Shown: one piece after another, positions 1 through 64,000 of the stretch
How the letters are laid out: the number at the start of each line of letters is the position of its first letter
How positions within the stretch are numbered: the stretch's first letter is position 1
Source of the DNA: Desulfocurvibacter africanus subsp. africanus DSM 2603
GTDB lineage: Bacteria > Desulfobacterota > Desulfovibrionia > Desulfovibrionales > Desulfovibrionaceae
Direction: 5' to 3'
Length of the DNA: 64,000 nt
Assembly: GCF_000422545.1 (NCBI RefSeq)
Contig: NZ_KE383873.1
Coordinates: 227,905-291,904 of the forward strand
Translations under genes and position numbers: made by a program
Notes under the pieces: model-generated
Told to the model about the DNA's origin: nothing
Databases searched by the model: none
The model's input: the letters and a program-made list of their open reading frames with translations, nothing else

Positions 1-207
1 CGAGGCCGAGAGCACGTCCAGGTCGCCGTCGCCGTCCAGGTCCGCGGCATGCACAGAGTTGGCGCCGAGCGCGTCGGTGCTGATGATTTGTTGCGGGCCG
101 AAGGCAACGGCTGTGGCGGCTTCGAGCCTTGCCTCGGGGCGCAGGCCGAGCAGCACGATGAAAACGAGCGCGAGCAGGCGCACGCGGGTGGGCATTCTTG
201 CGTCCAT
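1..207 (-). CDS. Exported FG-GAP/VCBS-repeat-type protein, N-terminal part
   Basis: The first 69 codons of a minus-strand gene that runs off the window edge. The start ATG follows a TTTGGAG ribosome-binding site at a good distance. Residues 1-31 form a signal peptide: basic MDARMPTRVR, then a Leu/Val-rich core. Residues 52-69 read SVHAADLDGDGDLDVLSAS, the calcium-binding D-x-D-G-D-x-D loop of FG-GAP/VCBS beta-propeller repeats. The protein is therefore probably a secreted or cell-surface propeller protein. Only the first repeat is visible, so total length and partner domains are unknown. Confidence 0.75.
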   Translation of the reverse strand, partial: MDARMPTRVRLLALVFIVLLGLRPEARLEAATAVAFGPQQIISTDALGANSVHAADLDGDGDLDVLSAS

Positions 208-725
208 GAATGAGACTCCAAAGGGTTCCCGACAAATGCTTAAAATATAAGGCTTATAGGTTAGCACATCGGATCAGCCCCGTAAAGCTAGAAGAAGTTA
301 TCTTAACTGTATCGAGTGCATGGAACGGAACGCGCGTCGTGTATGCGTTCGGCGCATGGATGCGTGGCCTGTGTCGTTCATCGGCGGCCCTGCGCATGGG
401 CAGTGGCCCGCAGATCCACCGGCATGCGCGCAGCCTGCTTCAAACCTCGCCTGAAACGGCGCGGCATAGCCACCCCTACCAGAAAGACGGCGTGAGGCTC
501 GGCGCATGCGTCCGCGCCCCTTGCCCTGGTCGGCCATCGATCGGCGGCTATGTTATTCAGGTTCGTCTTTTGTTGAATGGTTTGTCTATGCGCCTAAGCA
601 TAATGCACTAAAAAAAGATGCAGTAGTCAAAAACGTATCTTAATTATAGTGGTGTCATTTGTTTTGTTAATGCCTTGTCTATATTTTGGTTGATTTGAAG
701 ATGTATAATAATTTCTCGTGTGACA
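208..725. other. Gene-free region upstream of the chemoreceptor
   Basis: No convincing gene. Open frames on either strand lack ribosome-binding sites and recognisable protein. The left part is GC-rich and the right part (about 590-725) is AT-rich. It separates the divergent exported-protein gene from the chemoreceptor and probably holds both promoters. Confidence 0.5.
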
Positions 726-753
726 TAAAGATCGTTTCTGAATGTGCCGATAA
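726..753 (+). promoter_or_regulatory. Sigma-28 (FliA)-type promoter for the chemoreceptor
   Basis: TAAA at 726-729 and an exact GCCGATAA at 746-753, separated by 16 bases. The flagellar sigma-28 consensus is TAAA-N15-GCCGATAA. The site lies about 160 bases before the start of a methyl-accepting chemotaxis protein, the class of gene this sigma factor normally controls. Confidence 0.65.
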
Positions 754-913
754 CGATATGGAGTCTATTCGTCCTGGTTGGTAGAGTCTAGGAGGGGCTA
801 ATTTTTGCATATTGCTAGTTATCACCGTTAACAACAAGACCAGTAGTGTTGGAAAATTCAATAAATGTAGTTGGATAATGGTTCCGAGGAACGCATTGAG
901 TAGGAGGCTTGTT

Positions 914-2869
914 GTGAGGAATTTGGGGATCGGGTCAAAGCTGGCATTATCCATAGGTGGTGTTTTGCTGGCCGTTTGCCTTGGGTTGAGTTTCATTTCT
1001 TACCAGTATGCCTCGGGAGCTTTGACGGAGAATGTCGAGGAGTACGTCGCAAATAAAGCTGCCGATGCAGCCAAGCTCGTCGCTAACAAGGTGCGATTCT
1101 ACCAATTCGCGGTCGAAGCAATCGCCAACCGCAATGTGATCAAAAGCATGGACTGGGAATCACAGTCTCCTGCATTAATTCATGATCGCGACCATTATGG
1201 ATTCGTCCGGGTCGGTGTGGGGACACTGGAAGGCGATATCCGCTTCAGCGAAGGCGCGCCCCTCAATATAAGAGACCAAGACTCTTTCAAACTGGCTGTT
1301 AGAGGGGAGACTTCGATTTCCGATATTCTCGTTGATCGAAAAGATGGCTCTATTTATTGCCTGGTCGTTACGCCAATCAAACAAGATGGCAAAATCTCTG
1401 GTGTCATTGCGGGTATCATAGACGGCTTAGAGATCGTCAGAACCGTTACAAGCATCAAGGTCGGTGCATCAGGCAACTCATTCATGATCAACAAGGATGG
1501 TACCACGGTCGCCCATGACAATCTCGATCTCGTCAGGCAGGGCGATAATGACTTTGTCAGTTTTAAGACCGACCCGGCTCTTGCCTCGTTGGTGGCGCTT
1601 GAGCGCCGGATGGTTGCTGGCGAGCAAGGCATTGGAGAGTACGATTACAAAGGAGTTCGGAAGTTCCTCGGATATGCCCCAGTGGAGAGCACTGGCTGGA
1701 GTATCGCAGTCGCGGCAAAGTTCGACGATGTGTTTGCAGGGCTGAAGCAACTCTTCAAGGCTATCGGTATCGCCACGGCTGTCATACTGCTTGCCGGCAT
1801 TGGCATGGCCGTACTCATCGGGAGAACTCTGACGAGACCCATCATCAGGAGTGTTGAATTTGCCCAAGCCATGGCCAACGGCGATTTTACCAACCAATTG
1901 GATATCAACAAGCGCGATGAAATTGGAAAGCTCGCCCAGGCTCTCAATGATATGATGAACAAGCTGCGTGAAATAGTTGCGGAGGTTAAAGCCGCATCCG
2001 ACAACGTAGCTTCGGGCAGTGAGGAACTCTCGGCATCCTCTGAATCCTTGTCGCAAGGCGCGACCGAGCAGGCCGCAAGCGTGGAGGAGGTCTCCTCCTC
2101 AATGGAAGAGATGGCCGCGAATATCCGTCAGAACGCGGATAACGCCCAGCAGACTGAAAGAATCGCCCTCAAGGCCGCTACCGACACGAGAGAAGGTGGC
2201 CAAGCCGTGGATCAGACAGTGGGGGCAATGAAGGAGATCGCCGAGAAGATTTCCATCATCGAGGAGATCGCCCGCCAGACGAATCTTTTGGCCCTCAATG
2301 CCGCCATCGAGGCGGCCAGGGCAGGCGAGCACGGCAAGGGCTTCGCCGTAGTGGCCGCAGAAGTGCGCAAGCTTGCCGAGCGAAGCGGTGCGGCGGCCGG
2401 AGAGATCAGCGACTTGTCGGCCACGAGCGTGGGAATCGCCGAAAAGGCTGGCGAGATGCTCCGGAGGATTGTTCCCGACATCCAGAAAACCGCCGAACTC
2501 GTGCAGGAGATCGCAGCCGCCAGCCACGAGCAGACCTCTGGGGCCGAGCAGATCAACAAGGCCATTCAGCAACTCGATAAGGTAGTGCAGCAAAACGCTG
2601 CAGCCGCCGAGGAAATGTCTTCCACCAGCGAGGAACTCTCCAGTCAGGCCGAGCAGCTTCAGCAGACAATCGGCTTCTTCAAGCTCGATGACGGGCCCTT
2701 GCGCAATTCCCGACCGGTGGCCGCAAAGGCCGTAAATGCGACCAGAGCCAAGGCGCAGCCAGTCTTGCAGGGGGCATCTTATAATGTCGGTAGGCGCGGG
2801 AATAATGCCAAGCGCGTCAACCTCGACATGGCCACATCCAACTTGGATAATGAATTCGAACGCTTTTAA
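914..2869 (+). CDS. Methyl-accepting chemotaxis protein with extracytoplasmic Cache-type sensor
   Basis: Transmembrane chemoreceptor that passes ligand binding to a CheA-CheW array. I chose the GTG start at 914 because TAGGAGG (901-907) sits six bases before it; an earlier in-frame ATG at 812 has no ribosome-binding site. A first membrane helix follows [10 protein letters not shown], then an extracytoplasmic region of about 250 residues with a Cache-like pattern ([20 protein letters not shown]). The second helix, HAMP ([17 protein letters not shown]) and the signalling domain with the [20 protein letters not shown] hairpin tip follow. The last five residues are EFERF, fitting the aromatic-x-x-aromatic CheR-docking pentapeptide. 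cheW follows after 17 bases, so the two are probably cotranscribed. Confidence 0.93.
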
Positions 2870-2886
2870 CGTGTCGGGTGAACACC

Positions 2887-3393
2887 ATGAGAGAGCAGAC
2901 GACCACACAGACCTGTCAGTATCTGACGTTTACCCTGGGCTCTGAAATCTTCGCCCTGGATATAGACGCCGTGCGTGAAGTCCTCGAATTGAGGCCAGTT
3001 ACCCGAATTCCGCGAATGCCCGATCATATGTGCGGAGTAATCAACCTGCGCGGGCAAGGCGTGCCGGTCATCGACCTGCGGCGAAAGTTTCGGCTCGAAT
3101 GCGCCGAGACGACGGTGGACACCTGCATCATCATTGTGGAAACCAAGGGTCCTGAGGGTCAGGACAATATGGGAGTTCTCGTGGACTCGGTTCGTGAGGT
3201 ACTGGAGATTCCTTCGGAATCGATCATGCCGGCCCCAAAGATGGGCGCCGTGGTGGATGCCGACTTCATCGAAGGGATCGGCCGCCAGGATGAGAGCTTC
3301 ATGATCATCCTCAGAGCCGAGAGAATTGTATCGGACGAGATAGTTGAGCAAGTTTTGACGACAGCACAGGGTTCTGAAGCGCAGGTCGCATAG
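2887..3393 (+). CDS. cheW: Chemotaxis coupling protein CheW
   Basis: CheW-domain protein of 168 residues that couples receptors to CheA. Family hallmarks include YLTFTLGSEIFALDI near the N-terminus, VINLRGQGVPVIDLR in the middle and MPAPKMGAVVDADFIEGIG near the C-terminus. The ATG at 2887 is preferred over a GTG at 2878 because it aligns exactly with the ribosome-binding-site-supported start of the second cheW in this window. It lies directly downstream of a chemoreceptor and is followed by a strong terminator. Dedicated pairing of one MCP with one CheW suggests coupling to a particular array. Confidence 0.93.
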   Translation: MREQTTTQTCQYLTFTLGSEIFALDIDAVREVLELRPVTRIPRMPDHMCGVINLRGQGVPVIDLRRKFRLECAETTVDTCIIIVETKGPEGQDNMGVLVDSVREVLEIPSESIMPAPKMGAVVDADFIEGIGRQDESFMIILRAERIVSDEIVEQVLTTAQGSEAQVA

Positions 3394-3410
3394 GTGCACC
3401 GCCTTGATAA

Positions 3411-3442
3411 GTAAAGCCCCGCTGTAGACAGCGGGGCTTTAC
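3411..3442. terminator. Bidirectional hairpin terminator
   Basis: Perfect 15-base inverted repeat (GTAAAGCCCCGCTGT / ACAGCGGGGCTTTAC) with a two-base loop. It lies between the end of cheW on the plus strand and the end of the VanZ-like gene on the minus strand. It can serve both convergent transcripts. Confidence 0.8.
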
Positions 3443-3768
3443 TTGTTGAATCGCTTTGCAGCCCACGCCAGGCCTACTCCCGCCGCATTCGCCACTCCAT
3501 CCCAGAAAGACGGCATGCGTCCAGGCACGAAACCCTGCAGAAATTCCATGGTGATGCCAAAGGCCAGGGTGAACAGGAGCGCCCGGCGTCGGCTGGCTGG
3601 GAATTCGAAGCTCAGGATTCCGAGCAGGCCGAGCCAGGCGTAGCCGAGAAGGTGATAGACCTTGTCGGCATTCCAGAACTCGACCGGAAACTCCGGCTGA
3701 GGTTGCAGGGATAGCCAGGCTGTGGCCGCGAGCGAAGCCAGCCAGGCGACGCGGAAGGAGGACCTCAT
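3439..3768 (-). CDS. VanZ-like membrane protein
   Basis: Protein of 109 residues with about four short hydrophobic segments. The family pattern is clear: a first helix after MRSSFRVAWLA, ADKVYHLLGYAWLGLLG with the conserved DK-x2-H, and EFLQGFVPGRMPSFWDGVAN with the conserved EFLQ and D-x2-AN. The VanZ family is of uncertain function; VanZ itself gives low-level teicoplanin resistance. It converges on cheW and shares the terminator. Confidence 0.85.
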   Translation of the reverse strand: MRSSFRVAWLASLAATAWLSLQPQPEFPVEFWNADKVYHLLGYAWLGLLGILSFEFPASRRRALLFTLAFGITMEFLQGFVPGRMPSFWDGVANAAGVGLAWAAKRFNK

Positions 3769-3920
3769 GGCCTCGACTCGATGTCGGCCCGGCCGGGGAC
3801 GGCAGTCGGATAGTCAGTAGGATTAAGCAGAGAAATGTGGCGCATGGATATGTATAACGCGCTTCAAGCGCAGATGCAAAGCAAATGCTAATTATTTGAG
3901 AGTAGAGCAAACCATAATAT

Positions 3921-4034
3921 GTGCACCATGTCTGGTACATTAATGATGTGGCTATTTATGTATAATGTAAATAATATCAATAGTCTCTGTTAATACTTGC
4001 ACCATTGATGAGCAATTGCACCAAAGGTGGTGCA
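3921..4034 (+). promoter_or_regulatory. Promoter region with four TGCACCA boxes
   Basis: The AT-rich gap 3769-4124 has no gene. It contains TGCACCA at 3921-3927, 3998-4004 and 4017-4023, and its reverse complement TGGTGCA at 4028-4034. The last two form an inverted pair. A TATAAT sits at 3961-3966. The arrangement looks like an operator array for the downstream dehydrogenase-like gene. The binding protein is unknown. Confidence 0.4.
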
Positions 4035-4124
4035 GCTAAGTTTGAGCTGCTATCAGGATGAACGCCATTTATCTGGTTTTGCGTTATGGAATGCTCCTTG
4101 CCTTGGGGCGGCAGGAGAATAATC

Positions 4125-4826
4125 ATGAACATATGCATGCTTGGAGATGGTTTCGAGACAGAGGACATCGCAAGACGACTACTCGCTGAAGACCATTGCA
4201 TCTACCAGGACACAAATAATTCGGCGCTGCTTGGGCGGCTCGGCTTCCTTGGCAAGGTAAAAGGGATGGAAATCCAGGAAGCCCTTGAACAACTGGATGA
4301 GCCGAAGGTGGTCTGGAACACGGAGCTATCCGGGAGGCAGCTCAGCGCGCTCGTCGAGATCCTGCCGGCCGGTACGATCCTGGTGAACAGCCGCGCTCAG
4401 TATTTCGCGGACAACATACAACTCACTGCCCGGCTTGCCAAGAAAGGGGCGCACTACGTCGATGTCGGCCTCGCGATGGATGAATACCGCCTGGCGCTGT
4501 TCGTGGGCGGCGACAAGCAGGCCTTCCAGGATGTGGAGCCTTTGCTGGCGGCAATAGCGGGCGACGGCGGCTACTACCACTGCGGACCGGCAGGCGCTGG
4601 ACATTTCCTGCGCTGCATGCAGCAGAAGTACGAAGCGAAGGTGCAATCAGCATTCAGCGGCATAGTAGAGGAAGTCAGGCAATCTCCGTTCAACGGTGAA
4701 ATCGATGTCGAGGCGTTCGTCATCTTCGGCCACCTGTACTGCAAGAAGCAGCCGCTGCCGAACATGGTCTGGCAGTTTCTTCAGGCTCAGGCCCACAGCG
4801 CTCTGGTGGTTCATGGGCAGGGCTGA
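4125..4826 (+). CDS. 6-phosphogluconate dehydrogenase-like protein, probably catalytically inactive
   Basis: Protein of 233 residues; the ATG at 4125 has AGGAG seven bases upstream, and a longer in-frame start at 4086 has none. The fold resembles the NAD-binding plus first helical part of 6PGDH / beta-hydroxyacid dehydrogenases: MNICMLGDGFETEDIARRLL at the start and CGPAGAGHFLRCMQQKYEAK about residues 163-182. In active enzymes the second motif reads G-P-x-G-x-G-H-F-V-K-M-V-H-N-G; here the catalytic Lys is Arg and HN is QQ. The nucleotide loop G-x-G-x-x-G is also altered. Active relatives are about 300 residues or more, so this is short. Function unknown; a binding or regulatory role is possible. 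Confidence 0.6.
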   Translation: MNICMLGDGFETEDIARRLLAEDHCIYQDTNNSALLGRLGFLGKVKGMEIQEALEQLDEPKVVWNTELSGRQLSALVEILPAGTILVNSRAQYFADNIQLTARLAKKGAHYVDVGLAMDEYRLALFVGGDKQAFQDVEPLLAAIAGDGGYYHCGPAGAGHFLRCMQQKYEAKVQSAFSGIVEEVRQSPFNGEIDVEAFVIFGHLYCKKQPLPNMVWQFLQAQAHSALVVHGQG

Positions 4827-4845
4827 TTTTGCACGCAAGGCTGGT

Positions 4846-5277
4846 TCAGAGGGGCCGGGCGCGGGTGTCGGAAGGCTCCTGTGCCTCGCCCTCGATCAGG
4901 ATGGAGTCGCGGTCGAGCTCTGCATTCTGGCCGGTCAAACAGGCCGCGTCCTCGTCCTCATCGTCATCCAGAATGAGATGGTCCACGCGGACTTCCAGGG
5001 CTTTGGCCAGGCGTTTGAGGGTGCCCAGGCGCAGATTGCGGCCGGGCTGCTCCATGCGCTGGTAAGCCGGAATGGTGATGCCCAGGCGCGTTGCCATGTC
5101 CACCTGGGTCAAACCGCGATACTCGCGCCAGGCGCGCACGAGGCTCTTGCCCTCGGTAAGGCGTTCGACGACCTCATGCGGGTAGGTCGGCTCCTCTCCA
5201 GCGCGCAGGCGCTCCAGTTCCCGGTACTCTTCCACGGGCACGAGCACGTAGAGGGCCTTGCCCTCGTGCTCGACCAC
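4846..5277 (-). CDS. Antitoxin with Phd-like N-terminus and XRE-type helix-turn-helix
   Basis: Protein of 143 residues. Residues 1-25 (KALYVLVPVEEYRELERL) look like the substrate strand and helix of Phd/YefM-type antitoxins. Residues about 45-105 are an XRE helix-turn-helix (YRGLTQVDMATRLGITIPAY). The acidic C-terminus (DDDEDEDAA) would not contact DNA. The start is a GTG at 5277 with a weak ribosome-binding site, as expected for translational coupling to the toxin gene just upstream, which is now broken. It probably still represses its own promoter. Confidence 0.75.
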   Translation of the reverse strand: MVEHEGKALYVLVPVEEYRELERLRAGEEPTYPHEVVERLTEGKSLVRAWREYRGLTQVDMATRLGITIPAYQRMEQPGRNLRLGTLKRLAKALEVRVDHLILDDDEDEDAACLTGQNAELDRDSILIEGEAQEPSDTRARPL

Positions 5278-5284
5278 CTAGTGC

Positions 5285-5462
5285 TTAGTGGTAGATGCGT
5301 TCATCGCGCTTTTTGACCTCCTTGACGAGGATGATCCTGATGGACGTTCCGGCACTCGGGCCAATCGACCAACGTGGCCACCGCCGTGAGAATCTGGGTC
5401 TGGACTTGGGCGGGCAGCTTCAGGTGCTGCTTCAGGGCCTTCCTTGTCCACTCGATCTTCAT
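5285..5462 (-). pseudogene. RelE/ParE-family toxin, internally deleted
   Basis: Reading from the ATG at 5462 gives MKIEWTRKALKQHLKLPAQV and continues to about WPECRNV, a normal RelE-type N-terminus. A later frame gives ILVKEVKKRDERIYH followed by a stop at 5285, a normal RelE C-terminus. The middle, which would carry the Arg-rich central strands, is missing and the two halves are out of frame. The antitoxin gene begins 8 bases after this stop. I read it as a toxin gene disabled by a deletion, leaving the antitoxin behind. Confidence 0.7.
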
Positions 5463-5860
5463 GATGAAAGTCTATACACCCTAAAGGGTTTTAAGGGTCA
5501 AACGTGAAACAGCTTTTAGGGCTAATCGGGGCGCAGGTCAGGAGAGGTGGGTATTGCTGATCACTTGGGCCAGGAGCTGGGTGGGGAGGAGGAGTATCAG
5601 GAAAAGCAGAAGGATATACCGCTCCCCTGGAAATTGAAGCCACGAACAAGACGTACAGAAGCACGTGGGCCGGGTCTGGCCACTCAAGGGCGACAAAGAG
5701 GAGGTCGTGGTGACGATTCTGAAGCTTGTGCGGACCGAAGAGTTTCCGGCCAGGAAAGTCGGGGAATATGGGGGCGGATAAGGTGCTCATAGATAGATTT
5801 TGGCGAGTACGCATGCAAACGGTAATTCATGTCGATTGATTTTTATCCGTCCAATGGCTT
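5463..5860. other. Intergenic region with no supported gene
   Basis: Holds AT-rich sequence with CCCTAAAGGGTTTTAAGGG just upstream of the broken toxin, probably its old promoter or operator. A short fragment at about 5640-5782 reads VGRVWPLKGDKEEVVV and EEFPARKVGEYGGG before a stop, but it is closed by a stop just upstream and I do not recognise it. It is probably a gene scrap. Confidence 0.35.
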
Positions 5861-8800
5861 TTACCGTCTTTTTTGGATGCGCTTCAGCACCCGCAGCAGA
5901 TCCTCGGATGAGATCGGTTTGGCGAGGTAGTCGTCCATGCCGGCTTGCAAAAAACGGTTTCTATCACCCTGGAGTGCATAGGCAGTGAGTGCCACCACGC
6001 AGACCTTGGGATTGCCTGCCTCGCCTCGCCGAATCCGCTGCAGGACTTCCGTGCCCTCCATGTCCGGCAGGCGGATATCCAGGAGTACGCAGTCGTATTC
6101 AGACTGTCTCAGCTTCTCCAACCCTTCATGGCCGGTATCGGCTGTTTCGGTCCCGCATCCCTGCAAGGTCAGGAGTTCCTTCGCAACAATGCGGTTGATC
6201 GGGTTGTCTTCGATCACCAGCACACGCAACCGCTTGCTTTCTGCGGTTCCGCAGGTCTTCTCGATCGCTTCGACAAGCGGGGAATCACTGGCAAGCCCGA
6301 ATGTCGCGGTAAATGTGAAGGTGCTCCCTTTGCCTTCTTCGCTTACGACCGAGATATCTCCTCCCATAAGGTTGACCAGGTTGCGCGAGATGGCCAAGCC
6401 GAGGCCCGTGCCGCCATACTTGCTGCTGTAGGATCGGCCCACCTGGGTGAAGTCATCGAAGATGGCGTTGTGCATGTCCTGAGGTATGCCAATACCCGTA
6501 TCTTTGACTCTAAATCGGATTTGAACGGAATCCGTGGCGAAAGGGTGGGGGATACGCATGACTGAAAGATTCACTTCGCCCTTTTCCGTGAACTTAACCG
6601 CGTTGCCGACGAGATTGGTGACGACTTGCCTGAAGCGGCCCTGATCACCGACCAAGTGTTCAGGCACGGATTGATCAACGACAAGCGAGCATTGCAGGCC
6701 CTTGCGTTCAGCGACCATGCACACAGGGTAGAATGTACTGTCCAAAGCCTCTCGTAGATTAAAGACTTTTTTCTCCAGCTCTACCTTACCGGCTTCGATC
6801 TTGGCGAGGTCCAAGAGGTCGTTGATAATGTCCAGGAGCATTCTTCCGGAATCTTTTGCCAGGCGGAGAAAGTCATGGGTCTTGGGGTCCGCACAGCTCA
6901 TGCCGGCCAGTTCGATCATGCCCAGCACGCCGTTGAGCGGCGTGCGGAGCTCGTGCGACATATTGGCCAGGAACTCGGTTTTGGCCCTGTTCGCCGCCTC
7001 CGCTTCCTCCCGGGCCTGTTTGTGGCCCTCCTCGGCCCGGCGCCTCTTCAGATGGGCAAGCATGCCTTCGAGAAGCAGGATAACCTGAGTGATGTCACTT
7101 TGATCGTAATCATCCGGCTTGTTCGCCACCACGGCTATGAAGGTTACCTTCCCGGATTCGAGAAGCGGCACGGCAAGCAGGCGAGTAATAGGCACATGGC
7201 CTGGGGGCAGGCCTTTCTTGGCCGGATGCTCGGCCGAATAATCGTTGATGATGGACGGCTTCGCCTGACGCAAGCAATTGCTCCACAGGCCAGCTCTATC
7301 CAGAGCGAATGATTCAGGGAGGATTTTGACGTCGCAGTGCTCCATCGTCCCAATGGAGCACTTGGGAAACGTCATGAAGCCGTTGTCCCTGTGCACCGCT
7401 CCAAGAAATCCGAAACGGCTTCCGGTTAGCCTGATAGATGTCTCCAGAATGAAGCCCAGAATTTCGTCCTCGGTCGATTCCGTCATCTGGCTTAGCCGCA
7501 GGAGCGTTTCGAGCCGATCCTGCTGGAGCTGCATGCTAGCCTCAGCCTGCTTGTGCTCGGTTATGTCATGGGCAATGGAGAGCACCGTCTCCACCTGGCC
7601 ATCTTGACCAAATTCAGGCACGAGCCAGCAGTGGAGTATTCTTTGGCCCGATGGGTTCAGGTATGAGAGATCAATCTCTTTGGGCACGCCGGTCTCGAAG
7701 ATTTCGCGAAGGGTGTCCTCGAACGCGGAACTGTTTACAGGCAAGCCCGTCGTCTCGCTGGGCGTCTTGTTAAGGCTGCACTCATGGCGGGCTCCGGTCA
7801 CTCTTTCGAAGGCCGGGTTGATGTAGATCCTGCGCAGCTTCCGATCGAATCGTACGATGCTGTCGGGAGAGTGCTCCACCAGCGAGCGGTAATCCGCTTC
7901 ACGTTTGCGTAGTTCACTCTCGCGCTTTTTGAGCAGGGTGATGTCTTTGGACACGCTGAGCAAACAGGGTTGGCCCGCGATCTCAAGAATCTCCGTCGAA
8001 AGTAGCACTGTCCGTGCTTTCCCGGCTTTTGTACGGCGCTTGCTGACGAAGTTACGAAGGCTCCCTTTGTCTTTTAGCTTGTCTATGACTTGTTGCCTAT
8101 CTTCCGGGGCTCGCCATACTCCCAGGTCGAGGCTGCTCTTTCCTATAACTTCATCTCGCGAAAAGCCGCTTGTCCTTGTGAAAGCATCGTTGACCTCGAT
8201 ATACCTTCCATCTTCAAGAGTGCTGATGCTTATAGGGTCTGGGCAGGACGAGAATATCTTCCGGAATTTCTCTTCGCTTTCCCGTAGTGAGGCCTCTGCC
8301 TTCATTCGATCCGTTATATTGAAGGCGACCCCGATAATACCGGTGGCTTGACCATGCTCGTCGCGCGTCTGCTCAAGAGCGATATCCCACCAGGTTATTT
8401 CGCCATGCACTCTTATAGGCGCTTCAAGCCTTGCGGATCGACCCGTCTCGATCACGGTGCGGGCGATGGATTCCTGGATGTCATCCTCGCCCTGCTTGAA
8501 CAGGTCCTGTAGTCTGTGACCAATGATTTCATCGGGGGACAGGCCGAAAGGGTGATTGTAGATCCAAGTGAAACGCAAATCGCGATCCTTGGCAAAAACC
8601 ACGGCAGGTGAATGGAGGAGGGCGATTTGAAATCGCTCTTCGCTCTCGCGCAAGGCCTTCTCTGTGCGCTTTATACCCGTTATGTCCCTGACCAGCCCGA
8701 CAGCACCGGTTATGTCTCCCCGTTCATCTCTAACCGGGTTGGCTCGGTACTCTCGCCAACGCAGCTCGCTCGTTTTCAAATGTCGGATGCGTTCCTCGCC

Positions 8801-9124
8801 CTGGACTGCCTGGCCTTTGAGAGCGAGTCGCAGCGGGGCTTCCTCAAGTGATCGGGGCGTGCCATCGGGGTTGAGGATTTCAAGTTGCGCGTTCACATCG
8901 TCCAGAGGACGGAACAGATCGCTGGTTTCAAGCCCCAGTTCGGTCCTGGCGGCTTTATTCAGAAGTTTGAGGTTGGCCTCTGCATCGCAGAACCATATCT
9001 CATCGCTCAAGGATTCTATTAGCGCCGTCAGCAGATTGCGGTCGCAGGCAAGTGCTTCAGCACGGGCCCGCTCTACCTCCAGTTCCATCCTTAGTTGCTC
9101 GTAGGATTCCCTGCTGACTTGCAT
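5861..9124 (-). CDS. Hybrid sensor histidine kinase with four PAS domains, GAF and receiver
   Basis: Cytoplasmic hybrid kinase of 1087 residues with no membrane segment. The start ATG has GGGAGGGG just upstream. Order: short coiled coil (1-25), PAS (about 25-150), PAS (160-275), PAS (285-400), PAS (410-525), GAF (535-690), HisKA with the phospho-acceptor His in FLANMSHELRTPLNGVLGM (about 715), HATPase with the G1/G2 boxes DTGIGIP and GGTGLGLAIS, and a C-terminal receiver (about 970-1085) with DCVLLDIRLPDMEG and the Lys in DDYLAKPI. It has no DNA-binding output, so the phosphate probably moves on to a separate HPt protein. The ligands of the PAS and GAF domains cannot be read from sequence. 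It is monocistronic here. Confidence 0.93.
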   Translation of the reverse strand: MQVSRESYEQLRMELEVERARAEALACDRNLLTALIESLSDEIWFCDAEANLKLLNKAARTELGLETSDLFRPLDDVNAQLEILNPDGTPRSLEEAPLRLALKGQAVQGEERIRHLKTSELRWREYRANPVRDERGDITGAVGLVRDITGIKRTEKALRESEERFQIALLHSPAVVFAKDRDLRFTWIYNHPFGLSPDEIIGHRLQDLFKQGEDDIQESIARTVIETGRSARLEAPIRVHGEITWWDIALEQTRDEHGQATGIIGVAFNITDRMKAEASLRESEEKFRKIFSSCPDPISISTLEDGRYIEVNDAFTRTSGFSRDEVIGKSSLDLGVWRAPEDRQQVIDKLKDKGSLRNFVSKRRTKAGKARTVLLSTEILEIAGQPCLLSVSKDITLLKKRESELRKREADYRSLVEHSPDSIVRFDRKLRRIYINPAFERVTGARHECSLNKTPSETTGLPVNSSAFEDTLREIFETGVPKEIDLSYLNPSGQRILHCWLVPEFGQDGQVETVLSIAHDITEHKQAEASMQLQQDRLETLLRLSQMTESTEDEILGFILETSIRLTGSRFGFLGAVHRDNGFMTFPKCSIGTMEHCDVKILPESFALDRAGLWSNCLRQAKPSIINDYSAEHPAKKGLPPGHVPITRLLAVPLLESGKVTFIAVVANKPDDYDQSDITQVILLLEGMLAHLKRRRAEEGHKQAREEAEAANRAKTEFLANMSHELRTPLNGVLGMIELAGMSCADPKTHDFLRLAKDSGRMLLDIINDLLDLAKIEAGKVELEKKVFNLREALDSTFYPVCMVAERKGLQCSLVVDQSVPEHLVGDQGRFRQVVTNLVGNAVKFTEKGEVNLSVMRIPHPFATDSVQIRFRVKDTGIGIPQDMHNAIFDDFTQVGRSYSSKYGGTGLGLAISRNLVNLMGGDISVVSEEGKGSTFTFTATFGLASDSPLVEAIEKTCGTAESKRLRVLVIEDNPINRIVAKELLTLQGCGTETADTGHEGLEKLRQSEYDCVLLDIRLPDMEGTEVLQRIRRGEAGNPKVCVVALTAYALQGDRNRFLQAGMDDYLAKPISSEDLLRVLKRIQKRR

Positions 9125-9250
9125 GCACCCCTCCCATGTATCGCAGAGGTCGGTTGAATGGTGGCATTGGAAAACAGGTTTATTAGATCAAGAGTCTTCG
9201 GATAATCAATGCTCTTGATGCTATTCCATGAGTGAGATCGCGGACGGTGA

Positions 9251-9908
9251 ATTGGCCGCCGTGGAATTGGCCGCCGTGGAAGTGGCCGGCCTGCTCTCCA
9301 TCTGGCGCTTCCATTCTGCTTTGCCACGAGCGGCCAGCTCTTGCTGCGCGCGGATTACCCGGAGATATGGGCGCGGGCGCAACCTGGGGCCGTTTCGGAG
9401 GCGGCGTGGCCTGCAGCCAAGCAAGGCTGCTTCAGTGTCGGCGACGGCGTGACTACTTTCCGCGCGCCACTCATCAACGCGGAGTTGTTCGCGCGTTGGA
9501 TCGCGGGCGGGAGGTTGATGTTGGGCGCATACATGGATTGGTGCAGGGACGCCAGAACTTGGCGCATGTCCACGGTATAGAGCATTTTGCTTTTGAAATG
9601 CTCTGCAAGCCATGCGTCGGCATGACTTGCCGCCTCGTAGGCGTAGGCGCAATTCACTTGCGCCGTCAACGCCGGAGCGGGCGTCTTAAAAGCAGTCTGC
9701 TCTAAATAATCCTGGTCACACGCACGTCGTTTATCAAGGCTGGGGCACAGGCAGCACCGCTTACCCAAATGTTGATTATGACGGCAACCAAATGAACGCG
9801 GCACAGACGACGACAGCCTCCCTAACCGGCATTACAATTCAATTTTCTGGATCGATAGAAGCGCGTCCGCGCAACATCGCCTATCCCGTGTGGATCAATT
9901 ACGCATGA
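9251..9908 (+). pseudogene. Phage tail-fibre (collar-type) gene, decayed and split by a repeat element
   Basis: The frame from 9251 reads SGQLLLRADYPEIWARAQ, then EAAWPAAKQGCFSVGDGVTT and FRAP, the phage tail-collar pattern. It meets TAG at 9578, the first base of a type A element. Right after the element the text resumes as NNPGHTHVVYQGWG and ends GSIEARPRNIAYPVWINYA, the usual C-terminus of collar-type fibres (R-P-R-N-x-A). Deleting bases 9578-9704 joins the halves in frame; leaving one TA behind does not. The N-terminus is missing. This is a prophage scrap. Confidence 0.75.
9578..9704 (+). repeat. Type A mobile element, copy 1
   Basis: About 127 bp, from TAGAGCATTTTGCTTTT to AAAAGCAGTCTGCTCTA. 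The ends form an imperfect 17-bp inverted repeat. Inside are three hairpins: GAGCATTTT/AAATGCTC, a GCAAGCCATGC type palindrome (one mismatch in this copy), and GGCGCAA/TTGCGCC. No protein is encoded. Other copies in the same family are at 13086, 14303, 19780, 25875, 27360, 41880, 43842 and 43949. This copy lies inside a tail-fibre gene. Confidence 0.85.
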
Positions 9909-9917
9909 TGAGCCGAT

Positions 9918-10101
9918 ATGCACGCATACAAATACGATCAAACGACGCGAGAGTTCCTTGGCGCTTGCCTCTGGTGGCTAATCCGCGCAGGCTTGGCTGG
10001 ACTATCGGCAAGCCTTGCGGGACATGCCGGGGCAGGAGGGGGTTCCGTGGAGTGGAGCGGATGATCCGGCTGTGCCGTGGCCGGAGCCGATGGTAGAGTA
10101 A
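9918..10101 (+). pseudogene. Phage tail-fibre assembly chaperone, decayed
   Basis: ATG at 9918 gives MHAYKYDQTTREFLGACLW, matching the Y-x-Y-D-x-x-T-x-E-F-L-G start of tail assembly chaperones. A different frame then gives AWLDYRQALRDMPGQEGVPW and ADDPAVPWPEPMVE with a stop at 10099-10101, the typical D-Y-R-Q-A-L-R-D C-terminus. The central part is deleted and the frames disagree. It follows the tail-fibre remnant, in the normal phage order. Confidence 0.7.
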
Positions 10102-10109
10102 GGAGCAAA

Positions 10110-10146
10110 AGGCCTCGGAGTGATTCGGGGCCTATTAGATTTTTAT
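10110..10146 (+). terminator. Possible terminator after the phage remnant
   Basis: Short inverted repeat AGGCC / GGCCT (10110-10133) followed by a T-rich stretch. The stem is only five base pairs long, so this is a weak call. Confidence 0.35.
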
Positions 10147-10231
10147 GCTGCTGTTCTAATCTGCCTGTCAATACATCTACGCTTGACGTTTTTCACGCCT
10201 GCAGCGTACATGCTTGCGTGAGGTGTCAAGC

Positions 10232-10687
10232 ATGGCTGCAATATTACGCTTTGAACGGACAACTGATCTACCTCTTCCGCTCATGCTGTGCCGCGTACAA
10301 GCCGGATTCCCTTCGCCGGCAGACGACTACGTGGAGCAGTCGCTCGATTTAAATGAGCATCTCGTACGCAATCCGCCTGCCACATACTTTGTACGCGCCT
10401 CCGGAGACTCTATGGAGGGAGTCGGTATCCGCCCAGGCGATCTGCTTGTGGTGGATCGCTCCATTGATCCGCGCCCTGGCTTAATCGTCATCGCTTCGGT
10501 GCAGGGCGAGTACACGGTCAAGACCCTGGAACGCCGCGCTGATCGACTGTGGCTGGCTCCGGCCAATCCCAGATATACGGCCATCGAGGTCACGTCGGAC
10601 TCTGACCTGGAAATCTGGGGCGTGGTGACGCACGTCATTCACCGCACCATGCCGGAGGGCGGTCATGCCCGTGTACGCCCTGGCTGA
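10232..10687 (+). CDS. umuD: UmuD-like SOS mutagenesis protein (LexA-fold autoprotease)
   Basis: Protein of 151 residues. RecA-stimulated self-cleavage removes the N-terminus to give the active UmuD' partner of polymerase V. Visible marks are the cleavage site Ala-Gly in CRVQAGFPSP (about residue 25), the nucleophile Ser in RASGDSMEGVGI and the general-base Lys in EYTVKTLE. I chose the ATG at 10232 because TGAGGTG precedes it; an upstream start at 10214 has no ribosome-binding site. It overlaps umuC by 23 bases, so the pair is an operon. A clean LexA box was not found by eye. Confidence 0.92.
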   Translation: MAAILRFERTTDLPLPLMLCRVQAGFPSPADDYVEQSLDLNEHLVRNPPATYFVRASGDSMEGVGIRPGDLLVVDRSIDPRPGLIVIASVQGEYTVKTLERRADRLWLAPANPRYTAIEVTSDSDLEIWGVVTHVIHRTMPEGGHARVRPG

Positions 10688-11930
10688 TTGCAACAGCTTC
10701 TACGCGAGTTGCGAGAAGGCCTTCAATCCGCAACTCAAGAACCGGCCCGTAGCCGTGCTCTCCAACAATGACGGCTGCGTGGTGTCCCGTTCGGCCGAGG
10801 CCAAAAAGCTGGGCATCCCTATGGGCGCACCGGCCTTCAAGCACGAGGCGTTGTTCAAAGCCAACAACGTGGCCGTGTTCAGCTCGAATTACGCGCTTTA
10901 CGGTGATATGTCGGCTCGGGTCATGCGCACCATGGCCGACATGGTGCCGGCCTGCGAGGTATACTCGATTGATGAAGCCTTCCTGCGGCTGGACGGTCTG
11001 CGCGGCGACATGACCGCCATTTGCGGCAAGATCCGTGAGCGGGTGCTGCGCTGGACTGGCATCCCGATATCCATCGGCATCGGCGAAACCAAGACGCTGG
11101 CCAAGGCAGCCAACAAGTTGGCTAAGCAGAGCAACGGAATCTTCGATCTGCGCGGGCCGGACGCGGACGAGTGGCTGGCCAGTCTCGACGTGGGAGACGT
11201 GTGGGGCGTCGGGCCCCAGTATGCCAAGCTGCTGCAAAGCAGGCGCATCCACACGGCCCTGGACCTCAAGCGCGCCGACCGCGTTTGGATTCGCAAACAC
11301 ATGACCGTGCAGGGCCTGCAAACGGTGCTTGAACTGAACGGTCAGCCGTGCATCCCCATGGAGCAGGCGCCACCGCCAAAGAAGGCCATTTGCTGCTCGC
11401 GGAGTTTCGGAGCCTACGTGCGCAGCCTGGAGGGGCTGCGCGAAGCCGTGGCTAGCTATGCTACACGCGCGGCCGAGAAGTTGCGCGGGCAGGATTCGGT
11501 GTGCAGCATCGTGCAGGTCTTCATCCGCACTAACCCTTTCAAGCCCGAGCATCGCCAACATGCCGAGTTGGCCCAGGCCACTCTACCCGTTGCCTCGGAC
11601 TACACGCCGGACCTGCTGCGGGCTGCCTTGGGCATTCTGGAGCGCCTGTTCCGGACTGGCCACGCCTACCAGAAGGCCGGCGTGCTCCTGGCCGGCATCG
11701 AGCCAAAAGGCAGTCGGCAACTCTCACTTATCGCGCCACAGCCAGCAGATGAATCCAAACGCGGCAAGGCCATGGCCGTGCTCGATGCGGCCAACCGCAG
11801 GTATGGACGGGGTGCGCTGGCTTATGCGGCCGGAGGAATCGAGCCGGAGTGGGGCATGAAGAGAGAGAAGCTGTCGCCAGCGTACACGACGAGGTGGGAT
11901 CAGTTGTTGGAGGTCAGGGGGGGGAGATGA
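10665..11930 (+). CDS. umuC: UmuC-like Y-family DNA polymerase subunit
   Basis: Protein of 421 residues, the normal UmuC length. It is the catalytic subunit of an error-prone translesion polymerase working with UmuD'. Visible are the first metal-binding motif YALADCNSFYASCEKAF, the Y-family steric region NNDGCVVSRSAEAKKLGI, the catalytic acidic pair in YSIDEAFLRLDG (about residues 99-110), and the helix-hairpin region with GIGETKTLAKAANKLAK. It overlaps umuD. Next to phage remnants, so the pair may have come with the prophage, though umuDC is also common in chromosomes. Confidence 0.95.
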   Translation: MPVYALADCNSFYASCEKAFNPQLKNRPVAVLSNNDGCVVSRSAEAKKLGIPMGAPAFKHEALFKANNVAVFSSNYALYGDMSARVMRTMADMVPACEVYSIDEAFLRLDGLRGDMTAICGKIRERVLRWTGIPISIGIGETKTLAKAANKLAKQSNGIFDLRGPDADEWLASLDVGDVWGVGPQYAKLLQSRRIHTALDLKRADRVWIRKHMTVQGLQTVLELNGQPCIPMEQAPPPKKAICCSRSFGAYVRSLEGLREAVASYATRAAEKLRGQDSVCSIVQVFIRTNPFKPEHRQHAELAQATLPVASDYTPDLLRAALGILERLFRTGHAYQKAGVLLAGIEPKGSRQLSLIAPQPADESKRGKAMAVLDAANRRYGRGALAYAAGGIEPEWGMKREKLSPAYTTRWDQLLEVRGGR

Positions 11931-11973
11931 AGGTCCTTTTTGCGTAATGACAAATTGTAAGCACATATCACCC

Positions 11974-12203
11974 ATGCGTTACGAGTGGGACCAGAACAAG
12001 CGCGGCAACCTTGAAAAGCACGGAATCGACTTTCTGGACGCCATCGAGGTGCTTGAGGGCTCGCCGCTCATGCGCGAGGATGACCGGAGCGACTACTGAG
12101 AGCGCCGCTACGTGGCCATGGGCGAACGCGCCGGCCGTGTCCCATAATTTCGGTCCGCAAGACCAACGCAAGGGAAGTATGTCTCTATGTCTCGCAAGGC
12201 TGA
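11974..12203 (+). pseudogene. brnT: BrnT toxin, inactivated
   Basis: ATG at 11974 gives MRYEWDQNKRGNLEKHGIDF then LDAIEVLEGSPLMREDDRSDY and a TGA. Past the stop ERRYVAMGERAGR continues in the same frame. Another frame ends ISVRKTNAREVCLYVSQG, the normal BrnT C-terminus, with a stop at 12201-12203. So the gene has a nonsense codon and a frame-changing deletion. The downstream brnA overlaps it, the usual brnTA order. Confidence 0.8.
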
Positions 12204-12531
12204 TGTGGTCAGGATGACCTCGGAAGAGGCCCGGCGAATCCGCTCGGAAACCGATGAGGCGCGAGTCGAGGCCATACGCGACGAGGAGATCACTAGGCGC
12301 GCCCAGGAAGATCCGGACAACCCGCCTGTGGACGAGGAGTTCCTGGCTGGCGACTGGGAACGCACGGATCTGCGGCAAGCCAAGAAGCCCGTGACCATCC
12401 GCCTCGATTCCGAGGTAATCGACTGGTTCAAGCGCGGCGATCGGTGCGGCCTATCAGACGCGTATCAACAAGGTGCTGCTGGCCTACGTGCGGCACCAGA
12501 AGGTGCGCCGGGAAAAGGCTGGGAGGGGTAG
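12187..12531 (+). pseudogene. brnA: BrnA antitoxin, frameshifted
   Basis: The ATG at 12187 gives a BrnA-like protein through KKPVTIRLDSEVIDWFKRG, then reads out of frame to a stop at 12531. One base later another frame gives the expected ending GAAYQTRINKVLLAYVRHQK. The ribbon-helix-helix core is therefore broken at about position 12440. It partners the dead brnT just upstream. A second, intact brnTA pair is at 60.5-61.0 kb. Confidence 0.75.
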
Positions 12532-12731
12532 GGAGACCGAGCGCGACCCGCCCGACCCGTCTGTCCGCGAGGCGCACCTTGATGCCGCGGGAGTGGTGGA
12601 GCGCGCTGGTCAGCACCTGGCCGATGGTCCCGGCTCCTTAATCCCGCCTGCCTGACCTGATCCTCGCCGACCCTCTCCTCATGCCTCCCTCGCTCCTTGC
12701 CCGGAAGGCGGGGGTAATTTCGCACAGACTA

Positions 12732-12761
12732 TTGTTTATTCCTCTTTGGGCTTGTTATGAT
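12732..12761 (+). promoter_or_regulatory. Likely sigma-70-type promoter of the DUF1540 gene
   Basis: TTGTTT at 12732-12737 and TATGAT at 12756-12761 with an 18-base spacer, about 35 bases before the DUF1540 start. The gap before it (12532-12731) shows no gene. Confidence 0.5.
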
Positions 12762-12794
12762 TCAGCCATATTCACCTAAACAGGAGGCAAAACC

Positions 12795-13088
12795 ATGGCC
12801 ATGAAAATGCCAACCGTCCAGAAATGTTCCGTATCCGACTGCGCCTACAATACGGAGCAGGCGTGCCATGCCCTGGCGATCACCATCGGTGAGAAGCCGT
12901 CCGATCCCCTCTGCGACACCTTCTTCAGCTCCTCCAAGCATGGCGGCGTTAAGGAGGCAACGGCTGGAGTGGGCGCTTGCAAATCCTTCGACTGCAGCTT
13001 TAACCAGAATTACGAGTGCACGGCTTCCTCCATCCAGGTCGGGATGAAGCAAAGCCAACCGGATTGCCTGACGTTCCAGCGACGCTAG
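12795..13088 (+). CDS. DUF1540 cysteine-rich protein, two repeats
   Basis: Protein of 97 residues made of two DUF1540 units. Unit 1 is CSVSDCAYNTEQACHALAIT ending in LCDTF; unit 2 is CKSFDCSFNQNYECTASSIQ ending in DCLTF. Each unit has four Cys, probably a small metal or disulfide site; the family has no known function and is common in anaerobes. The start has CAGGAGG upstream. The TAG stop codon (13086-13088) is formed by the terminal TAG of a type A repeat element that begins at 13086. Confidence 0.9.
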   Translation: MAMKMPTVQKCSVSDCAYNTEQACHALAITIGEKPSDPLCDTFFSSSKHGGVKEATAGVGACKSFDCSFNQNYECTASSIQVGMKQSQPDCLTFQRR

Positions 13089-13207
13089 AGCAGATTGCTT
13101 TTAAGACGCCCGCTCCGGCGTTGACGGCGCAAGTGAATTGCGCCTACGCGGCGGCAAGCCATGCCGACGCATGGCTTACAGAGCATTTTCAAAAGCAAAA
13201 TGCTCTA
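13086..13207 (-). repeat. Type A mobile element, copy 2
   Basis: Reverse-oriented copy, 122 bp, from TAGAGCAGATTGCTTTT to AAAAGCAAAATGCTCTA. The sequence just past it begins AAG, so restoring one TA would give CGACGC-TAA-AG, that is, an original TAA stop for the DUF1540 gene. Confidence 0.85.
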
Positions 13208-13275
13208 AAGGTCTCCGTGGTTCCGGGGGGAGGGTACATGGAGATCGGCAGGACACGTGGAGTCGCGCTGCGTCG

Positions 13276-13530
13276 TTAGCCATCCGGCAGGGACATGATC
13301 CGAGCGTTGCGAACGCCCAGTTGCGTGAGGACCTCACGGGCGTCCTTGGCAGCGGGCTTGGGGAGCAGGTGGATGAACTCGGCGCTGACCCGCTTGGCCT
13401 CGGCAGCGAAGGCCAGCAGTTGCTTGACAGTGTGGTCCATGCGCAGGCTGCAGCTGGTCTCGGCCTCGTAGATGAAGTTGGGGAGATGTCTTTCGAGATG
13501 GACGGCTTCCAGCCGAGCACATGGCCGAGG
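13276..13530 (-). pseudogene. 3' remnant of an unrecognised gene
   Basis: On the minus strand a frame reads ARLEAVHLERHLPNFIYEAE, then SCSLRMDHTVKQLLAFAAEA and ends LTQLGVRNARIMSLPDG with a stop at 13276. Codon use and composition look like real protein, but there is no start codon with a ribosome-binding site and upstream sequence has no matching frame. I do not recognise the family. It is probably the tail of a deleted gene. Confidence 0.4.
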
Positions 13531-13656
13531 CCGGACACCTGGGTCGGAGGTGCCGCGGTGACTAGGCCCTGGGGCGAAGAGCAGCGACCCATGACCATAG
13601 CCGAGCGGCTCGCCGCGCTCGCGGATCTGGCCCGCTACCGCTCTTCGTCGTTTACA

Positions 13657-13700
13657 GCGGCAGGGGTACGGCTCTCCTGGTCTGGCCGTACCCCTGCCGC
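13657..13700 (-). terminator. Long hairpin downstream of the second cheW
   Basis: 16-base perfect inverted repeat (GCGGCAGGGGTACGGC and its complement) with a 12-base loop, placed just past the end of the minus-strand cheW. There is no clear T-run, so it may act as a structural terminator or stabilise the 3' end. Confidence 0.5.
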
Positions 13701-13737
13701 AATCAGGTCATTTCATATCAAACCTCAGGCTTTCCGG

Positions 13738-14280
13738 TTACGGCTGGACTTGCCTGACCCGAACCGCCGGCTTGATCACGATCTTCTCGGCAACACCTGG
13801 TGTGGGCACCTGGACCTGCTCCAGTTCCTCGCCGGAAAAGATCCGCTCGGCCTTGAGGATGATGGTGAAGCTATCACCCTGCTGGCCGATTCCCTCGATG
13901 CAGTCCATCTTCACTGCTGAGCCCATCTTCGGCGCAGGCATGATTTCGTCCGCGCCGATCTCCAGAACCTCGCGCACCGAGTCGGCCAGGGCGCCTATAT
14001 TGAACCGCCCCTCGGGGCCGTCAACCTCCACGATGATGATGCACGTGTTCACCGAATCCTTGGCGCACTCCAGGCCGAATTTACGCCGCAGGTCGATCAC
14101 CGGCACGCCCTGCCCGCGCAGGTTGATGACCCCGCGCAGGTAGTCGGGCATCCGCGGAATCCGGGTGATGGCCGTTAGCTCGAGGACTTCCTTCACCGCG
14201 GTGATGTCGAGGGCGAAGACCTCGCCGGCCAGAGTGAAAGTCAGGTACTGCCCGGCCGTATGCTTCACGTTCTCGCTCAT
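13738..14280 (-). CDS. cheW: Chemotaxis coupling protein CheW, second copy
   Basis: Protein of 180 residues and a close paralogue of the first CheW in the window: both share QYLTFTL, RIPRMPD, VINLRGQGVPVIDLRRKF and MPAPKMG. It has a longer C-terminal tail (VAEKIVIKPAVRVRQVQP). The ATG at 14280 has AAGGAG seven bases upstream; the ATG two codons earlier would sit on the ribosome-binding site. It lies 147 bases downstream of a chemoreceptor in the same orientation, with a type A element between them. The layout mirrors the first MCP-CheW pair, which has no element. Confidence 0.93.
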   Translation of the reverse strand: MSENVKHTAGQYLTFTLAGEVFALDITAVKEVLELTAITRIPRMPDYLRGVINLRGQGVPVIDLRRKFGLECAKDSVNTCIIIVEVDGPEGRFNIGALADSVREVLEIGADEIMPAPKMGSAVKMDCIEGIGQQGDSFTIILKAERIFSGEELEQVQVPTPGVAEKIVIKPAVRVRQVQP

Positions 14281-14302
14281 TTGCATTCTCCTTGGCCAAA
14301 CC

Positions 14303-14430
14303 TAAAGCATTTTGCATTTCAGACGCTCCCTTCGGCGTTGACGGCGGAATTACATTCCGCCTACGCCTGCGGGGCGGCAAGCCATGCCGACGCATGGCTT
14401 GCAGAGCATTTTCAAAAGCAAAATGCTCTA
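14303..14430 (-). repeat. Type A mobile element, copy 3
   Basis: 128 bp between the chemoreceptor and cheW. Its end supplies the chemoreceptor's TAG stop (14430-14428 on the minus strand). The other edge is TAG again (CTTTAGG on the minus strand), so the original stop was probably TAG. Sequence is more diverged than most copies in the CGCAATTCAC region. Confidence 0.85.
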
Positions 14431-16485
14431 GAATCGCTCGAACTCGCTATCCTGGGCGGCCGAATCCAGATTCAAGTTGACCCGCTTTGCACCCCCGCCG
14501 TTTCCACCCCTAGCATTGGCTGTCGGGAGGGCCGGTTTGCGGTTCTGGGTGCTTCGGCCCGGGGTCAGGGCCTTGCGCGAACCGGCCGCGCTCTTCTCAT
14601 CTGCTATTCTGAAGAAGCTGATTGTCTGCTGCAGCTGTTCGGCCTGGCTGGTGAGTTCCTCGCTCGTGGAGGCCGTCTCCTCGGCCCCAGAGGCGTTCTG
14701 CTGCACGACGTTGTCCAGTTGCTGTATGGCCTTGTTGATCTGCTCTGCACCCGAATTCTGCTCATTACTGGCCGCGGCGATCTCCTGCACGAGCTCGGCC
14801 GTTTTCTGGATGTCGGGCACGATCCTTGTCAGCATCTCGCCTGCCTTTTCAGCAATCTCCACGCTCGATCCGGACAATTCGCTGATCTCTCCGGCTGCCG
14901 CGCCGCTGCGTTCAGCAAGCTTGCGCACCTCTGCCGCAACCACGGCGAAGCCCTTGCCGTGCTCGCCTGCGCGGGCGGCCTCGATGGCGGCATTGAGCGC
15001 CAGCAGATTGGTCTGGCGGGCGATCTCCTCGATGATGGAGATCTTTTCGGCGATCTGCTTCATGGCGCCCACGGTCTGCTCCACGGCCTCGCCGCCCTTG
15101 CGGGCATCCGTGGCGACCTTGAGGGCGATCCTTTCGGTCTGTTGGGCATTGTCAGCGTTCTGGCGGATGTTGGCGCTCATCTGCTCCATGCTGGAGGAGA
15201 TCTCCTCCACGCTGGCGGCCTGCTCGGTCGCGCCCTGGGACAGGGACTCGGAGGATGCCGAGAGCTCCTCGCTGCCTGATGCCACGTTGTCGGCCGCCCC
15301 GCGAACCTCGCGCACGACCTCTTGCAGCTGTTCGACCATGTTGTTTAGCGCCGAGGCCAGCACGCCGATCTCGTCCTTCTGCTCAATGCGCAGCTGGCGC
15401 GTGAAGTCGCCCCTGGACATGGCCTGGGCGAACTCAACTCCCTGGGCGACGGGTCGAGTGATGGCGCGGGTGAGCAGCAGCCCGAGGCTCAGGGCCAAAA
15501 TGACGCCGATGAGCATGCCTGCGATGACCACGGTCTTGCCCAAGGCGGCTTTTGCTTCGGCGTCGAGCACGGATGCACGGGCCACGTTCTCGTTGATGGT
15601 CACCAGCTCGCTCAGGATGGCGAAGGTCTCGTTCATCTTTATGCGCCCGTCGCCAAGGGCGATGCCGGCCATCTCGACGAACACGCCTTGGGCGACCTGG
15701 GCCTCGGCCTGGATGTGCTCCAGTGTTCCGAATGTCTTCTGCGCGTTGGGGATCATGGCCTGCTGGAAGAGCGTCACTGCCTCGGCTTTCCTGCCCGCGG
15801 ACACCGCGTGCTTACATTCGGCTGCTGCTTTGTGGAAGGCGTCGTGCGAGGCGCGGATGTCGGACAGGGCCTGCTTGATCCTCGGGTTGGTCGTCTTGTA
15901 GCCGGCCATCCAGCGGCCCAGGTTACAGGCCGTGGGGTCTTCGCCGCCTTGAAAGGTGCGGCCGGTGAGCAGGAGGTTGCCGACATCGGCCTCCAGCTTG
16001 TAGTGGTCGCCGCGAAACGTCTGCAGGCTGGCCATGAGCGCGTCGGGGTTGAGGATGCCCGTCTCCTGGAGTTTCTTGGAAACCTCCAGGGCCTTGTTGT
16101 TCAAGGCGGCCGCCGCCTGTACGACCGGCTTAAAGCGCTCCCAGGCCTCGGCCCCCTCCTTGGTCTGCGGCAAGGGCTCATAGATTTGCAGGGCTTTGGC
16201 GTATTCTTGGCGGGCTTGGTCAATGTTCTTGTATTGTCGCTGCCTGGCCTCGGCATCGATATATGGGCTAAGCAGCGTGCGCATGGCGAACTGGATTGTT
16301 GATATCTCGGATTGCACGCTTTTGAGGCTGGACACGCTGGGCAGGCGCGCCTCACCGATCTCTTGTACGTTGTCTCCCAGGTTGTCGGCCACGTAGAGCC
16401 CCACAAGGCCGATGAACAGCGCGATGGCCGCCGTGAGCGAGAACCCGCCGATGAGCTTGACGCCTAGCCGCATGTTCTTGAGCAT
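14428..16485 (-). CDS. Methyl-accepting chemotaxis protein with extracytoplasmic CZB-like zinc site
   Basis: Chemoreceptor of 685 residues. The start at 16485 ([11 protein letters not shown]) has GGAGGAG upstream; a longer start at 16500 lies on top of it. First membrane helix about 12-33, then a long helical sensor. Within the sensor, residues about 165-245 carry a CZB-type pattern: His in DHYKLEADV, Cys in [11 protein letters not shown] and HDAFHKAA. The second helix (about 325-345), HAMP ([19 protein letters not shown]) and signalling domain follow. It ends in EFERF, the same CheR-docking-like pentapeptide as the first MCP. CZB domains bind zinc and are known to sense hypochlorous acid or zinc; that role here is inferred. 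Confidence 0.92.
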
Positions 16486-16722
16486 GACTAGCTCCTCCAT
16501 TTAAAGTGCCCAACGCACATTGATACGCGCTTGTTCAGCGAGACTGCTATGCGTTTACAACCCAGTGATCAGACCATGGAAGATGCCGTAAGAGTTCCAT
16601 GGGCAGGCCATATAATAGGCATAAAATTACATATTTTTTAGCCAGTTTGGCTTTACAGCAATCTATATGCCGTTTTTTGCGATAGGCATGGTAGGCCTCA
16701 AATCGCGTGGGCAGGTAGCCGC

Positions 16723-16758
16723 AAAAAATAAAAGCCTCGGCTGTCTCCAGTCGGAGGC
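16723..16758 (-). terminator. Rho-independent terminator, minus strand
   Basis: Inverted repeat GCCTC / GAGGC (16734-16758) followed on the minus strand by TTTTATTTTTT. It would terminate transcription coming from the IS5-like remnant side. The plus-strand side has no T-run. Confidence 0.5.
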
Positions 16759-16864
16759 CTCGTATCTACGCGGGGCCGTCCGCTCCGAACAGGGCCATGG
16801 CGTCCCAACCGAAGCTCAATTCTCAGGCTTCCCGGTTCCGGCTGAGCGTTCCGGTCGCCTAGCT

Positions 16865-17210
16865 CTACTGCTCGGCCACTGCCGCGCACAGGCGTGCGAA
16901 ATCGGGCAGGACCTCCTCGGTAAGTCCGTCGCGCATTTTGACCATCTGCAAGGCGCAGGACAGGAGCGTGGCCTTGACCGTCTGCTTCAGGCGCAGGGCG
17001 GCCGGTTTGGCCGGCAGGGAACTCGGGTGGCTGGGCAGCACGCAGCGCCTGGCGATGTGCGAAACGATGCCGCGTCTTTGCAAGTACTGCCGACACATGG
17101 GGTAGTCGCAGCCCTTGTCCGCCTGAATCTTCTCTGGACGCTTGCGGGGCCGTCCCCGCTTGCCGTCGATGGCCGGCATAGCATCAAAGGCCGGAGCAAA
17201 TAGCATGCAG
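16865..17210 (-). pseudogene. IS5-family transposase remnant
   Basis: The minus-strand frame reads AIDGKRGRPRKRPEKIQADK followed by GCDYPMCRQYLQRRGIVSHI and ARR. This is the DDE-core segment of IS5/IS427-type transposases (A-D-K-G-Y-D with C replacing Y). The N-terminal third is absent and the C-terminus after ARR runs into unrelated sequence. The rest of the gap 16486-17472 has no supported gene. Confidence 0.7.
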
Positions 17211-17472
17211 TAGGGGCGGCGTGCATGCTCGGCCTGCGTCGATGCCCATGGTTGCTGGCGTTGGTCGGGTGACATGAGGAAAAGGCGGGAACTGATCGAT
17301 AAACAGAAATATGTGTTGGCTTTCGTCTGCAAAGAGAGAATCCGTTTTTCACGCCATTACGCTGAAAAAACCATTGCCTCACCATTAAGCTGGAGGTAAC
17401 TCTTCCTCGATCCAACTTATGTTGCGCCAGCCTGCTGCGCGCTGCCAATGGTTCACGCCACGGAGATCACTC

Positions 17473-19782
17473 ATGAAGATCCGCAGCATCACAGTGGAAT
17501 TCTGTCTTGTCTCCTCCATCGTCGTGCTCGTGTGCATAGCGGCCATGGTCTTCTACATCAATGCCTCCACCTCTCGGATTATTACTGAGATTCAGCATAA
17601 TGAGATGCAACAGATGAACGGGATGGCCTCCTCGGCACTGGATGATTACATATCCCGCTTCGATTCCCTGAGCAGTTTCCTTGCCCAGAGCCATACGATC
17701 ATCAATAGCGCCTATTCCGTTTCGGACGATGGCCAGGATCTCCTGCGCCAGCAGTTCGCATTGCATCCGGAGCTTGTCTTTCTCTATATTTATGGTCCGG
17801 ACGGGAATGTGACTCTCGGCCAAAGCCGGGGCGGCGAGTACGCGCCCGATGCGGAGCTTTTGTCGGCCTATCGGGGCCAGCTCAAGCAGAAGGGCGTGGA
17901 GCGCTTCATCTCCGGCCGCCCATTCCACGACAAAGCCACGGGCGCCATGGCCATGGCCGTTGCCAGGCCCCTGCACGATTTCATCGATGGCAGGTTGGTG
18001 GGCGGGCTGGTGCTCGGGGTTGATTTTTCCCGCTTCGTGCAGTCGTACATCGCCGACCTGCATATCGGCGGCAAGGGCTACGCCTACATGCTGGATGCAA
18101 GCGGAACCATCATAGCCCATCCGAACGAGAAGGTCCTGTTCACGCAGTCCGCTGTCTTCGACCAGCTCAAGGCCGCGGAGAGCGAGGGCAAAAATGCCTT
18201 CGAGTACTTCTACAAGGGCGATGACAAGGTCCAGCTCTTCGCACGCAATGCGACGACAGGCTGGTATATCAACATCACGGCCCTGCGAGATGAACTTTCC
18301 GCCCCGGCCCGGCGGCAGCAGGCAACGCTCGCCGCCATCGGTGCGCTCGCCATAATGCTTCTGGCCGGCGGGCTAGTTTTCGGCTTGCGGAAAATCATCA
18401 CGGCGCCCATCGAGAGCCTCAAGAGCTATGCGGGCAAGCTGGCCCGCAGTGATTTCAACGCGACGCTCGAAGGTCGCTTCCGCCACGAAATGGCCGAGCT
18501 GGCCGAGGATCTGCGTGATACGTCGAGTCAATTGAAGAGGAAATTCGGCTTTGCCAAGGGCGTGCTCGACGGCATCACCTTCCCGTGCTTCGTGATTGAC
18601 CACCGCAAACAGGTGACCTTCGTGAATGCGGATTTCCTGGCGCTCTTTGAGCGTCCGGGCAAGCCCGAGGACTGGTTGGGCAAGGCCCCCGGCGAACTCT
18701 GGCATGGCGACGCGTCGAAAGAAACCCAGGCCTGGCAGGCATTCACGGAGGATCGCCCGTTGCGGGAGGAGGCGCTCATTCGGCTTGCCGGCGGCGTCGA
18801 GGTATCGGTCAACATCAGCGCCACGCCCATCTATGACCTGGATGGAGTCAAAATCGGTGTCATTTGCCTGTGCTACGACCTGACCGCCATGCGTCAGGCC
18901 GAAGCCAGCATCACCAGCCAGAACACGGCCATCGCCGATGCCGCTGGCCGGGCCGACGAAATTTCCCAGCGTCTGTCCTCCGCCGCCGAGCAGCTGAGTG
19001 CCCAGGTGGAAACCTCGCGCCGGGGGGCCGAGATTCAAAGCGAGCGCGTGGCTGAAACGGCCACGGCCGTCGAGCAGATGAACGCCACGGTGCTCGACGT
19101 GGCGCGCAACGCCGCCAGCGCATCCCGCAAGGCCGGATTGGCCAACGAGAAGGCCGGCCAGGGAGCCGAGGTTGTCGCGCGCACCATGGAGGTCATGGAA
19201 CGCATCAGGGCTCAGACCGAGGAGCTTCAGCGCAACATGGCCGTGCTGGGCGAACAGGCTCAAGGCATCGGCCAGGTCATGACGGTCATCGAGGATATCG
19301 CGGACCAGACCAACCTGCTGGCGCTCAACGCGGCCATCGAGGCGGCCAGGGCAGGCGAGGCCGGCCGGGGCTTCGCCGTGGTAGCCGACGAGGTGCGCAA
19401 GCTGGCCGAAAAAACCATGGACGCCACGCGCGAGGTGGGCGGGGTCATCGCCGCCATACAGCAAGGCGCCAGGCAGGCCGTGGAGTCCACGCGCAAGGCC
19501 GAGGAAACGGTCCGGCTCGGCGCGGACATGGCCGAGCGCTCAGGCCAGTCCCTGCACGAGATCATGGAGGTCATTGGCGGCACTGCCTCGGAAGTCGCCG
19601 GCATCGCCACTGCAGCCGAAGAACAGTCCGCCACCAGCGAGCAGATCAGCAGGGCCACGAGCGAAGTCAACCGCATTTCCAGCGAGACGGCGCAGGCCAT
19701 GAACGACTCGGCCAATGCCGTGGACGAACTTGTGGCCCTGGCCCAGGGCCTGCGCCGACTCATCAGCGACATGGGTGCCTAG
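17473..19782 (+). CDS. Methyl-accepting chemotaxis protein with Cache sensor and PAS domain
   Basis: Chemoreceptor of 769 residues. The ATG at 17473 has GGAG seven bases upstream. Order: membrane helix (about 10-32), dCache-type extracytoplasmic region (about 35-285; [33 protein letters not shown]), second helix (about 290-310), HAMP, a cytoplasmic PAS domain (about 365-480; [20 protein letters not shown]) and a methyl-accepting domain with the [20 protein letters not shown] tip. It ends [10 protein letters not shown], so unlike the other two receptors it lacks the CheR-docking pentapeptide, and it has no cheW partner. The stop TAG (19780-19782) is the first three bases of a type A element. 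Confidence 0.93.
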
Positions 19783-19907
19783 AGCATTTTGCTTTTGAAA
19801 ATGCTCTGCAAGCCATGCGTCGGCATGGCTTGCCGCCGCGTAGGCGTAGGCGCAATTCACTTGCGCCGTCAACGCCGGAGCGGGCGTCTTAAAAGCAATC
19901 TGCTTTA
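19780..19907 (+). repeat. Type A mobile element, copy 4
   Basis: 128 bp, a near-consensus copy. It starts at the stop codon of the chemoreceptor and ends CTTTAAAGG, so the ancestral stop was probably TAA. The remaining gap to copA (19908-20120) is AT-rich and shows no gene. Confidence 0.88.
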
Positions 19908-20120
19908 AAGGTGAAGCCTGTCCGCAGAGGAGTATTCTTTGTCAGGAAGGTGCTCCTCCGTAATTATATGAAATTATTGTAGCTAAATATTCTAATGTGA
20001 GTTCTTACGCAATTTAAGCCAGTTACATAGATTTACTTTACGTTCCAGAAGGCCCGCCGGAATTCGCACTGCTTTCAGGGGTAGGCTTGGTTTGGCCGCT
20101 TGTGCTCGGGGCTTGCTTTT

Positions 20121-20154
20121 TCAGGAAGTTACCCTAATTTGGTATTATTCCTGA
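20121..20154 (+). promoter_or_regulatory. Inverted repeat over a possible copA promoter
   Basis: TCAGGAA (20121-20127) and TTCCTGA (20148-20154) flank 20 AT-rich bases. TTGCTT at 20113-20118 and TAATTT at 20135-20140 could be -35 and -10 elements, so the repeat would overlap the promoter. It may be the operator of a copper-responsive regulator, but no regulator gene is adjacent. Confidence 0.4.
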
Positions 20155-20179
20155 CTGATCTCGACCCAAGAAGGCGACC

Positions 20180-22753
20180 ATGAGCGAACATACCATACCA
20201 CGCATGTCGTCCATCGACACACCCGAAGCTTCCAAGATCGATGGACCTAAGGCTGAGAAGGCCAAGCACGTCCAGGCCCAGGTCAAGGGCATGCACTGCG
20301 CGGCTTGCTCGGCGCGCATAGAGCGCACCGTGGGAGCCATGGACGGTGTCAGGGGCGTTTCCGTGAACCTGGCCGGCGAGACCATGGACGTGGATTTTGA
20401 TCCGCATGTCGTGAGCTTCGACTCCATAGGCGAACGCATCAAGAAGCTGGGCTTCGAGGCCGTGCCACCACCGGAGTCTGCCGCCACGAGCGAGACTCTG
20501 CTGGAACTGGACATCGGCGGCATGCACTGCGCCTCGTGCTCATCGCGCATCGAGCGAGTAGTGGGTGCCATGGAGGGCGTGCGCAAGGCCGAGGTCAACC
20601 TGGCCACGGAGTCGGGCCTGTTCGAGTTCGATCCGGACGCGCTCAGCCCCAGGGCCATCCGCGAGGCCATCGGCAAGCTCGGCTTCACGGCCAAGGCGCG
20701 CACAAAGGCCGGCGAGGCTATGGCCGATCGCCAGCGCCTGGCCGAGGAGCGTTTGTCAGGTCTCAAGCGGCGGCTTATCCCGGCTTTCGCCTTCGCCTTG
20801 CCTGTGCTCGTGCTTTCCATGGGCCACATGGTCGGCATGCCCCTGCCGCACTGGCTGGATCCCATGCACGCGCCGCTCAATTTCGCCCTGGCTCAGCTTG
20901 CGCTGACTTTGCCCGTACTGTGGTCCGGCCGCGAGTTCTATACCATTGGCTTCCCCAACCTGCTGCGCGGCCAGCCCAACATGGACTCGCTCATCGCTGT
21001 GGGCACGGGCGCGGCCGTGGTCTATTCGGTCTGGAACACCATCGAAATCGGCCTGGGCGTGAATCCCATGGAAAGGGCCATGGACCTCTACTTCGAGGCC
21101 GCGGCCGTGCTTATCGCCCTGGTTTCTCTGGGCCGTTATTTCGAGGCCCGCGCCAAGCTGCGGACTTCGGACGCCATCCGCGCGCTCATGCAGCTTGCGC
21201 CGGATACGGCCACTTTGGTCACGGAGCAGGGCGTGCAGCCCATCCCGGTGGACGAGGTCGAGCGCGGCGATGTGCTGCTGGTGCGGCCCGGCGAGCGGCT
21301 GCCCGTGGACGGCGTGGTGGTCGAGGGCGAGTCGGGCGTGGACGAAGCCATGCTCACGGGCGAGCCCCTGCCCGTGACCAAGCGGCCCGGTGACGCCGTG
21401 ACCGGCGGCACGCTCAACACAACGGGCGCGCTGACCATCAAGACCAGCCGCGTGGGCGCGGACACGACGCTCTCGCGCATCATCGACATGGTGCGCAAGG
21501 CCCAGGGCACCAAGGCGCCCATCGCCAACCTGGCCGACACCATCAGCTTTTATTTCGTGCCCGCGGTCATGAGCCTGGCCGTGCTGTCGGGCTTGGCCTG
21601 GTACTTCATCGGCGGAGCCGATTTCACCTTCGCCCTGCGTATTTTCATCGCCGTGCTGGTCATCGCCTGCCCCTGCGCCATGGGCCTGGCCACGCCGACC
21701 TCCATCATGGTCGGCACCGGGCGCGGCGCGCAACTGGGCGTGCTGGTCAAGGGCGGCGAAGCCCTGCAGACCGCCGAATCCATCGATGCCGTGGTTTTTG
21801 ACAAGACCGGCACCCTGACCCACGGCAAACCCGAATTGACCGACCTGGAACCACTCACGGACGCTTTCGGCGACAGGCGACAATTGCTGTCCCTGGCCGC
21901 GGCGGCCGAGTCGGTCAGCGAGCACCCTCTGGCCGCGGCCGTGGTGCGCACGGCCGAGCGCGAGGGAATTTCTCTGCTCAAGCCAGAGAACTTCCAGGCC
22001 TTGGGCGGCCGAGGCATAACAGCCAGTGTGGACGGCCGGGCCGTGCTGTTGGGCAACCGCGAACTCATGGTCGAGCAGGACGTGCAGGATACGGATCCAG
22101 GCCGCAGCACGGCCATTGCGGCGAGCCTGTCCGCTCAGGGCAAGACCGCCCTGTACCTGGCCGTGGATGGAGGCCTGGCGGCGCTGCTGGCCGTGGCCGA
22201 CACGCTCAAGGACGAGGCTCCGGCCGTGGTGGCCGAACTGCGCGCCATGGGCAAACAGGTGGTCATGATCACCGGCGATAATGAGGTCACGGCCAGGGCC
22301 GTGGCGGCCCAGGCCGGCGTGTCGGAAGTGCTGGCCCAGGTCCTGCCGGGCCGCAAGGCCGAGGAGGTGCGCAAGCTCCAGCAGCGCGGGCTCAGGGTGG
22401 CCATGATCGGCGATGGCATCAACGACGCTCCGGCCTTGGCCCAGGCCGATCTCGGCTTGGCCATGGGCACGGGCATCGACGTGGCCGTGGAGTCGGGCGA
22501 CATGGTGCTCATGACCGGCAACCTGCGCGGCGTGCTCACTGCCTTGCGCCTTTCACGGGCGGTCATGGCCAACATCCGCCAGAACCTGTTCTGGGCCTTC
22601 GCCTACAACGTGGTGGGCATTCCCGTGGCCGCCGGCTTGCTCTACGCCCTTGGCGGGCCGACGCTTTCGCCCATGATCGCCGGAGCGGCCATGGCCATGA
22701 GCTCCGTATCCGTTGTCACCAATGCGCTGCGTTTGCGTTTTTTCAGAGGCTAG
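20180..22753 (+). CDS. copA: Copper-exporting P1B-type ATPase
   Basis: Protein of 857 residues that pumps Cu(I) out of the cytoplasm. Two N-terminal heavy-metal-associated domains carry [14 protein letters not shown] (about 37-50) and [14 protein letters not shown] (about 114-127). About eight membrane helices follow. The transport motif is CPC in [19 protein letters not shown], the actuator motif is TGEP in [12 protein letters not shown], the phosphorylation site is [12 protein letters not shown], the nucleotide-binding dipeptide is HP in SEHPLAA, and the hinge is [20 protein letters not shown]. All marks of CopA (P1B-1) are present. A small cysteine-rich gene follows after 11 bases. Confidence 0.96.
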
Positions 22754-22764
22754 TCGGAAAAAAC

Positions 22765-23064
22765 ATGGAAAACAGCCACAGATTCTTTCGCAACGCGGAG
22801 TGCAAGTATTTCCCCTGCCACAAGGTGGACGACGACAGCGAGTTCAACTGCCTGTTCTGCTTTTGTCCCCTGTATTGCCTGGGCCCAAAATGCGGAGGTG
22901 ATTTCGTCATGCGCGGGGGCGTCAAGGATTGCAGCAAGTGCCTCGTGCCCCACAGGCCCGAAGGCTACGATCACATCATGAAGAAACTTGGCGCATGGTT
23001 TGCGGAGTGCAGGAAGCGCGCGCAACAGGACGCTCAAGCCCCAGAAGCAGCGGATGGAGAATGA
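22765..23064 (+). CDS. Cysteine-rich small domain protein
   Basis: Protein of 99 residues with ten Cys in the pattern of the cysteine-rich small domain family (PF04071): FRNAECKYFPCHKV, EFNCLFCFCPLYCLGPKCGG, VKDCSKCLVPHRPEGYDHIM. The Cys and His probably bind metal; function is not known. It starts 11 bases after copA, so the two are likely cotranscribed, and a link to copper handling is possible. In other anaerobes the domain occurs near cobalamin or metal genes, so this is open. Confidence 0.85.
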   Translation: MENSHRFFRNAECKYFPCHKVDDDSEFNCLFCFCPLYCLGPKCGGDFVMRGGVKDCSKCLVPHRPEGYDHIMKKLGAWFAECRKRAQQDAQAPEAADGE

Positions 23065-23145
23065 GCCTTCACAAAGCGGCGTCTTTATAGCACAATGACG
23101 TCTCTTTACACTGACCCAGCCCTGGTCGAATCATAGGCTCCCTTC

Positions 23146-23892
23146 ATGCATATCCTTATCGCTGAAGACAATCAGGTGAATTTGCTCGTAGCCTCCAGGT
23201 TGCTCGACAAGCTCGGGCACAGCAGCGTCGGCGTTCCGGATGGAAGCCAGGCCCTGGAAGCCTTGGAGCGGGGCCATTTCGACCTGCTCCTGCTGGATGT
23301 GTCCATGCCCGTGTTGGATGGCCTGGAAACGGCCAAGGCGGTTCGCGTCAGGAACCTGGACATCCCCATCGTTCTGCTGACCGCCTTCTCCGATCCTGAA
23401 ACACGCGCCCAGGCCAAGGCCGTCGGCGTCGATCTCTTTCTCGACAAACCACTCGACAAGGAATCTCTGCGCAGGGTCATGGATCAGGTCACAACCGATA
23501 AGGCTCCGGACGTGAGCGGACTGCTCAGCTTGCAGCAGCAAAGTGACAGGCTCATCGACCTGGACCAGGTTCGTCGGCGCTTTTTCGATGATCTCACGCT
23601 CTTGCGCGAGGTCTATGGCATGTACATGCAGGACGCGCCTCAGCGGCTGCGCACAGTGCAGGAGAGCCTGGCCGCCGGGGACACGGCGGCTGCGGGCAAG
23701 GCCGCCCACTCCCTCAAGGGCATCAGCGGCTCGGTGGGATCTACGCGCCTGTCCGAAGCGGCGCAGGTCGTGGAGAAAGCCGGCCGGGCCGACGACCTTG
23801 CAGCCGCCCGCGAGGCCTTTCCGCTGGTGGAGACGCTCCTTGAGCAGACCATAAACGAGATACGGGATATCCTTTCCTGCTTGCCGGCCTGA
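23146..23892 (+). CDS. Receiver-HPt phosphotransfer protein
   Basis: Protein of 248 residues. Residues 1-120 are a CheY-like receiver with the acidic pocket AEDNQ, the phospho-Asp in LLLLDVSMPVLDG and Lys in LFLDKPLDKE. Residues about 150-245 are a histidine phosphotransfer domain with the His in AAGKAAHSLKGISGSVGS. It has no kinase or DNA-binding part, so it acts as an intermediate in a phosphorelay, and could serve the hybrid kinase at 5.9-9.1 kb or another. It ends one base before the next gene, so the two form an operon. Confidence 0.9.
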   Translation: MHILIAEDNQVNLLVASRLLDKLGHSSVGVPDGSQALEALERGHFDLLLLDVSMPVLDGLETAKAVRVRNLDIPIVLLTAFSDPETRAQAKAVGVDLFLDKPLDKESLRRVMDQVTTDKAPDVSGLLSLQQQSDRLIDLDQVRRRFFDDLTLLREVYGMYMQDAPQRLRTVQESLAAGDTAAAGKAAHSLKGISGSVGSTRLSEAAQVVEKAGRADDLAAAREAFPLVETLLEQTINEIRDILSCLPA

Positions 23893-23893
23893 T

Positions 23894-24997
23894 ATGTCCA
23901 GTGCGCGTATCCTGATCGTGGAGGATGAGCCGGTCACCCGCCTGGAGATAGCGGGTCGGCTTCAGGGCCTGGGCTATGCCGTGGTCGGAACGGCCTGCGC
24001 GGGCGAGGAAGCCGTGCATAAGGCCGGTGAGATCAGGCCGGAACTGGTGCTCATGGATATCTCCCTGGCCAGCGACCTTGACGGCATCGGAGCCGCTGCG
24101 GCCATCCGCGAACGCTTCGCCATCCCAGTGGTCTACCTGACCGCCGACAGCCAGCCCGAGACGCTGGAGAGAGCCAAGATCACCGGCCCTTTCGGCTATC
24201 TGGTCAAGCCTTTCGACAATGCGGACCTACGCTCGACAATCGAGATTGCCCTCTACAAGCACCAGATCGATAAGCGGCTCCAGCAAAGCGAGGACCGCTA
24301 CCGGACCATCTTCGAGAACGCCATGGTCGGCATATACCGCAGCACGCCCGAAGGGCGCTTCGTAAGCGTCAACGCGGCCCTGGCCGGAATGCTCGGCTAC
24401 GACTCGCCCGAGCAGCTCATGGATGGCGTGCGCAGCATAGAACTGCAGATTTATGCCGATGAGGACCGTCGCGCCGAGTTCCTGCGTCTGCTGCGGGAGC
24501 GCGGCAGCGTCGAGCACTTCGAGTCCCAAGTCTTCGGCCGAGATGGAGATGAGCTGTGGATATCCGAAAGCGCCCGGCTTCTATGCTCCAACGATTGCTG
24601 GCATATTGACGGCACGGTCATCGACATCAGCGCGCGCAAGGAAGCTGAAAGCGCCTACAGGTCTACTTTCGAGCTTCTGGACCGGACCATCGACGCCATC
24701 CCCGACCTGGTGGCCGTCACGGACCTCGATGGCCATATCATTCTCGCCAACGCGGCCTTTGCCCGAGCCACCGGCTTGTCCAAGGACGCAGTGCGCGCGC
24801 ACCGTTATCAGGACCTCGTGCATCGGGGCGAGCCGCTCTCGCCCGTGAGCGAGGAAAGCCGCGAGCGGATAATCTGGTCTTCCAGCCTGGATGTCCGATT
24901 TCAGGAGCATGTCTCGCCGTTCAAGGATCTGCAGGGCTCCATCATCGGCGCCGTGCGCGTGCTGCGCAACGTGATCGGCCTGGTCGAGTGTTCCTGA
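23894..24997 (+). CDS. Response regulator with receiver and two PAS domains, no output domain
   Basis: Protein of 367 residues. The receiver (about 5-120) has VEDEP, phospho-Asp in LVLMDISLASDLDG and Lys in FGYLVKPFDNAD. PAS 1 is about 135-250 (RYRTIFENAMVGIYRSTPEG) and PAS 2 about 255-365 (TIDAIPDLVAVTDLDGHIIL). The chain ends at the last PAS strand, where kinases or cyclases would normally continue; no frameshift is evident, since the stop is followed by a new gene. The receiver plus sensors may act by protein interaction with the REC-HPt protein one base upstream. Confidence 0.9.
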   Translation: MSSARILIVEDEPVTRLEIAGRLQGLGYAVVGTACAGEEAVHKAGEIRPELVLMDISLASDLDGIGAAAAIRERFAIPVVYLTADSQPETLERAKITGPFGYLVKPFDNADLRSTIEIALYKHQIDKRLQQSEDRYRTIFENAMVGIYRSTPEGRFVSVNAALAGMLGYDSPEQLMDGVRSIELQIYADEDRRAEFLRLLRERGSVEHFESQVFGRDGDELWISESARLLCSNDCWHIDGTVIDISARKEAESAYRSTFELLDRTIDAIPDLVAVTDLDGHIILANAAFARATGLSKDAVRAHRYQDLVHRGEPLSPVSEESRERIIWSSSLDVRFQEHVSPFKDLQGSIIGAVRVLRNVIGLVECS

Positions 24998-25010
24998 AGC
25001 AGGAAGAGAA

Positions 25011-25241
25011 ATGCGCAAGCACCAGTTCATCAAGCAGGACTGCAACTGCACGAAGCGGGCGACCATCTGGGTCTGCAAGTTCTGCGAGACCAAGGAATAC
25101 CGCAGCCTGCAGGAGATCAAGCGCCTGCCGCCGCACCAAGCCGAATGCAGCCACCAGGGCGCGCCGCAGGCCTCTCACGACGAGCGCTTCAAGGGATTCC
25201 TGGGCGGGACCTTCGACTGCCTGGCGCCCGAGGCGGGTTGA
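25011..25241 (+). CDS. Small hypothetical protein with Cys pairs
   Basis: Protein of 76 residues with AGGAAG upstream of its ATG, 13 bases after the REC-PAS-PAS gene. Cys are at DCNCTKRATIWVCKFCETKE, a C-x-C...C-x2-C arrangement that may form a small zinc site, plus ECSH. I do not recognise the family. Same-strand spacing suggests it belongs to the same operon. Confidence 0.55.
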   Translation: MRKHQFIKQDCNCTKRATIWVCKFCETKEYRSLQEIKRLPPHQAECSHQGAPQASHDERFKGFLGGTFDCLAPEAG

Positions 25242-25397
25242 TTCGGCCCAATCTGGCCTGATCCGGCCTGTTCCACGCCAGTCCGTCAATGAACTGCGCT
25301 GGTCCAGGCAGCTTCCCGTTCGGTATGTCCCTGGCGGGTGGGGCGGGAAGTCGGTCAGAGGCGGACAGGAGTCCGCCCAGGCACGCAAATGCCCGTA

Positions 25398-25438
25398 AGG
25401 CAGGCCGGAATGTATAGGACATACATTCCGGCCTGCCT
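25398..25438. terminator. Perfect 18-bp inverted repeat between convergent genes
   Basis: AGGCAGGCCGGAATGTAT and its exact complement separated by five bases. It lies between the plus-strand signalling operon and the minus-strand DUF4282 gene. It has no T-run. It is best read as a bidirectional terminator, although such a long perfect arm could also be a binding site. Confidence 0.5.
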
Positions 25439-25475
25439 AGTATCGATCGGGATTTGGCCCGGCAGCCGGCTCCGT

Positions 25476-25790
25476 TTACTTCGCGTCGCTGTTCTGCTCG
25501 GGAAGGGCCGCGCGGATGGCGCCCAGGCGGTCGTACATGCCGAAAAACACGATGGACCATTCGCAGGTCATACGCAGGAAAACGAAACCGGCAACGACTC
25601 CGATCAGGGACAGCAGGATTTTCCCGAAGCCGCCGCCGAAGCTGTCGCCCATCATGCCGAAGCCGCTGAAAATACCCATGAGGCCTGCCAGCGCGATAAG
25701 CGCGAGCCCGAAGAAATAGACGAACTTGATGATCTTCGGCGTAATCAACTTTTCAAACGAGAAGACGTGATTCATCAGATCCTTGTCCAT
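25476..25790 (-). CDS. DUF4282 membrane protein
   Basis: Protein of 104 residues with two membrane helices (about 23-45 and 58-80). It matches the DUF4282 pattern: FSFEKLITPKIIKFVYFFGL at the start and RMTCEWSIVFFGMYDRLGAI after the second helix. The family is of unknown function and common in anaerobes and actinobacteria. The ATG at 25790 follows AAGGAG. Monocistronic. Confidence 0.85.
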   Translation of the reverse strand: MDKDLMNHVFSFEKLITPKIIKFVYFFGLALIALAGLMGIFSGFGMMGDSFGGGFGKILLSLIGVVAGFVFLRMTCEWSIVFFGMYDRLGAIRAALPEQNSDAK

Positions 25791-25874
25791 GTCGATTCTC
25801 CTTCCTTAGTGTATCCGAATTGCGTAGTGCGTTTTCCAGGCTTCCGGCTCAAGACTCATCAAAGTAGATTATTG

Positions 25875-26003
25875 TAGAGCAGATTGCTTTTAAGACGCCC
25901 GCTCCGGCGCCCGCGGCGCAAGTGAATTGCGCCTGCGCCTACGCGCGGCGGCAAGCCACGCCGACGCATGGCTTGCAGAGCATTTTCACAAACAAAATGC
26001 TCC
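25875..26003 (-). repeat. Type A mobile element, copy 5
   Basis: 129 bp, reverse orientation, from TAGAGCAGATTGCTTTT to a slightly decayed left end (AACAAAATGCTCCA). It sits about 85 bases upstream of the DUF4282 start and does not touch a stop codon. The stretch 26004-26341 shows no gene. Confidence 0.8.
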
Positions 26004-26341
26004 AATCGAGATGACGCCGTTGCATGGGTTCTTGCCGCACCATTTAGCAAAGCGACCTCGGCCAGGTCCGTGCCTTTGGCCTCAGGCCCAAACAGCGGCC
26101 TGCGGAGGGAATGCAGCTGACCTGTCCTTCCCGCGAATCCATGCAGACCTGCATCCGGAATGCAGAAACCCCTTCCGCCTCTTGCGTCGGGAGCGGCTCC
26201 ATATGCAGTAAAAAATTGATTAATTTATACTAGACGTGAAGCCTGCCGTAGTCAATCTTCGCCCGGCCCGACAGGCAGGCCGACAGGCTACGAAAGAGCG
26301 ATTCCGGCTGGCAGCGAAACGTCTTGAGCAGAGTGCTTTTA

Positions 26342-26451
26342 TAGCAGATTGCATTTGAAATGGGGGTCCAGGGGAATCATTTCCCTGGTGGGAGGGTCTG
26401 GGAGGGCAAAGCCCTTCCCAGTTTCTGCCAGTTCTTGCGCAAAACGCTCTA
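26342..26451 (+). repeat. Type B mobile element, copy 1
   Basis: About 110 bp, from TAGCAGATTGCATTTGAAAT to CAAAACGCTCTA. The interior contains CCAGGGGAATCATTTCCCTGG, a palindrome, and GGGAGGGCAAAGCCCTTCCC, another. Its ends match those of type A over TAGAGC-N3-TTGC, although its interior is unrelated. A short type-A-like end (GAGCAGAGTGCTTTT) precedes it. Confidence 0.75.
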
Positions 26452-26650
26452 CGACGCCCGTGTTAATCTCCCCCCTAAATCAAGCCGCCTGTCTGGAGAG
26501 CCGGGCCCTCGCCAGAGAGAGGAAATACCACCTCCGCCTTGCCCGGATAGTCCTGGCACGCTATCCTGGACAATGGTTTGTCAGACCGGGCGGCAGGCAA
26601 TGCCGCCAGACCGGGCCTGGGGCCATGGTCTCGGAAGGCGTCCGCAAGGC

Positions 26651-26828
26651 CTTCACGGCCTCAATCGGATCAGCGGGATGCGCACGAACGAGGAGCAGAC
26701 GGATGCATGGGTGCGTGCGACAGCCTGCTTGCGCAAGACAGATGGCAAATGGCTGATCACGCACGAGCATGTCTCAGTGCCTTTCTATGGACGACAGCGG
26801 CAAGGCGGCACTCGATCTCAGGCCATAG
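26651..26828 (+). pseudogene. SnoaL/ketosteroid-isomerase-like protein, 3' remnant
   Basis: The frame reads GLNRISGMRTNEEQTDAWVR and ATACLRKTDGKWLITHEHVS before VPFY. A one-base shift then gives MDDSGKAALDLRP and a TAG at 26826. The H-E-H-V-S-V-P-F end is typical of SnoaL-like/DUF4440 proteins. The N-terminal half is missing, with repeat B copy 1 about 200 bases upstream. A DinB-like gene follows at 26850. Confidence 0.6.
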
Positions 26829-26849
26829 CAGCTTCAGGAGGACACACAC

Positions 26850-27362
26850 ATGGCAACCACGACCGGTGCTCAGTTGGCCCACGGCATCCGTCAGGACATA
26901 CAAGAGCTGAAGAAGGTCTGCGCAGGGCTCGATGAGAGCATCGCCTCCAGCGCGCCTGCAGGACGATGGTCTCCCAAGGAAATCCTCTCCCACCTCCTGG
27001 GGCCCGAAGGCTCCAGACTCCTGCCGATCCTTACGGTCTTTCTCGATCAGGATACCCCCAGGATCGACATCGAGGCCGAGAATCCATTCTTCTCCGAGAA
27101 CCGCGCCCGTATGAGCTTTGCCCAACTTATTTCCGAGGTCGAACGAGAGTACGGCCGCATGGCCGAGTTTGCAGCCGGGCTCTCACGGGAGCAGCTCGAC
27201 CGGAAGGCCCGCATCCCCATGCTCAAGGATACGCCATTCGGGGAATACCCGACGCTGGAAGTCTGGATCGGCCTGCTTGGCGGCTCGGAACAGTCTCATC
27301 TGCACTTTCACACCGGGCAGATGCGCGAGATCATGGGGGAGCTGGGCGTGCCGCCACGCTAG
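26850..27362 (+). CDS. DinB-like four-helix metalloprotein
   Basis: Protein of 170 residues with a CAGGAGG ribosome-binding site. The pattern matches the DinB/YfiT superfamily: RWSPKEILSHLLGPEGSR with a first His, and GSEQSHLHFHTGQMREIM with the C-terminal His pair, spaced as for a divalent metal site. Members include thiol-dependent S-transferases and many of unknown role. The stop TAG (27360-27362) is the start of a truncated type A element. Confidence 0.8.
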   Translation: MATTTGAQLAHGIRQDIQELKKVCAGLDESIASSAPAGRWSPKEILSHLLGPEGSRLLPILTVFLDQDTPRIDIEAENPFFSENRARMSFAQLISEVEREYGRMAEFAAGLSREQLDRKARIPMLKDTPFGEYPTLEVWIGLLGGSEQSHLHFHTGQMREIMGELGVPPR

Positions 27363-27415
27363 AGCATTTTGCTTTTGAAAATGCTCGGCAAGCCTGCGTC
27401 GGCATGGCCCGCCGG
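27360..27415 (+). repeat. Type A mobile element, copy 6 (truncated)
   Basis: Only the left hairpin (TAGAGCATTTTGCTTTTG and its complement) and part of the GCAAGCC...GGCATGG palindrome remain. Its first bases form the DinB-like gene's stop. Further on, 27466-27497 holds a 10-base inverted repeat GTTGAAAAAA / TTTTTTCAAC that may be a terminator. Confidence 0.7.
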
Positions 27416-27549
27416 ATGCGCAGCATCCGTGAGCAAGGGTTGAGCAATGCTTACGCATTGCGGAGTTGAAAAAAGCCGGGATGGTTTTTTTCAACAGTTG
27501 GATAAAGGCGGAACCAGCATTGGAAACAGAAGCGACACGGAGGCATGAG

Positions 27550-28089
27550 ATGAAGAATGAGAAAAGACAGGAAGGCAAGATGGACATGCAGGCGATGATG
27601 GCAGCGTACAAAAAGCTGGCAGTTCCGGGCGCCCCCCACGCGCTGCTGGCGGGCCTGGCGGGAAGCTGGGCCACCTGGACCAGGGCCTGGATGGAACCGG
27701 GCCAGCCCCCGACGGAAACCACCGGCACCTGCGAACAGAAGATGCTCCTGGGCGGGCGCTACCTGCAGCAGGAGTATGCCGGCGATATGATGGGAGACCA
27801 GTTCACGGGCATCAACCTCATCGGGTACGACAACCATACGCAGAAATACGTCTCGGTCTGGTACGATTCGATGAGCACCGGCATCGTTTGTTTCGAGGGG
27901 ACCGCCAGCGCGGATGGCAAAACAATTACCCAGGAAGCAAGCTACGATGACCCGGTCAGAGGTCCACTGCTGTGGCGCAGCGTGACCAGGATCGTGGACG
28001 CGGACACCCTGGAATATGAAATGTACCTCACTCCGAAGGGTGGCCAGGAGGAGAAGGCGATGGAAATGACGGTCGCGCGCAAGCGATAA
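27550..28089 (+). CDS. DUF1579 family protein
   Basis: Protein of 179 residues. I chose the ATG at 27550, which has GGAGG seven bases upstream; a longer in-frame start at 27466 runs through an inverted repeat. Family pattern: LAGLAGSWATWTRAWMEPGQ, CEQKMLLGGRYLQQEY, GINLIGYDNHTQKYVSVWYD, SMSTGIVCFEGTAS and DADTLEYEMYLTPKGG. DUF1579 proteins have a lipocalin-like beta barrel; their role is unknown. It has no signal peptide. Confidence 0.85.
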   Translation: MKNEKRQEGKMDMQAMMAAYKKLAVPGAPHALLAGLAGSWATWTRAWMEPGQPPTETTGTCEQKMLLGGRYLQQEYAGDMMGDQFTGINLIGYDNHTQKYVSVWYDSMSTGIVCFEGTASADGKTITQEASYDDPVRGPLLWRSVTRIVDADTLEYEMYLTPKGGQEEKAMEMTVARKR

Positions 28090-28108
28090 CTCGACCCGAA
28101 GGGAGAGG

Positions 28109-28190
28109 CGGCGCTCGCCCGGTCGGCAACACGCTTTGGCCTGTATCCGAACCCGGTGGCGCAGTGGAAGGAGCAAGCCCTGGAGGGGCT
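28109..28190 (+). pseudogene. IS3-family OrfA fragment
   Basis: Frame reads EAALARSATRFGLYPNPVAQ then WKEQALEGL. It resembles the helix-turn-helix of IS3-type OrfA proteins (L-A-x-x-F-x-V-H-P-x-Q-I-x-Q-W-K-x-Q). Nothing else of the IS is intact between here and 28354. A similar scrap lies on the far side of the oxidoreductase operon. Confidence 0.5.
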
Positions 28191-28354
28191 GACTATAGCG
28201 CTCCCCTGGAAGCCATCTACAGCCAGGCGGCACGGGGCGGAATCACGCTGCCGCGAGAGGGCTCGTGGATCGGAACGGCGCAAGGAGGCCTGGGGGCTGC
28301 CCGGTGGATCACCACCAGTCAATGTTATTCCCGCCCGTGAGGCAAGGAGTGAGC

Positions 28355-28897
28355 ATGAAGAGCCCAGCCAAGGCAGCCCTGACCAGCAAGGAACCTGCTC
28401 CATCCGTGGAGAAATGCAAGATCACGCTGAAGGTCAACGGGGTTCTGCAACGGATCGAGGTCGCCCCCTGGACGACCCTGCTTGACGTTCTGCGCGACCG
28501 GTTGAACCTCACCGGAACGAAGAAGGGCTGCGATCATGGCCAGTGCGGAGCCTGCACGGTTCTCGTGAACGGGGAGCGCATCGTCTCGTGCCTGACCCTG
28601 GCGGTCATGCAGGACGGCGCGGAGGTGACGACGATCGAAGGCTTGGCCGCGGGGGAGGAATTGCACCCTTTGCAGGCGGCCTTCATCGAGCACGACGCCT
28701 TCCAGTGCGGGTACTGCACGCCGGGCCAGATATGCTCGGCAGCGGGTTTGATCAATGAAGGCAGGGCCAAGTCGCCGGGCGACATACGCGAGCTGATGAG
28801 CGGCAACCTCTGCCGCTGCGGCGCGTATCAGAACATCGTCGCCGCCGTGCAGGAGGTGATGCGGACAAAGGACAACGACGAGAGGGGTGAGCCGTGA
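28355..28897 (+). CDS. Molybdenum hydroxylase, 2Fe-2S subunit (PaoA/YagT-like)
   Basis: Small subunit of 180 residues that carries electrons from the molybdenum site to FAD. The first 2Fe-2S ligands are in GCDHGQCGACTVLVNGERIV and the following SC; the second set is in FQCGYCTPGQIC and GNLCRCGAYQNIV. PaoA of E. coli has a Tat signal before this core; here the N-terminus is only about 40 residues of ordinary polar sequence, so the enzyme is probably cytoplasmic. The ATG at 28355 has AAGGAG upstream. It overlaps the FAD-subunit gene by four bases. Confidence 0.92.
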   Translation: MKSPAKAALTSKEPAPSVEKCKITLKVNGVLQRIEVAPWTTLLDVLRDRLNLTGTKKGCDHGQCGACTVLVNGERIVSCLTLAVMQDGAEVTTIEGLAAGEELHPLQAAFIEHDAFQCGYCTPGQICSAAGLINEGRAKSPGDIRELMSGNLCRCGAYQNIVAAVQEVMRTKDNDERGEP

Positions 28898-29889
28898 ACA
28901 GGTTCAGCTACATCCGGGCCGAAGACATGACGAGCGCCTTGCGGGAGATCGCCTCGGCTCCCGGGGCCAGATTCATCGCCGGAGGCACCAACCTGATCGA
29001 CCTGATGAAGGAAAACGTCGAGAAGCCCGGCAGGCTGATCGACATCACCCGCCTTGCGCTGCGCCGCATCCAGTCCCTGGCCGACGGCGGGCTGCGCATC
29101 GGCGCGCTGGCCACGAACTCCGGCGTTGCCTACGACCAGGAGGTCGAGCGGCGCTATCCGCTGCTCGCGCAGGCGATCCTGGCCGGGGCGTCGGCCCAGC
29201 TGCGCAACATGGCCACGGTTGGCGGCAACCTCATGCAGCGAACCCGCTGCAGCTACTTTTACGACACGGCCACGCCCTGCAACAAGCGCGAGCCCGGAAC
29301 GCGATGCTCGGCCCGGGAGGGCTTCAATCGAGGCCACGCGATCCTGGGGACCAGCGCCCAGTGCATCGCCGTGCATCCCTCGGACATGTGCGTCGCCCTG
29401 CTCGCCCTGGACGCGGTGGTGCGCGTCAGTGGGCCGGACGGCGAGCGCACGATCCCCATGGCCGAGTTCCACCGCCTGCCCGGCGACACGCCGCACACCG
29501 ACACCAACCTCGGGGCCGCTGAACTGATCACCGCCATCGACCTGCCCGCCGAGGGCTTCCCGCGCCATTTTGCCTACCTCAAGGTGCGCGACCGGGCCTC
29601 GTACGCCTTTGCGCTGGTCTCCGTGGCCGCCGCCCTCGACATCGAGCAGGGGACCATCGGGCGGGCGCGGATCGCGCTTGGCGGCGTGGCGCACAAACCC
29701 TGGCGCGACCCGCAGGCGGAGGCTTTGCTCCAAGGCAGGAGCGCCACGGCGGAGAGCTTCGCCCAGGCCGCCGAGGTCGTGCTGCGCGGCGCACAAGGCT
29801 TCGAGCACAACCGGTTCAAGATCGAGTTGGCGAAACACGCGGTCGTGCGCGCCCTGAGCCGGGCCGCAACGAGGGAGGGCGCAGCATGA
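28894..29889 (+). CDS. Molybdenum hydroxylase, FAD subunit with extra 4Fe-4S site (PaoB/YagS-like)
   Basis: Protein of 331 residues, CO-dehydrogenase-type FAD-binding fold. FAD-loop motifs are FIAGGTNLIDLMK (about 29-41) and TVGGNLMQRTRC. A Cys-rich insert, RCSYFYDTATPCNKREPGTR followed by CSA, matches the 4Fe-4S insertion known in PaoB and 4-hydroxybenzoyl-CoA reductase. It starts with GTG inside the stop region of the small subunit and overlaps the large-subunit gene by four bases, so the three are translated together. Confidence 0.92.
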   Translation: MNRFSYIRAEDMTSALREIASAPGARFIAGGTNLIDLMKENVEKPGRLIDITRLALRRIQSLADGGLRIGALATNSGVAYDQEVERRYPLLAQAILAGASAQLRNMATVGGNLMQRTRCSYFYDTATPCNKREPGTRCSAREGFNRGHAILGTSAQCIAVHPSDMCVALLALDAVVRVSGPDGERTIPMAEFHRLPGDTPHTDTNLGAAELITAIDLPAEGFPRHFAYLKVRDRASYAFALVSVAAALDIEQGTIGRARIALGGVAHKPWRDPQAEALLQGRSATAESFAQAAEVVLRGAQGFEHNRFKIELAKHAVVRALSRAATREGAA

Positions 29890-32105
29890 AGACGGCATGC
29901 ATCGGAAAGCCGGCCAACCGCGTCGACGGACTAGCCAAGGTGACGGGCTCGGCCAGGTACGCCGCCGAGCACAACATCCCGAACCTGGTCTACGGATACG
30001 TCGTGCCCAGCACCATTGCCAAGGGCCGGATCAACTCCCTGGACGCGTCCGAGGCGCTCGGGCTGCCGGGGGTATTGCAGGTCTTCAGCCATGAGAACAG
30101 CCCGAGGTCCGCGCAATCAGGCGACGCCTACAACGACGACGTCGCTCCTCCCGGTTCCCCGTTCCGTCCGCTCGCAAGCGCCGAAATCCTGTTCAGCACC
30201 CAGCCCGTGGCGCTGGTCGTGGCCGACAGCTTCGAGCTCGCCCGGCACGCGGCGTCGCTCGTCCGGGTGGAGTACGCGCGGGAGGCCCACGCCACCGAGC
30301 TGTATGCCGAGCGTGGCAGAGCGTACGAGCCCAGACCCCGTGAATTCATCCCGAACCCGCATGTGCGCGGCGACGCCGACAGCCGGTTCGCCGAGGCCGC
30401 CGTGCGCATCGACGCCGAATACCGAGTCCCGGCCGAGCATCACCATCCCATGGAGCCGTTCGCGACCACGGTGGTCCGGCACGAGAGCGGCAAGCTGACC
30501 GTGTACGACAAGACCCAGGGGGCGCAGAACGTCCGCAATTACCTCTGCAACGTGTTCGGTTGCTCCAGGGAGGAGCTGCGGGTCGTGACGCCCTACATGG
30601 GCGGAGGATTCGGCTCGGGCCTGCGCCCCCAGTTCCAGGTCTTCCTGGCCGTGCTGGCCGCCCGGGAACTCAAGCGCTCGGTCCGCGTCTCGCTCACGCG
30701 CCTGCAGATGCTGGGCTTGCCGCGCCGCCCGGCCACCTGGCAAAAGGTCGCCCTGGGAGCCTCGACGGACGGTGCGCTCCAGGCCCTTATTCACGAGGCG
30801 CTGGCCGAGACCTCCCGCTTCGAGGACTACAGCGAACCCGTCACCATCTGGTCGGATCTGCTCTACCGCTGCGACGACGCCAGGCTCGCACACCGCGTCG
30901 TTCCGCTCGACCTCCCCTCGCCGGGCGACATGCGGGCTCCGGGCGCGGCGTGGGGACTCTACGCGCTGGAATGCGCCATGGACGAACTCGCTTACGAGAC
31001 CGGCATCGACCCCATCGAGCTGCGGCTCAGGAACTACACGCAGCGGGACCACGTCGAGGACAAGCCGTTTTCGAGCAAGGAACTGCGCGCCTGTTACCAG
31101 CTTGGCGCGGAGCGCTTCGGCTGGGCGCGGCGCACAGCCCGGCCGCGCTCCAGGCAGGAGGGCGAAAAGCTCGTGGGCTGGGGCATGGCCGGGGGCATAT
31201 GGGACGCCTTCCAGACGGGAGCTGAAGCAAACGCGGTGCTCACGGCCGACGGCAGGCTCATGGTCAACTCCGCGGCCATGGACATCGGCACCGGCACCTG
31301 CACGATCATGACCCAGATCGCCGCCGAGACGCTGGGGCTGCCCATCGAGAAGGTGACTTTCACGCTCGGTGATTCAGCGCTGCCCGATGCGCCCGTGGAG
31401 GGCGGCTCGTGGACGGCGTCCACGGTGGGCTCGGCGGTCAGGGCCGTGTGCATGAAGGTCGGCGACACGCTGCTCCGTTCGGCGCGGGAGATCGCGGATT
31501 CGCCGCTGGCCGGCTGCGGGCCGCAGGACGTCCTGTTCGCCGAAGGCAATATTTGCTCGTGCCAGGACCCGTCCCGGTCCGTGTCCATCGTCCGGGCCAT
31601 GCGCCAGGCCGGGCTGGGGGCCATCGAGGAGACGGCCTCCGCAGGGCCCTTGCCCGCGCAGGAAAAGTACTCGCGCTTCACCCACTCGGCGGTCTTTGCG
31701 GAGGTGAAGGTCGACGAGGCCCTGGGCAGCGTGCGCGTCACGCGGGTCGTCAGCGCCGTGGCGGGCGGCCGCATCCTGAACCCGAAGACGGCGCGCAGCC
31801 AGATCCTGGGCTCCATCGTCATGGGCATGGGCATGGCCCTGGAGGAGGAAAGCGTGCTCGACCACCGCCTCGGGCGGTTCATGACGCGCAACCTGGCGGA
31901 TTACCACGTGCCGGTGCACGCGGACGTAGAGGGCATCGAGGTGATCTTCGTTCCCGAGCAGGACGAGATCGTCAACCCCCTCGGCGCCAAGGGGCTGGGC
32001 GAGATCGGCATCGTCGGCGTGGCGGCTGCCATCGCCAACGCGGTCTTCCACGCCACGGGCAAGCGGATCAGGGATTTGCCGATAACCCTCGACAAGCTGT
32101 TGTGA
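29886..32105 (+). CDS. Molybdenum hydroxylase, catalytic subunit (PaoC/YagR-like)
   Basis: Large subunit of 739 residues with the molybdopterin-cytosine-dinucleotide-binding fold of the xanthine oxidase family. Visible motifs: MEPFATTVV, GGGFGSGLRPQ (cofactor-binding glycine loop), DMRAPGAAWGLYALECAMDE, and the C-terminal catalytic Glu in KGLGEIGIVGVAAAIANAVF. The likely reaction is oxidation of an aldehyde or a heterocycle with water as oxygen donor; the substrate cannot be fixed from sequence. No maturation (XdhC/PaoD) gene is adjacent in the window. Confidence 0.93.
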   Translation: MKTACIGKPANRVDGLAKVTGSARYAAEHNIPNLVYGYVVPSTIAKGRINSLDASEALGLPGVLQVFSHENSPRSAQSGDAYNDDVAPPGSPFRPLASAEILFSTQPVALVVADSFELARHAASLVRVEYAREAHATELYAERGRAYEPRPREFIPNPHVRGDADSRFAEAAVRIDAEYRVPAEHHHPMEPFATTVVRHESGKLTVYDKTQGAQNVRNYLCNVFGCSREELRVVTPYMGGGFGSGLRPQFQVFLAVLAARELKRSVRVSLTRLQMLGLPRRPATWQKVALGASTDGALQALIHEALAETSRFEDYSEPVTIWSDLLYRCDDARLAHRVVPLDLPSPGDMRAPGAAWGLYALECAMDELAYETGIDPIELRLRNYTQRDHVEDKPFSSKELRACYQLGAERFGWARRTARPRSRQEGEKLVGWGMAGGIWDAFQTGAEANAVLTADGRLMVNSAAMDIGTGTCTIMTQIAAETLGLPIEKVTFTLGDSALPDAPVEGGSWTASTVGSAVRAVCMKVGDTLLRSAREIADSPLAGCGPQDVLFAEGNICSCQDPSRSVSIVRAMRQAGLGAIEETASAGPLPAQEKYSRFTHSAVFAEVKVDEALGSVRVTRVVSAVAGGRILNPKTARSQILGSIVMGMGMALEEESVLDHRLGRFMTRNLADYHVPVHADVEGIEVIFVPEQDEIVNPLGAKGLGEIGIVGVAAAIANAVFHATGKRIRDLPITLDKLL

Positions 32106-32119
32106 GGAGGCTCCGGCGA

Positions 32120-32215
32120 CACGATAGAGGTGGTCCCTATTGTCTGGACAGGTCGGCGGCGGAAATAAGGTGTAGCCGAGTTACGGTTCACGCCGCCAGG
32201 CGAGATGATGCCATG
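32120..32215. mobile_element. Possible IS3-like end remnant
   Basis: On the minus strand this stretch reads GGVNRNSATPYFRRRPVQTI, and it includes GGTGGTCCCTATTGTCTGGA on the plus strand. It looks like the conserved right-end region that follows IS3-type OrfB genes. Recognition is by general resemblance only. The rest of the gap 32106-32323 shows no gene. Confidence 0.3.
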
Positions 32216-32323
32216 CGGGCAGCGGCGGTCATCAGCCGCGGACCCTTGCCCGTTTGCCTGGTACAGCCGCCCCTTAGGTGCCGGTGTTTTGAGCACCCGA
32301 GGGCTTCGGCATCATGCTGATCT

Positions 32324-32725
32324 TCACAGCGGGAGATGCAGAAACTGATTGAAGGCGCTACGTTTGTAATCGCCAAACGCCTCGCCGTCGATGAAGCCGC
32401 GCATGCGGTAAAGCGCGAGCGCGGGCTCGAAGGCGGGTCCGCTGCCGGTCTCAAGGCTCAGCCGCGTCATGCCGCGTGCCCGCGCGGCAGCCATGATGTG
32501 GTCGAGGAGCGCGTTCCCGACGCCGCGGCGAAGGAAGGCCGGGTGCGTGCGCATCGATTTGATCTCCCCGGTGCCATCGCCGAGGCTCTTCAGTGCGCCG
32601 ATGCCCGCGATGGCGTCGCCCACCCAGGCCGACCATACCGTGACCCCTGGCGCCTTGAGGCCGCTCAGGTCGAGCGCGAAGACATGGCCGGGCGGCGAAC
32701 TGGCGTGCATCCCCTTCAGGTGCAA
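32324..32725 (-). CDS. GNAT-family acetyltransferase, start codon damaged or unusual
   Basis: Core GNAT features: ALKSLGDGTGEIKSMRTHPA, FLRRGVGNALLDHIMAAA (acetyl-CoA loop R-x-x-G-V/I-G) and LSLETGSGPAFEPALALYRM. The first conventional start is a TTG at 32725, but homologous sequence continues 23 residues upstream in frame (SFRIREDDLSGEPTLDLLR). That extension begins at ATA (32794-32792), preceded by GGAG eight bases earlier, as if an ATG had mutated to ATA. So the gene may be silenced or poorly translated. The substrate is unknown; the closest resemblance is to small N-acetyltransferases acting on small molecules or peptides. Confidence 0.75.
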   Translation of the reverse strand: MHLKGMHASSPPGHVFALDLSGLKAPGVTVWSAWVGDAIAGIGALKSLGDGTGEIKSMRTHPAFLRRGVGNALLDHIMAAARARGMTRLSLETGSGPAFEPALALYRMRGFIDGEAFGDYKRSAFNQFLHLPL

Positions 32726-32843
32726 TCGCAGCAGGTCGAGCGTCGGCTCGCCGGAAAGATCGTCTTCGCGAATCCTGAATGAATTCCAAATTATGATCTA
32801 AACTCCAGCCTTCACGGGCAAAAGCCGCAAGAGTGAAAAAGGG

Positions 32844-33899
32844 CTAGGCAACCTCGCAAGGTTCCTTCTTCTGCGCGCCCAGATGCCAGATCTTTTCCGC
32901 CCGGCTGCCCAACAGCCAGAAACTGATTCCCAATAGCCCGAAGAAGACAGCTTTGTGGCTGGCGTCCCAGAAATGCTCAAAGAAACGGGTGTATAGGTTG
33001 ATCAACAGGAACGTGATGCCAAAGCCTTTCGTCATTCCGTTCTCGTAGCGCAGGCCGTGGTAAACCGCTCCGGCTGCTACCAGGCCGAACAGAAGCGACC
33101 AGTGGAACAGCTCGATCTGCCTGATTCTTTCCCAGGAATCCATGTCTCCGTAATTGCCGAATATCGACATGATCCAAAGTGCAATGAACAGGTAGAGCAA
33201 GCCCATGGCCAGGGTTGAACGAGAAAGGTGCGCAAACCAGCCTTTCTTTTCGAGAGTCAGGGCGACTGCGCACAGGACAGCCCCGAAGAGCACGAAACGT
33301 AGAGGATAATTCATGCCCAGGTAATAGGCGCCCCAGCCAGAGACATAGCCTGTCTCCGTGCCCATCCAACTGCCAAGAGAAGTCAGGGCGAACAGCCAGA
33401 CCAGGTTCGACCTGAAATGGAAGCCGAGAAGCCCGTACACCAGAAACGCCAGCAGCAGAAGGATCGAGAAATGGCCGCTTCCCGAATCGAACACCCGCCC
33501 CAGCTGATAAATTGCCCCGGCAGTGGCCAGGACGCCGAGGAAAAGAATCGCTTCGTTGCTGAAAATCTTGTGGGGATGCTTTTTGCGCCTCTTGATTCCG
33601 AACCAGTAGATTGCCCCGGATAGACCGGACAGCCCGAAAAACTTTACGCTGTAGGGCGCATCGAAAAGAGACTCTAGAAGCGCGAGCAACACATCGTCGG
33701 CAAGGGCAGCGCCAATGGCGGTCACGATGCAGATCAAGGCAATCCAGAAAGAATACTTTGCCAATCTCTTCCAATCGAAAGAAATGACTTCAATATCCTG
33801 TTGAAGCGCCAGTGCCGTCGTGTCATCGAGAAGTCCCGCGCGGTTCCAATGCTCAAGGGCATTGTGAACCACACTGGCGTGCTTGCGATTTGTCTTCAT
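32844..33899 (-). CDS. DUF2157-like multi-pass membrane protein
   Basis: Protein of 351 residues. The first 50 residues are cytosolic and include ALEHWNRAGLLDDTTALALQ, a DUF2157-type N-terminal helical motif (W-x-x-x-G-L-I). About ten hydrophobic helices follow, ending with a short basic tail. I chose the ATG at 33899 because upstream in-frame sequence runs into a type B repeat. Ribosome-binding site is weak. Function of the family is unknown. Confidence 0.7.
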   Translation of the reverse strand: MKTNRKHASVVHNALEHWNRAGLLDDTTALALQQDIEVISFDWKRLAKYSFWIALICIVTAIGAALADDVLLALLESLFDAPYSVKFFGLSGLSGAIYWFGIKRRKKHPHKIFSNEAILFLGVLATAGAIYQLGRVFDSGSGHFSILLLLAFLVYGLLGFHFRSNLVWLFALTSLGSWMGTETGYVSGWGAYYLGMNYPLRFVLFGAVLCAVALTLEKKGWFAHLSRSTLAMGLLYLFIALWIMSIFGNYGDMDSWERIRQIELFHWSLLFGLVAAGAVYHGLRYENGMTKGFGITFLLINLYTRFFEHFWDASHKAVFFGLLGISFWLLGSRAEKIWHLGAQKKEPCEVA

Positions 33900-34099
33900 G
33901 TGTTCAGGATTATTGAAATATTTGTTCGTGTCAATTCCAATTATTACGGCCAGGAAGGGAGATCCAGGCCCGGCAATTGCCGAGAGTGGTTCGATGTGAG
34001 GAGCGTGTGAAATTCGGGCAGGGTCGTCCGGCATTGCCGCCTCCCTGCCGGCGCCACTGGAGCATGTGGTCCGACACCGGCAGCCTCCAGCAGGCTTTT

Positions 34100-34252
34100 G
34101 GAGCGATTTGCGTTTGAACTGAGAGAGGGCGCTGCCCTCTCTCAGGCTCTCTCCCGCCAGGGAATGATTTCCCTGGACCCTCATTTTCTGGTTTCTTTTG
34201 CAATCTGCTATAGGGCCGATTGCTTGTAGAACATTTTCAAAAGCAAAATGCC
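34100..34252 (-). repeat. Type B mobile element, copy 2, with a type A fragment attached
   Basis: 34100-34210 is a reverse-oriented B element with the CCAGGGAATGATTTCCCTGG palindrome and an AGAGAGGGC/GCCCTCTCT hairpin. 34211-34252 is the left end of an A element (ACATTTTCAAAAGCAAAATG). The rest of the gap 33900-34427 has no supported gene; it must contain the glycogen phosphorylase promoter. Confidence 0.7.
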
Positions 34253-34427
34253 TTGGGGCAGGAAAGCTGCCTCTATATCCTCCGCAAGTTGGTAAGCAAC
34301 GGCTCAGGGCGTCATGGGGCATCATTAGCTATTTGTGGCACATTAATAATATGCCGCCGGCAACCACGAGCCTTCTACTTGGTCTACTGGTTCCTTACGT
34401 GTGCCTCATATAGCGAGAGGTGCTGGC

Positions 34428-36953
34428 ATGGCCCATGATTCTCAAATTGATCCTGCAGTGATGATCGAGAATACGCCCGGCGCAATCAGCAGAGATTTCT
34501 GCCACCATCTTTACTATTCACAGGGCAAGGTCAGACGCACCGCGTCCATGTATGACATTGCCATGTCCACGTCCCTCGCCGTGCGAGACCGGATGCTCCA
34601 CCGGTATGTGGCCACACTGCAGCGCCTTGTGGAGCAAGATTTTCGCATTGTGGCCTATCTTTCCGCCGAGTTCCTTGTCGGGCCGCAGCTGGGCAACAAT
34701 CTCCTGTGCCTGGAGCTGACCGAGGCCGCGCGGCAAGGGCTCGCGGTAAGCGGTTTAGACCTGGATGAAATCATGGGCCAGGAGATCGAGCCGGGGCTGG
34801 GCAATGGCGGCCTTGGCCGTTTGGCGGCCTGCTACCTGGATTCGCTGGCAAGCCTCGATGTTCCGGCCATCGGCTACGGCATTCACTACGAATTCGGTCT
34901 CTTCTCCCAGGCCATCGTCGACGGCTGGCAGGTGGAGAAAGCCGACAGATGGCTGCGCATGGGTTCGCCCTGGGAACTGGTGAGGCCAGACATGGCCTAC
35001 CAGGTGGGCTTTGGCGGCCGAACGATCTCTTACACCGACACGCATGGGCGCTACTGTGCGCGCTGGGAGCCGGAACAGGTCATCCGCGGCATCGCCTGCG
35101 ACATTCCGATTCCGGGCTACAGATCCCAGCTGACCATACCGCTGCGGCTCTGGCGGGCCGAGGCGGTCGAGGAGTTCGATCTCGCCACGTACAACATGGG
35201 CAATTACATGGGTGCCGTGCTGGGCAAGATCGAATCCGAGAACGTGACCAAGGTGCTCTATCCTGTCGATGAGATGGAATCCGGCAAGCGGCTGCGGCTC
35301 AGGCAGGAGTACTTCTTCGCTTCCTGCTCGCTGCAGGACATGCTGCGCATCCATATGTTCAAGGGAAAGGCGCCCCAGGCCTTCAATGAAACCTACGCTG
35401 TCCAGCTCAACGACACGCATCCGGCCATCGCCGTGGCCGAACTCATGCGGCTCCTCGTGGACGTGCACGGGCTCGACTGGGAAACGGCTTGGGAAACGAC
35501 GCAAAAGACCTTCGCCTACACGAACCACACCCTGCTATCCGAGGCGCTGGAGCGCTGGCCCGTGGGCATGTTTGGCAGCATCCTGCCGCGCCATCTGGAG
35601 ATCATCTACGAGATCAACCGCCGCTTCCTCGACATGGTGCGCGCCATGCGTCCTGGCGACGAAGGTCTCGTGTCCAGACTGTCGCTCATCGACGAGAGCG
35701 GCGAGCGCTACGTGCGCATGGCTCACCTTGCCTGCGTGGGCAGCCATGCGGTCAACGGCGTGGCCGCGCTGCACACGGAGCTGCTCAAGTCCACAGTGCT
35801 CGAGGACTTCCACGCCCTGTGGCCGGAGCGGATACGCAACGTGACCAACGGCGTCACGCCCAGGCGATGGCTGGGGCTGAGCAATCCCAGGCTTGCCGCG
35901 CTGCTCGACAAGAGCCTCGGCACGGAATGGGTCCGGGAGTGGGAGGCCACCAGCGGCCGCCTTGCGGCATACGCGGGCGACGCCGGATTCAGGGCCCGCT
36001 GGAGGGAGATCAAGAGCGCCAACAAGTCCGCCTTGGCCCAAGTGGTGAAAGAGCGCACCGGACTGGACGTGGATCCGAACTCGCTCTTCGATGTCCAGGT
36101 CAAGCGCATCCACGAGTACAAGCGGCAGCACCTGAACGTGCTGCACATCGTCAGCCGCTACCTGCGGCTGAAGAACGAGCCGCACACCGACCTGCCGCCA
36201 AGGACGTTCATCTTCGCAGGCAAGGCCGCGCCGAGCTACTACATGGCCAAGCTGATCATCCGGCTCATCAATGGCGTCTCCAGGGTTCTGGAGAGGGACC
36301 AGGCGACGCGGGATCGGCTGAAGGTGGTGTTCCTGCCCAATTTCAACGTGGGCCTTGGCCAAACGATCTACCCCGCGGCGGACCTGTCGGAGCAGATATC
36401 CCTGGCAGGCAAGGAGGCCTCGGGAACGGGCAACATGAAGTTCATGATGAACGGCGCGCTGACGATCGGAACCCTGGATGGCGCCAACGTCGAGATCCTC
36501 GAAGCGGTCGGCGGGGAGGATTTCTTCCTGTTCGGCCTCTCCGCGCGGGAAGTGGCCGAGGCCAAGGCGGGTGGCTACTCGCCGGGGAGCTGCCTCGACG
36601 GCGATCCGGCCCTGCGCGAGGCCCTTGAACTCATCTCCTCGGGCTTCTTCGGCGACGGGGACGGTTCGCTGTTCCGGCCGCTGGTGGATAACCTGTTGTA
36701 TTCGGACGAGTACATGCTCCTGGCTGATTTCAAGAGCTATCGCGCCTGCCAGGAGCGCGTCGATGCGGCCTGGCGCGACCAGGACGCATGGAGTGCCAGA
36801 TCCATCCGCAACGTGGCGGGCTCCGGACGATTCTCCTCGGACAGGGCCATTCGCGAATACTGCCAAACCATCTGGGGTGTGAAGCCGCTGTCCCGCCTGG
36901 GTGGTGGCATCCATCAGAACTGCGCGGCGGATATTCCCATAGGGGAGCGTTGA
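34428..36953 (+). CDS. glgP: Glycogen/starch phosphorylase
   Basis: Protein of 841 residues, the usual length. It releases glucose-1-phosphate from alpha-1,4-glucan using pyridoxal phosphate. Conserved regions seen: VAYLSAEFLVGPQLGNN, EPGLGNGGLGRLAACYLDSL, PAIGYGIHYEFGLF, NDTHPAIAVAELMR, and the PLP-lysine segment ASGTGNMKFMMNGALTIGTL with DGANVEI. The start at 34428 has GAGAGGTG upstream; an in-frame earlier ATG is weaker. It likely shares a transcript with the following gene (18 bases apart). Confidence 0.96.
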   Translation: MAHDSQIDPAVMIENTPGAISRDFCHHLYYSQGKVRRTASMYDIAMSTSLAVRDRMLHRYVATLQRLVEQDFRIVAYLSAEFLVGPQLGNNLLCLELTEAARQGLAVSGLDLDEIMGQEIEPGLGNGGLGRLAACYLDSLASLDVPAIGYGIHYEFGLFSQAIVDGWQVEKADRWLRMGSPWELVRPDMAYQVGFGGRTISYTDTHGRYCARWEPEQVIRGIACDIPIPGYRSQLTIPLRLWRAEAVEEFDLATYNMGNYMGAVLGKIESENVTKVLYPVDEMESGKRLRLRQEYFFASCSLQDMLRIHMFKGKAPQAFNETYAVQLNDTHPAIAVAELMRLLVDVHGLDWETAWETTQKTFAYTNHTLLSEALERWPVGMFGSILPRHLEIIYEINRRFLDMVRAMRPGDEGLVSRLSLIDESGERYVRMAHLACVGSHAVNGVAALHTELLKSTVLEDFHALWPERIRNVTNGVTPRRWLGLSNPRLAALLDKSLGTEWVREWEATSGRLAAYAGDAGFRARWREIKSANKSALAQVVKERTGLDVDPNSLFDVQVKRIHEYKRQHLNVLHIVSRYLRLKNEPHTDLPPRTFIFAGKAAPSYYMAKLIIRLINGVSRVLERDQATRDRLKVVFLPNFNVGLGQTIYPAADLSEQISLAGKEASGTGNMKFMMNGALTIGTLDGANVEILEAVGGEDFFLFGLSAREVAEAKAGGYSPGSCLDGDPALREALELISSGFFGDGDGSLFRPLVDNLLYSDEYMLLADFKSYRACQERVDAAWRDQDAWSARSIRNVAGSGRFSSDRAIREYCQTIWGVKPLSRLGGGIHQNCAADIPIGER

Positions 36954-36971
36954 CGGCTTTGGAGGTATCAG

Positions 36972-37976
36972 GTGGCAGTGCGTGACCTGGTGGAATCACT
37001 CTCTGCTTTCTTCCGCTCCGCGGGCCCGAAGGGGGGTTCGGATCAGCAAGCCTTTCTGGCGGAGATGACCGAGAGGGTCGTGCTGACGGCCACGCCGAAG
37101 ATCAAGGCGGTTCGCGGCTATAAAAAGCAGCTGATGCCGGCCATCGCACGCTCGACCAGCTATTTCGAGGAAGCCGTCAGACGCTTCCATGGCCCGGTTC
37201 TCCTTGGGAAAGCAACCTGGGTATCCGATCCGCTCGTGAACGCCTGCTTCACCTCGGTCGAGCAGCTCGAGAGCTTGCTCCGCAAGGACCCCGCCCTGCG
37301 CGCGGCGGCAGACAGGCCCGATTGCCGGGAAGTCTACTTCCTTCTGACCATGAGCAGGAGAGAGGATCTGGTGTACGGGAGCACCCTTGTGGGTGATCTG
37401 ATCCGCCGGGATGTGCCGCAGGAGGTCGTCACCTTCAGCGATCACCGCTGCGTGGCGCCGGGGATCACACTCCAGGAGACCAACGATCAAATGATCCGCC
37501 TCGCCCTCGAATTGCTGGCCTCGCTTGCATCCGCGCGCATCCTTGAAACGAGAAGGCAGCTTGAGGATTTGGAGCGCGAGCGCACTTCGCTGGGCTATGA
37601 ACTGAAGATAGTGCAGCTCAAGGTAAAGGGGCTTGGCCAAGCCCTGGCGGAGCATGGCGAGGTCGAAAGGGATCTGAACGCGGGCGGGAAGACAATGGCG
37701 CATCTTGATGAGGAAATCGCCAGGCTGAAATCGGAATTCAGCGATCTCAAGGACTACCTGACGCTTGTCGAGGCTATCTTTTCCAGTCCGGGGGACATGC
37801 TTCGCTTCGAAGACACGACCCTGGCAGTCAACCGGGCCGGCATCAAGAATTACACCGGCACGGATGATCCGAGCAGGCCTATCCGCTTCACCCAGCTCAG
37901 CACGAGCGAGCGTTCTCGCGCGGCCTTCCTGGCGGTCAGCCCGGTTGATGAGATATTGGATCAAAGTGACCGTTGA
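36972..37976 (+). CDS. Hypothetical coiled-coil protein downstream of glgP
   Basis: Protein of 334 residues that starts at a GTG with GGAGG six bases upstream, 18 bases after glgP. No signal peptide or membrane helix. Residues about 175-255 are Leu/Glu/Arg-rich and look coiled-coil (LASARILETRRQLEDLERER, HLDEEIARLKSEFSDLKDYL). I do not recognise a family. Position suggests a link to glycogen metabolism or a scaffold role; this is inference only. Confidence 0.8.
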   Translation: MAVRDLVESLSAFFRSAGPKGGSDQQAFLAEMTERVVLTATPKIKAVRGYKKQLMPAIARSTSYFEEAVRRFHGPVLLGKATWVSDPLVNACFTSVEQLESLLRKDPALRAAADRPDCREVYFLLTMSRREDLVYGSTLVGDLIRRDVPQEVVTFSDHRCVAPGITLQETNDQMIRLALELLASLASARILETRRQLEDLERERTSLGYELKIVQLKVKGLGQALAEHGEVERDLNAGGKTMAHLDEEIARLKSEFSDLKDYLTLVEAIFSSPGDMLRFEDTTLAVNRAGIKNYTGTDDPSRPIRFTQLSTSERSRAAFLAVSPVDEILDQSDR

Positions 37977-37989
37977 TCAGCCTTCCCGA

Positions 37990-38162
37990 CCTGAAAAGCG
38001 CAGGCGCGATTCACTTGCGCCTAGGCCTGCGCGGGCGTCTTAAAGCATTTTGCAAATGAAATGAGGGTCCAGGGAAATCATTTCCCTGGCGGGAGAGAGT
38101 CTGAGAGAGGGTCGTGCCCTCTCTCAGGTCAAATGCAAAATGCTCTAAAAACAATCTGCTCT
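37990..38162. repeat. Type A remnant with a type B element nested in it
   Basis: The right part of an A element runs to GCGTCT-TA at 38042, is interrupted, and resumes AAAACAATCTGCTCT from 38148 to 38162. Joined with one TA, it gives GCGTCTTAAAAACAATCTGC, one base different from the uninterrupted A consensus. The insert is type B copy 3 at 38041-38147. The TA at 38041-38042 and the TA at 38146-38147 are therefore a two-base target duplication. Confidence 0.85.
38041..38147 (+). repeat. Type B mobile element, copy 3 (nested)
   Basis: 107 bp including both TAs, from TAAAGCATTTTGCAAATG to GCAAAATGCTCTA. It has the CAGGGAAATCATTTCCCTG palindrome and a GAGAGAGGG/CCCTCTCTC hairpin. Confidence 0.8.
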
Positions 38163-38189
38163 GGCGACGCGCCGCCAAGCGGCCTCTGC

Positions 38190-40127
38190 TCAGGGTTGCT
38201 CCAACCCCGTGGCCAGCAAGTGCTCATGAAGGATTCGCATCACCTCCCGTATGGCCTGGGGGGATGCCTGCACGGAGTGGCCGCAATGGACGACGATTTC
38301 CGAGGCCGCGCCATCGAGATGGGCGCTCGCATAGGGCACGATGCCATCGGTTCCTCCCTTGAGCCCGGCAGCCTCCTTATCGCCGATGATGCTGTGGTAC
38401 GGGACTCCCTCGCGCAAAGGGGCATTGGCAAGATACCCGAGAACAGGATTTGATGGGGAGAGGCCGTCGATGCCCGTGGGAATCCGTCTGAGCTGCAGGG
38501 ACCCCTCCTCGGCAAATCGCCGGGAGAACGGCATCGTCACGAGCGCCGAGAAGAGCGACGTGGTGGACTCGATGAGCTTGGCCGGAAGATCGACCAGGGT
38601 TGCGCCGAACAGCCCGATCCGGTGGTCCGCCCAGGTCGAGCCACGGTGCGGCGTCGCGAGGAATATCTCGCGCGAGATGAACGGCAGCGGCTCGAAGAAG
38701 AACGCCTGCTCGATGATCCTGCGGTCATCCGCATCCCACCGCACGTTGGAGAAAGGCGTCTCCGAAATGGTGCGCCAGAGCGGCTCGCCTCCGTTCTGGA
38801 CCATGAGCTTGGCAATCAGCCCTCCCATGCTGTGCCCCACCACGACCATGTTGTTGAAGTAGGGACTGCGCCCCTCCGGATCATGCATTGCCCGGACTTT
38901 CAGCAGCGTCGCGCGCAGCTGACTGGCAGAATAGAGGAGCGGGTTCCCGGTGGGATACAGATAGAACCAGAACTGGTAGCTTCCTCTGAGGACAGGATCG
39001 CCAAGGATGCTGTTGAACATGGGCAGCCACGTCGCGGGCTTGGACATGAGCCCATGGACGAAGACTATCGGAATCCTGTCGGGTTGGTAGGGTTGCAGGG
39101 TGTATAGCCCCTGAACCTTGTGCCAGGTGTTCACCTTGAGGAGCCCTTGGACACCGCGCAACCGAGGGCCTTCCTGAATCATGTAGGCCAGCGGAGTGCT
39201 CAGGTCCGCCTCGAGAGGAATCCGCGCATCCCCTATGGCGATGTCCTTCGTCCTCATGGGATCGTGCATCGTGATGTCAGCCAGAAAGCGTCCGCCAGAG
39301 TCTCTGATCCCGCTTAGCCAGGGAGTGAAGCTGACGACGATGGTTGCCGGATAGGTCTGCACGACAGGTGAGCGAAATACATCCCTGGAGGCCCGAGGCT
39401 GATTGCTCCCTGGCCTGTCCTGAAGGCGGACGGCGATCAGGGGGGCGCCGATGCCGTGCTCCCCATGATGCTCGTCCAGGCCCGTGACCTTGAACTCGTA
39501 TGCCAGATGGAGTTCATCGAATTCCTCCGGCTTCCAGCTCAGCTCGGTCCTCTTGCTCAAAACCGTCAGGACTCCCGCGATCATGGGGAGCTCCCAGCCC
39601 TCCTTGAGGCGGATGCCGCGTGACCTGATCAGCTTGACCGCTTGCGCAAGAGATCGATTGTAGAGTTCAAGAGCCCATGTGGTCTGCGGCTGATAGGGGC
39701 TTGGCGGCTCTCCCAGTCCAGGATCAAAAAGGTAATTGTACGAATAGAATGCGGCTGAAAGCAGAAGCGCAAGCCTTTCCCTGGAATCCCTGGAGAGCTT
39801 CTCTGCTTGCAAGAAGCACAGCTCCGACACCGCAAAGGCCAGCTTCCTGTCCGGATGAGCAAGCACCTTTTCCGAAAGCGCGGACAGAGCCGCGTCCGGG
39901 GCATGCTTCCATTTCTTCAGCAGCTCCTCCTGGCGGAGGACGAGCAGCGTCCGTTCACTGGGAAGCGTGTCCGTCAGCGCGCTCCTGTCCAGCTGCTCGA
40001 ATCGTTTGTCCAGGGAGACGGGCTCCACGCCAATTCCCGCGGCGCAGCCCGCCAGGAGGATAAGGATGCCTAGCGCGGTGCAAACCCCTCCTGGCGTGAC
40101 CCTCCGCGGGTTGACGGGATCGCCCAT
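38190..40127 (-). CDS. Alpha/beta-hydrolase lipoprotein
   Basis: Protein of 645 residues starting at ATG 40127 (MGDPVNPRRV), preceded by GGATGGAAGC. A lipoprotein signal is clear: hydrophobic core then LLAGC with Cys about residue 28. The C-terminal half is an alpha/beta hydrolase: IPIVFVHGLMSKPATWLPMF (oxyanion HG), nucleophile elbow VVVGHSMGGLIAKLM, Asp in GTDGIVPYASAHLDG and His in VVHCGHSVQASPQ. The N-terminal 300 residues look like an alpha-helical region. Probably a membrane-anchored esterase or lipase facing the periplasm. It lies downstream of, and with the same orientation as, another lipoprotein gene (gap about 180 bases). Confidence 0.85.
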   Translation of the reverse strand: MGDPVNPRRVTPGGVCTALGILILLAGCAAGIGVEPVSLDKRFEQLDRSALTDTLPSERTLLVLRQEELLKKWKHAPDAALSALSEKVLAHPDRKLAFAVSELCFLQAEKLSRDSRERLALLLSAAFYSYNYLFDPGLGEPPSPYQPQTTWALELYNRSLAQAVKLIRSRGIRLKEGWELPMIAGVLTVLSKRTELSWKPEEFDELHLAYEFKVTGLDEHHGEHGIGAPLIAVRLQDRPGSNQPRASRDVFRSPVVQTYPATIVVSFTPWLSGIRDSGGRFLADITMHDPMRTKDIAIGDARIPLEADLSTPLAYMIQEGPRLRGVQGLLKVNTWHKVQGLYTLQPYQPDRIPIVFVHGLMSKPATWLPMFNSILGDPVLRGSYQFWFYLYPTGNPLLYSASQLRATLLKVRAMHDPEGRSPYFNNMVVVGHSMGGLIAKLMVQNGGEPLWRTISETPFSNVRWDADDRRIIEQAFFFEPLPFISREIFLATPHRGSTWADHRIGLFGATLVDLPAKLIESTTSLFSALVTMPFSRRFAEEGSLQLRRIPTGIDGLSPSNPVLGYLANAPLREGVPYHSIIGDKEAAGLKGGTDGIVPYASAHLDGAASEIVVHCGHSVQASPQAIREVMRILHEHLLATGLEQP

Positions 40128-40307
40128 GCTTCCATCCGAGCCAGTACAGGTTAGGGCATGGCTGCGACTCTTCTGTTCGGACAACCCGCTGCTCCCCTGT
40201 TTACAACGACCACCAAGAAGGCACTATAGACGATCTTCTGAATCAGTGAAGGTCGGATACCGACCCCATGTTGTCCGCATCGCTCCATATGCGCGACGCC
40301 ATGCTGC

Positions 40308-41588
40308 CTAGCTCTTCCTGCGGATTGCCGCCTTGTAGGCATAAAGCAGCGCAAAGAGGCAGATCAGCAGTCCGAGGAGCAGGAGTGCTGCGTGGTTAAT
40401 GGTCTTGCGCAACTCGTCGCCAGTTTCGAGGACCAGCTTCTGCGCCTCCTCGGTCATCTCGCGCTGACGGGACTCAATGCCTTGCAGGGCCTGCGCGATG
40501 GCTTGGCTGCGCTCCTCCCGGATCATTTCGCTGATCTTGATGAGCGTCTGCGCCTGGAGATCCGTGAGGCCGCTCAAGGCTTGAACGATGGTGTTCTCCC
40601 GCTCCCGGCCGATCTGCCGGAGCGCATTATCCAAGGTGCTCTGGACTATTTCATCCATTTCTTCCGGAAGCTGTTCGAGGATGCCTGCGTACCGTTTTCC
40701 CAGCTTTTGGAAGTTCTCGGCGCCCTCCAGCAGAGAGCGGATCTCCGGGGTGGTCACCGCCTGGAGCAGCGCGAATTCAAGCTGGAAATTGGCCGCAAGC
40801 TGCAGGCGCGAGAATAGATACATCGCCCGATCCAGGGTCACCTTGATGTCCCCGGCGATCGCGGTCGCCTCGCGCATGGTCGCGAAAACCCCTCCAGGCT
40901 TGGCAAGCTCGCGCATGGTGGGCTTGAGGCCGAGTTCGCCGAAGTCGCTGAAGCGAATGTAGTTGACTCCGGTCAGCTTGGGATTTTCCGCATGCCAGGC
41001 AAGCAGAAGCTCGCGCAGATCACCCTGCTGCTCGGAGGTGAGGTAGCGCCCGGCCAAGCTCCAGATCTTCCGCTCCTGAGCGCGGAATGCCGCAAGCACT
41101 GGCTTGGCGGCCCGGCCGTACACTCGGGACCAGTGATCCTCCCAGACCATGCGGTTGAGGGTGATGAGCACGACGAGATCGAGCAGGGCCCCGCCCGGAT
41201 ACGGCCCGGCGGCGATCTCGACGGCGGCAATCGTTCCATAGGCCTTGCGCATGGCTGCATGCAGACGCGCCTGCTCGGTACCCACGGCATTGGCAAAGGA
41301 GGTGAAAACATTGGCCATGGTGCCGGCATACGAGTCGGCTGCGCTCATGACCGCCGCCTGCAGTTCATAGATGCTTCCGGCTGCTTGGCTGTCCACGCGG
41401 TCGTCGCCGAAGAGCGCTGCCTGCTGCCCGGCGGGGTCCGGCTGCTCCATGGCAAGACAGGAGGACAGGCTGGCTGTCCACAAGGAAATTAGCAGAAAGC
41501 TCGTCAGCCTCCGCACGGCTCTTCCGAGCCAAGCATCCCGCCTGGATTTATCTGGATTCAAGGGCGATTGGTTGCGCAAGCTTCGCAC
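40308..41588 (-). CDS. Putative lipoprotein with helical body and C-terminal membrane anchor
   Basis: Protein of 426 residues. Residues about 28-45 form a signal with SLSSC (lipobox-like) so Cys about 44 may be acylated. The body is alpha-helical with likely coiled coil in residues 300-400 (ALRQIGRERENTIVQAL, QALQGIESRQREMTEEAQK). A single membrane helix near the end (AALLLLGLLICLFALLYAYK) is followed by the basic tail AIRRKS. No family recognised. Same strand as the hydrolase lipoprotein; the pair may function together in the cell envelope. Confidence 0.75.
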   Translation of the reverse strand: MRSLRNQSPLNPDKSRRDAWLGRAVRRLTSFLLISLWTASLSSCLAMEQPDPAGQQAALFGDDRVDSQAAGSIYELQAAVMSAADSYAGTMANVFTSFANAVGTEQARLHAAMRKAYGTIAAVEIAAGPYPGGALLDLVVLITLNRMVWEDHWSRVYGRAAKPVLAAFRAQERKIWSLAGRYLTSEQQGDLRELLLAWHAENPKLTGVNYIRFSDFGELGLKPTMRELAKPGGVFATMREATAIAGDIKVTLDRAMYLFSRLQLAANFQLEFALLQAVTTPEIRSLLEGAENFQKLGKRYAGILEQLPEEMDEIVQSTLDNALRQIGRERENTIVQALSGLTDLQAQTLIKISEMIREERSQAIAQALQGIESRQREMTEEAQKLVLETGDELRKTINHAALLLLGLLICLFALLYAYKAAIRRKS

Positions 41589-41879
41589 TCATACTCCCGG
41601 GTAGCTTACGACAATAGCGTCACACCTTCTTATGGTGAATTGTTTTTATCGCCATTCTGATTGCTTACAGAAATTTCGCCCCGCCTGCCCCTTCTTGCAA
41701 TTGGGCCATGCAGGAGGGCCTGAGGGCCTTGTGGGCTGCCTGAGTCCCGGCTGGGCCAAGCGGTTATTCAGGAAGTCAGGTCATGCGGGAAGAGTGTACC
41801 TGACATCAGCCCTTGGTGCGGGATGTACGTTCTGACTGGAGTTGCCGGTCAGCCCGCCTGCATAAAGCCGGATATCCTG
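41589..41879. other. Intergenic region without a gene
   Basis: No coding signal. The left edge is AT-rich and probably contains the promoter of the lipoprotein pair. The right side runs into a type A element. Confidence 0.4.
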
Positions 41880-42002
41880 GAGCAGAGTGCTTTTAAGACG
41901 CCTGCTCCGGCCTGGGCGCAAGTGAATTGCGCCTGCGCCTACACGGCGGCAAGCCAGGCCGAGGCACGGCTTGCAGAGCATTTTCAAAAGCAAAATGGAC
42001 TA
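41880..42002 (-). repeat. Type A mobile element, copy 7
   Basis: 123 bp, diverged: GAGCAGAGTGCTTTT at the left and AAAAGCAAAATGGACTA at the right. The GCAAGCC palindrome is decayed (GCAAGCCAGGCCGAGGCACGGCTTGC). It lies just past the end of the NCS2 permease gene. Confidence 0.8.
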
Positions 42003-42024
42003 AAGTCCAATGTGCAAAGCCGGC

Positions 42025-43737
42025 TTAAATAACAAAGGATATGAATGAATAGCCTGATATTTCGAGATGTTTTACGTCACGCGCAAACTTTGAAAACAGG
42101 ATCATGCCCAACTGCTTCAGTTCCTCGGGTTTAGCGCTGAAGAAGCTGTCCGGAACGGCAAAGTTGTTTATGTCATCCATCTTATGGCCACAGACAACCT
42201 CGGTGAAATACCTGTCTTCTACTTTGGATATCCGGAAAGTCAGGTACCGTTCCTGATCGTCAGGATCTCCTTCCAGCATATGGCAAAAGACTTCCTCACA
42301 GCAGAGCATCAGCGTGTCGAGTTCTGTTTCTGACAAGAGGAGTTTCTTTTTCCCATGCAACAGCATCTCTTGCAGCTTGGGCAACTCCGACACATCAGGC
42401 TTGAATGTCCCCTGCACGGAACGTTTTGGCATCAGGTAGGCGATTATGCTCAACATGAATGCGGTAAAGCCGCCAAGCGCAACGCTGTTGCCCATAATCG
42501 GCGCCAAGGCTTCAGGCATGATGTTGCCAAAATAAGATCCGCTTTCTGCAACAATCCCCACCGACAGAGACAAGCCGAGAATAAGGCCATGCTGGTTGCT
42601 CAGCTTGTTTATGGTCAACAGCCCGATACCGGCATGAAAAAGCAAGGCTGCAATAACTATCAGCAGGCCGCCCAGGACTGCACCGGGCATATCGAGCATG
42701 AAACCCCCAACCTTGGGCATGAATGCAAGCACCAGCAAGACAGCACCACCACAGGCACCAATACGGCGTGAGGCCACACCGGTGATTTCTATGAGTGGAA
42801 GGTTGTCGCAGTAGATGGAAGGAACTGCCGTACCCAGCAGCCCGCTGGCAACCTTGCTGAGCCCGTCACAGTACAGCCCGCCCTGAACCGCATCATACGA
42901 GACACGCCGGAAATCCCTTTTGGATATTTGCTGTACGAGCATTATGTTGCCGGTGTTCTCAATCATACTGGCCAGCATGGCCATGCTGAAGGCAAATAAA
43001 AGGGGCAAATGGGCAGTGGTGATGTTTGTTTCTATTCCCGGCCAGGCCAGCGGAGGAAGTCCGAACCAGGCTGCGGAGAGGGTGTGTTCAAAGTGCAGAA
43101 GGCCAGCCAAGGCAGCGGCAACATATCCGCATGCGATAGAAATGAAAGGGCTCCAAAGCTTAAGAGCCGTGTTGCCAAACAGCATGCACAGCGTGAGGAC
43201 AACAGCCGTCACGCACCCGACCCACAGTTTGGAAAAGGACATGTCCGGCGTCATGACTTGCGTGCCCGTCCAGATCTCCAAACCTATGGGAACAAGGGAC
43301 ACGGCAACCAGCAGAATGACCACGCCGCCCACTGCCGGAGTAATGATGTGCCGGAAAAAGCGGATAAAGTATGTGTAGAGAAAAATGATCGGCACTGTGA
43401 GCAAGGACATGGTGGCCAGGGTTGCAAAACCGCCCATGCGCACAGCATCTATCGAACAAACCAGAAAGGCGCTGTACGAGCCGACAAAAAGGATAAAGCC
43501 CGCCCCAATGCCGAATCGCCTCCGGCTCTGCAAAAAGGTGAACACGGCAGCAACGAGAATGGTGCCAAATGTGATGAATTGAAGCGTGTCCGCAGGAACA
43601 TTCAGCGTCTTGCCGAGTACATTCGGAATAAAGATAATCCCGTCGAAAATCACGAGTACGTGTGTTATTGCGAGCGCAATGCATGTACCCAGCGAAGGCG
43701 CTTCATTAACATCGTGACCGATTCTGCTGCGTTGCAT
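42025..43737 (-). CDS. NCS2-type purine/pyrimidine permease with a C-terminal RsbW-like domain
   Basis: Protein of 570 residues. Residues 1-435 are an NCS2 (nucleobase:cation symporter-2) transporter with about 12-14 helices: LGTCIALAITHVLVIFDGII, the family signature region SMIENTGNIMLVQQISKRDF, and GLLGTAVPSIYCDN. From about 450 a soluble domain of 110 residues follows: LSETELDTLMLCCEEVFCHM resembles the N-box helix of HATPase_c_2/RsbW proteins, and the chain ends LGMILFSKFARDVKHLEISG YSFISFVI, like their last strand. I take the start at ATG 43737; upstream in-frame residues come from intergenic sequence. GC is visibly lower than in neighbours. Confidence 0.85.
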   Translation of the reverse strand: MQRSRIGHDVNEAPSLGTCIALAITHVLVIFDGIIFIPNVLGKTLNVPADTLQFITFGTILVAAVFTFLQSRRRFGIGAGFILFVGSYSAFLVCSIDAVRMGGFATLATMSLLTVPIIFLYTYFIRFFRHIITPAVGGVVILLVAVSLVPIGLEIWTGTQVMTPDMSFSKLWVGCVTAVVLTLCMLFGNTALKLWSPFISIACGYVAAALAGLLHFEHTLSAAWFGLPPLAWPGIETNITTAHLPLLFAFSMAMLASMIENTGNIMLVQQISKRDFRRVSYDAVQGGLYCDGLSKVASGLLGTAVPSIYCDNLPLIEITGVASRRIGACGGAVLLVLAFMPKVGGFMLDMPGAVLGGLLIVIAALLFHAGIGLLTINKLSNQHGLILGLSLSVGIVAESGSYFGNIMPEALAPIMGNSVALGGFTAFMLSIIAYLMPKRSVQGTFKPDVSELPKLQEMLLHGKKKLLLSETELDTLMLCCEEVFCHMLEGDPDDQERYLTFRISKVEDRYFTEVVCGHKMDDINNFAVPDSFFSAKPEELKQLGMILFSKFARDVKHLEISGYSFISFVI

Positions 43738-43841
43738 GGAAGCGCCCGTTTGTATCAATAGCTTGTATTCATGAAAAAAGCAGAACCTTCCGAGACGCGT
43801 CTGAGGGCTCACCCGCGGAATTCCCGGAAGGAGCAGAAATT

Positions 43842-43950
43842 TAAAGCATTCTGCTTTTGAAAATACACTGCAAGCCCCGCGTAGGCGTAGGCGCAATTCA
43901 CTTGCGCCGTCAACGCCGAAGCGTGCGTTTTTAAAAGCAATCTGCTCTTA
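43842..43950 (+). repeat. Type A mobile element, copy 8
   Basis: 109 bp with an internal deletion in the GCAAGCC palindrome. It shares its terminal TA (43949-43950) with the next copy, so two A elements lie head to tail. Confidence 0.8.
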
Positions 43951-44076
43951 GAGCATTTTGCTTTCGAAAATGCTCTGCAAGCCATGCGTCGGCATGGCTT
44001 GCCGCCGAGTAGGCGCAGGCGCAATTCACTTGCGCCGCGGGCGCCGGAGCAGGCGTCTTAAAAGCAATCTGCTCTA
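43949..44076 (+). repeat. Type A mobile element, copy 9
   Basis: 128 bp, near-consensus, tandem with copy 8. This suggests insertion of one element at the TA at the end of the other. Confidence 0.85.
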
Positions 44077-44141
44077 TTTTGACTGGCCCTGGCGAGTAAG
44101 GGCAGGGGAGGGCAGGGCCTTCCCTGTTTTCGTATCAACAT

Positions 44142-44244
44142 GGGTCCACCCGAAATCCGGTCCACCCGTGAGGCTGGACCGGATTTCGGAGGACCCCTTG
44201 CAGCGGCGCTTCGCCTGGACGGGAGCGGCGGCGCTCCCGTCCAG
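44142..44244 (-). terminator. Two long hairpins downstream of the sulfatase
   Basis: First: CCGAAATCCGGTCCA (44150-44164) pairs perfectly with TGGACCGGATTTCGG (44175-44189), extended outward by GGGTCC/GGACCC. Second: CTGGACGGGAGCG (44215-44227) pairs with CGCTCCCGTCCAG (44232-44244). The second lies 15 bases past the sulfatase stop. They probably end or stabilise that transcript. Confidence 0.55.
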
Positions 44245-44258
44245 GCCCTGACTGCAAC

Positions 44259-45800
44259 TCAATACTTGGACACGATGGAATCGTTCACCCTCTCCAGCAC
44301 CTGGTCGATGGTGAACGAGGCCGGCTTCATGCGCGGGGGGAACTCCTTGAAGGTCTCAAGGAACCGCGTGACGATGGCCTGCCCCGCATAGGATATGTAG
44401 GCGTGGTCGATGACCCAGTCCCAGTAGGTGTTCGAGGTCACGTCCGCGCGCTCGAAGGGATCTGTGCGCAGGTTGAATATCTTGGGGAAGCGCAGGAATA
44501 CGAAGGGCTCGGCCCAGATCTGGACGGTTCCCCGGATCCGCTGCTCGGCGAAGACGGTCTTCCAGTTGTCGTAGCGCAGGGCCACGAGGTCGCCGTCATC
44601 CGAGAAGTAGATGAAGCCGGGCCGCGGCGCCTTCTCCGCCTCACCCGTGAGGTAGGGCAGGAAGTTGTAGCCGTCGATGTGCAGCTTGAAGTGCTTGTCG
44701 CCGGCCGCGTGCCCCGCCTTGAGCTTGTCCACGATGCCGGGCTCGCCCGCCGCGGCAAGGAAGGTGGGCAGCCAATCCTGATGGGCCATGATCTGGTTGG
44801 AGACCACGCCCGCGGGGATGCGGCCCGGCCAGCGCACCACGGCGGGCACGCGGAAGGCGCCCTCCCAGTTGGAGTTCTTCTCGTTGCGGAACGGGGTCAT
44901 GGCCCCGTCTGGCCACGTGTTCATGTGCGGCCCGTTGTCCGTGCTATAGAAGACCAGGGTATCCTCGGCGATGCCCAGCTCGTCGAGGTAGTCGAGCATT
45001 TTGCCCACGTGCTTGTCGTGCTCGACCATGGCGTCGTGGTACTCCGACTGCCAGCGGCCGGCCTGGCCGCGGATTTCCTCGGGCGGGTGCACCCGGAAGT
45101 GCATCCAGGTCGTATTGAGCCAGACGAAGAAGGGCTTGTCTTCGCCGTGGGCCCGCTTGATGAAGTCCTGCGCCGCGGCCAAGAACTCCGTGTCGCAGGT
45201 CTCCATGCGTTTCCTGGTCAGCGGGCCGGTGTCCTCGATCTTCTGCTTGCCCACCTTGCCCCAGCGCTCGTGCTCGGTGGGGTCGTCCTCATTGGTTGCC
45301 CAGGAGTGGATGACCCCCCGTGGCTTGAACTGCTTGTGGAATCCTGGGAATTCCGACTCCGGCGGGTAATCGATGTGCTCCGGCTCCTCCTCGGCATTGA
45401 GGTGGTAAAGGTTGCCGAAGAACTCGTCGAAGCCGTGCAGCGTGGGCAGGTACTTGTTCCTGTCGCCGAAGTGGTTCTTGCCGAACTGGCCCGTGGCGTA
45501 GCCCAGGGGCTTGAGCAGCTCGGCGATGGTGGCGTCCTCGGCCATGAGGCCGATGTCCGCGCCGGGCATGCCGACCTTGGTCAGACCGGTACGGTAGGGG
45601 CTCTGCCCGGTGATGAAGGCGGCCCGGCCCGCCGTGCAGCTCTGCTGGCCGTAGTAGTCGGTGAAGCGCATGCCCTCTTTGGCGATGCGGTCGATGTTGG
45701 GCGTCCGGTAGCCCATGAGGCCGTCCGAATAGCAGCTCAGGTTCGTGATGCCGATGTCGTCACCCCAGATGACGAGGATGTTCGGCTTGTCCTTGGCCAT
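44259..45800 (-). CDS. Cytosolic Cys-type arylsulfatase
   Basis: Protein of 513 residues, sulfatase family. Metal ligands are in NILVIWGDDIG (Asp14, Asp15) and STDNGPHMNTW (Asp, Asn). The catalytic Cys55 is in QQSCTAGRAAFITGQSPYRT, a C-T-A-G-R form of the C-x-A/P-x-R signature that anaerobic maturases oxidise to formylglycine. There is no signal peptide, so it acts in the cytoplasm. AAGGAGG precedes the ATG. It overlaps the maturase gene by 64 bases. Confidence 0.94.
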   Translation of the reverse strand: MAKDKPNILVIWGDDIGITNLSCYSDGLMGYRTPNIDRIAKEGMRFTDYYGQQSCTAGRAAFITGQSPYRTGLTKVGMPGADIGLMAEDATIAELLKPLGYATGQFGKNHFGDRNKYLPTLHGFDEFFGNLYHLNAEEEPEHIDYPPESEFPGFHKQFKPRGVIHSWATNEDDPTEHERWGKVGKQKIEDTGPLTRKRMETCDTEFLAAAQDFIKRAHGEDKPFFVWLNTTWMHFRVHPPEEIRGQAGRWQSEYHDAMVEHDKHVGKMLDYLDELGIAEDTLVFYSTDNGPHMNTWPDGAMTPFRNEKNSNWEGAFRVPAVVRWPGRIPAGVVSNQIMAHQDWLPTFLAAAGEPGIVDKLKAGHAAGDKHFKLHIDGYNFLPYLTGEAEKAPRPGFIYFSDDGDLVALRYDNWKTVFAEQRIRGTVQIWAEPFVFLRFPKIFNLRTDPFERADVTSNTYWDWVIDHAYISYAGQAIVTRFLETFKEFPPRMKPASFTIDQVLERVNDSIVSKY

Positions 45801-47095
45801 ACATGGTCCTCCTTTCCAAGGCAGCAGGCCTTGTATTTACGGCCGCTCCCGCAGGGGCAGGGAGCGTTACGCCCGGTTTTTTCGCCTTGCGCCGCGGCCT
45901 CTTCCGCGGCCAGGATGGTCATGACGCCCCCTGCGTCGCGCCCTTGGCGCAGGAGTCCGGCCATGATGCGCATGGGCCGGTCCACGTGGCGAAAGAAGGC
46001 CTGCAGGCCGGGGCAGAGATAGTTGAGCCCCGGCTCGCCGTCCGGGGTCCGGGCGATACGGTTCTTGGGGCACTCGCCGTGGCAGGTGAAGAGCCAGGCG
46101 CACTCCCGGCAAAAACGGGGCAGGTTGGATGCCTTGCGCCTGCCGAAGGCGCGCTGCCGCTCCGAGCCTACCAGCTCGGCCAGCGGAGTCTCGAGGATGT
46201 TGCCCAGGAGGTGCTCCGGCTCCACAAAGTGGTCGCAGGAGTAGAGGTCGCCGGTGTGCTCCAGGGCCACGCCCTGGCCGCACTCGGGCTGGAGCACGCA
46301 GAGGGTCGACCGGCCCCGGAGCCAGGCGGCCAGCGCGCCGTCGAAGAACTGGACGAACATCCGGCCCACGTCGCGGCGCACCCACTCGTCGAAGATGGCG
46401 CTCAGGAATCGGCCATACTGCTTCGGCCTCACCGAGCGCGCCGTGACGCGGGCGTCCTGCCTGGGCTCGGCGTCGTCCTGGATCTCCACGATGGGGATGA
46501 ACTGGAGATAGGGCGTCTTCAGCTCGTCGCGGAGGAAGCGGTAGACTTCAAGCGGTTGGCGGCTGTTGACCGCATTCACCGTGCACAGGATGTTGAATTC
46601 GACCCCGTGCTTCTGCATGAGCCGCACAGCCCGCACCACGCGGTCGAAGACCGAGCGCCCCTGCCTGTCGTGGCGGAAGGCGTCGTGCATGGGCCTGGGG
46701 CCGTCCAGGCTCAGGCCCACGAGGAAGCGGTGCTCGGCCAGGAACTGGCACCAGTGCTCGTCGAGCAGCACCCCGTTGGTCTGGAGCGTGTTCTCGACCA
46801 CGCAACCCGGCGGCGCGCTCTCCCGCTCCACGGCCACGGCGCGCTCGAAGAAGTCGAGGCCCATGAGCGTGGGCTCACCGCCCTGCCAGGCGATTGTGAC
46901 ATGGGGCACCTTGTGCGCGGCGATGGTCTGCCGGATGTAGCTCTCCATGACCTCGTCGGACATGCGGAAGGTGCCGCCCGGGTAGAGCCGGCTCTTATCG
47001 AGAAAAAAGCAGTAGTCGCAGCGCAGGTTGCAGCGCGCGCCCGTGGGCTTGGCCATGACGTGGAAGGCGGGCGGAGGCATGATCGTTCCCTGCAT
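45737..47095 (-). CDS. Anaerobic sulfatase-maturating enzyme (radical SAM) with SEC-C tail
   Basis: Protein of 452 residues. It converts the sulfatase active-site Cys to formylglycine without oxygen. The radical SAM 4Fe-4S motif is CNLRCDYCFF (about 22-31). Further anSME marks are WQGGEPTLMGLDFF, SLDGPRPMHDAFR, and the Cys-rich SPASM region CVLQPECGQG, LYSCDHFV, RFCRECAWLFTCHGECPKNR. A SEC-C metal-binding motif, NAPCPCGSGRKYKACC, sits near residues 408-424. The last 64 bases overlap the start of the sulfatase gene in another frame. The two are translationally coupled enzyme and substrate. Confidence 0.94.
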   Translation of the reverse strand: MQGTIMPPPAFHVMAKPTGARCNLRCDYCFFLDKSRLYPGGTFRMSDEVMESYIRQTIAAHKVPHVTIAWQGGEPTLMGLDFFERAVAVERESAPPGCVVENTLQTNGVLLDEHWCQFLAEHRFLVGLSLDGPRPMHDAFRHDRQGRSVFDRVVRAVRLMQKHGVEFNILCTVNAVNSRQPLEVYRFLRDELKTPYLQFIPIVEIQDDAEPRQDARVTARSVRPKQYGRFLSAIFDEWVRRDVGRMFVQFFDGALAAWLRGRSTLCVLQPECGQGVALEHTGDLYSCDHFVEPEHLLGNILETPLAELVGSERQRAFGRRKASNLPRFCRECAWLFTCHGECPKNRIARTPDGEPGLNYLCPGLQAFFRHVDRPMRIMAGLLRQGRDAGGVMTILAAEEAAAQGEKTGRNAPCPCGSGRKYKACCLGKEDHVWPRTSRTSSSSGVTTSASRT

Positions 47096-47277
47096 CGCAT
47101 TCGGCTCCTTGTCAGCGCCACGGGTTCACCGGTTGGCCTGCCTGGAAGCCCATGAGCAGAATCTTTGCCAACGGAACTCCCAGCCGACAGGCCCTGGGTT
47201 AAGCTGGAATTCCTTGAAATTTTGGATCGGATGTCCGGGCCGCCCGCTCATGGGGCGGTGCGTAGTGACGAGGGGAA

Positions 47278-47292
47278 GTCAGAATGACGAAG
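47278..47292 (-). repeat. Type C end tag
   Basis: Minus-strand CTTCGTCATTCTGAC. One of six copies of TTCGTCATTCTGA between 47 and 60.4 kb (also 49639, 51486, 54207, 55965, 60344). Confidence 0.6.
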
Positions 47293-47317
47293 CGGCCGCA
47301 GCTTTCGCGGGCCGGCT

Positions 47318-47669
47318 ACTCGGTTGGGTCCGGCGTGGTGACTCTGGTGCCCTCCGGGTGCAGGTCGAGGGTGAGCCCTTCCGGCCGAGCATGAAAGCCG
47401 CAATGAAATCCTTGATGTTCCTGGTGTTCAGCGGCACGCCCTGGCCGCATCGACCAGGCCGCGAGTGCGTTCGCCTGGACCTCCAGCCCTTGCTGTGGCG
47501 GAAATCCTCGAGCGCTTGCGGGTCCATGCAGGCAAGCAGGAGCGAAAGGAGATCGGGAGCGCCGCCAGCAGTCGACGCTCTCGCCATCCACGGCGAACGC
47601 CCCTTCCCCGGTCCGGACGCCGACGTCCAGGCCGCCTGAGGAGGCTTTTGCATATCGATATCCAGCCAA
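47318..47669 (-). pseudogene. Degenerate coding remnant, unrecognised
   Basis: Two minus-strand frames each have protein-like stretches. One reads ASSGGLDVGVRTGEGAFAVD and ends LTLDLHPEGTRVTTPDPTE with a stop near 47318. The other reads GGAPDLLSLLLACMDPQALE and DFRHSKG. Together they recall an OsmC-like fold with frame breaks, but resemblance is weak. No intact gene lies between 47096 and 47726. Confidence 0.25.
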
Positions 47670-47726
47670 TCCCGGTTGGCCGGTCTGCCCTTCAGGGGGG
47701 TGCTCGCCGGTGCCTCCCTTGCCCCC

Positions 47727-48509
47727 TCAGAAGGTAAAGGCCACGCCCGCGATGGGCCCGCGCATGGTCAAGTCGGTATCGAAATCGTCCTCCCGGTTCA
47801 CGCTGAGAGTCCTGTACCCGGCCAATACCGTGGCCCAGTCGGCCAGCCGGTAGCCCAGGAGCCCCATGGCGCTCCAGGAGAAATGCGAGGCTTCGCCGAT
47901 GCCGAAGCCGCCGATGTCCCCGCGCAGGTGCACGAGGAAGCGCTTCGGGAGGTCCACCTGGAGCCGCGCCCCGACCATGGGGTCGACCCAGCTCGCATCC
48001 TGGCTGAACTCCGCCTGCATTGCGCCACCGGGAACAGCGATCTCGACATCGAGATCACTGTCCACGTCCCAGTAGCGGCCGCCGAGATAGGCATCGGCAA
48101 CGATCCATTGCTCACTGCCTGCTCCGCCGATCTCCTGCTTGAAGAAGTTGTACAACCCGCCGAACTCGACGATCCACTGGGTCAAATCGAGCTCGGCATT
48201 TATGGCCGCGCCGCTCTTGGTCGCCTCGCGATCCAGGGAGAAATCGAGGTAGTTCAAGTCCGCGAAGACTCCCCATCTGCCCCGCTGCGCCTCGAGGTAG
48301 CCCAGGAAGCCGAAGTCGAGGGAGTCGAAGAGATCGGAGAAGCTCGTATCCACATCCACGGCCCGACCCTTCACCGTGACATCGCCATTGATGCCGGCGA
48401 ACCAGGCATAGGGTGCGACGGTGAAGGTCCACTCCGCGTCATCCGCCGCCAGTGTCGCCTGGGGAAAAGCCAGGGCCATGAGCAGTCCTAACGCAATGAT
48501 GATGCGCAT
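47727..48509 (-). CDS. Outer-membrane beta-barrel protein
   Basis: Protein of 260 residues with a signal peptide (MRIIIALGLLMALAFPQATLA, cut near AA-DD). The mature part alternates aromatic and polar residues as in small beta barrels (EWTFTVAPYAWFAGINGDVT, YLEAQRGRWGVFADLNYLDF, RPIAGVAFTF-like end). It ends in Phe, the usual outer-membrane insertion signal. It resembles general porin-like or YfaZ-type barrel proteins; no exact family assigned. It follows another exported barrel gene on the same strand. Confidence 0.8.
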   Translation of the reverse strand: MRIIIALGLLMALAFPQATLAADDAEWTFTVAPYAWFAGINGDVTVKGRAVDVDTSFSDLFDSLDFGFLGYLEAQRGRWGVFADLNYLDFSLDREATKSGAAINAELDLTQWIVEFGGLYNFFKQEIGGAGSEQWIVADAYLGGRYWDVDSDLDVEIAVPGGAMQAEFSQDASWVDPMVGARLQVDLPKRFLVHLRGDIGGFGIGEASHFSWSAMGLLGYRLADWATVLAGYRTLSVNREDDFDTDLTMRGPIAGVAFTF

Positions 48510-48579
48510 CGCTCTTCTCCTCGGTTGAAGGTGCTCCCGCGCCGGCTTCGCCGGGGGTCGGGCCGTGGCGGCAATCCCA

Positions 48580-49383
48580 TCACGGCAGCAAGATGGAGAG
48601 CTGCGCCCGCAAGCCCCAGCCTTCGGGGCCGAACTCGGGCGATTCGAGCCAGTAGCGGCCTCCTATCCCGACCTGGAACGGCACGCCGCCCAGCTTCACG
48701 AGCTGGCTGACCCGGAAGTTGAGGGGCACGAGCCACTGCTCGGACTCCCAATCGTAGGTGGCGTCGGTCGAAAGCGTGAAGGAGGTCAGGGTCGGGGCGA
48801 CGTAGGTCACCTGCGGCTGCAGAACTGTGAGATTGACCTCCCGCTCGCCGGGACCCGCGAATGACCAGAACTGGTCGGCCAGCATGCCGTAGAGCCATGG
48901 CCCGACGTATCTGAACGCCCCTGCGCTCGGTCCGACAGCCCACTTGTCCAGCCCCAGGGTGTCCTCGGTGGCCGTGGGTAAAAGCCAGACCGGACCCACG
49001 CCCCAGACCCAGCCCCCGGGCGTAAGCCGTGCCGGGGACAGGTACTGGGCGGTCCTCATGTCGCTCAAGCCGGTATCGTCCATGCCTTTTAGCGGCAGGT
49101 CGTTCTGCCAGACAAAGGGCAGAATGGTCCTGGTTTTCAGAAACCAGTCTTCGCTGAGCCTGAACGAAAGCCGCGGTATGAAGGTCAGGGTCCCCACCGA
49201 GCCTTCCTCTTCAGGACCGAAGTTCCAGTTCTGGTCGACCAGGAAGGTCAGGACATCGACCTCGGCGATGGGGTTGATCAGGTCCTCCGCTGTCTTCACG
49301 TCCTCGGGGTCCTGGCACCAGGCAAGCGGGCTGACCGCCAGCGCGAGAAGCATGGCCAGCAGGATACTCGATGGAAAACGCAT
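48580..49383 (-). CDS. Outer-membrane transporter-like protein (phenol degradation MetA/transporter family)
   Basis: Protein of 267 residues with a signal peptide (LLAMLLALAVSPLAWC). The pattern resembles the MetA-pathway/transporter barrel family: SFRLSEDWFLKTRTILPFVW, DTGLSDMRTAQYLSPARLTP, WGVGPVWLLPTATEDTLGLD, KWAVGPSAGAF and QFWSFAG. Members are thought to move hydrophobic or aromatic compounds across the outer membrane. It precedes the second barrel gene and the maturase-sulfatase genes on the same strand. Confidence 0.8.
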   Translation of the reverse strand: MRFPSSILLAMLLALAVSPLAWCQDPEDVKTAEDLINPIAEVDVLTFLVDQNWNFGPEEEGSVGTLTFIPRLSFRLSEDWFLKTRTILPFVWQNDLPLKGMDDTGLSDMRTAQYLSPARLTPGGWVWGVGPVWLLPTATEDTLGLDKWAVGPSAGAFRYVGPWLYGMLADQFWSFAGPGEREVNLTVLQPQVTYVAPTLTSFTLSTDATYDWESEQWLVPLNFRVSQLVKLGGVPFQVGIGGRYWLESPEFGPEGWGLRAQLSILLP

Positions 49384-49942
49384 CGCCCCCCCGATGCCGC
49401 CGATGCGGGTTCTTCACCCTGACGGCAGCCTTGGTAATTACACCAGCCAGAACTCTCATATTTTCGTTATTCCGAAAATTATTCAGCGTAGATAGAAAAG
49501 ATAAACCAGCAGCGAGTTCTTCATCTCAAGACCCGGAAACGAGGTTCCGGAGACGCTGTGCAGGGTCACTCCCGAGAATCTTCCCGGAGCATCAGCTCTG
49601 AGGAGGTTCACGCCAAACCAAATCCGCCGAAACTCCGTTTCGTCATTCTGACCTCCTTTCGTCACGCACCGTGAGGCGTGGCCCGCAGGCAGGAAAGAAA
49701 TCGAACAGTTCCAGCCTGTTCAGAGCCCAATACCGCACGGCGGCGTTGGCAGAGATTCTGCTCAGAGGCTTCCGGAAGCCCCTCCTGCCGACTGACCGGA
49801 GGCTGCCAAGGAGCAAAATGTGACGAGCCAAATGGGTACGCTTAATAACGGATGCATACGGTGAGGGGATTGCTAACCTGCCGATCAGAATCCGCGCCGG
49901 TCTGCATGACGTGATCCTCAGGCGGTCGTGAACAGAGGAATT
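49384..49942. other. Divergent intergenic region with a type C repeat
   Basis: Between the barrel genes (minus) and the PLD gene (plus). No gene. 49531-49652 is a type C repeat; AT-rich stretches near 49440-49500 probably contain the barrel operon promoter. Confidence 0.5.
49531..49652 (+). repeat. Type C repeat, copy 1
   Basis: About 122 bp, beginning ACCCGGAAACGAGGTTCCGG and ending TTTCGTCATTCTGAC. It is highly similar to 51378-51498. It contains short inverted repeats such as CCGGAAACGAGGTTCCGG and GAGAATCTTCCCGGAGCATC. Confidence 0.75.
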
Positions 49943-51448
49943 ATGAAGAGTTCTCTCTCCACAGTGTCGAAGGGCGCTCGCACAAGGTTCCAGAGAAATT
50001 TTTCCGAGGCCTGCTCCTCGCCGGAAACAACCTTTGCCGGGCGCTTTTTTAAGGATCAGATCCGGAGCAACGGAGGGAACTCCGGGTTCATCCTTCTGGA
50101 TGAACCCGGGTCCGCGTTCAACATGCGCAACGGTCTCGCCGGACTCGCCGAACGAACGCTCGACTTGCAGTATTTCATCTGGGAGGGCGATACCACAGGG
50201 CGACTCCTGGCGGATGCGGTGATTAAGGCCGCGCAGAGGGGGGTTCGGGTCCGGGTGCTCCTGGATGATTTGCACATCAAGGGCCGGGATCGGGTCATCG
50301 CCCTTCTGGACCATCATCCCTGCATTGAGATCCGTCTGTTCAATCCCTTCTCCAGCAGGGTCCTCCAGTACATCGACTTTCTCTTCGATTTCAAAAGGCT
50401 CAATCGCAGGATGCACAACAAGGTCTTCATCATGGACAACGCGATCGCCGTCTTGGGAGGGCGGAACATAGGGAACGAATACTTTGGGCTTGGAACTGAT
50501 CTGAACTTCAGGGACTTGGACCTGCTCAGCATCGGACCGATTGTTCAGGACATCTCGCAGGGCTTCGACACCTTCTGGAACAGTTCCTCGGCTGTCCCTG
50601 TCCGGGCGGTGGTCAGGCATTTTCCGGTACAGGAAGAACTCGAACGCTTCCTTGCGGAACGGCAGCGAAGCAAGGACCTGGACGATTTTCCCTATGCACT
50701 GGACTACTCCCCACAAGAGTATCAGGCCGCACTGGAGCGGTCCCGAGAACGCTTCATCTGGGCCGAGGCCGAATCCTTTGTTGATGACCCTGACAAGGAA
50801 AACCTCCCGCACACCGGAGTGCTCTCTCATCTTAGGCGGCACGGGGAGCGAATCGAGCAGGAGATCCTTCTGGAAGTAGCGTACTTCGTCCCGGGCAAAG
50901 CGGGAATTGCCTATTTGAACGAACTGACCGCCAAAGGCGTGCGGGTTCGAATCCTGACCAATTCCCTGGCCACGAACGACGTGGTGGCGGCGCATAGCGG
51001 GTATGCGAAATACAGGAGAGAGTTGATCGAATCCGGAGTCCAGCTTCGCGAACTCCCCCCCGACCCGCTAACGCTCAAGAAGAACTGGGCCGTTTCGTCC
51101 CGGCAGGTTCCCATTTCCTTGCACACGAAGGCCATGGTCTTTGACCGCACGTCCGTGTTCATCGGTTCCATGAACCTGGACCCGAGATCCGTCGTGCAAA
51201 ACACGGAAACCGGCCTGCTTGTGTTCAGCCCTGAGCTCGCCCGGCAGGTGGCCGCATTCATGGATGAAGCAGCCTTGCCCGGGAACAGCTACCTCCTTGC
51301 ATTCGCTGCGCCCGCAAGAGGGAAGATCGTCTGGCAGGCAATGGAGGAGGGGACCCCTGCAAAGCAGTACCTCAAGGACCCGGAAACGAGGTTCCGGAGA
51401 CGCTGCGCAGCGACACTCCTGAGAATCCTCCCTGAGGAACAGCTCTGA
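49943..51448 (+). CDS. Phospholipase D-family / cardiolipin synthase-like protein (ClsC-like)
   Basis: Protein of 501 residues from ATG 49943 (AGAGGA upstream; a GTG at 49928 is possible). Two HKD motifs: RRMHNKVFIMDNAIAVLGGR (first) and SLHTKAMVFDRTSVFIGSMN (second). Around them, LDLQYFIWEGDTTGRLLADA, VRVLLDDLHIKGRDR and RLFNPFSSR match ClsC/YmdC-type synthases, which make cardiolipin from phosphatidylglycerol and phosphatidylethanolamine. The last 24 residues (DPETRFRRRCAATLLRILPE) are encoded by a type C repeat, so the C-terminus is repeat-derived. Confidence 0.88.
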   Translation: MKSSLSTVSKGARTRFQRNFSEACSSPETTFAGRFFKDQIRSNGGNSGFILLDEPGSAFNMRNGLAGLAERTLDLQYFIWEGDTTGRLLADAVIKAAQRGVRVRVLLDDLHIKGRDRVIALLDHHPCIEIRLFNPFSSRVLQYIDFLFDFKRLNRRMHNKVFIMDNAIAVLGGRNIGNEYFGLGTDLNFRDLDLLSIGPIVQDISQGFDTFWNSSSAVPVRAVVRHFPVQEELERFLAERQRSKDLDDFPYALDYSPQEYQAALERSRERFIWAEAESFVDDPDKENLPHTGVLSHLRRHGERIEQEILLEVAYFVPGKAGIAYLNELTAKGVRVRILTNSLATNDVVAAHSGYAKYRRELIESGVQLRELPPDPLTLKKNWAVSSRQVPISLHTKAMVFDRTSVFIGSMNLDPRSVVQNTETGLLVFSPELARQVAAFMDEAALPGNSYLLAFAAPARGKIVWQAMEEGTPAKQYLKDPETRFRRRCAATLLRILPEEQL

Positions 51449-51650
51449 GCAGAACTGCGCCAAGCCTGAACCGCAGATACTCCGCTTCGTCATTCTGAGT
51501 TCCTGTCGTCGAAACCTGCCGGCAAATCCCTTGAGCTGCGGCGCTGCTGTCCAGGCAGCAGGCCTTGTATTTACGGCCGCTCCCGCAGGGGCAGGGATTG
51601 TTGCGTATGGTTTGTAGGCGGCTCCTTCCCACCATCACTGCCGCCATCAC
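51372..51650 (-). CDS. Small SEC-C motif protein downstream of the large sulfatase
   Basis: Reading frame of 92 residues whose start overlaps the stop of the sulfatase gene (TGATG arrangement). It carries NNPCPCGSGRKYKACC, the SEC-C zinc-binding motif, at about residues 17-32. After that the frame runs through a type C repeat and is unlikely to be conserved. The DNA around the motif closely matches the SEC-C part of the maturase gene. It may be a real small SEC-C protein or a shed maturase tail. Confidence 0.45.
   Translation of the reverse strand: MMAAVMVGRSRLQTIRNNPCPCGSGRKYKACCLDSSAAAQGICRQVSTTGTQNDEAEYLRFRLGAVLLRAVPQGGFSGVSLRSVSGTSFPGP
51378..51498 (+). repeat. Type C repeat, copy 2
   Basis: Copy of the repeat at 49531. 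Its first 70 bases lie inside the PLD reading frame and include its stop; the rest is intergenic. Ends TTCGTCATTCTGA. Confidence 0.75.
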
Positions 51651-54013
51651 TGCTGCGTCATGAGCCGCTTGAGCTCGGCTTGGTCGTCCCTGGTCAAATC
51701 CCCCGAAACGTCGACGACCACCTGGTCGATTCTTCCGGAGAAGGGGAAGGGCGCCTCATAATCCTCTGGGATGACCGAGTCGTAGGCCGCGTACCCGCAG
51801 CTCGCGCCGAGCACGCCGAACATGCTCGGCGTGGACAGGGGCATCTCGAGATTACCCACGATGGTGCCGTTCATGTAGAGCTGGGCTCGGCCCGGCGAGC
51901 CCTTTCCGGACCGCAAGTCCGGCTTGCCCGTGGGCTCGAACTCATAGCGCAGCCTGAGCTTGCCCGTGGGCAGCGGCTCCACGGAGCTGACCTTGAACAG
52001 CTCCAGCCCGACGTAGTTGTGCACGTAGTGCAGGCGGCCGTCCTTGACGTAGAGAGCGTAGCCGGCGTTTCGGCTGCCCTGAGTCATGAGGACGCCCTCG
52101 GCCCCGCCTTCGGGGATCTCCACCTCTGCCGTAATGCTGTGCGGGCGGTTATAGAGTCGCGGGGCCGCCGCAAAGGACACGGGCGCACCGCCGGGATAGT
52201 AGACGTAGCGCTCGCGCGGCCTGGACACGGTGGGCCGGGCCACGTTCATGCGCTGCATGTCGGCCGAGGCCAGGGGGAGCACCCCGTACCTGCCCGCCTC
52301 GGTGTACCAGCGCTGCACCATTTCATGGAGCTTGTCCGGGTGCTCGGCGGCGACGTTCCGGCGTTCCGAGGGGTCCTCGGCCACGTGGTAGAGTTCCCAG
52401 CCGTGGGCGTCGAGATCGTCAAGGATCTCCGCGCTGAGCGGCATGCCGAAGAAGCGCCCCTGCTCGGCGGCCTCGGCGAAGCTCGGGCCAGGGAAGGGGC
52501 AGACCGCCCGCCAGCCGTCATGGTAAATGGCGCGGTGGCCGAACATCTCGAAGTACTGGGTGTGGTGCCGGGTAGGGGCCTTCGCGTCGTCGAAGGTATG
52601 GGCGAAGCTCACTCCCTGGATTGGCGACTGGGGCACTCCGCGGATGGTGGCCGGCGCATCGAGGGAGAGGGCCGCGAGCACAGTGGGCACGATGTCCGTC
52701 ACGTGGGCGTACTGGTGGCGCACCTCGCCGCGAGCCCGGATGCGCTTGGGCCAGCAGACGATGCACGGGTCGCTTGTGCCGCCGCGGTAGGTCTCCCGTT
52801 TCCAGCGCCGGAAGGGGGTGTCGCCCGCCCAGGTCCAGCCCCAGGAGTAGTGCGGGAACGTGTTCGGACCGCCCCAGTCGTCGAAGTGCTTGAGGTTGTC
52901 TTTGAGCGTCTCCTCCACCGAGTTGAAGAAGAGCGCCTCATTGAAGGTGCCGTGCACGCCGCCCTCGGCGCTGGCCCCGTTGTCCGAGATGACGATGACC
53001 AGCGTGTTGTCGAGTTCCCCGAGCGTCTCCACGAAGTCCATAACCCGGCCGAAATGATGGTCCGTCTGCTCCATGAAGGCCGCGTAGACCTCCATCTGGC
53101 GGGCATACATGCGCCTAGCCTCTTCCGGGAGCGAGTCCCAGGCCGGCACGTCGGGGTCGTGGTCCGAGAGCTCGGCCCCTGTGGGCAAGAGGCCCAGCGC
53201 CTTCTGGCGCTCGAACACGGCCTTGCGGTACTCGTCCCAGCCCATGTCGAAACGGCCCTTGTACTTGTCGATCCACTGCTTCTCCACGTGATGCGGGGCA
53301 TGGCCCGCGCCGGTCGCGTAGTAGAGGAAGAATGGCTTGTCCGGCGCGTTGACCTTCGCGTCCTTGATGAATTCTATCGCCCGGTCGGCAAGGTCGATGT
53401 TGAGGTGATAGCCCTCCTCCGGCTTGGCCGGGGGCGTGACCGGGTGATTGTCATGGGTCAGGTCCGGGTGCCACTGGTCGGTGTCCCCGCCAAGGAAGCC
53501 GTAGTAGCGCTCGAAGCCGCGGCCCAGAGGCCAGCGGTGGAAGGGGCCGGCCGTGGTGGTCTCCTCCGGCGGAGTGAGGTGCCACTTGCCCGCGGCAAAA
53601 GTGTTGTAGCCGTGCTCCAGGAGCATTTCGGAGAGGAAACCATGTTCGAATCCCATGTAGCCGTTGTGGGCCGGGTAGCCGAGGGAGAGCTCGGTTATGG
53701 CCGAGAGGCCCAGGGTGTGGTGGTTGCGGCCGGTGAGCAGACAACCCCTGGTGGGGGAGCACAGGGCCGTGGTCTGGAAATTCGCGTAGCGCAGCCCCTG
53801 TCCCGCAAGCCGGTCCAGGGTCGGGGTCTCGCAGAACCCGCCATAAGCCGACATCTGGCCGAAGCCTACGTCATCCCAGACGAAGAAGATGATATTCGGC
53901 GACTGTTCCCGCGCCCGCGTGGGCTGCGGCCAGGCAGGCTCGGACTCGTCCAGCGTGCGCCCGATGCGGCCCGGGAAGTGACTGCCCGGCTCATACTCTT
54001 TGAGTTTCGTCAT
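51647..54013 (-). CDS. Large cytosolic arylsulfatase with C-terminal LamG-like region
   Basis: Protein of 788 residues; ATG at 54013 with AGGAGG upstream. Sulfatase core: NIIFFVWDDVGFGQMSAYGG (metal Asp47, Asp48), catalytic Cys85 in TTALCSPTRGCLLTGRNHHT (C-x-P-x-R), KWHLTPPEE, and ISDNGASAEGG. Residues about 610-780 form a beta-rich domain (GYALYVKDGRLHYVHNYVG) typical of the PF00884 arylsulfatase A-type enzymes of about 780 residues. No signal peptide. The maturase at 45.7 kb probably activates it. A sigma-54 activator gene is divergent to it. Confidence 0.93.
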   Translation of the reverse strand: MTKLKEYEPGSHFPGRIGRTLDESEPAWPQPTRAREQSPNIIFFVWDDVGFGQMSAYGGFCETPTLDRLAGQGLRYANFQTTALCSPTRGCLLTGRNHHTLGLSAITELSLGYPAHNGYMGFEHGFLSEMLLEHGYNTFAAGKWHLTPPEETTTAGPFHRWPLGRGFERYYGFLGGDTDQWHPDLTHDNHPVTPPAKPEEGYHLNIDLADRAIEFIKDAKVNAPDKPFFLYYATGAGHAPHHVEKQWIDKYKGRFDMGWDEYRKAVFERQKALGLLPTGAELSDHDPDVPAWDSLPEEARRMYARQMEVYAAFMEQTDHHFGRVMDFVETLGELDNTLVIVISDNGASAEGGVHGTFNEALFFNSVEETLKDNLKHFDDWGGPNTFPHYSWGWTWAGDTPFRRWKRETYRGGTSDPCIVCWPKRIRARGEVRHQYAHVTDIVPTVLAALSLDAPATIRGVPQSPIQGVSFAHTFDDAKAPTRHHTQYFEMFGHRAIYHDGWRAVCPFPGPSFAEAAEQGRFFGMPLSAEILDDLDAHGWELYHVAEDPSERRNVAAEHPDKLHEMVQRWYTEAGRYGVLPLASADMQRMNVARPTVSRPRERYVYYPGGAPVSFAAAPRLYNRPHSITAEVEIPEGGAEGVLMTQGSRNAGYALYVKDGRLHYVHNYVGLELFKVSSVEPLPTGKLRLRYEFEPTGKPDLRSGKGSPGRAQLYMNGTIVGNLEMPLSTPSMFGVLGASCGYAAYDSVIPEDYEAPFPFSGRIDQVVVDVSGDLTRDDQAELKRLMTQQ

Positions 54014-54343
54014 GGAGCCCTCCTGCTGAGCTTGGTGGTGAACCCCCTGTGTTCCCGTGATGTCTTTCCCGAATGCGCCTGAGCAGGAAGCCTGCCATCT
54101 GGAAGCAGCCGCCCTCACGGAAGAAAAGTTAAATGGCTCACGTACCTTACAGGTTGGCGATTCAGTTTCTCGATTCCTCCACGGGTGCCGGTGGTGGGGA
54201 AATGAAGTCAGAATGACGAAGTGGTGAACGGTCTGGCCAGGGAGCAGATAATAACGTCACCGATATGGAATTGCGCTTCGGGCTGCAGTAGCATCCTTCG
54301 GGGTGCATCAGGAGGGTGAGACGGCTTCCGCTATGGAGGCGGC

Positions 54344-55939
54344 ATGAAACCTGTGCGTCCCCCGGGAAATGACCCGGCCGTGTGCCGGCGAGGTCCGAAC
54401 GAGTGGCGAGGCGTCGAGCATCTGCTCACCGATCTGGCGACCAGGCTGCTGCGCGCGCCGCCGGCCGGCATTGAGCGGACTGCGGCCTGGGCCTGCCGAA
54501 CCCTGCTCGAGTTCTTCGAGCTCGACCGGTTCGGGTTGCTGGTGCTGCAGCGCAATCGCGGCAGCGTGCAGATCGTCCTTTCCTGCCAGGCAGAGGGCGT
54601 CCCGCCCATTCCCCAGCATGTCGATATCGCGGTCCGCTATCCCTGGCTGACCCGCGGCATCCTCTCCGGCAAGGCCCTGGGGCTGAATGCGAGAGACCTT
54701 CCCCTTGAGGCGGCCATGGACAGGCGCTCCTGCGAGGAGCTCGGTATCCTGAGCCTGTTCGTCATTCCCCTGCTCACGGGCCAGGACGAGGAGTACATCC
54801 TGGCCGGCAACTCGGTGCGCCACGAGCGGGACTGGCCACGGGAGCTCCTCTCGAGGCTCCAGCTTGCCGGTGAAATGATCGTCAGCGCTCTGCGCCGCAA
54901 ACGGCTGGAGGAGGATTTCACGCGACGCGCCAAGGAGTTCCCGCAGCTCAGGAGATCCGTCGCGCAGGAGGGCTCCGCGTCCAGGCAGGGGCTTCTTCAC
55001 CGGCATGCTCATGTCGAAATCGTGGGCCAGAGCCAGGCCATTCGGCGCGTCCTGGAGCAGGTGGAGCAGGTTGCCGCCACGGACGCCACGGTGCTCATCC
55101 TGGGCGAGACCGGCACGGGCAAGGAGCTTGTGGCCAAGGCCATCCACCGCCTGAGCCAGAGAAGCGGAAGGCCGCTCGTCACGGTCAACTGCGCGTCGCT
55201 GCCCCCGGCGCTTATCGAAAGCGAACTCTTCGGGCGCGAGAAGGGCGCCTACACGGGTGCGCTCACGCGCATGGTCGGCCGTTTCGAGTTGGCCAACGGC
55301 GGGACCCTGTTCCTCGACGAGATCGGGGAGTTGCCGCGCGAACTCCAGTCCAAGCTGCTCAGGGTGCTCGAAACCGGGCTCTTCGAGCGGCTCGGCTCCT
55401 CCGCGACCCAGCGCACGGACGTGCGCATTCTGGCCGCCACGAACCTGGATCTCGCCCTGGCCGTGACGAAAGGGGCGTTTCGCAGCGACCTCTTCTACCG
55501 CCTGAGCGTTTTCCCCATCCACCTTCCCCCGCTCAGGGAGCGTCCCGAGGACATTCCTCTGCTGGTCTGGCATTTCGTGAAGGGCTTCGAATCGAGCATG
55601 GGCAAGCGTATCACGGACATAACGGACGAATCATTGAAGCGTCTCGCGGGATATCCTTGGCCTGGCAACGTGCGCGAGCTGCGCAATATCATTGAGCGAG
55701 CCATGATCACCACCCGCGGGGCGCTCCTGTGCATCGCGCCTGCCGGACCGGCCAGCCAGGCGCCATCCGCTTCCTGGCGCCTGGACGACCTGGAGCGGGA
55801 GACCCTGCTCCGCGCGCTCGAGGGCACGGGCTGGCGCATCGCCGGCTCAGGCGGCGCCGCCGCGGCGCTCGGCATGAAGCGCACGACTCTGCATTCCAAG
55901 ATGAAGCGTTTCGGCATCATGAGGCCCTCCAACCGCTGA
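54344..55939 (+). CDS. Sigma-54-dependent transcriptional activator with GAF domain
   Basis: Protein of 531 residues. N-terminal GAF-like sensor (about 25-190), AAA+ domain with Walker [15 protein letters not shown], the sigma-54 contact GAYTGA in [16 protein letters not shown] (normally GAFTGA), Walker [11 protein letters not shown], and a C-terminal Fis-type helix-turn-helix ([20 protein letters not shown]). FhlA-like architecture. GGAGG precedes the ATG. It is divergent from the large sulfatase and upstream of the ABM-MscS-BASS genes, so it is the best candidate regulator of the island; no clear -24/-12 promoter was found by eye. Confidence 0.93.
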
Positions 55940-56151
55940 AGGCGAGAGCTCGCCAAGCGGCCCGTTCGTCATTCTGACGAGCCGTTTCGGCACTTTTACC
56001 CCTGGCTGCCGGCTCGGCGAGCCACATAAGCGAACCTCGACAGAGACTTGCGAATGCCATCCTGCCTGGCGGGAGTTGGCAGCATTCCTGCTCTTTGACG
56101 AGCGTCTGGGCAGCGGCCACGCCTGCGCTCCCAGACGACAGGAGAGACGGT

Positions 56152-56484
56152 ATGGCCATTGTCCGGGCATCCCTGCGCATGGAGCTCTCGCCGCACCAGC
56201 TGGCAGAGGTCCTGGATGTCCTGAGCCCCCTTGTCTCGCGGACCCTGGCCGCTCCGGGATGCCTCGAATGCCGCCTGTCCAGGGATCTCACGGATGGCAG
56301 CGTCCTCTTCGAGGAATGGTGGGCCAGGGAGGAGGATTTCCACGAGCGTGTCCTGTCGGGGGATTTCCGGACGGTTCTCCTGACCATGGACATGGCTGCC
56401 AAGGAGCCGGAATTCAGGTTCTGCCTCATAGCGGAGATCAAGGGCCTGAAGGATCTCGCCCGGCTGCTCGGGCAGGAGGAGTGA
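56152..56484 (+). CDS. ABM-domain (antibiotic biosynthesis monooxygenase-like) protein
   Basis: Protein of 110 residues. I chose the ATG at 56152, with GGAG seven bases upstream; the in-frame start at 56095 has none. The ferredoxin-like ABM pattern is present: VLSPLVSRTLAAPGCLECRL, SVLFEEWWAREEDFHERVLS. Such proteins range from quinol monooxygenases to heme-degrading enzymes and unknowns; no catalytic residue decides. Upstream gap 55940-56151 carries only a type C tag. Confidence 0.8.
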   Translation: MAIVRASLRMELSPHQLAEVLDVLSPLVSRTLAAPGCLECRLSRDLTDGSVLFEEWWAREEDFHERVLSGDFRTVLLTMDMAAKEPEFRFCLIAEIKGLKDLARLLGQEE

Positions 56485-56722
56485 TGCCGCATCCCCGCGA
56501 GCTTCCGCCGGGAAGGGGACGGCGCTGGGCAAGCTGCAAACCTTGGAGGCGCCACATGAGGATAATCGTGGCCATCGCCTCCGCCATGTCCCGATTCCTG
56601 CTCCATGCGGGGCTTCGAGCCCCCTGCGCCCGGGACCGCATGGGGACGTGAACGCGCCCGAAGCCGGCGGGTTCATCGCCAGGCAGCGGGCCATGAGGCC
56701 CTCGCAAGAGGAATGGAGGCCC

Positions 56723-57895
56723 ATGGACGACCCCAGGGATATGCGCCTTTCCCTTTTCAAGGGAGGACCTCTCTACAAGGCCTTGCTGCGGGCTAGGCTC
56801 ATGGACCTGGAACATGCCGATGTCTGGCGGGCGGCGGTGCTTGCCATTGCCGTAACCTGGGTCCCCTTGGCCCTGCTTTCCCTGGTCCAGGGGCTGCTCG
56901 CAGGTGACGCCGTACAGGTTCCCTTCCTGCTCGCCATCAAGGCCCATGTCCGCTTTCTCATTGCGTTGCCGCTGCTCATCCTTGCCGAACCCATTGTCGA
57001 TGAGCGCTGGTCCTTGGCCTCCAACCACTTCGTGCGCTCCAACATGGTCTCGGAGGACGAGATTCCCCGCTTCAGGGACATCGTGGCAAGGGCCCGGCGC
57101 ATGCGGGACTCCAGATTGGCGGAGCTGCTGCTTTTCCTTACGTCCCTCGCCGGAATCATGGTCGGGCCCGCGCTCGACCTGCCCGCCTCCATTACGAGCT
57201 GGCAATACGGGACGGTCGGCGGGCTGACCGCGGCCGGCTGGTGGAACGTTCTGGTCGGCCTGACGCTGTTCCACTTCCTGCTCCTGCGCTGGCTCTGGCG
57301 CCTGCTCGTCTGGACGCTCTTCCTGTGGCGGGTTTCCCGGCTCAGGCTGCACCTTTATCCTGTGCATGCGGACTATGCCGGCGGCATCGGCTTCCTCGGG
57401 ATGGAGCAGTCCTCCCTGAAGATCCTCGTCTTTGCCCAGTCCTGTGTACTGTCGGCCAGCTTCGCCCAGCGCATGATTTATTATGAGGGCGTTCAGCATG
57501 CCGCGCTGTTTGCCGTGGCCGTGCTCTACATCGTCCTGTGTCTGTTTGTCGTGTTCGGCCCCCTGCTCACGTTCAGCCGGGCGCTTTTCGCAGTCAAATA
57601 CGACCAGGTGCATGCCTACAGCCTCATGGTTTCGGAATACAGCCGGCACTTCGCCGGAAAGTGGATAGACGGGCAGGCTTACGAAAAGGCGGCGATCCTG
57701 GGCACCGGGGACATCCAGACCCTCGCGGCGCTGGACACGACCCTGGAGATCATACGCAAGATGCACCCGTTTCCCTTCACGCTGCGGCAGGTGCTCGGTC
57801 TCGTGATTGTCGCGCTCGGGCCCATGCTTCCCCTGGTGCTCATCGAGATTCCCATCGAGGAGCTCCTCGGGATGCTGTTCAAGGCTTTGTTCTAG
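56723..57895 (+). CDS. Multi-pass membrane protein of unknown function
   Basis: Protein of 390 residues from ATG 56723, preceded by GGAGG three bases earlier. An ATG at 56690 is a possible alternative. Six or so hydrophobic helices (VLAIAVTWVPLALLSLVQGL, FLIALPLLILAEPIV, LLLFLTSLAGIMVGPALD, VLYIVLCLFVVFGPLLTF, VLGLVIVALGPMLPLVLI). Between, a soluble loop with WSLASNHFVRSNMVSEDEIP. No family recognised. The TAG stop (57893-57895) is made by a type B element. The same-strand order with ABM and MscS genes suggests an operon. Confidence 0.75.
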   Translation: MDDPRDMRLSLFKGGPLYKALLRARLMDLEHADVWRAAVLAIAVTWVPLALLSLVQGLLAGDAVQVPFLLAIKAHVRFLIALPLLILAEPIVDERWSLASNHFVRSNMVSEDEIPRFRDIVARARRMRDSRLAELLLFLTSLAGIMVGPALDLPASITSWQYGTVGGLTAAGWWNVLVGLTLFHFLLLRWLWRLLVWTLFLWRVSRLRLHLYPVHADYAGGIGFLGMEQSSLKILVFAQSCVLSASFAQRMIYYEGVQHAALFAVAVLYIVLCLFVVFGPLLTFSRALFAVKYDQVHAYSLMVSEYSRHFAGKWIDGQAYEKAAILGTGDIQTLAALDTTLEIIRKMHPFPFTLRQVLGLVIVALGPMLPLVLIEIPIEELLGMLFKALF

Positions 57896-58005
57896 AGCAG
57901 ATTGCATTTGAAATGGGGGGTCCAGGGGAATCATTTCCCTGGTGGGAGGGTCTGGGAGGGCAAAGCCCTGCCCAGTTTCTGCCAGCTCTTGTGCAAAACG
58001 CTCTA
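57893..58005 (+). repeat. Type B mobile element, copy 4
   Basis: 113 bp from TAGAGCAGATTGCATTTG to GCAAAACGCTCTA. It provides the stop of the membrane-protein gene; the flanking AAAAAG implies an original TAA stop. It separates that gene from the MscS gene. Confidence 0.85.
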
Positions 58006-58037
58006 AAAAGCAGTCTGTTCCAGGAGGGACTCATGGG

Positions 58038-59360
58038 GTGAGGCGCTGGAGATTGGCGGTGCTGCTCGCAGCGGCCTTCATCACGGCGATGCCCGCATCC
58101 GTCATCACGGCTCAGGATGTGCCGCCAGTGCTCGGCGAGCTGGATGATGGCGGGGAGCAGCCAGCCGCGATCCCCCTGCAGGCCGTGCCGGACGAGCTGC
58201 TGGAATCTCGGCTCAACGCCGTGTTTGCGAACATTCCGGACTACCGGGACATCCGGGCCGAGGCGCGGGGGGGTGTCGTCAGGCTCACCGGCCGGACCGA
58301 CAACCTCGCCGGCGCCAAGGAGGCGGAGCGGCTGGCCTCGCGCCTCGAGGGCGTGGCGTTCGTGGTGGACGAGATGCATATCGAGCCCCAGGTGGACATA
58401 CGTTTCGAGCCCATGCTGCGCAAGCTTGAGAGCGCGATCGAGGGGCTGTTGCGCCTGCTCCCCGTGCTCGCCCTCGCCCTGGCCGTCGTCGGCGCCTTCT
58501 GGCTCCTGGGCAGGGCCATCGCCCGCTGGGACTGGCTCTTCTCGCGCTTAAGCGGCAAGCGGCTGCGGCAGTACTTCCTGCGCGCGTTCGTGTCGCGCCT
58601 CATGCTCCTCGTGGGCATCGTCCTGGGCCTCTACGTCCTGGACCTGGCCGCCCTCGTGGGCGCCATCATCGGCGCGGCCGGACTCATCGGCCTGGCGCTC
58701 GGCTTCGCCTTTCGCGACATCGCCGAAAACTATCTCGCCGGGTTCCTGCTCTCCTCGCGCAGCCTCTTCTCCGTGGGTGACCGCGTGGACATCTGCGCGC
58801 ACGAGGGCAAGCTGGTGCGCATGGGCATGCGCGAGCTCATCCTCATGACCTACGAGGGCAACCACGTGCGCATCCCCAATGCCGAGGTCTTCAGGAGCGT
58901 GACCGTCAACTACTCAAGGAACCCGCAACGGGAGTGCAACTTCAGCGTGGGCGTCGATACCGGGGAAGACCTCGACCACGTCCGGGCGGTGGGCTGCGGC
59001 GCGCTGGCCGGCATGACCGGAGTCCTGCACGACCCCGAGCCCTTCATGCGCGTCGAGGAATTCGGGGAGTATGCCATGCTCGTGCGCTTCCACGTCTGGG
59101 TGGACCAGCGCACCTACAGTTTCCGCAAGGTGCGCAGCGAGGCCAAGCGCATCCTCAAGCTGGCCCTGGACGAGGCGGGCATCAGGATGCCTTCTCCCCA
59201 GCAGGAGATCACGCTTCGGCGCGCAGGGGAAAGGGCCCGGGACGCCGGGGCGGGGCAGAAGGCGCGGAATCCCGTTGCCGAGGCCGCCCGGCAGGTGGAC
59301 GTGAGCCCCGAGGAGCACATCAGGCGCCAGATCGACGAGGAGATCACGAGATCGCTCTGA
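58038..59360 (+). CDS. MscS-type mechanosensitive channel with N-terminal BON domain
   Basis: Protein of 440 residues starting at GTG 58038, nine bases after AGGAGGG. A signal peptide (WRLAVLLAAAFITAMPASVI) is followed by a BON domain about residues 55-115 (AEARGGVVRLTGRTDNLAGA), placing it in the periplasm. Membrane helices follow, the last being the pore helix IIGAAGLIGLALGFAFRDIA, then the MscS beta domain (SLFSVGDRVDICAHEGKLVR, GNHVRIPNAEVFRS). It may also serve as a porter of osmolytes. It lies 44 bases before the BASS transporter. Confidence 0.92.
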   Translation: MRRWRLAVLLAAAFITAMPASVITAQDVPPVLGELDDGGEQPAAIPLQAVPDELLESRLNAVFANIPDYRDIRAEARGGVVRLTGRTDNLAGAKEAERLASRLEGVAFVVDEMHIEPQVDIRFEPMLRKLESAIEGLLRLLPVLALALAVVGAFWLLGRAIARWDWLFSRLSGKRLRQYFLRAFVSRLMLLVGIVLGLYVLDLAALVGAIIGAAGLIGLALGFAFRDIAENYLAGFLLSSRSLFSVGDRVDICAHEGKLVRMGMRELILMTYEGNHVRIPNAEVFRSVTVNYSRNPQRECNFSVGVDTGEDLDHVRAVGCGALAGMTGVLHDPEPFMRVEEFGEYAMLVRFHVWVDQRTYSFRKVRSEAKRILKLALDEAGIRMPSPQQEITLRRAGERARDAGAGQKARNPVAEAARQVDVSPEEHIRRQIDEEITRSL

Positions 59361-59404
59361 GCCACCTGGCGATACCGCCGCGCAGCGGCGCAAGGAGTCG
59401 CACC

Positions 59405-60268
59405 ATGTTCCTGCTGGACACGTTCCAGAAAGTGCTGTTCCTGCTCTTCCTCGCACTCTCCATGCTGAGCATCGGCCTGGTGACCGGCATGCGGGACCTG
59501 AGGGCCGTTTTCGCAGCCAGGGGACTCCTGGCCCGCGCGCTGCTCGTCAACTTCATCGTGGTTCCGGCAGTGGGGACCGCCATTGTCCTGCTGCTCCCGC
59601 TCGATCCGCCCGCGGCAGCCGCCCTGCTCATCCTGGCCTGCACTCCGGGAGGGCCCAGCGCGCTCCAGTTCACAAAGCAGGCCGAGGGCACAACCGCACT
59701 GGCCGGGGTGCTCACGTTCCTGCTCACGCTCCTGGCGGTGTTCGTCTCCGACTGGCTGTTGCGGCTCGTGCTGGCCGCAGGCATCCAGCCCGTGGTTCCC
59801 CGCTGGGAGGCCATGATCTACCTGAAAGCCTACTTTCTCCTGCCGCTCGTGGCGGGCATGCTCCTCTTCGCCTGGCAGCCCGGCCTCGCGGCGAGGCTGG
59901 CCAGGCCCATGGCCCTGGCAGGAGCCGTGTCCTTCATTGCCTTCATGGTGTATACCGGGGGCGCACGCCGGGAGGCGATGGCGGACATCGAAGGCATGGC
60001 CCTCGGGGCCATGCTGGTCTTCTTCCTTCTGTCCCTGGTCGCAGGCTGGGTTCTGGGCGGCCCCGCGCGCGATTCCAGGCAGGTCATGGCCACGGCCACG
60101 AGCATGCGCAACGTCGCGCTGTGCCTGGCCATGGCCAACGCCAGCCCGCAGGGCCATGCCGTGCTCGTGCCGCTCGTGGCCTTCAGCCTGCTCATGGTGC
60201 CCCCGAACATGCTCTTCACCGTGTACGGCGCGCTGCAAGCCAGAAGGGAGAACCACAAGCCGGCCTGA
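59405..60268 (+). CDS. BASS-family (bile acid:sodium symporter-like) transporter
   Basis: Protein of 287 residues; ATG 59405 with AAGGAG seven bases upstream. About nine membrane helices. Family marks: LSIGLVTGMRDLRAVFA (helix 1-2), FIVVPAVGTAIV, ACTPGGPSALQFTKQAEGTT (conserved sodium-site region of SBF/BASS proteins) and QVMATATSMRNVALCLAMAN (R-N-V-x-L). BASS proteins import organic anions with sodium. Next to sulfatase genes, an organic sulfate ester is a plausible substrate, by inference. Confidence 0.88.
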   Translation: MFLLDTFQKVLFLLFLALSMLSIGLVTGMRDLRAVFAARGLLARALLVNFIVVPAVGTAIVLLLPLDPPAAAALLILACTPGGPSALQFTKQAEGTTALAGVLTFLLTLLAVFVSDWLLRLVLAAGIQPVVPRWEAMIYLKAYFLLPLVAGMLLFAWQPGLAARLARPMALAGAVSFIAFMVYTGGARREAMADIEGMALGAMLVFFLLSLVAGWVLGGPARDSRQVMATATSMRNVALCLAMANASPQGHAVLVPLVAFSLLMVPPNMLFTVYGALQARRENHKPA

Positions 60269-60521
60269 GCAGCGCCCGGCGATCCGGCTGCGAGCCTCGT
60301 CCGGACCGGGCGGACTCCTTCCCGCAGCGGCTTGCCCGGCCGTTTCGTCATTCTGACTCCACGCCGCCACCTCGCGTCTTCCAGGCGCCCGGAGCAGGGC
60401 CCTTCCCCGTCCGTGCAAACAGCCTTACTTGCCCCTGACTTGGCCACCTGCGCAAAGGCCTCCTCCACGCCCTAATGCGCAGGTCGATGTAATCAGCTAT
60501 GGCAGGCTGCCTTGCGAAAAT
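60269..60521. other. Intergenic region with a type C tag
   Basis: No gene. TTCGTCATTCTGAC at 60344-60357. CCTAATGCGCAG at 60471-60482 recurs at 61369-61380. Confidence 0.5.
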
Positions 60522-60538
60522 GGTATAAAAGATATACC
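60522..60538 (+). promoter_or_regulatory. Operator-like palindrome before brnT
   Basis: GGTATA AAAGA TATACC, a perfect 6-bp inverted repeat just upstream of brnT, with TATAAA inside it as a possible -10. BrnA antitoxins repress their own promoter, so this is a likely BrnA operator. Confidence 0.6.
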
Positions 60539-60546
60539 TTGTGAGT

Positions 60547-60822
60547 ATGAAATTCGAGTACGACCCAGCCAAAAGCGAAAGCAACAAGGCCAAGCACGGC
60601 ATCGACTTCGAGGAAGCGCAGGAGCTGTGGCAGGACTTGGACTTGCTGGAAGCCCCGGTCCGGTGCGAAGGCGAGCCTCGCTGGCTGGTGGTGGGTCGTA
60701 TCGGGACCGTCATGTGGACGGGCGTCATCACCTACCGGAGCGACGCCATCCGCATCATTTCCGTACGACGCGCCCGTAAAGAGGAGGTCGCGCACTATGA
60801 AAAGCAAAACCATCTCCACTGA
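60547..60822 (+). CDS. brnT: BrnT-family toxin (RNase)
   Basis: Protein of 91 residues (ATG 60547; an upstream GTG at 60541 is possible). The BrnT pattern is intact: MKFEYDPAKSESNKAKHGID, FEEAQELWQDLDLLEAP, RWLVVGRIGTVMWTGVITYR and IISVRRARKEEVAHYEK. The RelE-like fold cleaves mRNA when free of BrnA. It overlaps brnA by 26 bases. Confidence 0.92.
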   Translation: MKFEYDPAKSESNKAKHGIDFEEAQELWQDLDLLEAPVRCEGEPRWLVVGRIGTVMWTGVITYRSDAIRIISVRRARKEEVAHYEKQNHLH

Positions 60823-61048
60823 GGAGTTCGATCGCCGCTTCGACGAAGGCGAGGACGTGTCCGCCTCTGTCGATTGGGATGCCGCCCGCCGCCCCAACCG
60901 CGAGGTGAAGCGCGTCAATGTGGACTTCCCCGTCTGGATGGTGCGTGCACTGGACAAGGAAGCCGACCGCTTGGGCGTGTCGCGCCAGGCGCTCATCAAG
61001 TTCGTGCTGGACAGCCACCTGCAGGGCGGTTCCCGCCGCTGCGAGTAA
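60797..61048 (+). CDS. brnA: BrnA-family antitoxin
   Basis: Protein of 83 residues. N-terminal toxin-binding half (STEEFDRRFDEGEDVSASVD) and C-terminal ribbon-helix-helix (KRVNVDFPVWMVRALDKEAD, RLGVSRQALIKFVLDSHL). Binds BrnT and represses the operon. Start overlaps the end of brnT, the usual coupling. Confidence 0.92.
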   Translation: MKSKTISTEEFDRRFDEGEDVSASVDWDAARRPNREVKRVNVDFPVWMVRALDKEADRLGVSRQALIKFVLDSHLQGGSRRCE

Positions 61049-61470
61049 GGGCTTCAGGCATCGTCGTCTCCTCGCCGCATTCCGCGTTGTCTCCGGGAGC
61101 GGGCCAATACAAGACCCGCAAGGGGAATACGCCCGCCGCACCTTGGACGGTTACGAACTCCCTACCCACGGTAAAGCCGGAAGGACCAGAATTTCCAGGG
61201 GAGCGGTATAGCAGGTCAACTCGCCTTCGAACGCTTCTTCGACTTTCCGGCGCCTAGCGGGTTGGATCGCCTGGGGTAGTTGCCCAGGCCGACTTTGCCG
61301 TGGTGCGCAGCAAGGCCGAGATCCTGGGCTGCCTGGGGGATGAAAAAGCCTGCCGCGCATGCTCGATACCTAATGCGCAGTTAAGCCGTGGATTGAAAAG
61401 ATTATAGGTTTTAGTTAAATTGTCTTCTATTACATTGGTGTTTCACTCACGATAGTCCACGGAGATGCTC
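61049..61470. other. Intergenic region with no supported gene
   Basis: GC-rich part (61049-61368) has no intact gene; fragments such as VVAQADFAVVRSKAEILG look protein-like but are short. The sequence turns sharply AT-rich after 61380, right after the second CCTAATGCGCAG. Confidence 0.4.
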
Positions 61471-62136
61471 ATGGCCACTCTCGTAGAATCCCAGTTTAAG
61501 CAGGTTGCAGAGTCCTTCGGAGGTAAATCCTTTTCCACGTATGACTATATCTTAGCTTTTCAGGATGCATTTCCAGCTGTGTGGGTTGAGTTAGAAGAGG
61601 AATACGGGACTGGTGGTCAAGGCGCTGGCACACATTATAGCTCATTTAGTCGTGTGGCACATTATCTTAATGAGCTTACTAAGAAAGGGTATCTTGATAA
61701 GCTCGACTACCGACCCGCGCCTGATGGATGGGGTAACCCTATAATTCGCTATTGGTCCCTGAGCGCGCAGGCTCGTGAAGGCCAAGATTTTCCCGATGAG
61801 TTGCCTCAAAATATACTCATAACAGAAGGTGCGAAAAGACAAATACTGGTGAACACATACGAGCGCGACTCCACAGCTAGACAAAAGTGCATTGATAAAT
61901 GGGGAGTAAAATGCTCTGCCTGCGGTTTAGACTTTGAAAAAAAGTATGGCGTGCGCGGCGCAGGATTCATTCATGTACATCACTTAAAACCCATTTCACA
62001 GATAGGGAAAGAGTATACACTAGATCCAGCCAATGACCTAAGGCCCTTATGCCCCAATTGTCATGCAATGATACATAGATCCAGCCCCATCATCTCCATT
62101 GATGAACTAAAAGAGGTTATTAAACCTGATTATTAA
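61471..62136 (+). CDS. HNH endonuclease, restriction-type
   Basis: Protein of 221 residues; ATG 61471 with GGAG six bases upstream (an ATG at 61465 overlaps the ribosome-binding site). N-terminal about 100 residues look winged-helix-like (YSSFSRVAHYLNELTKKGYL). C-terminal HNH domain: GVKCSACGLDFEKKYGVRGA, the catalytic GFIHVHHLKPISQIG, then ANDLRPLCPNCHAMIHRSSP, giving C-x2-C...C-x2-C zinc knuckle and the H-H-x14-N-x8-H nuclease core. Such HNH proteins occur in restriction or McrA-like defence. It sits in AT-rich, probably imported DNA. Confidence 0.88.
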   Translation: MATLVESQFKQVAESFGGKSFSTYDYILAFQDAFPAVWVELEEEYGTGGQGAGTHYSSFSRVAHYLNELTKKGYLDKLDYRPAPDGWGNPIIRYWSLSAQAREGQDFPDELPQNILITEGAKRQILVNTYERDSTARQKCIDKWGVKCSACGLDFEKKYGVRGAGFIHVHHLKPISQIGKEYTLDPANDLRPLCPNCHAMIHRSSPIISIDELKEVIKPDY

Positions 62137-62320
62137 GCCAACCTATCTACTGAGCATTGTCGAGCGTTCAAAGCCATATCTAAGCTGTACTCAGTTATAA
62201 CTCATTCTATTTGTAAACCTCCCTGGGAGAGAGGGTCGCCAACATTTCTTTAGTTAGATTGAGGATAATATGTTCCAAAGCTCAGGAGGTAGTAAGTCAA
62301 ATCACTTCACGAATGATATG

Positions 62321-63295
62321 TTATTTATAAAGACCGTATTTAACTATCTTCTTGAAGAACCAATCCAGAGTGGCGTCGTTTTCAACATAGAACATAAATT
62401 CTTTCCAGCATGAACAAAAAAGATCGTTAATCCCAATAGGCAAAACATTACGGCCATGTTGTAAGTTAATGAATCGACCAATACCACCTTCAGCTTGTAT
62501 AAATCTGCAAAGCGCGGCCGATACTTTGTCATAAGATTGCAACTGGCCATATATGTGAAGAACCCAAATGAAAGATTCTTCAGAATCGACCGCATCTGAA
62601 AATGTTTTATGAACTTTAATTATGCTATTAATTTTCTCGCACCAGTGATTCTTTAACAATATAATATCTCTGGTAGAAAGATTAAGGCTTTGATGGAAGA
62701 TGTCTTGTGCCTCTGATTCTGCTTTGTACTCACCATCGCTGTAGAGTTGTGCTTTAGATAATAAGGTAATAAGCAGGCTCGTTGACACCGCAAGATAGCT
62801 GCAATCTCTGATTATACTTTCAATTAATATCGACTTGTCTTTCGGCTTAGCGTTATCAATAAGCTGCAGAATAAATCTAGAAAGGTCTTCATGCAAATGA
62901 TGAACAAATAAAGGCTTAGCCCGTTTAGTTATCAATTTTGCCAAATCTAATGGATTTTTTGCCTCTACCCTTGTAAGAAAAGGAAAAAGGAAATCCAACC
63001 ACGATATAAAGTTTTTGCTATCCACAGATCTCATAATCTCTTGCAAAATACGAATACGTTCATCCACTGATTGGAGAAATGTATATGCCATCTGCGAAGA
63101 AAACGTGTTTGAGCTTAAATCGGCATGAAAATACTTAGTAAAAGCTTGAAGAGAACTAATCCTATTCTCTACGTTATAATCATGACTTGCATGGCTGAAC
63201 TCATTAATAGCACCAGGAAATAAAATCTGCAGCAAAGAGATCAGTTCACTCTCTTCAGCACGATCAAGCTTTTTAAATATGGCGATATAAGGCAA
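62321..63295 (-). CDS. KAP NTPase, C-terminal part in the -1 frame
   Basis: Frame of 324 residues that is out of register with the KAP NTPase gene before it on the same strand. The upstream gene's sequence RYEQVN runs naturally into this frame at LPYIAIFKKLDRAEESELIS and LLQILFPGAINE, so this is the C-terminal half of one protein rather than a separate gene; its own first codon has no ribosome-binding site. The region is helical with no motif I recognise. A heptamer T TTA AAA at 63277-63271 lies at the crossing, in exactly the register needed for -1 slippage. A mutation or assembly error would give the same picture. Confidence 0.65.
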   Translation of the reverse strand: MPYIAIFKKLDRAEESELISLLQILFPGAINEFSHASHDYNVENRISSLQAFTKYFHADLSSNTFSSQMAYTFLQSVDERIRILQEIMRSVDSKNFISWLDFLFPFLTRVEAKNPLDLAKLITKRAKPLFVHHLHEDLSRFILQLIDNAKPKDKSILIESIIRDCSYLAVSTSLLITLLSKAQLYSDGEYKAESEAQDIFHQSLNLSTRDIILLKNHWCEKINSIIKVHKTFSDAVDSEESFIWVLHIYGQLQSYDKVSAALCRFIQAEGGIGRFINLQHGRNVLPIGINDLFCSCWKEFMFYVENDATLDWFFKKIVKYGLYK

Positions 63296-64000
63296 TTAAC
63301 TTGTTCATATCTTTTCTTTGATTCAAGACCAATGTTCATTGTATAGTTATCTACCTCTGTAAATTTTGTATCAAAGCAAAACAATTTAGGAGTGGATTTA
63401 ATTATATTATATAGATCCGGAAATTCATTTTGAATAACTTGCATCAAAATTATATCCGCAATGTTGACCTCTCCTCTTAGTGGCATTCCAATAAATATAG
63501 ATCTGTTTAACACTTTAGTAATCTTGCGTGGGGTAGATAGCATAGATGACGCTATGACAGTAGAGGATCCTATTAGTCTGGCTTCTGAATCATCCAGTTG
63601 AATTTCATATTCGTGAAGTAATTTATCTAAAGATTTTTTAAAGAATTGCTTTCTTTGTAGGTAAGTTGCTGCCGGTAAATGCAGTCGTAAATCAATTATC
63701 TTGTCTAGAAACTCATGAGGCTTTTTTATGCCCTCCCTCTTAAGCAGAATCCCGGTTTGTTTTGGATCATATGCTAGTAAATATGAGACCTGCGGGAAGT
63801 CACAGATTATTTTTACAAGTTGGAAAACCACTTTAACCTCGGATGAAAATAATCTTTCAATGTCGTCAATTGATATAACAATTGGTTGGTCTATTGATTT
63901 TAATAGGCAGCTCAACCTTTCCTTTTTTTGATAAATATCCGTATTGTCATTTAAAACGCTCTTACCTCTTAGTAAATCCCATCCTATCTTTAAAATGCCG
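63241..64000 (-). CDS. KAP-family P-loop NTPase, N-terminal part, runs off the window
   Basis: The reading frame is open from the window edge to a stop at 63241 and continues upstream beyond 64000, so the Walker A motif is not visible. Walker B is IVISIDDIERL (near 63870) with an LAYDPKQT sensor-type motif after it, and PHEFLDKIIDLRLHLP, all typical of KAP NTPases. The 0 frame ends 12 codons after the heptamer T TTA AAA. KAP NTPases are often found in phage-defence islands. AT-rich like the HNH gene, which it faces. Confidence 0.8.
   Translation of the reverse strand, partial: GILKIGWDLLRGKSVLNDNTDIYQKKERLSCLLKSIDQPIVISIDDIERLFSSEVKVVFQLVKIICDFPQVSYLLAYDPKQTGILLKREGIKKPHEFLDKIIDLRLHLPAATYLQRKQFFKKSLDKLLHEYEIQLDDSEARLIGSSTVIASSMLSTPRKITKVLNRSIFIGMPLRGEVNIADIILMQVIQNEFPDLYNIIKSTPKLFCFDTKFTEVDNYTMNIGLESKKRYEQVNCLISPYLKSLIVLKRVN

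Follow-up and report, generated by a model that had tools for sequence, protein, structure and literature searches.

An NCS2-type permease carrying a C-terminal domain of predicted RsbW fold in Desulfocurvibacter africanus and its relatives

Introduction

SLC23/NCS2 proteins are described in one paper as having no C-terminal domain, unlike SLC26 proteins with their STAS tail. A gene of Desulfocurvibacter africanus subsp. africanus DSM 2603 raises the question of what such a permease might do with an additional domain. The gene lies in a 64,000-nt stretch of contig NZ_KE383873.1 that was analyzed as a whole, hereafter the window; positions are those of the window, and we refer to the gene product as the window protein. 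An earlier note on this DNA had described a nucleobase permease with a tail resembling RsbW-type HATPase_c_2 anti-sigma kinases and had suggested that the tail could bind nucleotides and gate transport, or else signal transport status. We found no account of an NCS2-HATPase fusion in openly licensed PMC papers, which speaks only weakly for novelty, and the architecture may already be recorded in domain databases. PMC1183210 leaves RsbW-type kinases out of its census.

Results

The gene occupies 42025..43737 on the minus strand as a single open frame, with its ATG at 43737 and its stop codon, counted in these coordinates, ending at 42025. It encodes 570 aa, confirming an NCS2 permease with an extra C-terminal domain at a place for which no strand had been given. 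The membrane domain (residues ~8-435; 42433..43716, minus strand) ends with a helix at 418-435 in the AlphaFold2 model, and 135 residues lie beyond it. Residues 440-570 form the tail domain of about 130 residues (42028..42420, minus strand). The extra domain noted earlier is therefore real and longer than the roughly 110 residues assigned to it; the motif that had been called final is not the end of the protein, which runs on to ...EISGYSFISFVI. The remark that NCS2 proteins usually stop after the last helix holds in 53 unfused rows (50 genes), which extend 3-40 residues past position 435. The one other NCS2 gene in the host genome, a 438-aa frame, also has no tail.

Two broken relatives would suit a reading of the fusion as a sequencing artefact or chance open frame: among the ten genomes in which our phylum-wide search found the tail (see below), one has an in-frame TAG in the tail (G078:C8, the contig of L010) and one a split frame (G151:C189). 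Against this, the window protein and 20 relatives from different genomes across the phylum align end to end in frames free of inner stops, which rules the artefact out and leaves it a probability close to nil.

By homology, the membrane domain belongs to NCS2/SLC23. Residues 20-396 match PF00860 over profile positions 4-382 of 389 (E 5.8e-39; 134.3 bits vs a cut-off of 27). Among NCBIfam models, those for xanthine permease PbuX and NCS2 score best, and neither reaches its cut-off with the window protein (TIGR03173 pbuX: 208.7 bits, cut-off 414.15). Foldseek places UapA, UraA and SVCT1 at ranks 1-13 for the membrane part (E 2e-15 to 6e-10), and UapA, UraA and SLC23A1 are the nearest solved structures by sequence as well as by fold. 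The TM8 Glu, TM9 Asp and TM10 Asn (E356, D388 and N409 of UapA) are present as E260 (42958..42960, minus strand), D291 and N312, while the TM1 Gln (Q85 of UapA) is absent, its site being taken by Thr25 (43663..43665, minus strand). The TM10 NAT motif, [Q/E/P]NxGxxxxT, is likewise unmatched: the window protein reads DNLPLIEIT, with Asp for Q/E/P (UapA Q408) and Pro for Gly (UapA G411). As the TM1 Gln is a functional residue, family membership stands on the PF00860 match and the UraA fold.

Fold prediction, proposed in the earlier note as a check, supports an RsbW-like fold for the tail. In an AlphaFold2 model built from a 21-row alignment (whole-protein mean pLDDT 80.7), the tail is ordered strand-helix-helix-strand-strand-loop-helix-strand-strand; predicted alone, it reaches a pLDDT of 90.2 and a pTM of 0.85. 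The top Foldseek ranks for the tail are UsfX (8ih8, 8jzt), RsbW (6m37) and SpoIIAB (1th8, 1tid), with E 3e-6 to 2e-5. VIA-align gives Z 15.0 and an rmsd of 2.0 over 117 residues for UsfX 8ih8, Z 14.3 for SpoIIAB 1th8 and Z 14.2 for RsbW 6m37; overall, these three families give Z of about 13-15 and rmsd 2.0-2.6 over 111-123 aligned residues. SiaB (6kko; Z 12.7) and LvrC (9qih; Z 12.6) come next, and histidine kinases reach at most 8.1.

By sequence, a profile of the tail against the PDB finds RsbW first but weakly (E 0.023, 0.025, 0.097), and Pfam HATPase_c_2 (PF13581) matches 12 of 21 aligned C-domains at a loose threshold of E 10 (best E 1.8e-6). No Pfam model matches the window protein's own tail. 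Nor does Pfam find a STAS domain in the window protein up to E 1; the tail has the RsbW fold instead.

RsbW-type proteins use an N-box Asn, which binds Mg, and a G1 Asp, which binds adenine, for Mg-ATP. Our alignment set nine fused members beside seven ordinary HATPase_c_2 proteins, plus five others. The ordinary proteins have the Asn in 7/7 and the Asp in 6/7 cases; the window protein has H486 and C516 in these columns, within a degenerate N-box, EEVFCH (481-486; 42280..42297, minus strand), and a degenerate G1 box, CGHKMDD (516-522; 42172..42192, minus strand). Among 21 close members, the window protein included, the Asn column holds His (15), Tyr (5) or Arg (1), the G1 column is never Asp and the position next but one after it is never Gly. 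Five more distant fusions all lack the Asn, and one of them, L035, has the Asp, so that the Asn is absent from 26/26 and the Asp from 25/26 fused proteins. Kept are the N-box Glu (E482; 26/26) and a single G2-box glycine, Gly544 (42106..42108, minus strand; 21/21). A check of the N-box Asn and G-boxes had been proposed, and its outcome goes against the nucleotide-binding gate: with both residues gone in 21/21 members and kept in 7/7 and 6/7 ordinary proteins, we reject nucleotide gating as the main reading.

Eleven tail positions are invariant in 21/21 members (L476, L478, C480, E481, E482, F484, E513, G544, S561, G562, F568); six sit in the N-box helix and one is the G2 Gly. Among the 20 relatives, identity to the window protein is 26-66% in the C-domain vs 36-74% in the membrane domain. 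We call this tail, conserved yet without the Mg-ATP residues of its relatives, a pseudo-ATPase, and the combination of lost ATP-site residues and invariant positions suggests that it is kept for another purpose. Loss of consensus residues is no proof of lost nucleotide binding, which may conceivably take another manner. We considered a metal site made of C480, E482, H486, C516 and H518 but gave it up because the 21 members differ at C516 and H518.

HATPase-like domains also occur near the N-terminus of proteins of 447-492 aa (L088:15533-16876 on G000:C2, L069, L071, L072, L074-L081, L083, L085 and L086). The three that we aligned (L088, L069 and L072) lack the N-box Asn and the G1 Asp and have no significant Pfam match past the HATPase-like domain.

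To place the membrane domain among its relatives, we compared positions 25, 260 and 314, which align with UapA Q85, E356 and G411. The control of 53 unfused rows comprised 23 of the 29 unfused matches in relatives and the 30 best PF00860 loci, or 50 different genes with three entered twice. Gln-Glu-Gly is found in 53/53 unfused rows and 0/26 fused proteins, counts that are not independent, since the fused proteins are mutually related and the control favors high-scoring, typical permeases and near-copies. The fused triplets are Thr-Glu-Pro (9), Met-Glu-Pro (5), Gln-Gln-Ser (3), Gln-Met-Pro, Gln-Lys-Gly and Glu-Lys-Gly (2 each), and Gln-Lys-Pro, Gln-Gln-Pro and Gln-Glu-Ala (1 each).

The TM1 Gln or the TM8 Glu is absent in 25/26 fused proteins. 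In each of the 21 close members one of the two is missing and the other present: the 14 closest to the window protein have the Glu and not the Gln, and the other seven have the Gln and not the Glu. Counting distant members, the Gln is kept in 7/21 close and 3/5 distant proteins, and the Glu is replaced in 11/26. In the exception, L035, both residues are present but the TM10 Asn is replaced by Ala. The D291 and N312 sites fail to separate fused from unfused proteins, because they vary among the unfused rows too (49 Asp and 31 Asn of 53).

Residues Q85, E356, D388 and N409 of UapA are described as irreplaceable; the E356D mutant binds xanthine 18-fold tighter with transport abolished (PMC3405029). 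Changes at Q85 are also described as cryosensitive (PMC3405029), so that they are not always dead. G411V binds without transport, and Pro or Ala at G411 keeps activity (PMC4837479); Pro314 alone therefore says little. Still, the drift in transport residues appears in the fused lineage and is absent from its unfused neighbors.

Across 39 relatives, counting the host genome, 43 NCS2 matches were listed, of which 14 are fusions, in 11 genomes; we read or aligned every one of these 14 tails. A single-sequence search of 395 genomes of the phylum found the tail in 10, again counting the host, and a profile search recovered these 10 with scores of at least 141 bits; another 42 genomes scored no higher than 38.9 bits. 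Both searches miss the tails that have diverged most. Those weaker hits that we read are stand-alone proteins of 137-171 aa and 14 of the 447-492 aa proteins with the domain near the N-terminus; two other weak hits are short scraps of the domain end (G333:C117, G179:C16). A pattern-based contig scan of 84,980 species, which detects close relatives only, gave nine loci from eight MAGs, with titles naming Desulfovibrionaceae or a genus thereof, Desulfovibrionales, Desulfobacteraceae, Deltaproteobacteria or Proteobacteria. A search of plasmids, in which 339 records matched, does not establish a spread outside the phylum. Among the 10 listed, nine stop at residue 432, and one, H1, which extends to 521, lies on a symporter gene whose annotated length is ordinary and which stops short of a distinct DUF5020 gene; three further records have a stated coverage of 80%.

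The most diverged tails form a group of L021, L032, L033 and L034. Pfam HATPase_c_2 matches L034 (E 3.6e-4), L021 barely (0.089) and, among the other distant members, L035 (5.7e-4); it does not match L032 or L033, which were counted as tail-bearing by alignment only.

In a tree of 59 rows, the 26 fused membrane domains fall on one side of a branch (95/86), a split recovered in 93% of 200 bootstrap trees, with long-branch warnings. A single origin of the fusion is not established, as this result is lost when four rows (L036, L020, L107, L108) are removed: the remaining 55 rows call for two changes, and a single origin is seen in 16%. Loss of the TM8 Glu on the 55-row tree takes two changes, forced by well-supported branches, and the losses may number three, since L020 (Lys) was left out of that tree.

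As had been noticed, the gene has a lower GC content than its surroundings (51.9%, GC3 61.6%, vs 60.6% and 65.2% in the 5-kb flanks). Among 22 relatives, L090 alone falls below its surroundings by more than 4 points (47.8 vs 64.7%), so low GC is not a family property. The gene is flanked in inverted orientation by a genome-wide interspersed repeat of 100-130 bp with a palindromic core (41880-42003 and 43841-44074); the arms are 96 nt, 90% complementary. The window holds eight cores, seven of them exact, including further ones at 9646, 13126, 19849, 25915 and 38003, and 100 shuffles gave none; the genome has at least 45 matches, with 40 of 385 candidates scored. Recent acquisition of the gene is plausible.

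Judged by reading, the upstream neighbors within the window resemble a sulfatase and a radical-SAM maturase; Pfam gave no match for the 426-aa gene downstream. Pfam scans of 30 neighbor frames (29 from relatives and one from the window, called by length only and some probably spurious) revealed no widely recurring partner gene, and no partner recurs beside the fusion past one group of close relatives. Five of the nine contig-scan loci (L004, L006, L007, L009, L010) share an upstream frame, an FAD enzyme in L006 with no evident link, and four share a downstream sigma-54 activator frame, identified by Pfam on L006 only. In a single case, L018, the fusion adjoins a Na-dependent nucleoside transporter gene. 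An intact HATPase_c_2 gene is the second frame downstream in L016 and was not found beside its sister L017. PADLOC returned no match.

The search for STAS partners that the earlier note had recommended came back empty for the window: a STAS search of the whole host genome found nine places, none inside it. STAS and RsbW-type genes are present elsewhere in the host genome. One 20-kb region, L088 (G000:C2:38501-58000), contains STAS genes, a HATPase_c_2-SpoIIE fusion and a further HATPase_c_2/STAS pair, and is a possible source of partners in trans. The same region also encodes two histidine kinases (one hybrid), a molybdopterin hydroxylase and a protein of the 447-492 aa type. Separately, in L092:7097-8644 an intact HATPase_c_2 domain (E 1.4e-18) precedes a stretch of about 370 residues related over 317 residues to L088:8800-10197, in which no NCBIfam match was found.

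Discussion

Going beyond what was computed (a conserved, fused tail of RsbW fold that has lost its ATP-site residues, and a membrane part that departs from the residues of unfused permeases), our best explanation, to which we give slightly less than even confidence, is a regulated NCS2 permease or transceptor whose cytoplasmic C-terminus, a pseudo-ATPase of RsbW fold, binds protein partners. The membrane domain would bind a nucleobase, likely a purine, and the window protein probably still moves it. The tail would not hydrolyze ATP and would act as a protein-binding, possibly dimerizing module. Through it, a partner, either STAS or another regulator, may switch transport; alternatively, the conformation of the transporter may alter what the tail binds, coupling nucleobase availability to signaling. 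The alternative in the earlier note, that the tail may signal transport status, comes near to this explanation. In relatives without the TM8 Glu, the membrane part is probably a receptor and not a pump. Both ends of NCS2 proteins are cytoplasmic. As SLC23 proteins are dimers (PMC6497670, PMC4837479), the two tails would sit side by side. Counting against this explanation, the tail evolves somewhat more quickly than the membrane domain, which would also hold for a tail that merely stabilizes.

A broader hypothesis, which we consider doubtful, is that sulfate reducers and their kin hold an NCS2-derived lineage of nucleobase transceptors or receptors. Its elevator transporters would, depending on the branch, have given up either the TM1 Gln or the TM8 Glu, residues that transport requires, and would signal nucleobase binding via an RsbW-fold pseudo-kinase that competes for STAS-type partners, a mirror image of SLC26-STAS.

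The tail could instead serve folding or dimer stability only, with no part in signaling. RsbW-type proteins are dimeric, as SLC23 proteins are; bacterial SulP proteins are said to depend on their STAS domain for stability and function (PMC8256260), and a purely structural tail would agree with the lack of a widely recurring neighbor. We nevertheless hold this to be unlikely: the former N-box helix accounts for six of the 11 invariant positions and the G2 Gly for one, and different proteins, about 450-490 aa long, carry a similarly degenerate domain at their N-terminus. Rather unlikely, too, is that the window protein itself has lost transport and become a nucleobase receptor. The loss of the Gln-Glu-Gly triplet (0/26 fused vs 53/53 unfused) and Thr at the UapA Q85 site point that way, and Ks-Amt5 provides a precedent (PMC5764959), but the window protein keeps E260, D291 and N312, the equivalents of UapA E356, D388 and N409, and Q85 changes can leave cryosensitive transport in UapA (PMC3405029).

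A nucleotide-binding tail that gates transport in response to ATP, ADP or ppGpp seems improbable to us. The RsbW fold, the N-box Glu in 26/26 and the G2 Gly in 21/21 close members would be in keeping with such a gate; the absence of the N-box Asn from 26/26 and of the G1 Asp from 25/26 fused proteins argues against it.

A conserved tail-bearing NCS2 lineage would suggest that partner-switching modules were attached to one transporter fold on more than one occasion, and it places a degenerate RsbW-type domain in a setting other than a stand-alone anti-sigma factor. Because the fused lineage varies at residues needed for transport, as no examined unfused gene does, it also offers a natural series for how an elevator transporter becomes a sensor.

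Compared with UapA, UraA, XanQ and PbuX, the window protein has the same membrane domain, fold and TM8 Glu, TM9 Asp and TM10 Asn, and differs in its extra 130-residue C-terminal domain. Compared with RsbW, SpoIIAB and UsfX, the tail has the same fold, size, N-box Glu and one G2 Gly; it differs in being fused to a permease and in having lost the Mg-binding Asn and adenine-binding Asp. Ks-Amt5, an ammonium sensor kinase whose transporter fold has become a receptor (PMC5764959), likewise has that fold fused to a GHKL-type domain and may illustrate the route from transporter to receptor. Its histidine kinase is active, whereas the domain described here is a degenerate RsbW-type one and the window protein may still transport.

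The closest analogy is to SLC26/SulP, in which a 7+7 transporter fold is also followed by a small cytoplasmic partner-switching domain. SLC26 proteins have a regulatory C-terminal STAS domain on this same fold (PMC6497670), and its deletion compromises transport (PMC8256260). STAS proteins are binding partners of RsbW (PMC8256260). As SLC26 bears the STAS half of the STAS-RsbW pair and the fused NCS2 proteins bear the RsbW half, the two halves of one regulatory pair are found on two branches of one transporter fold.
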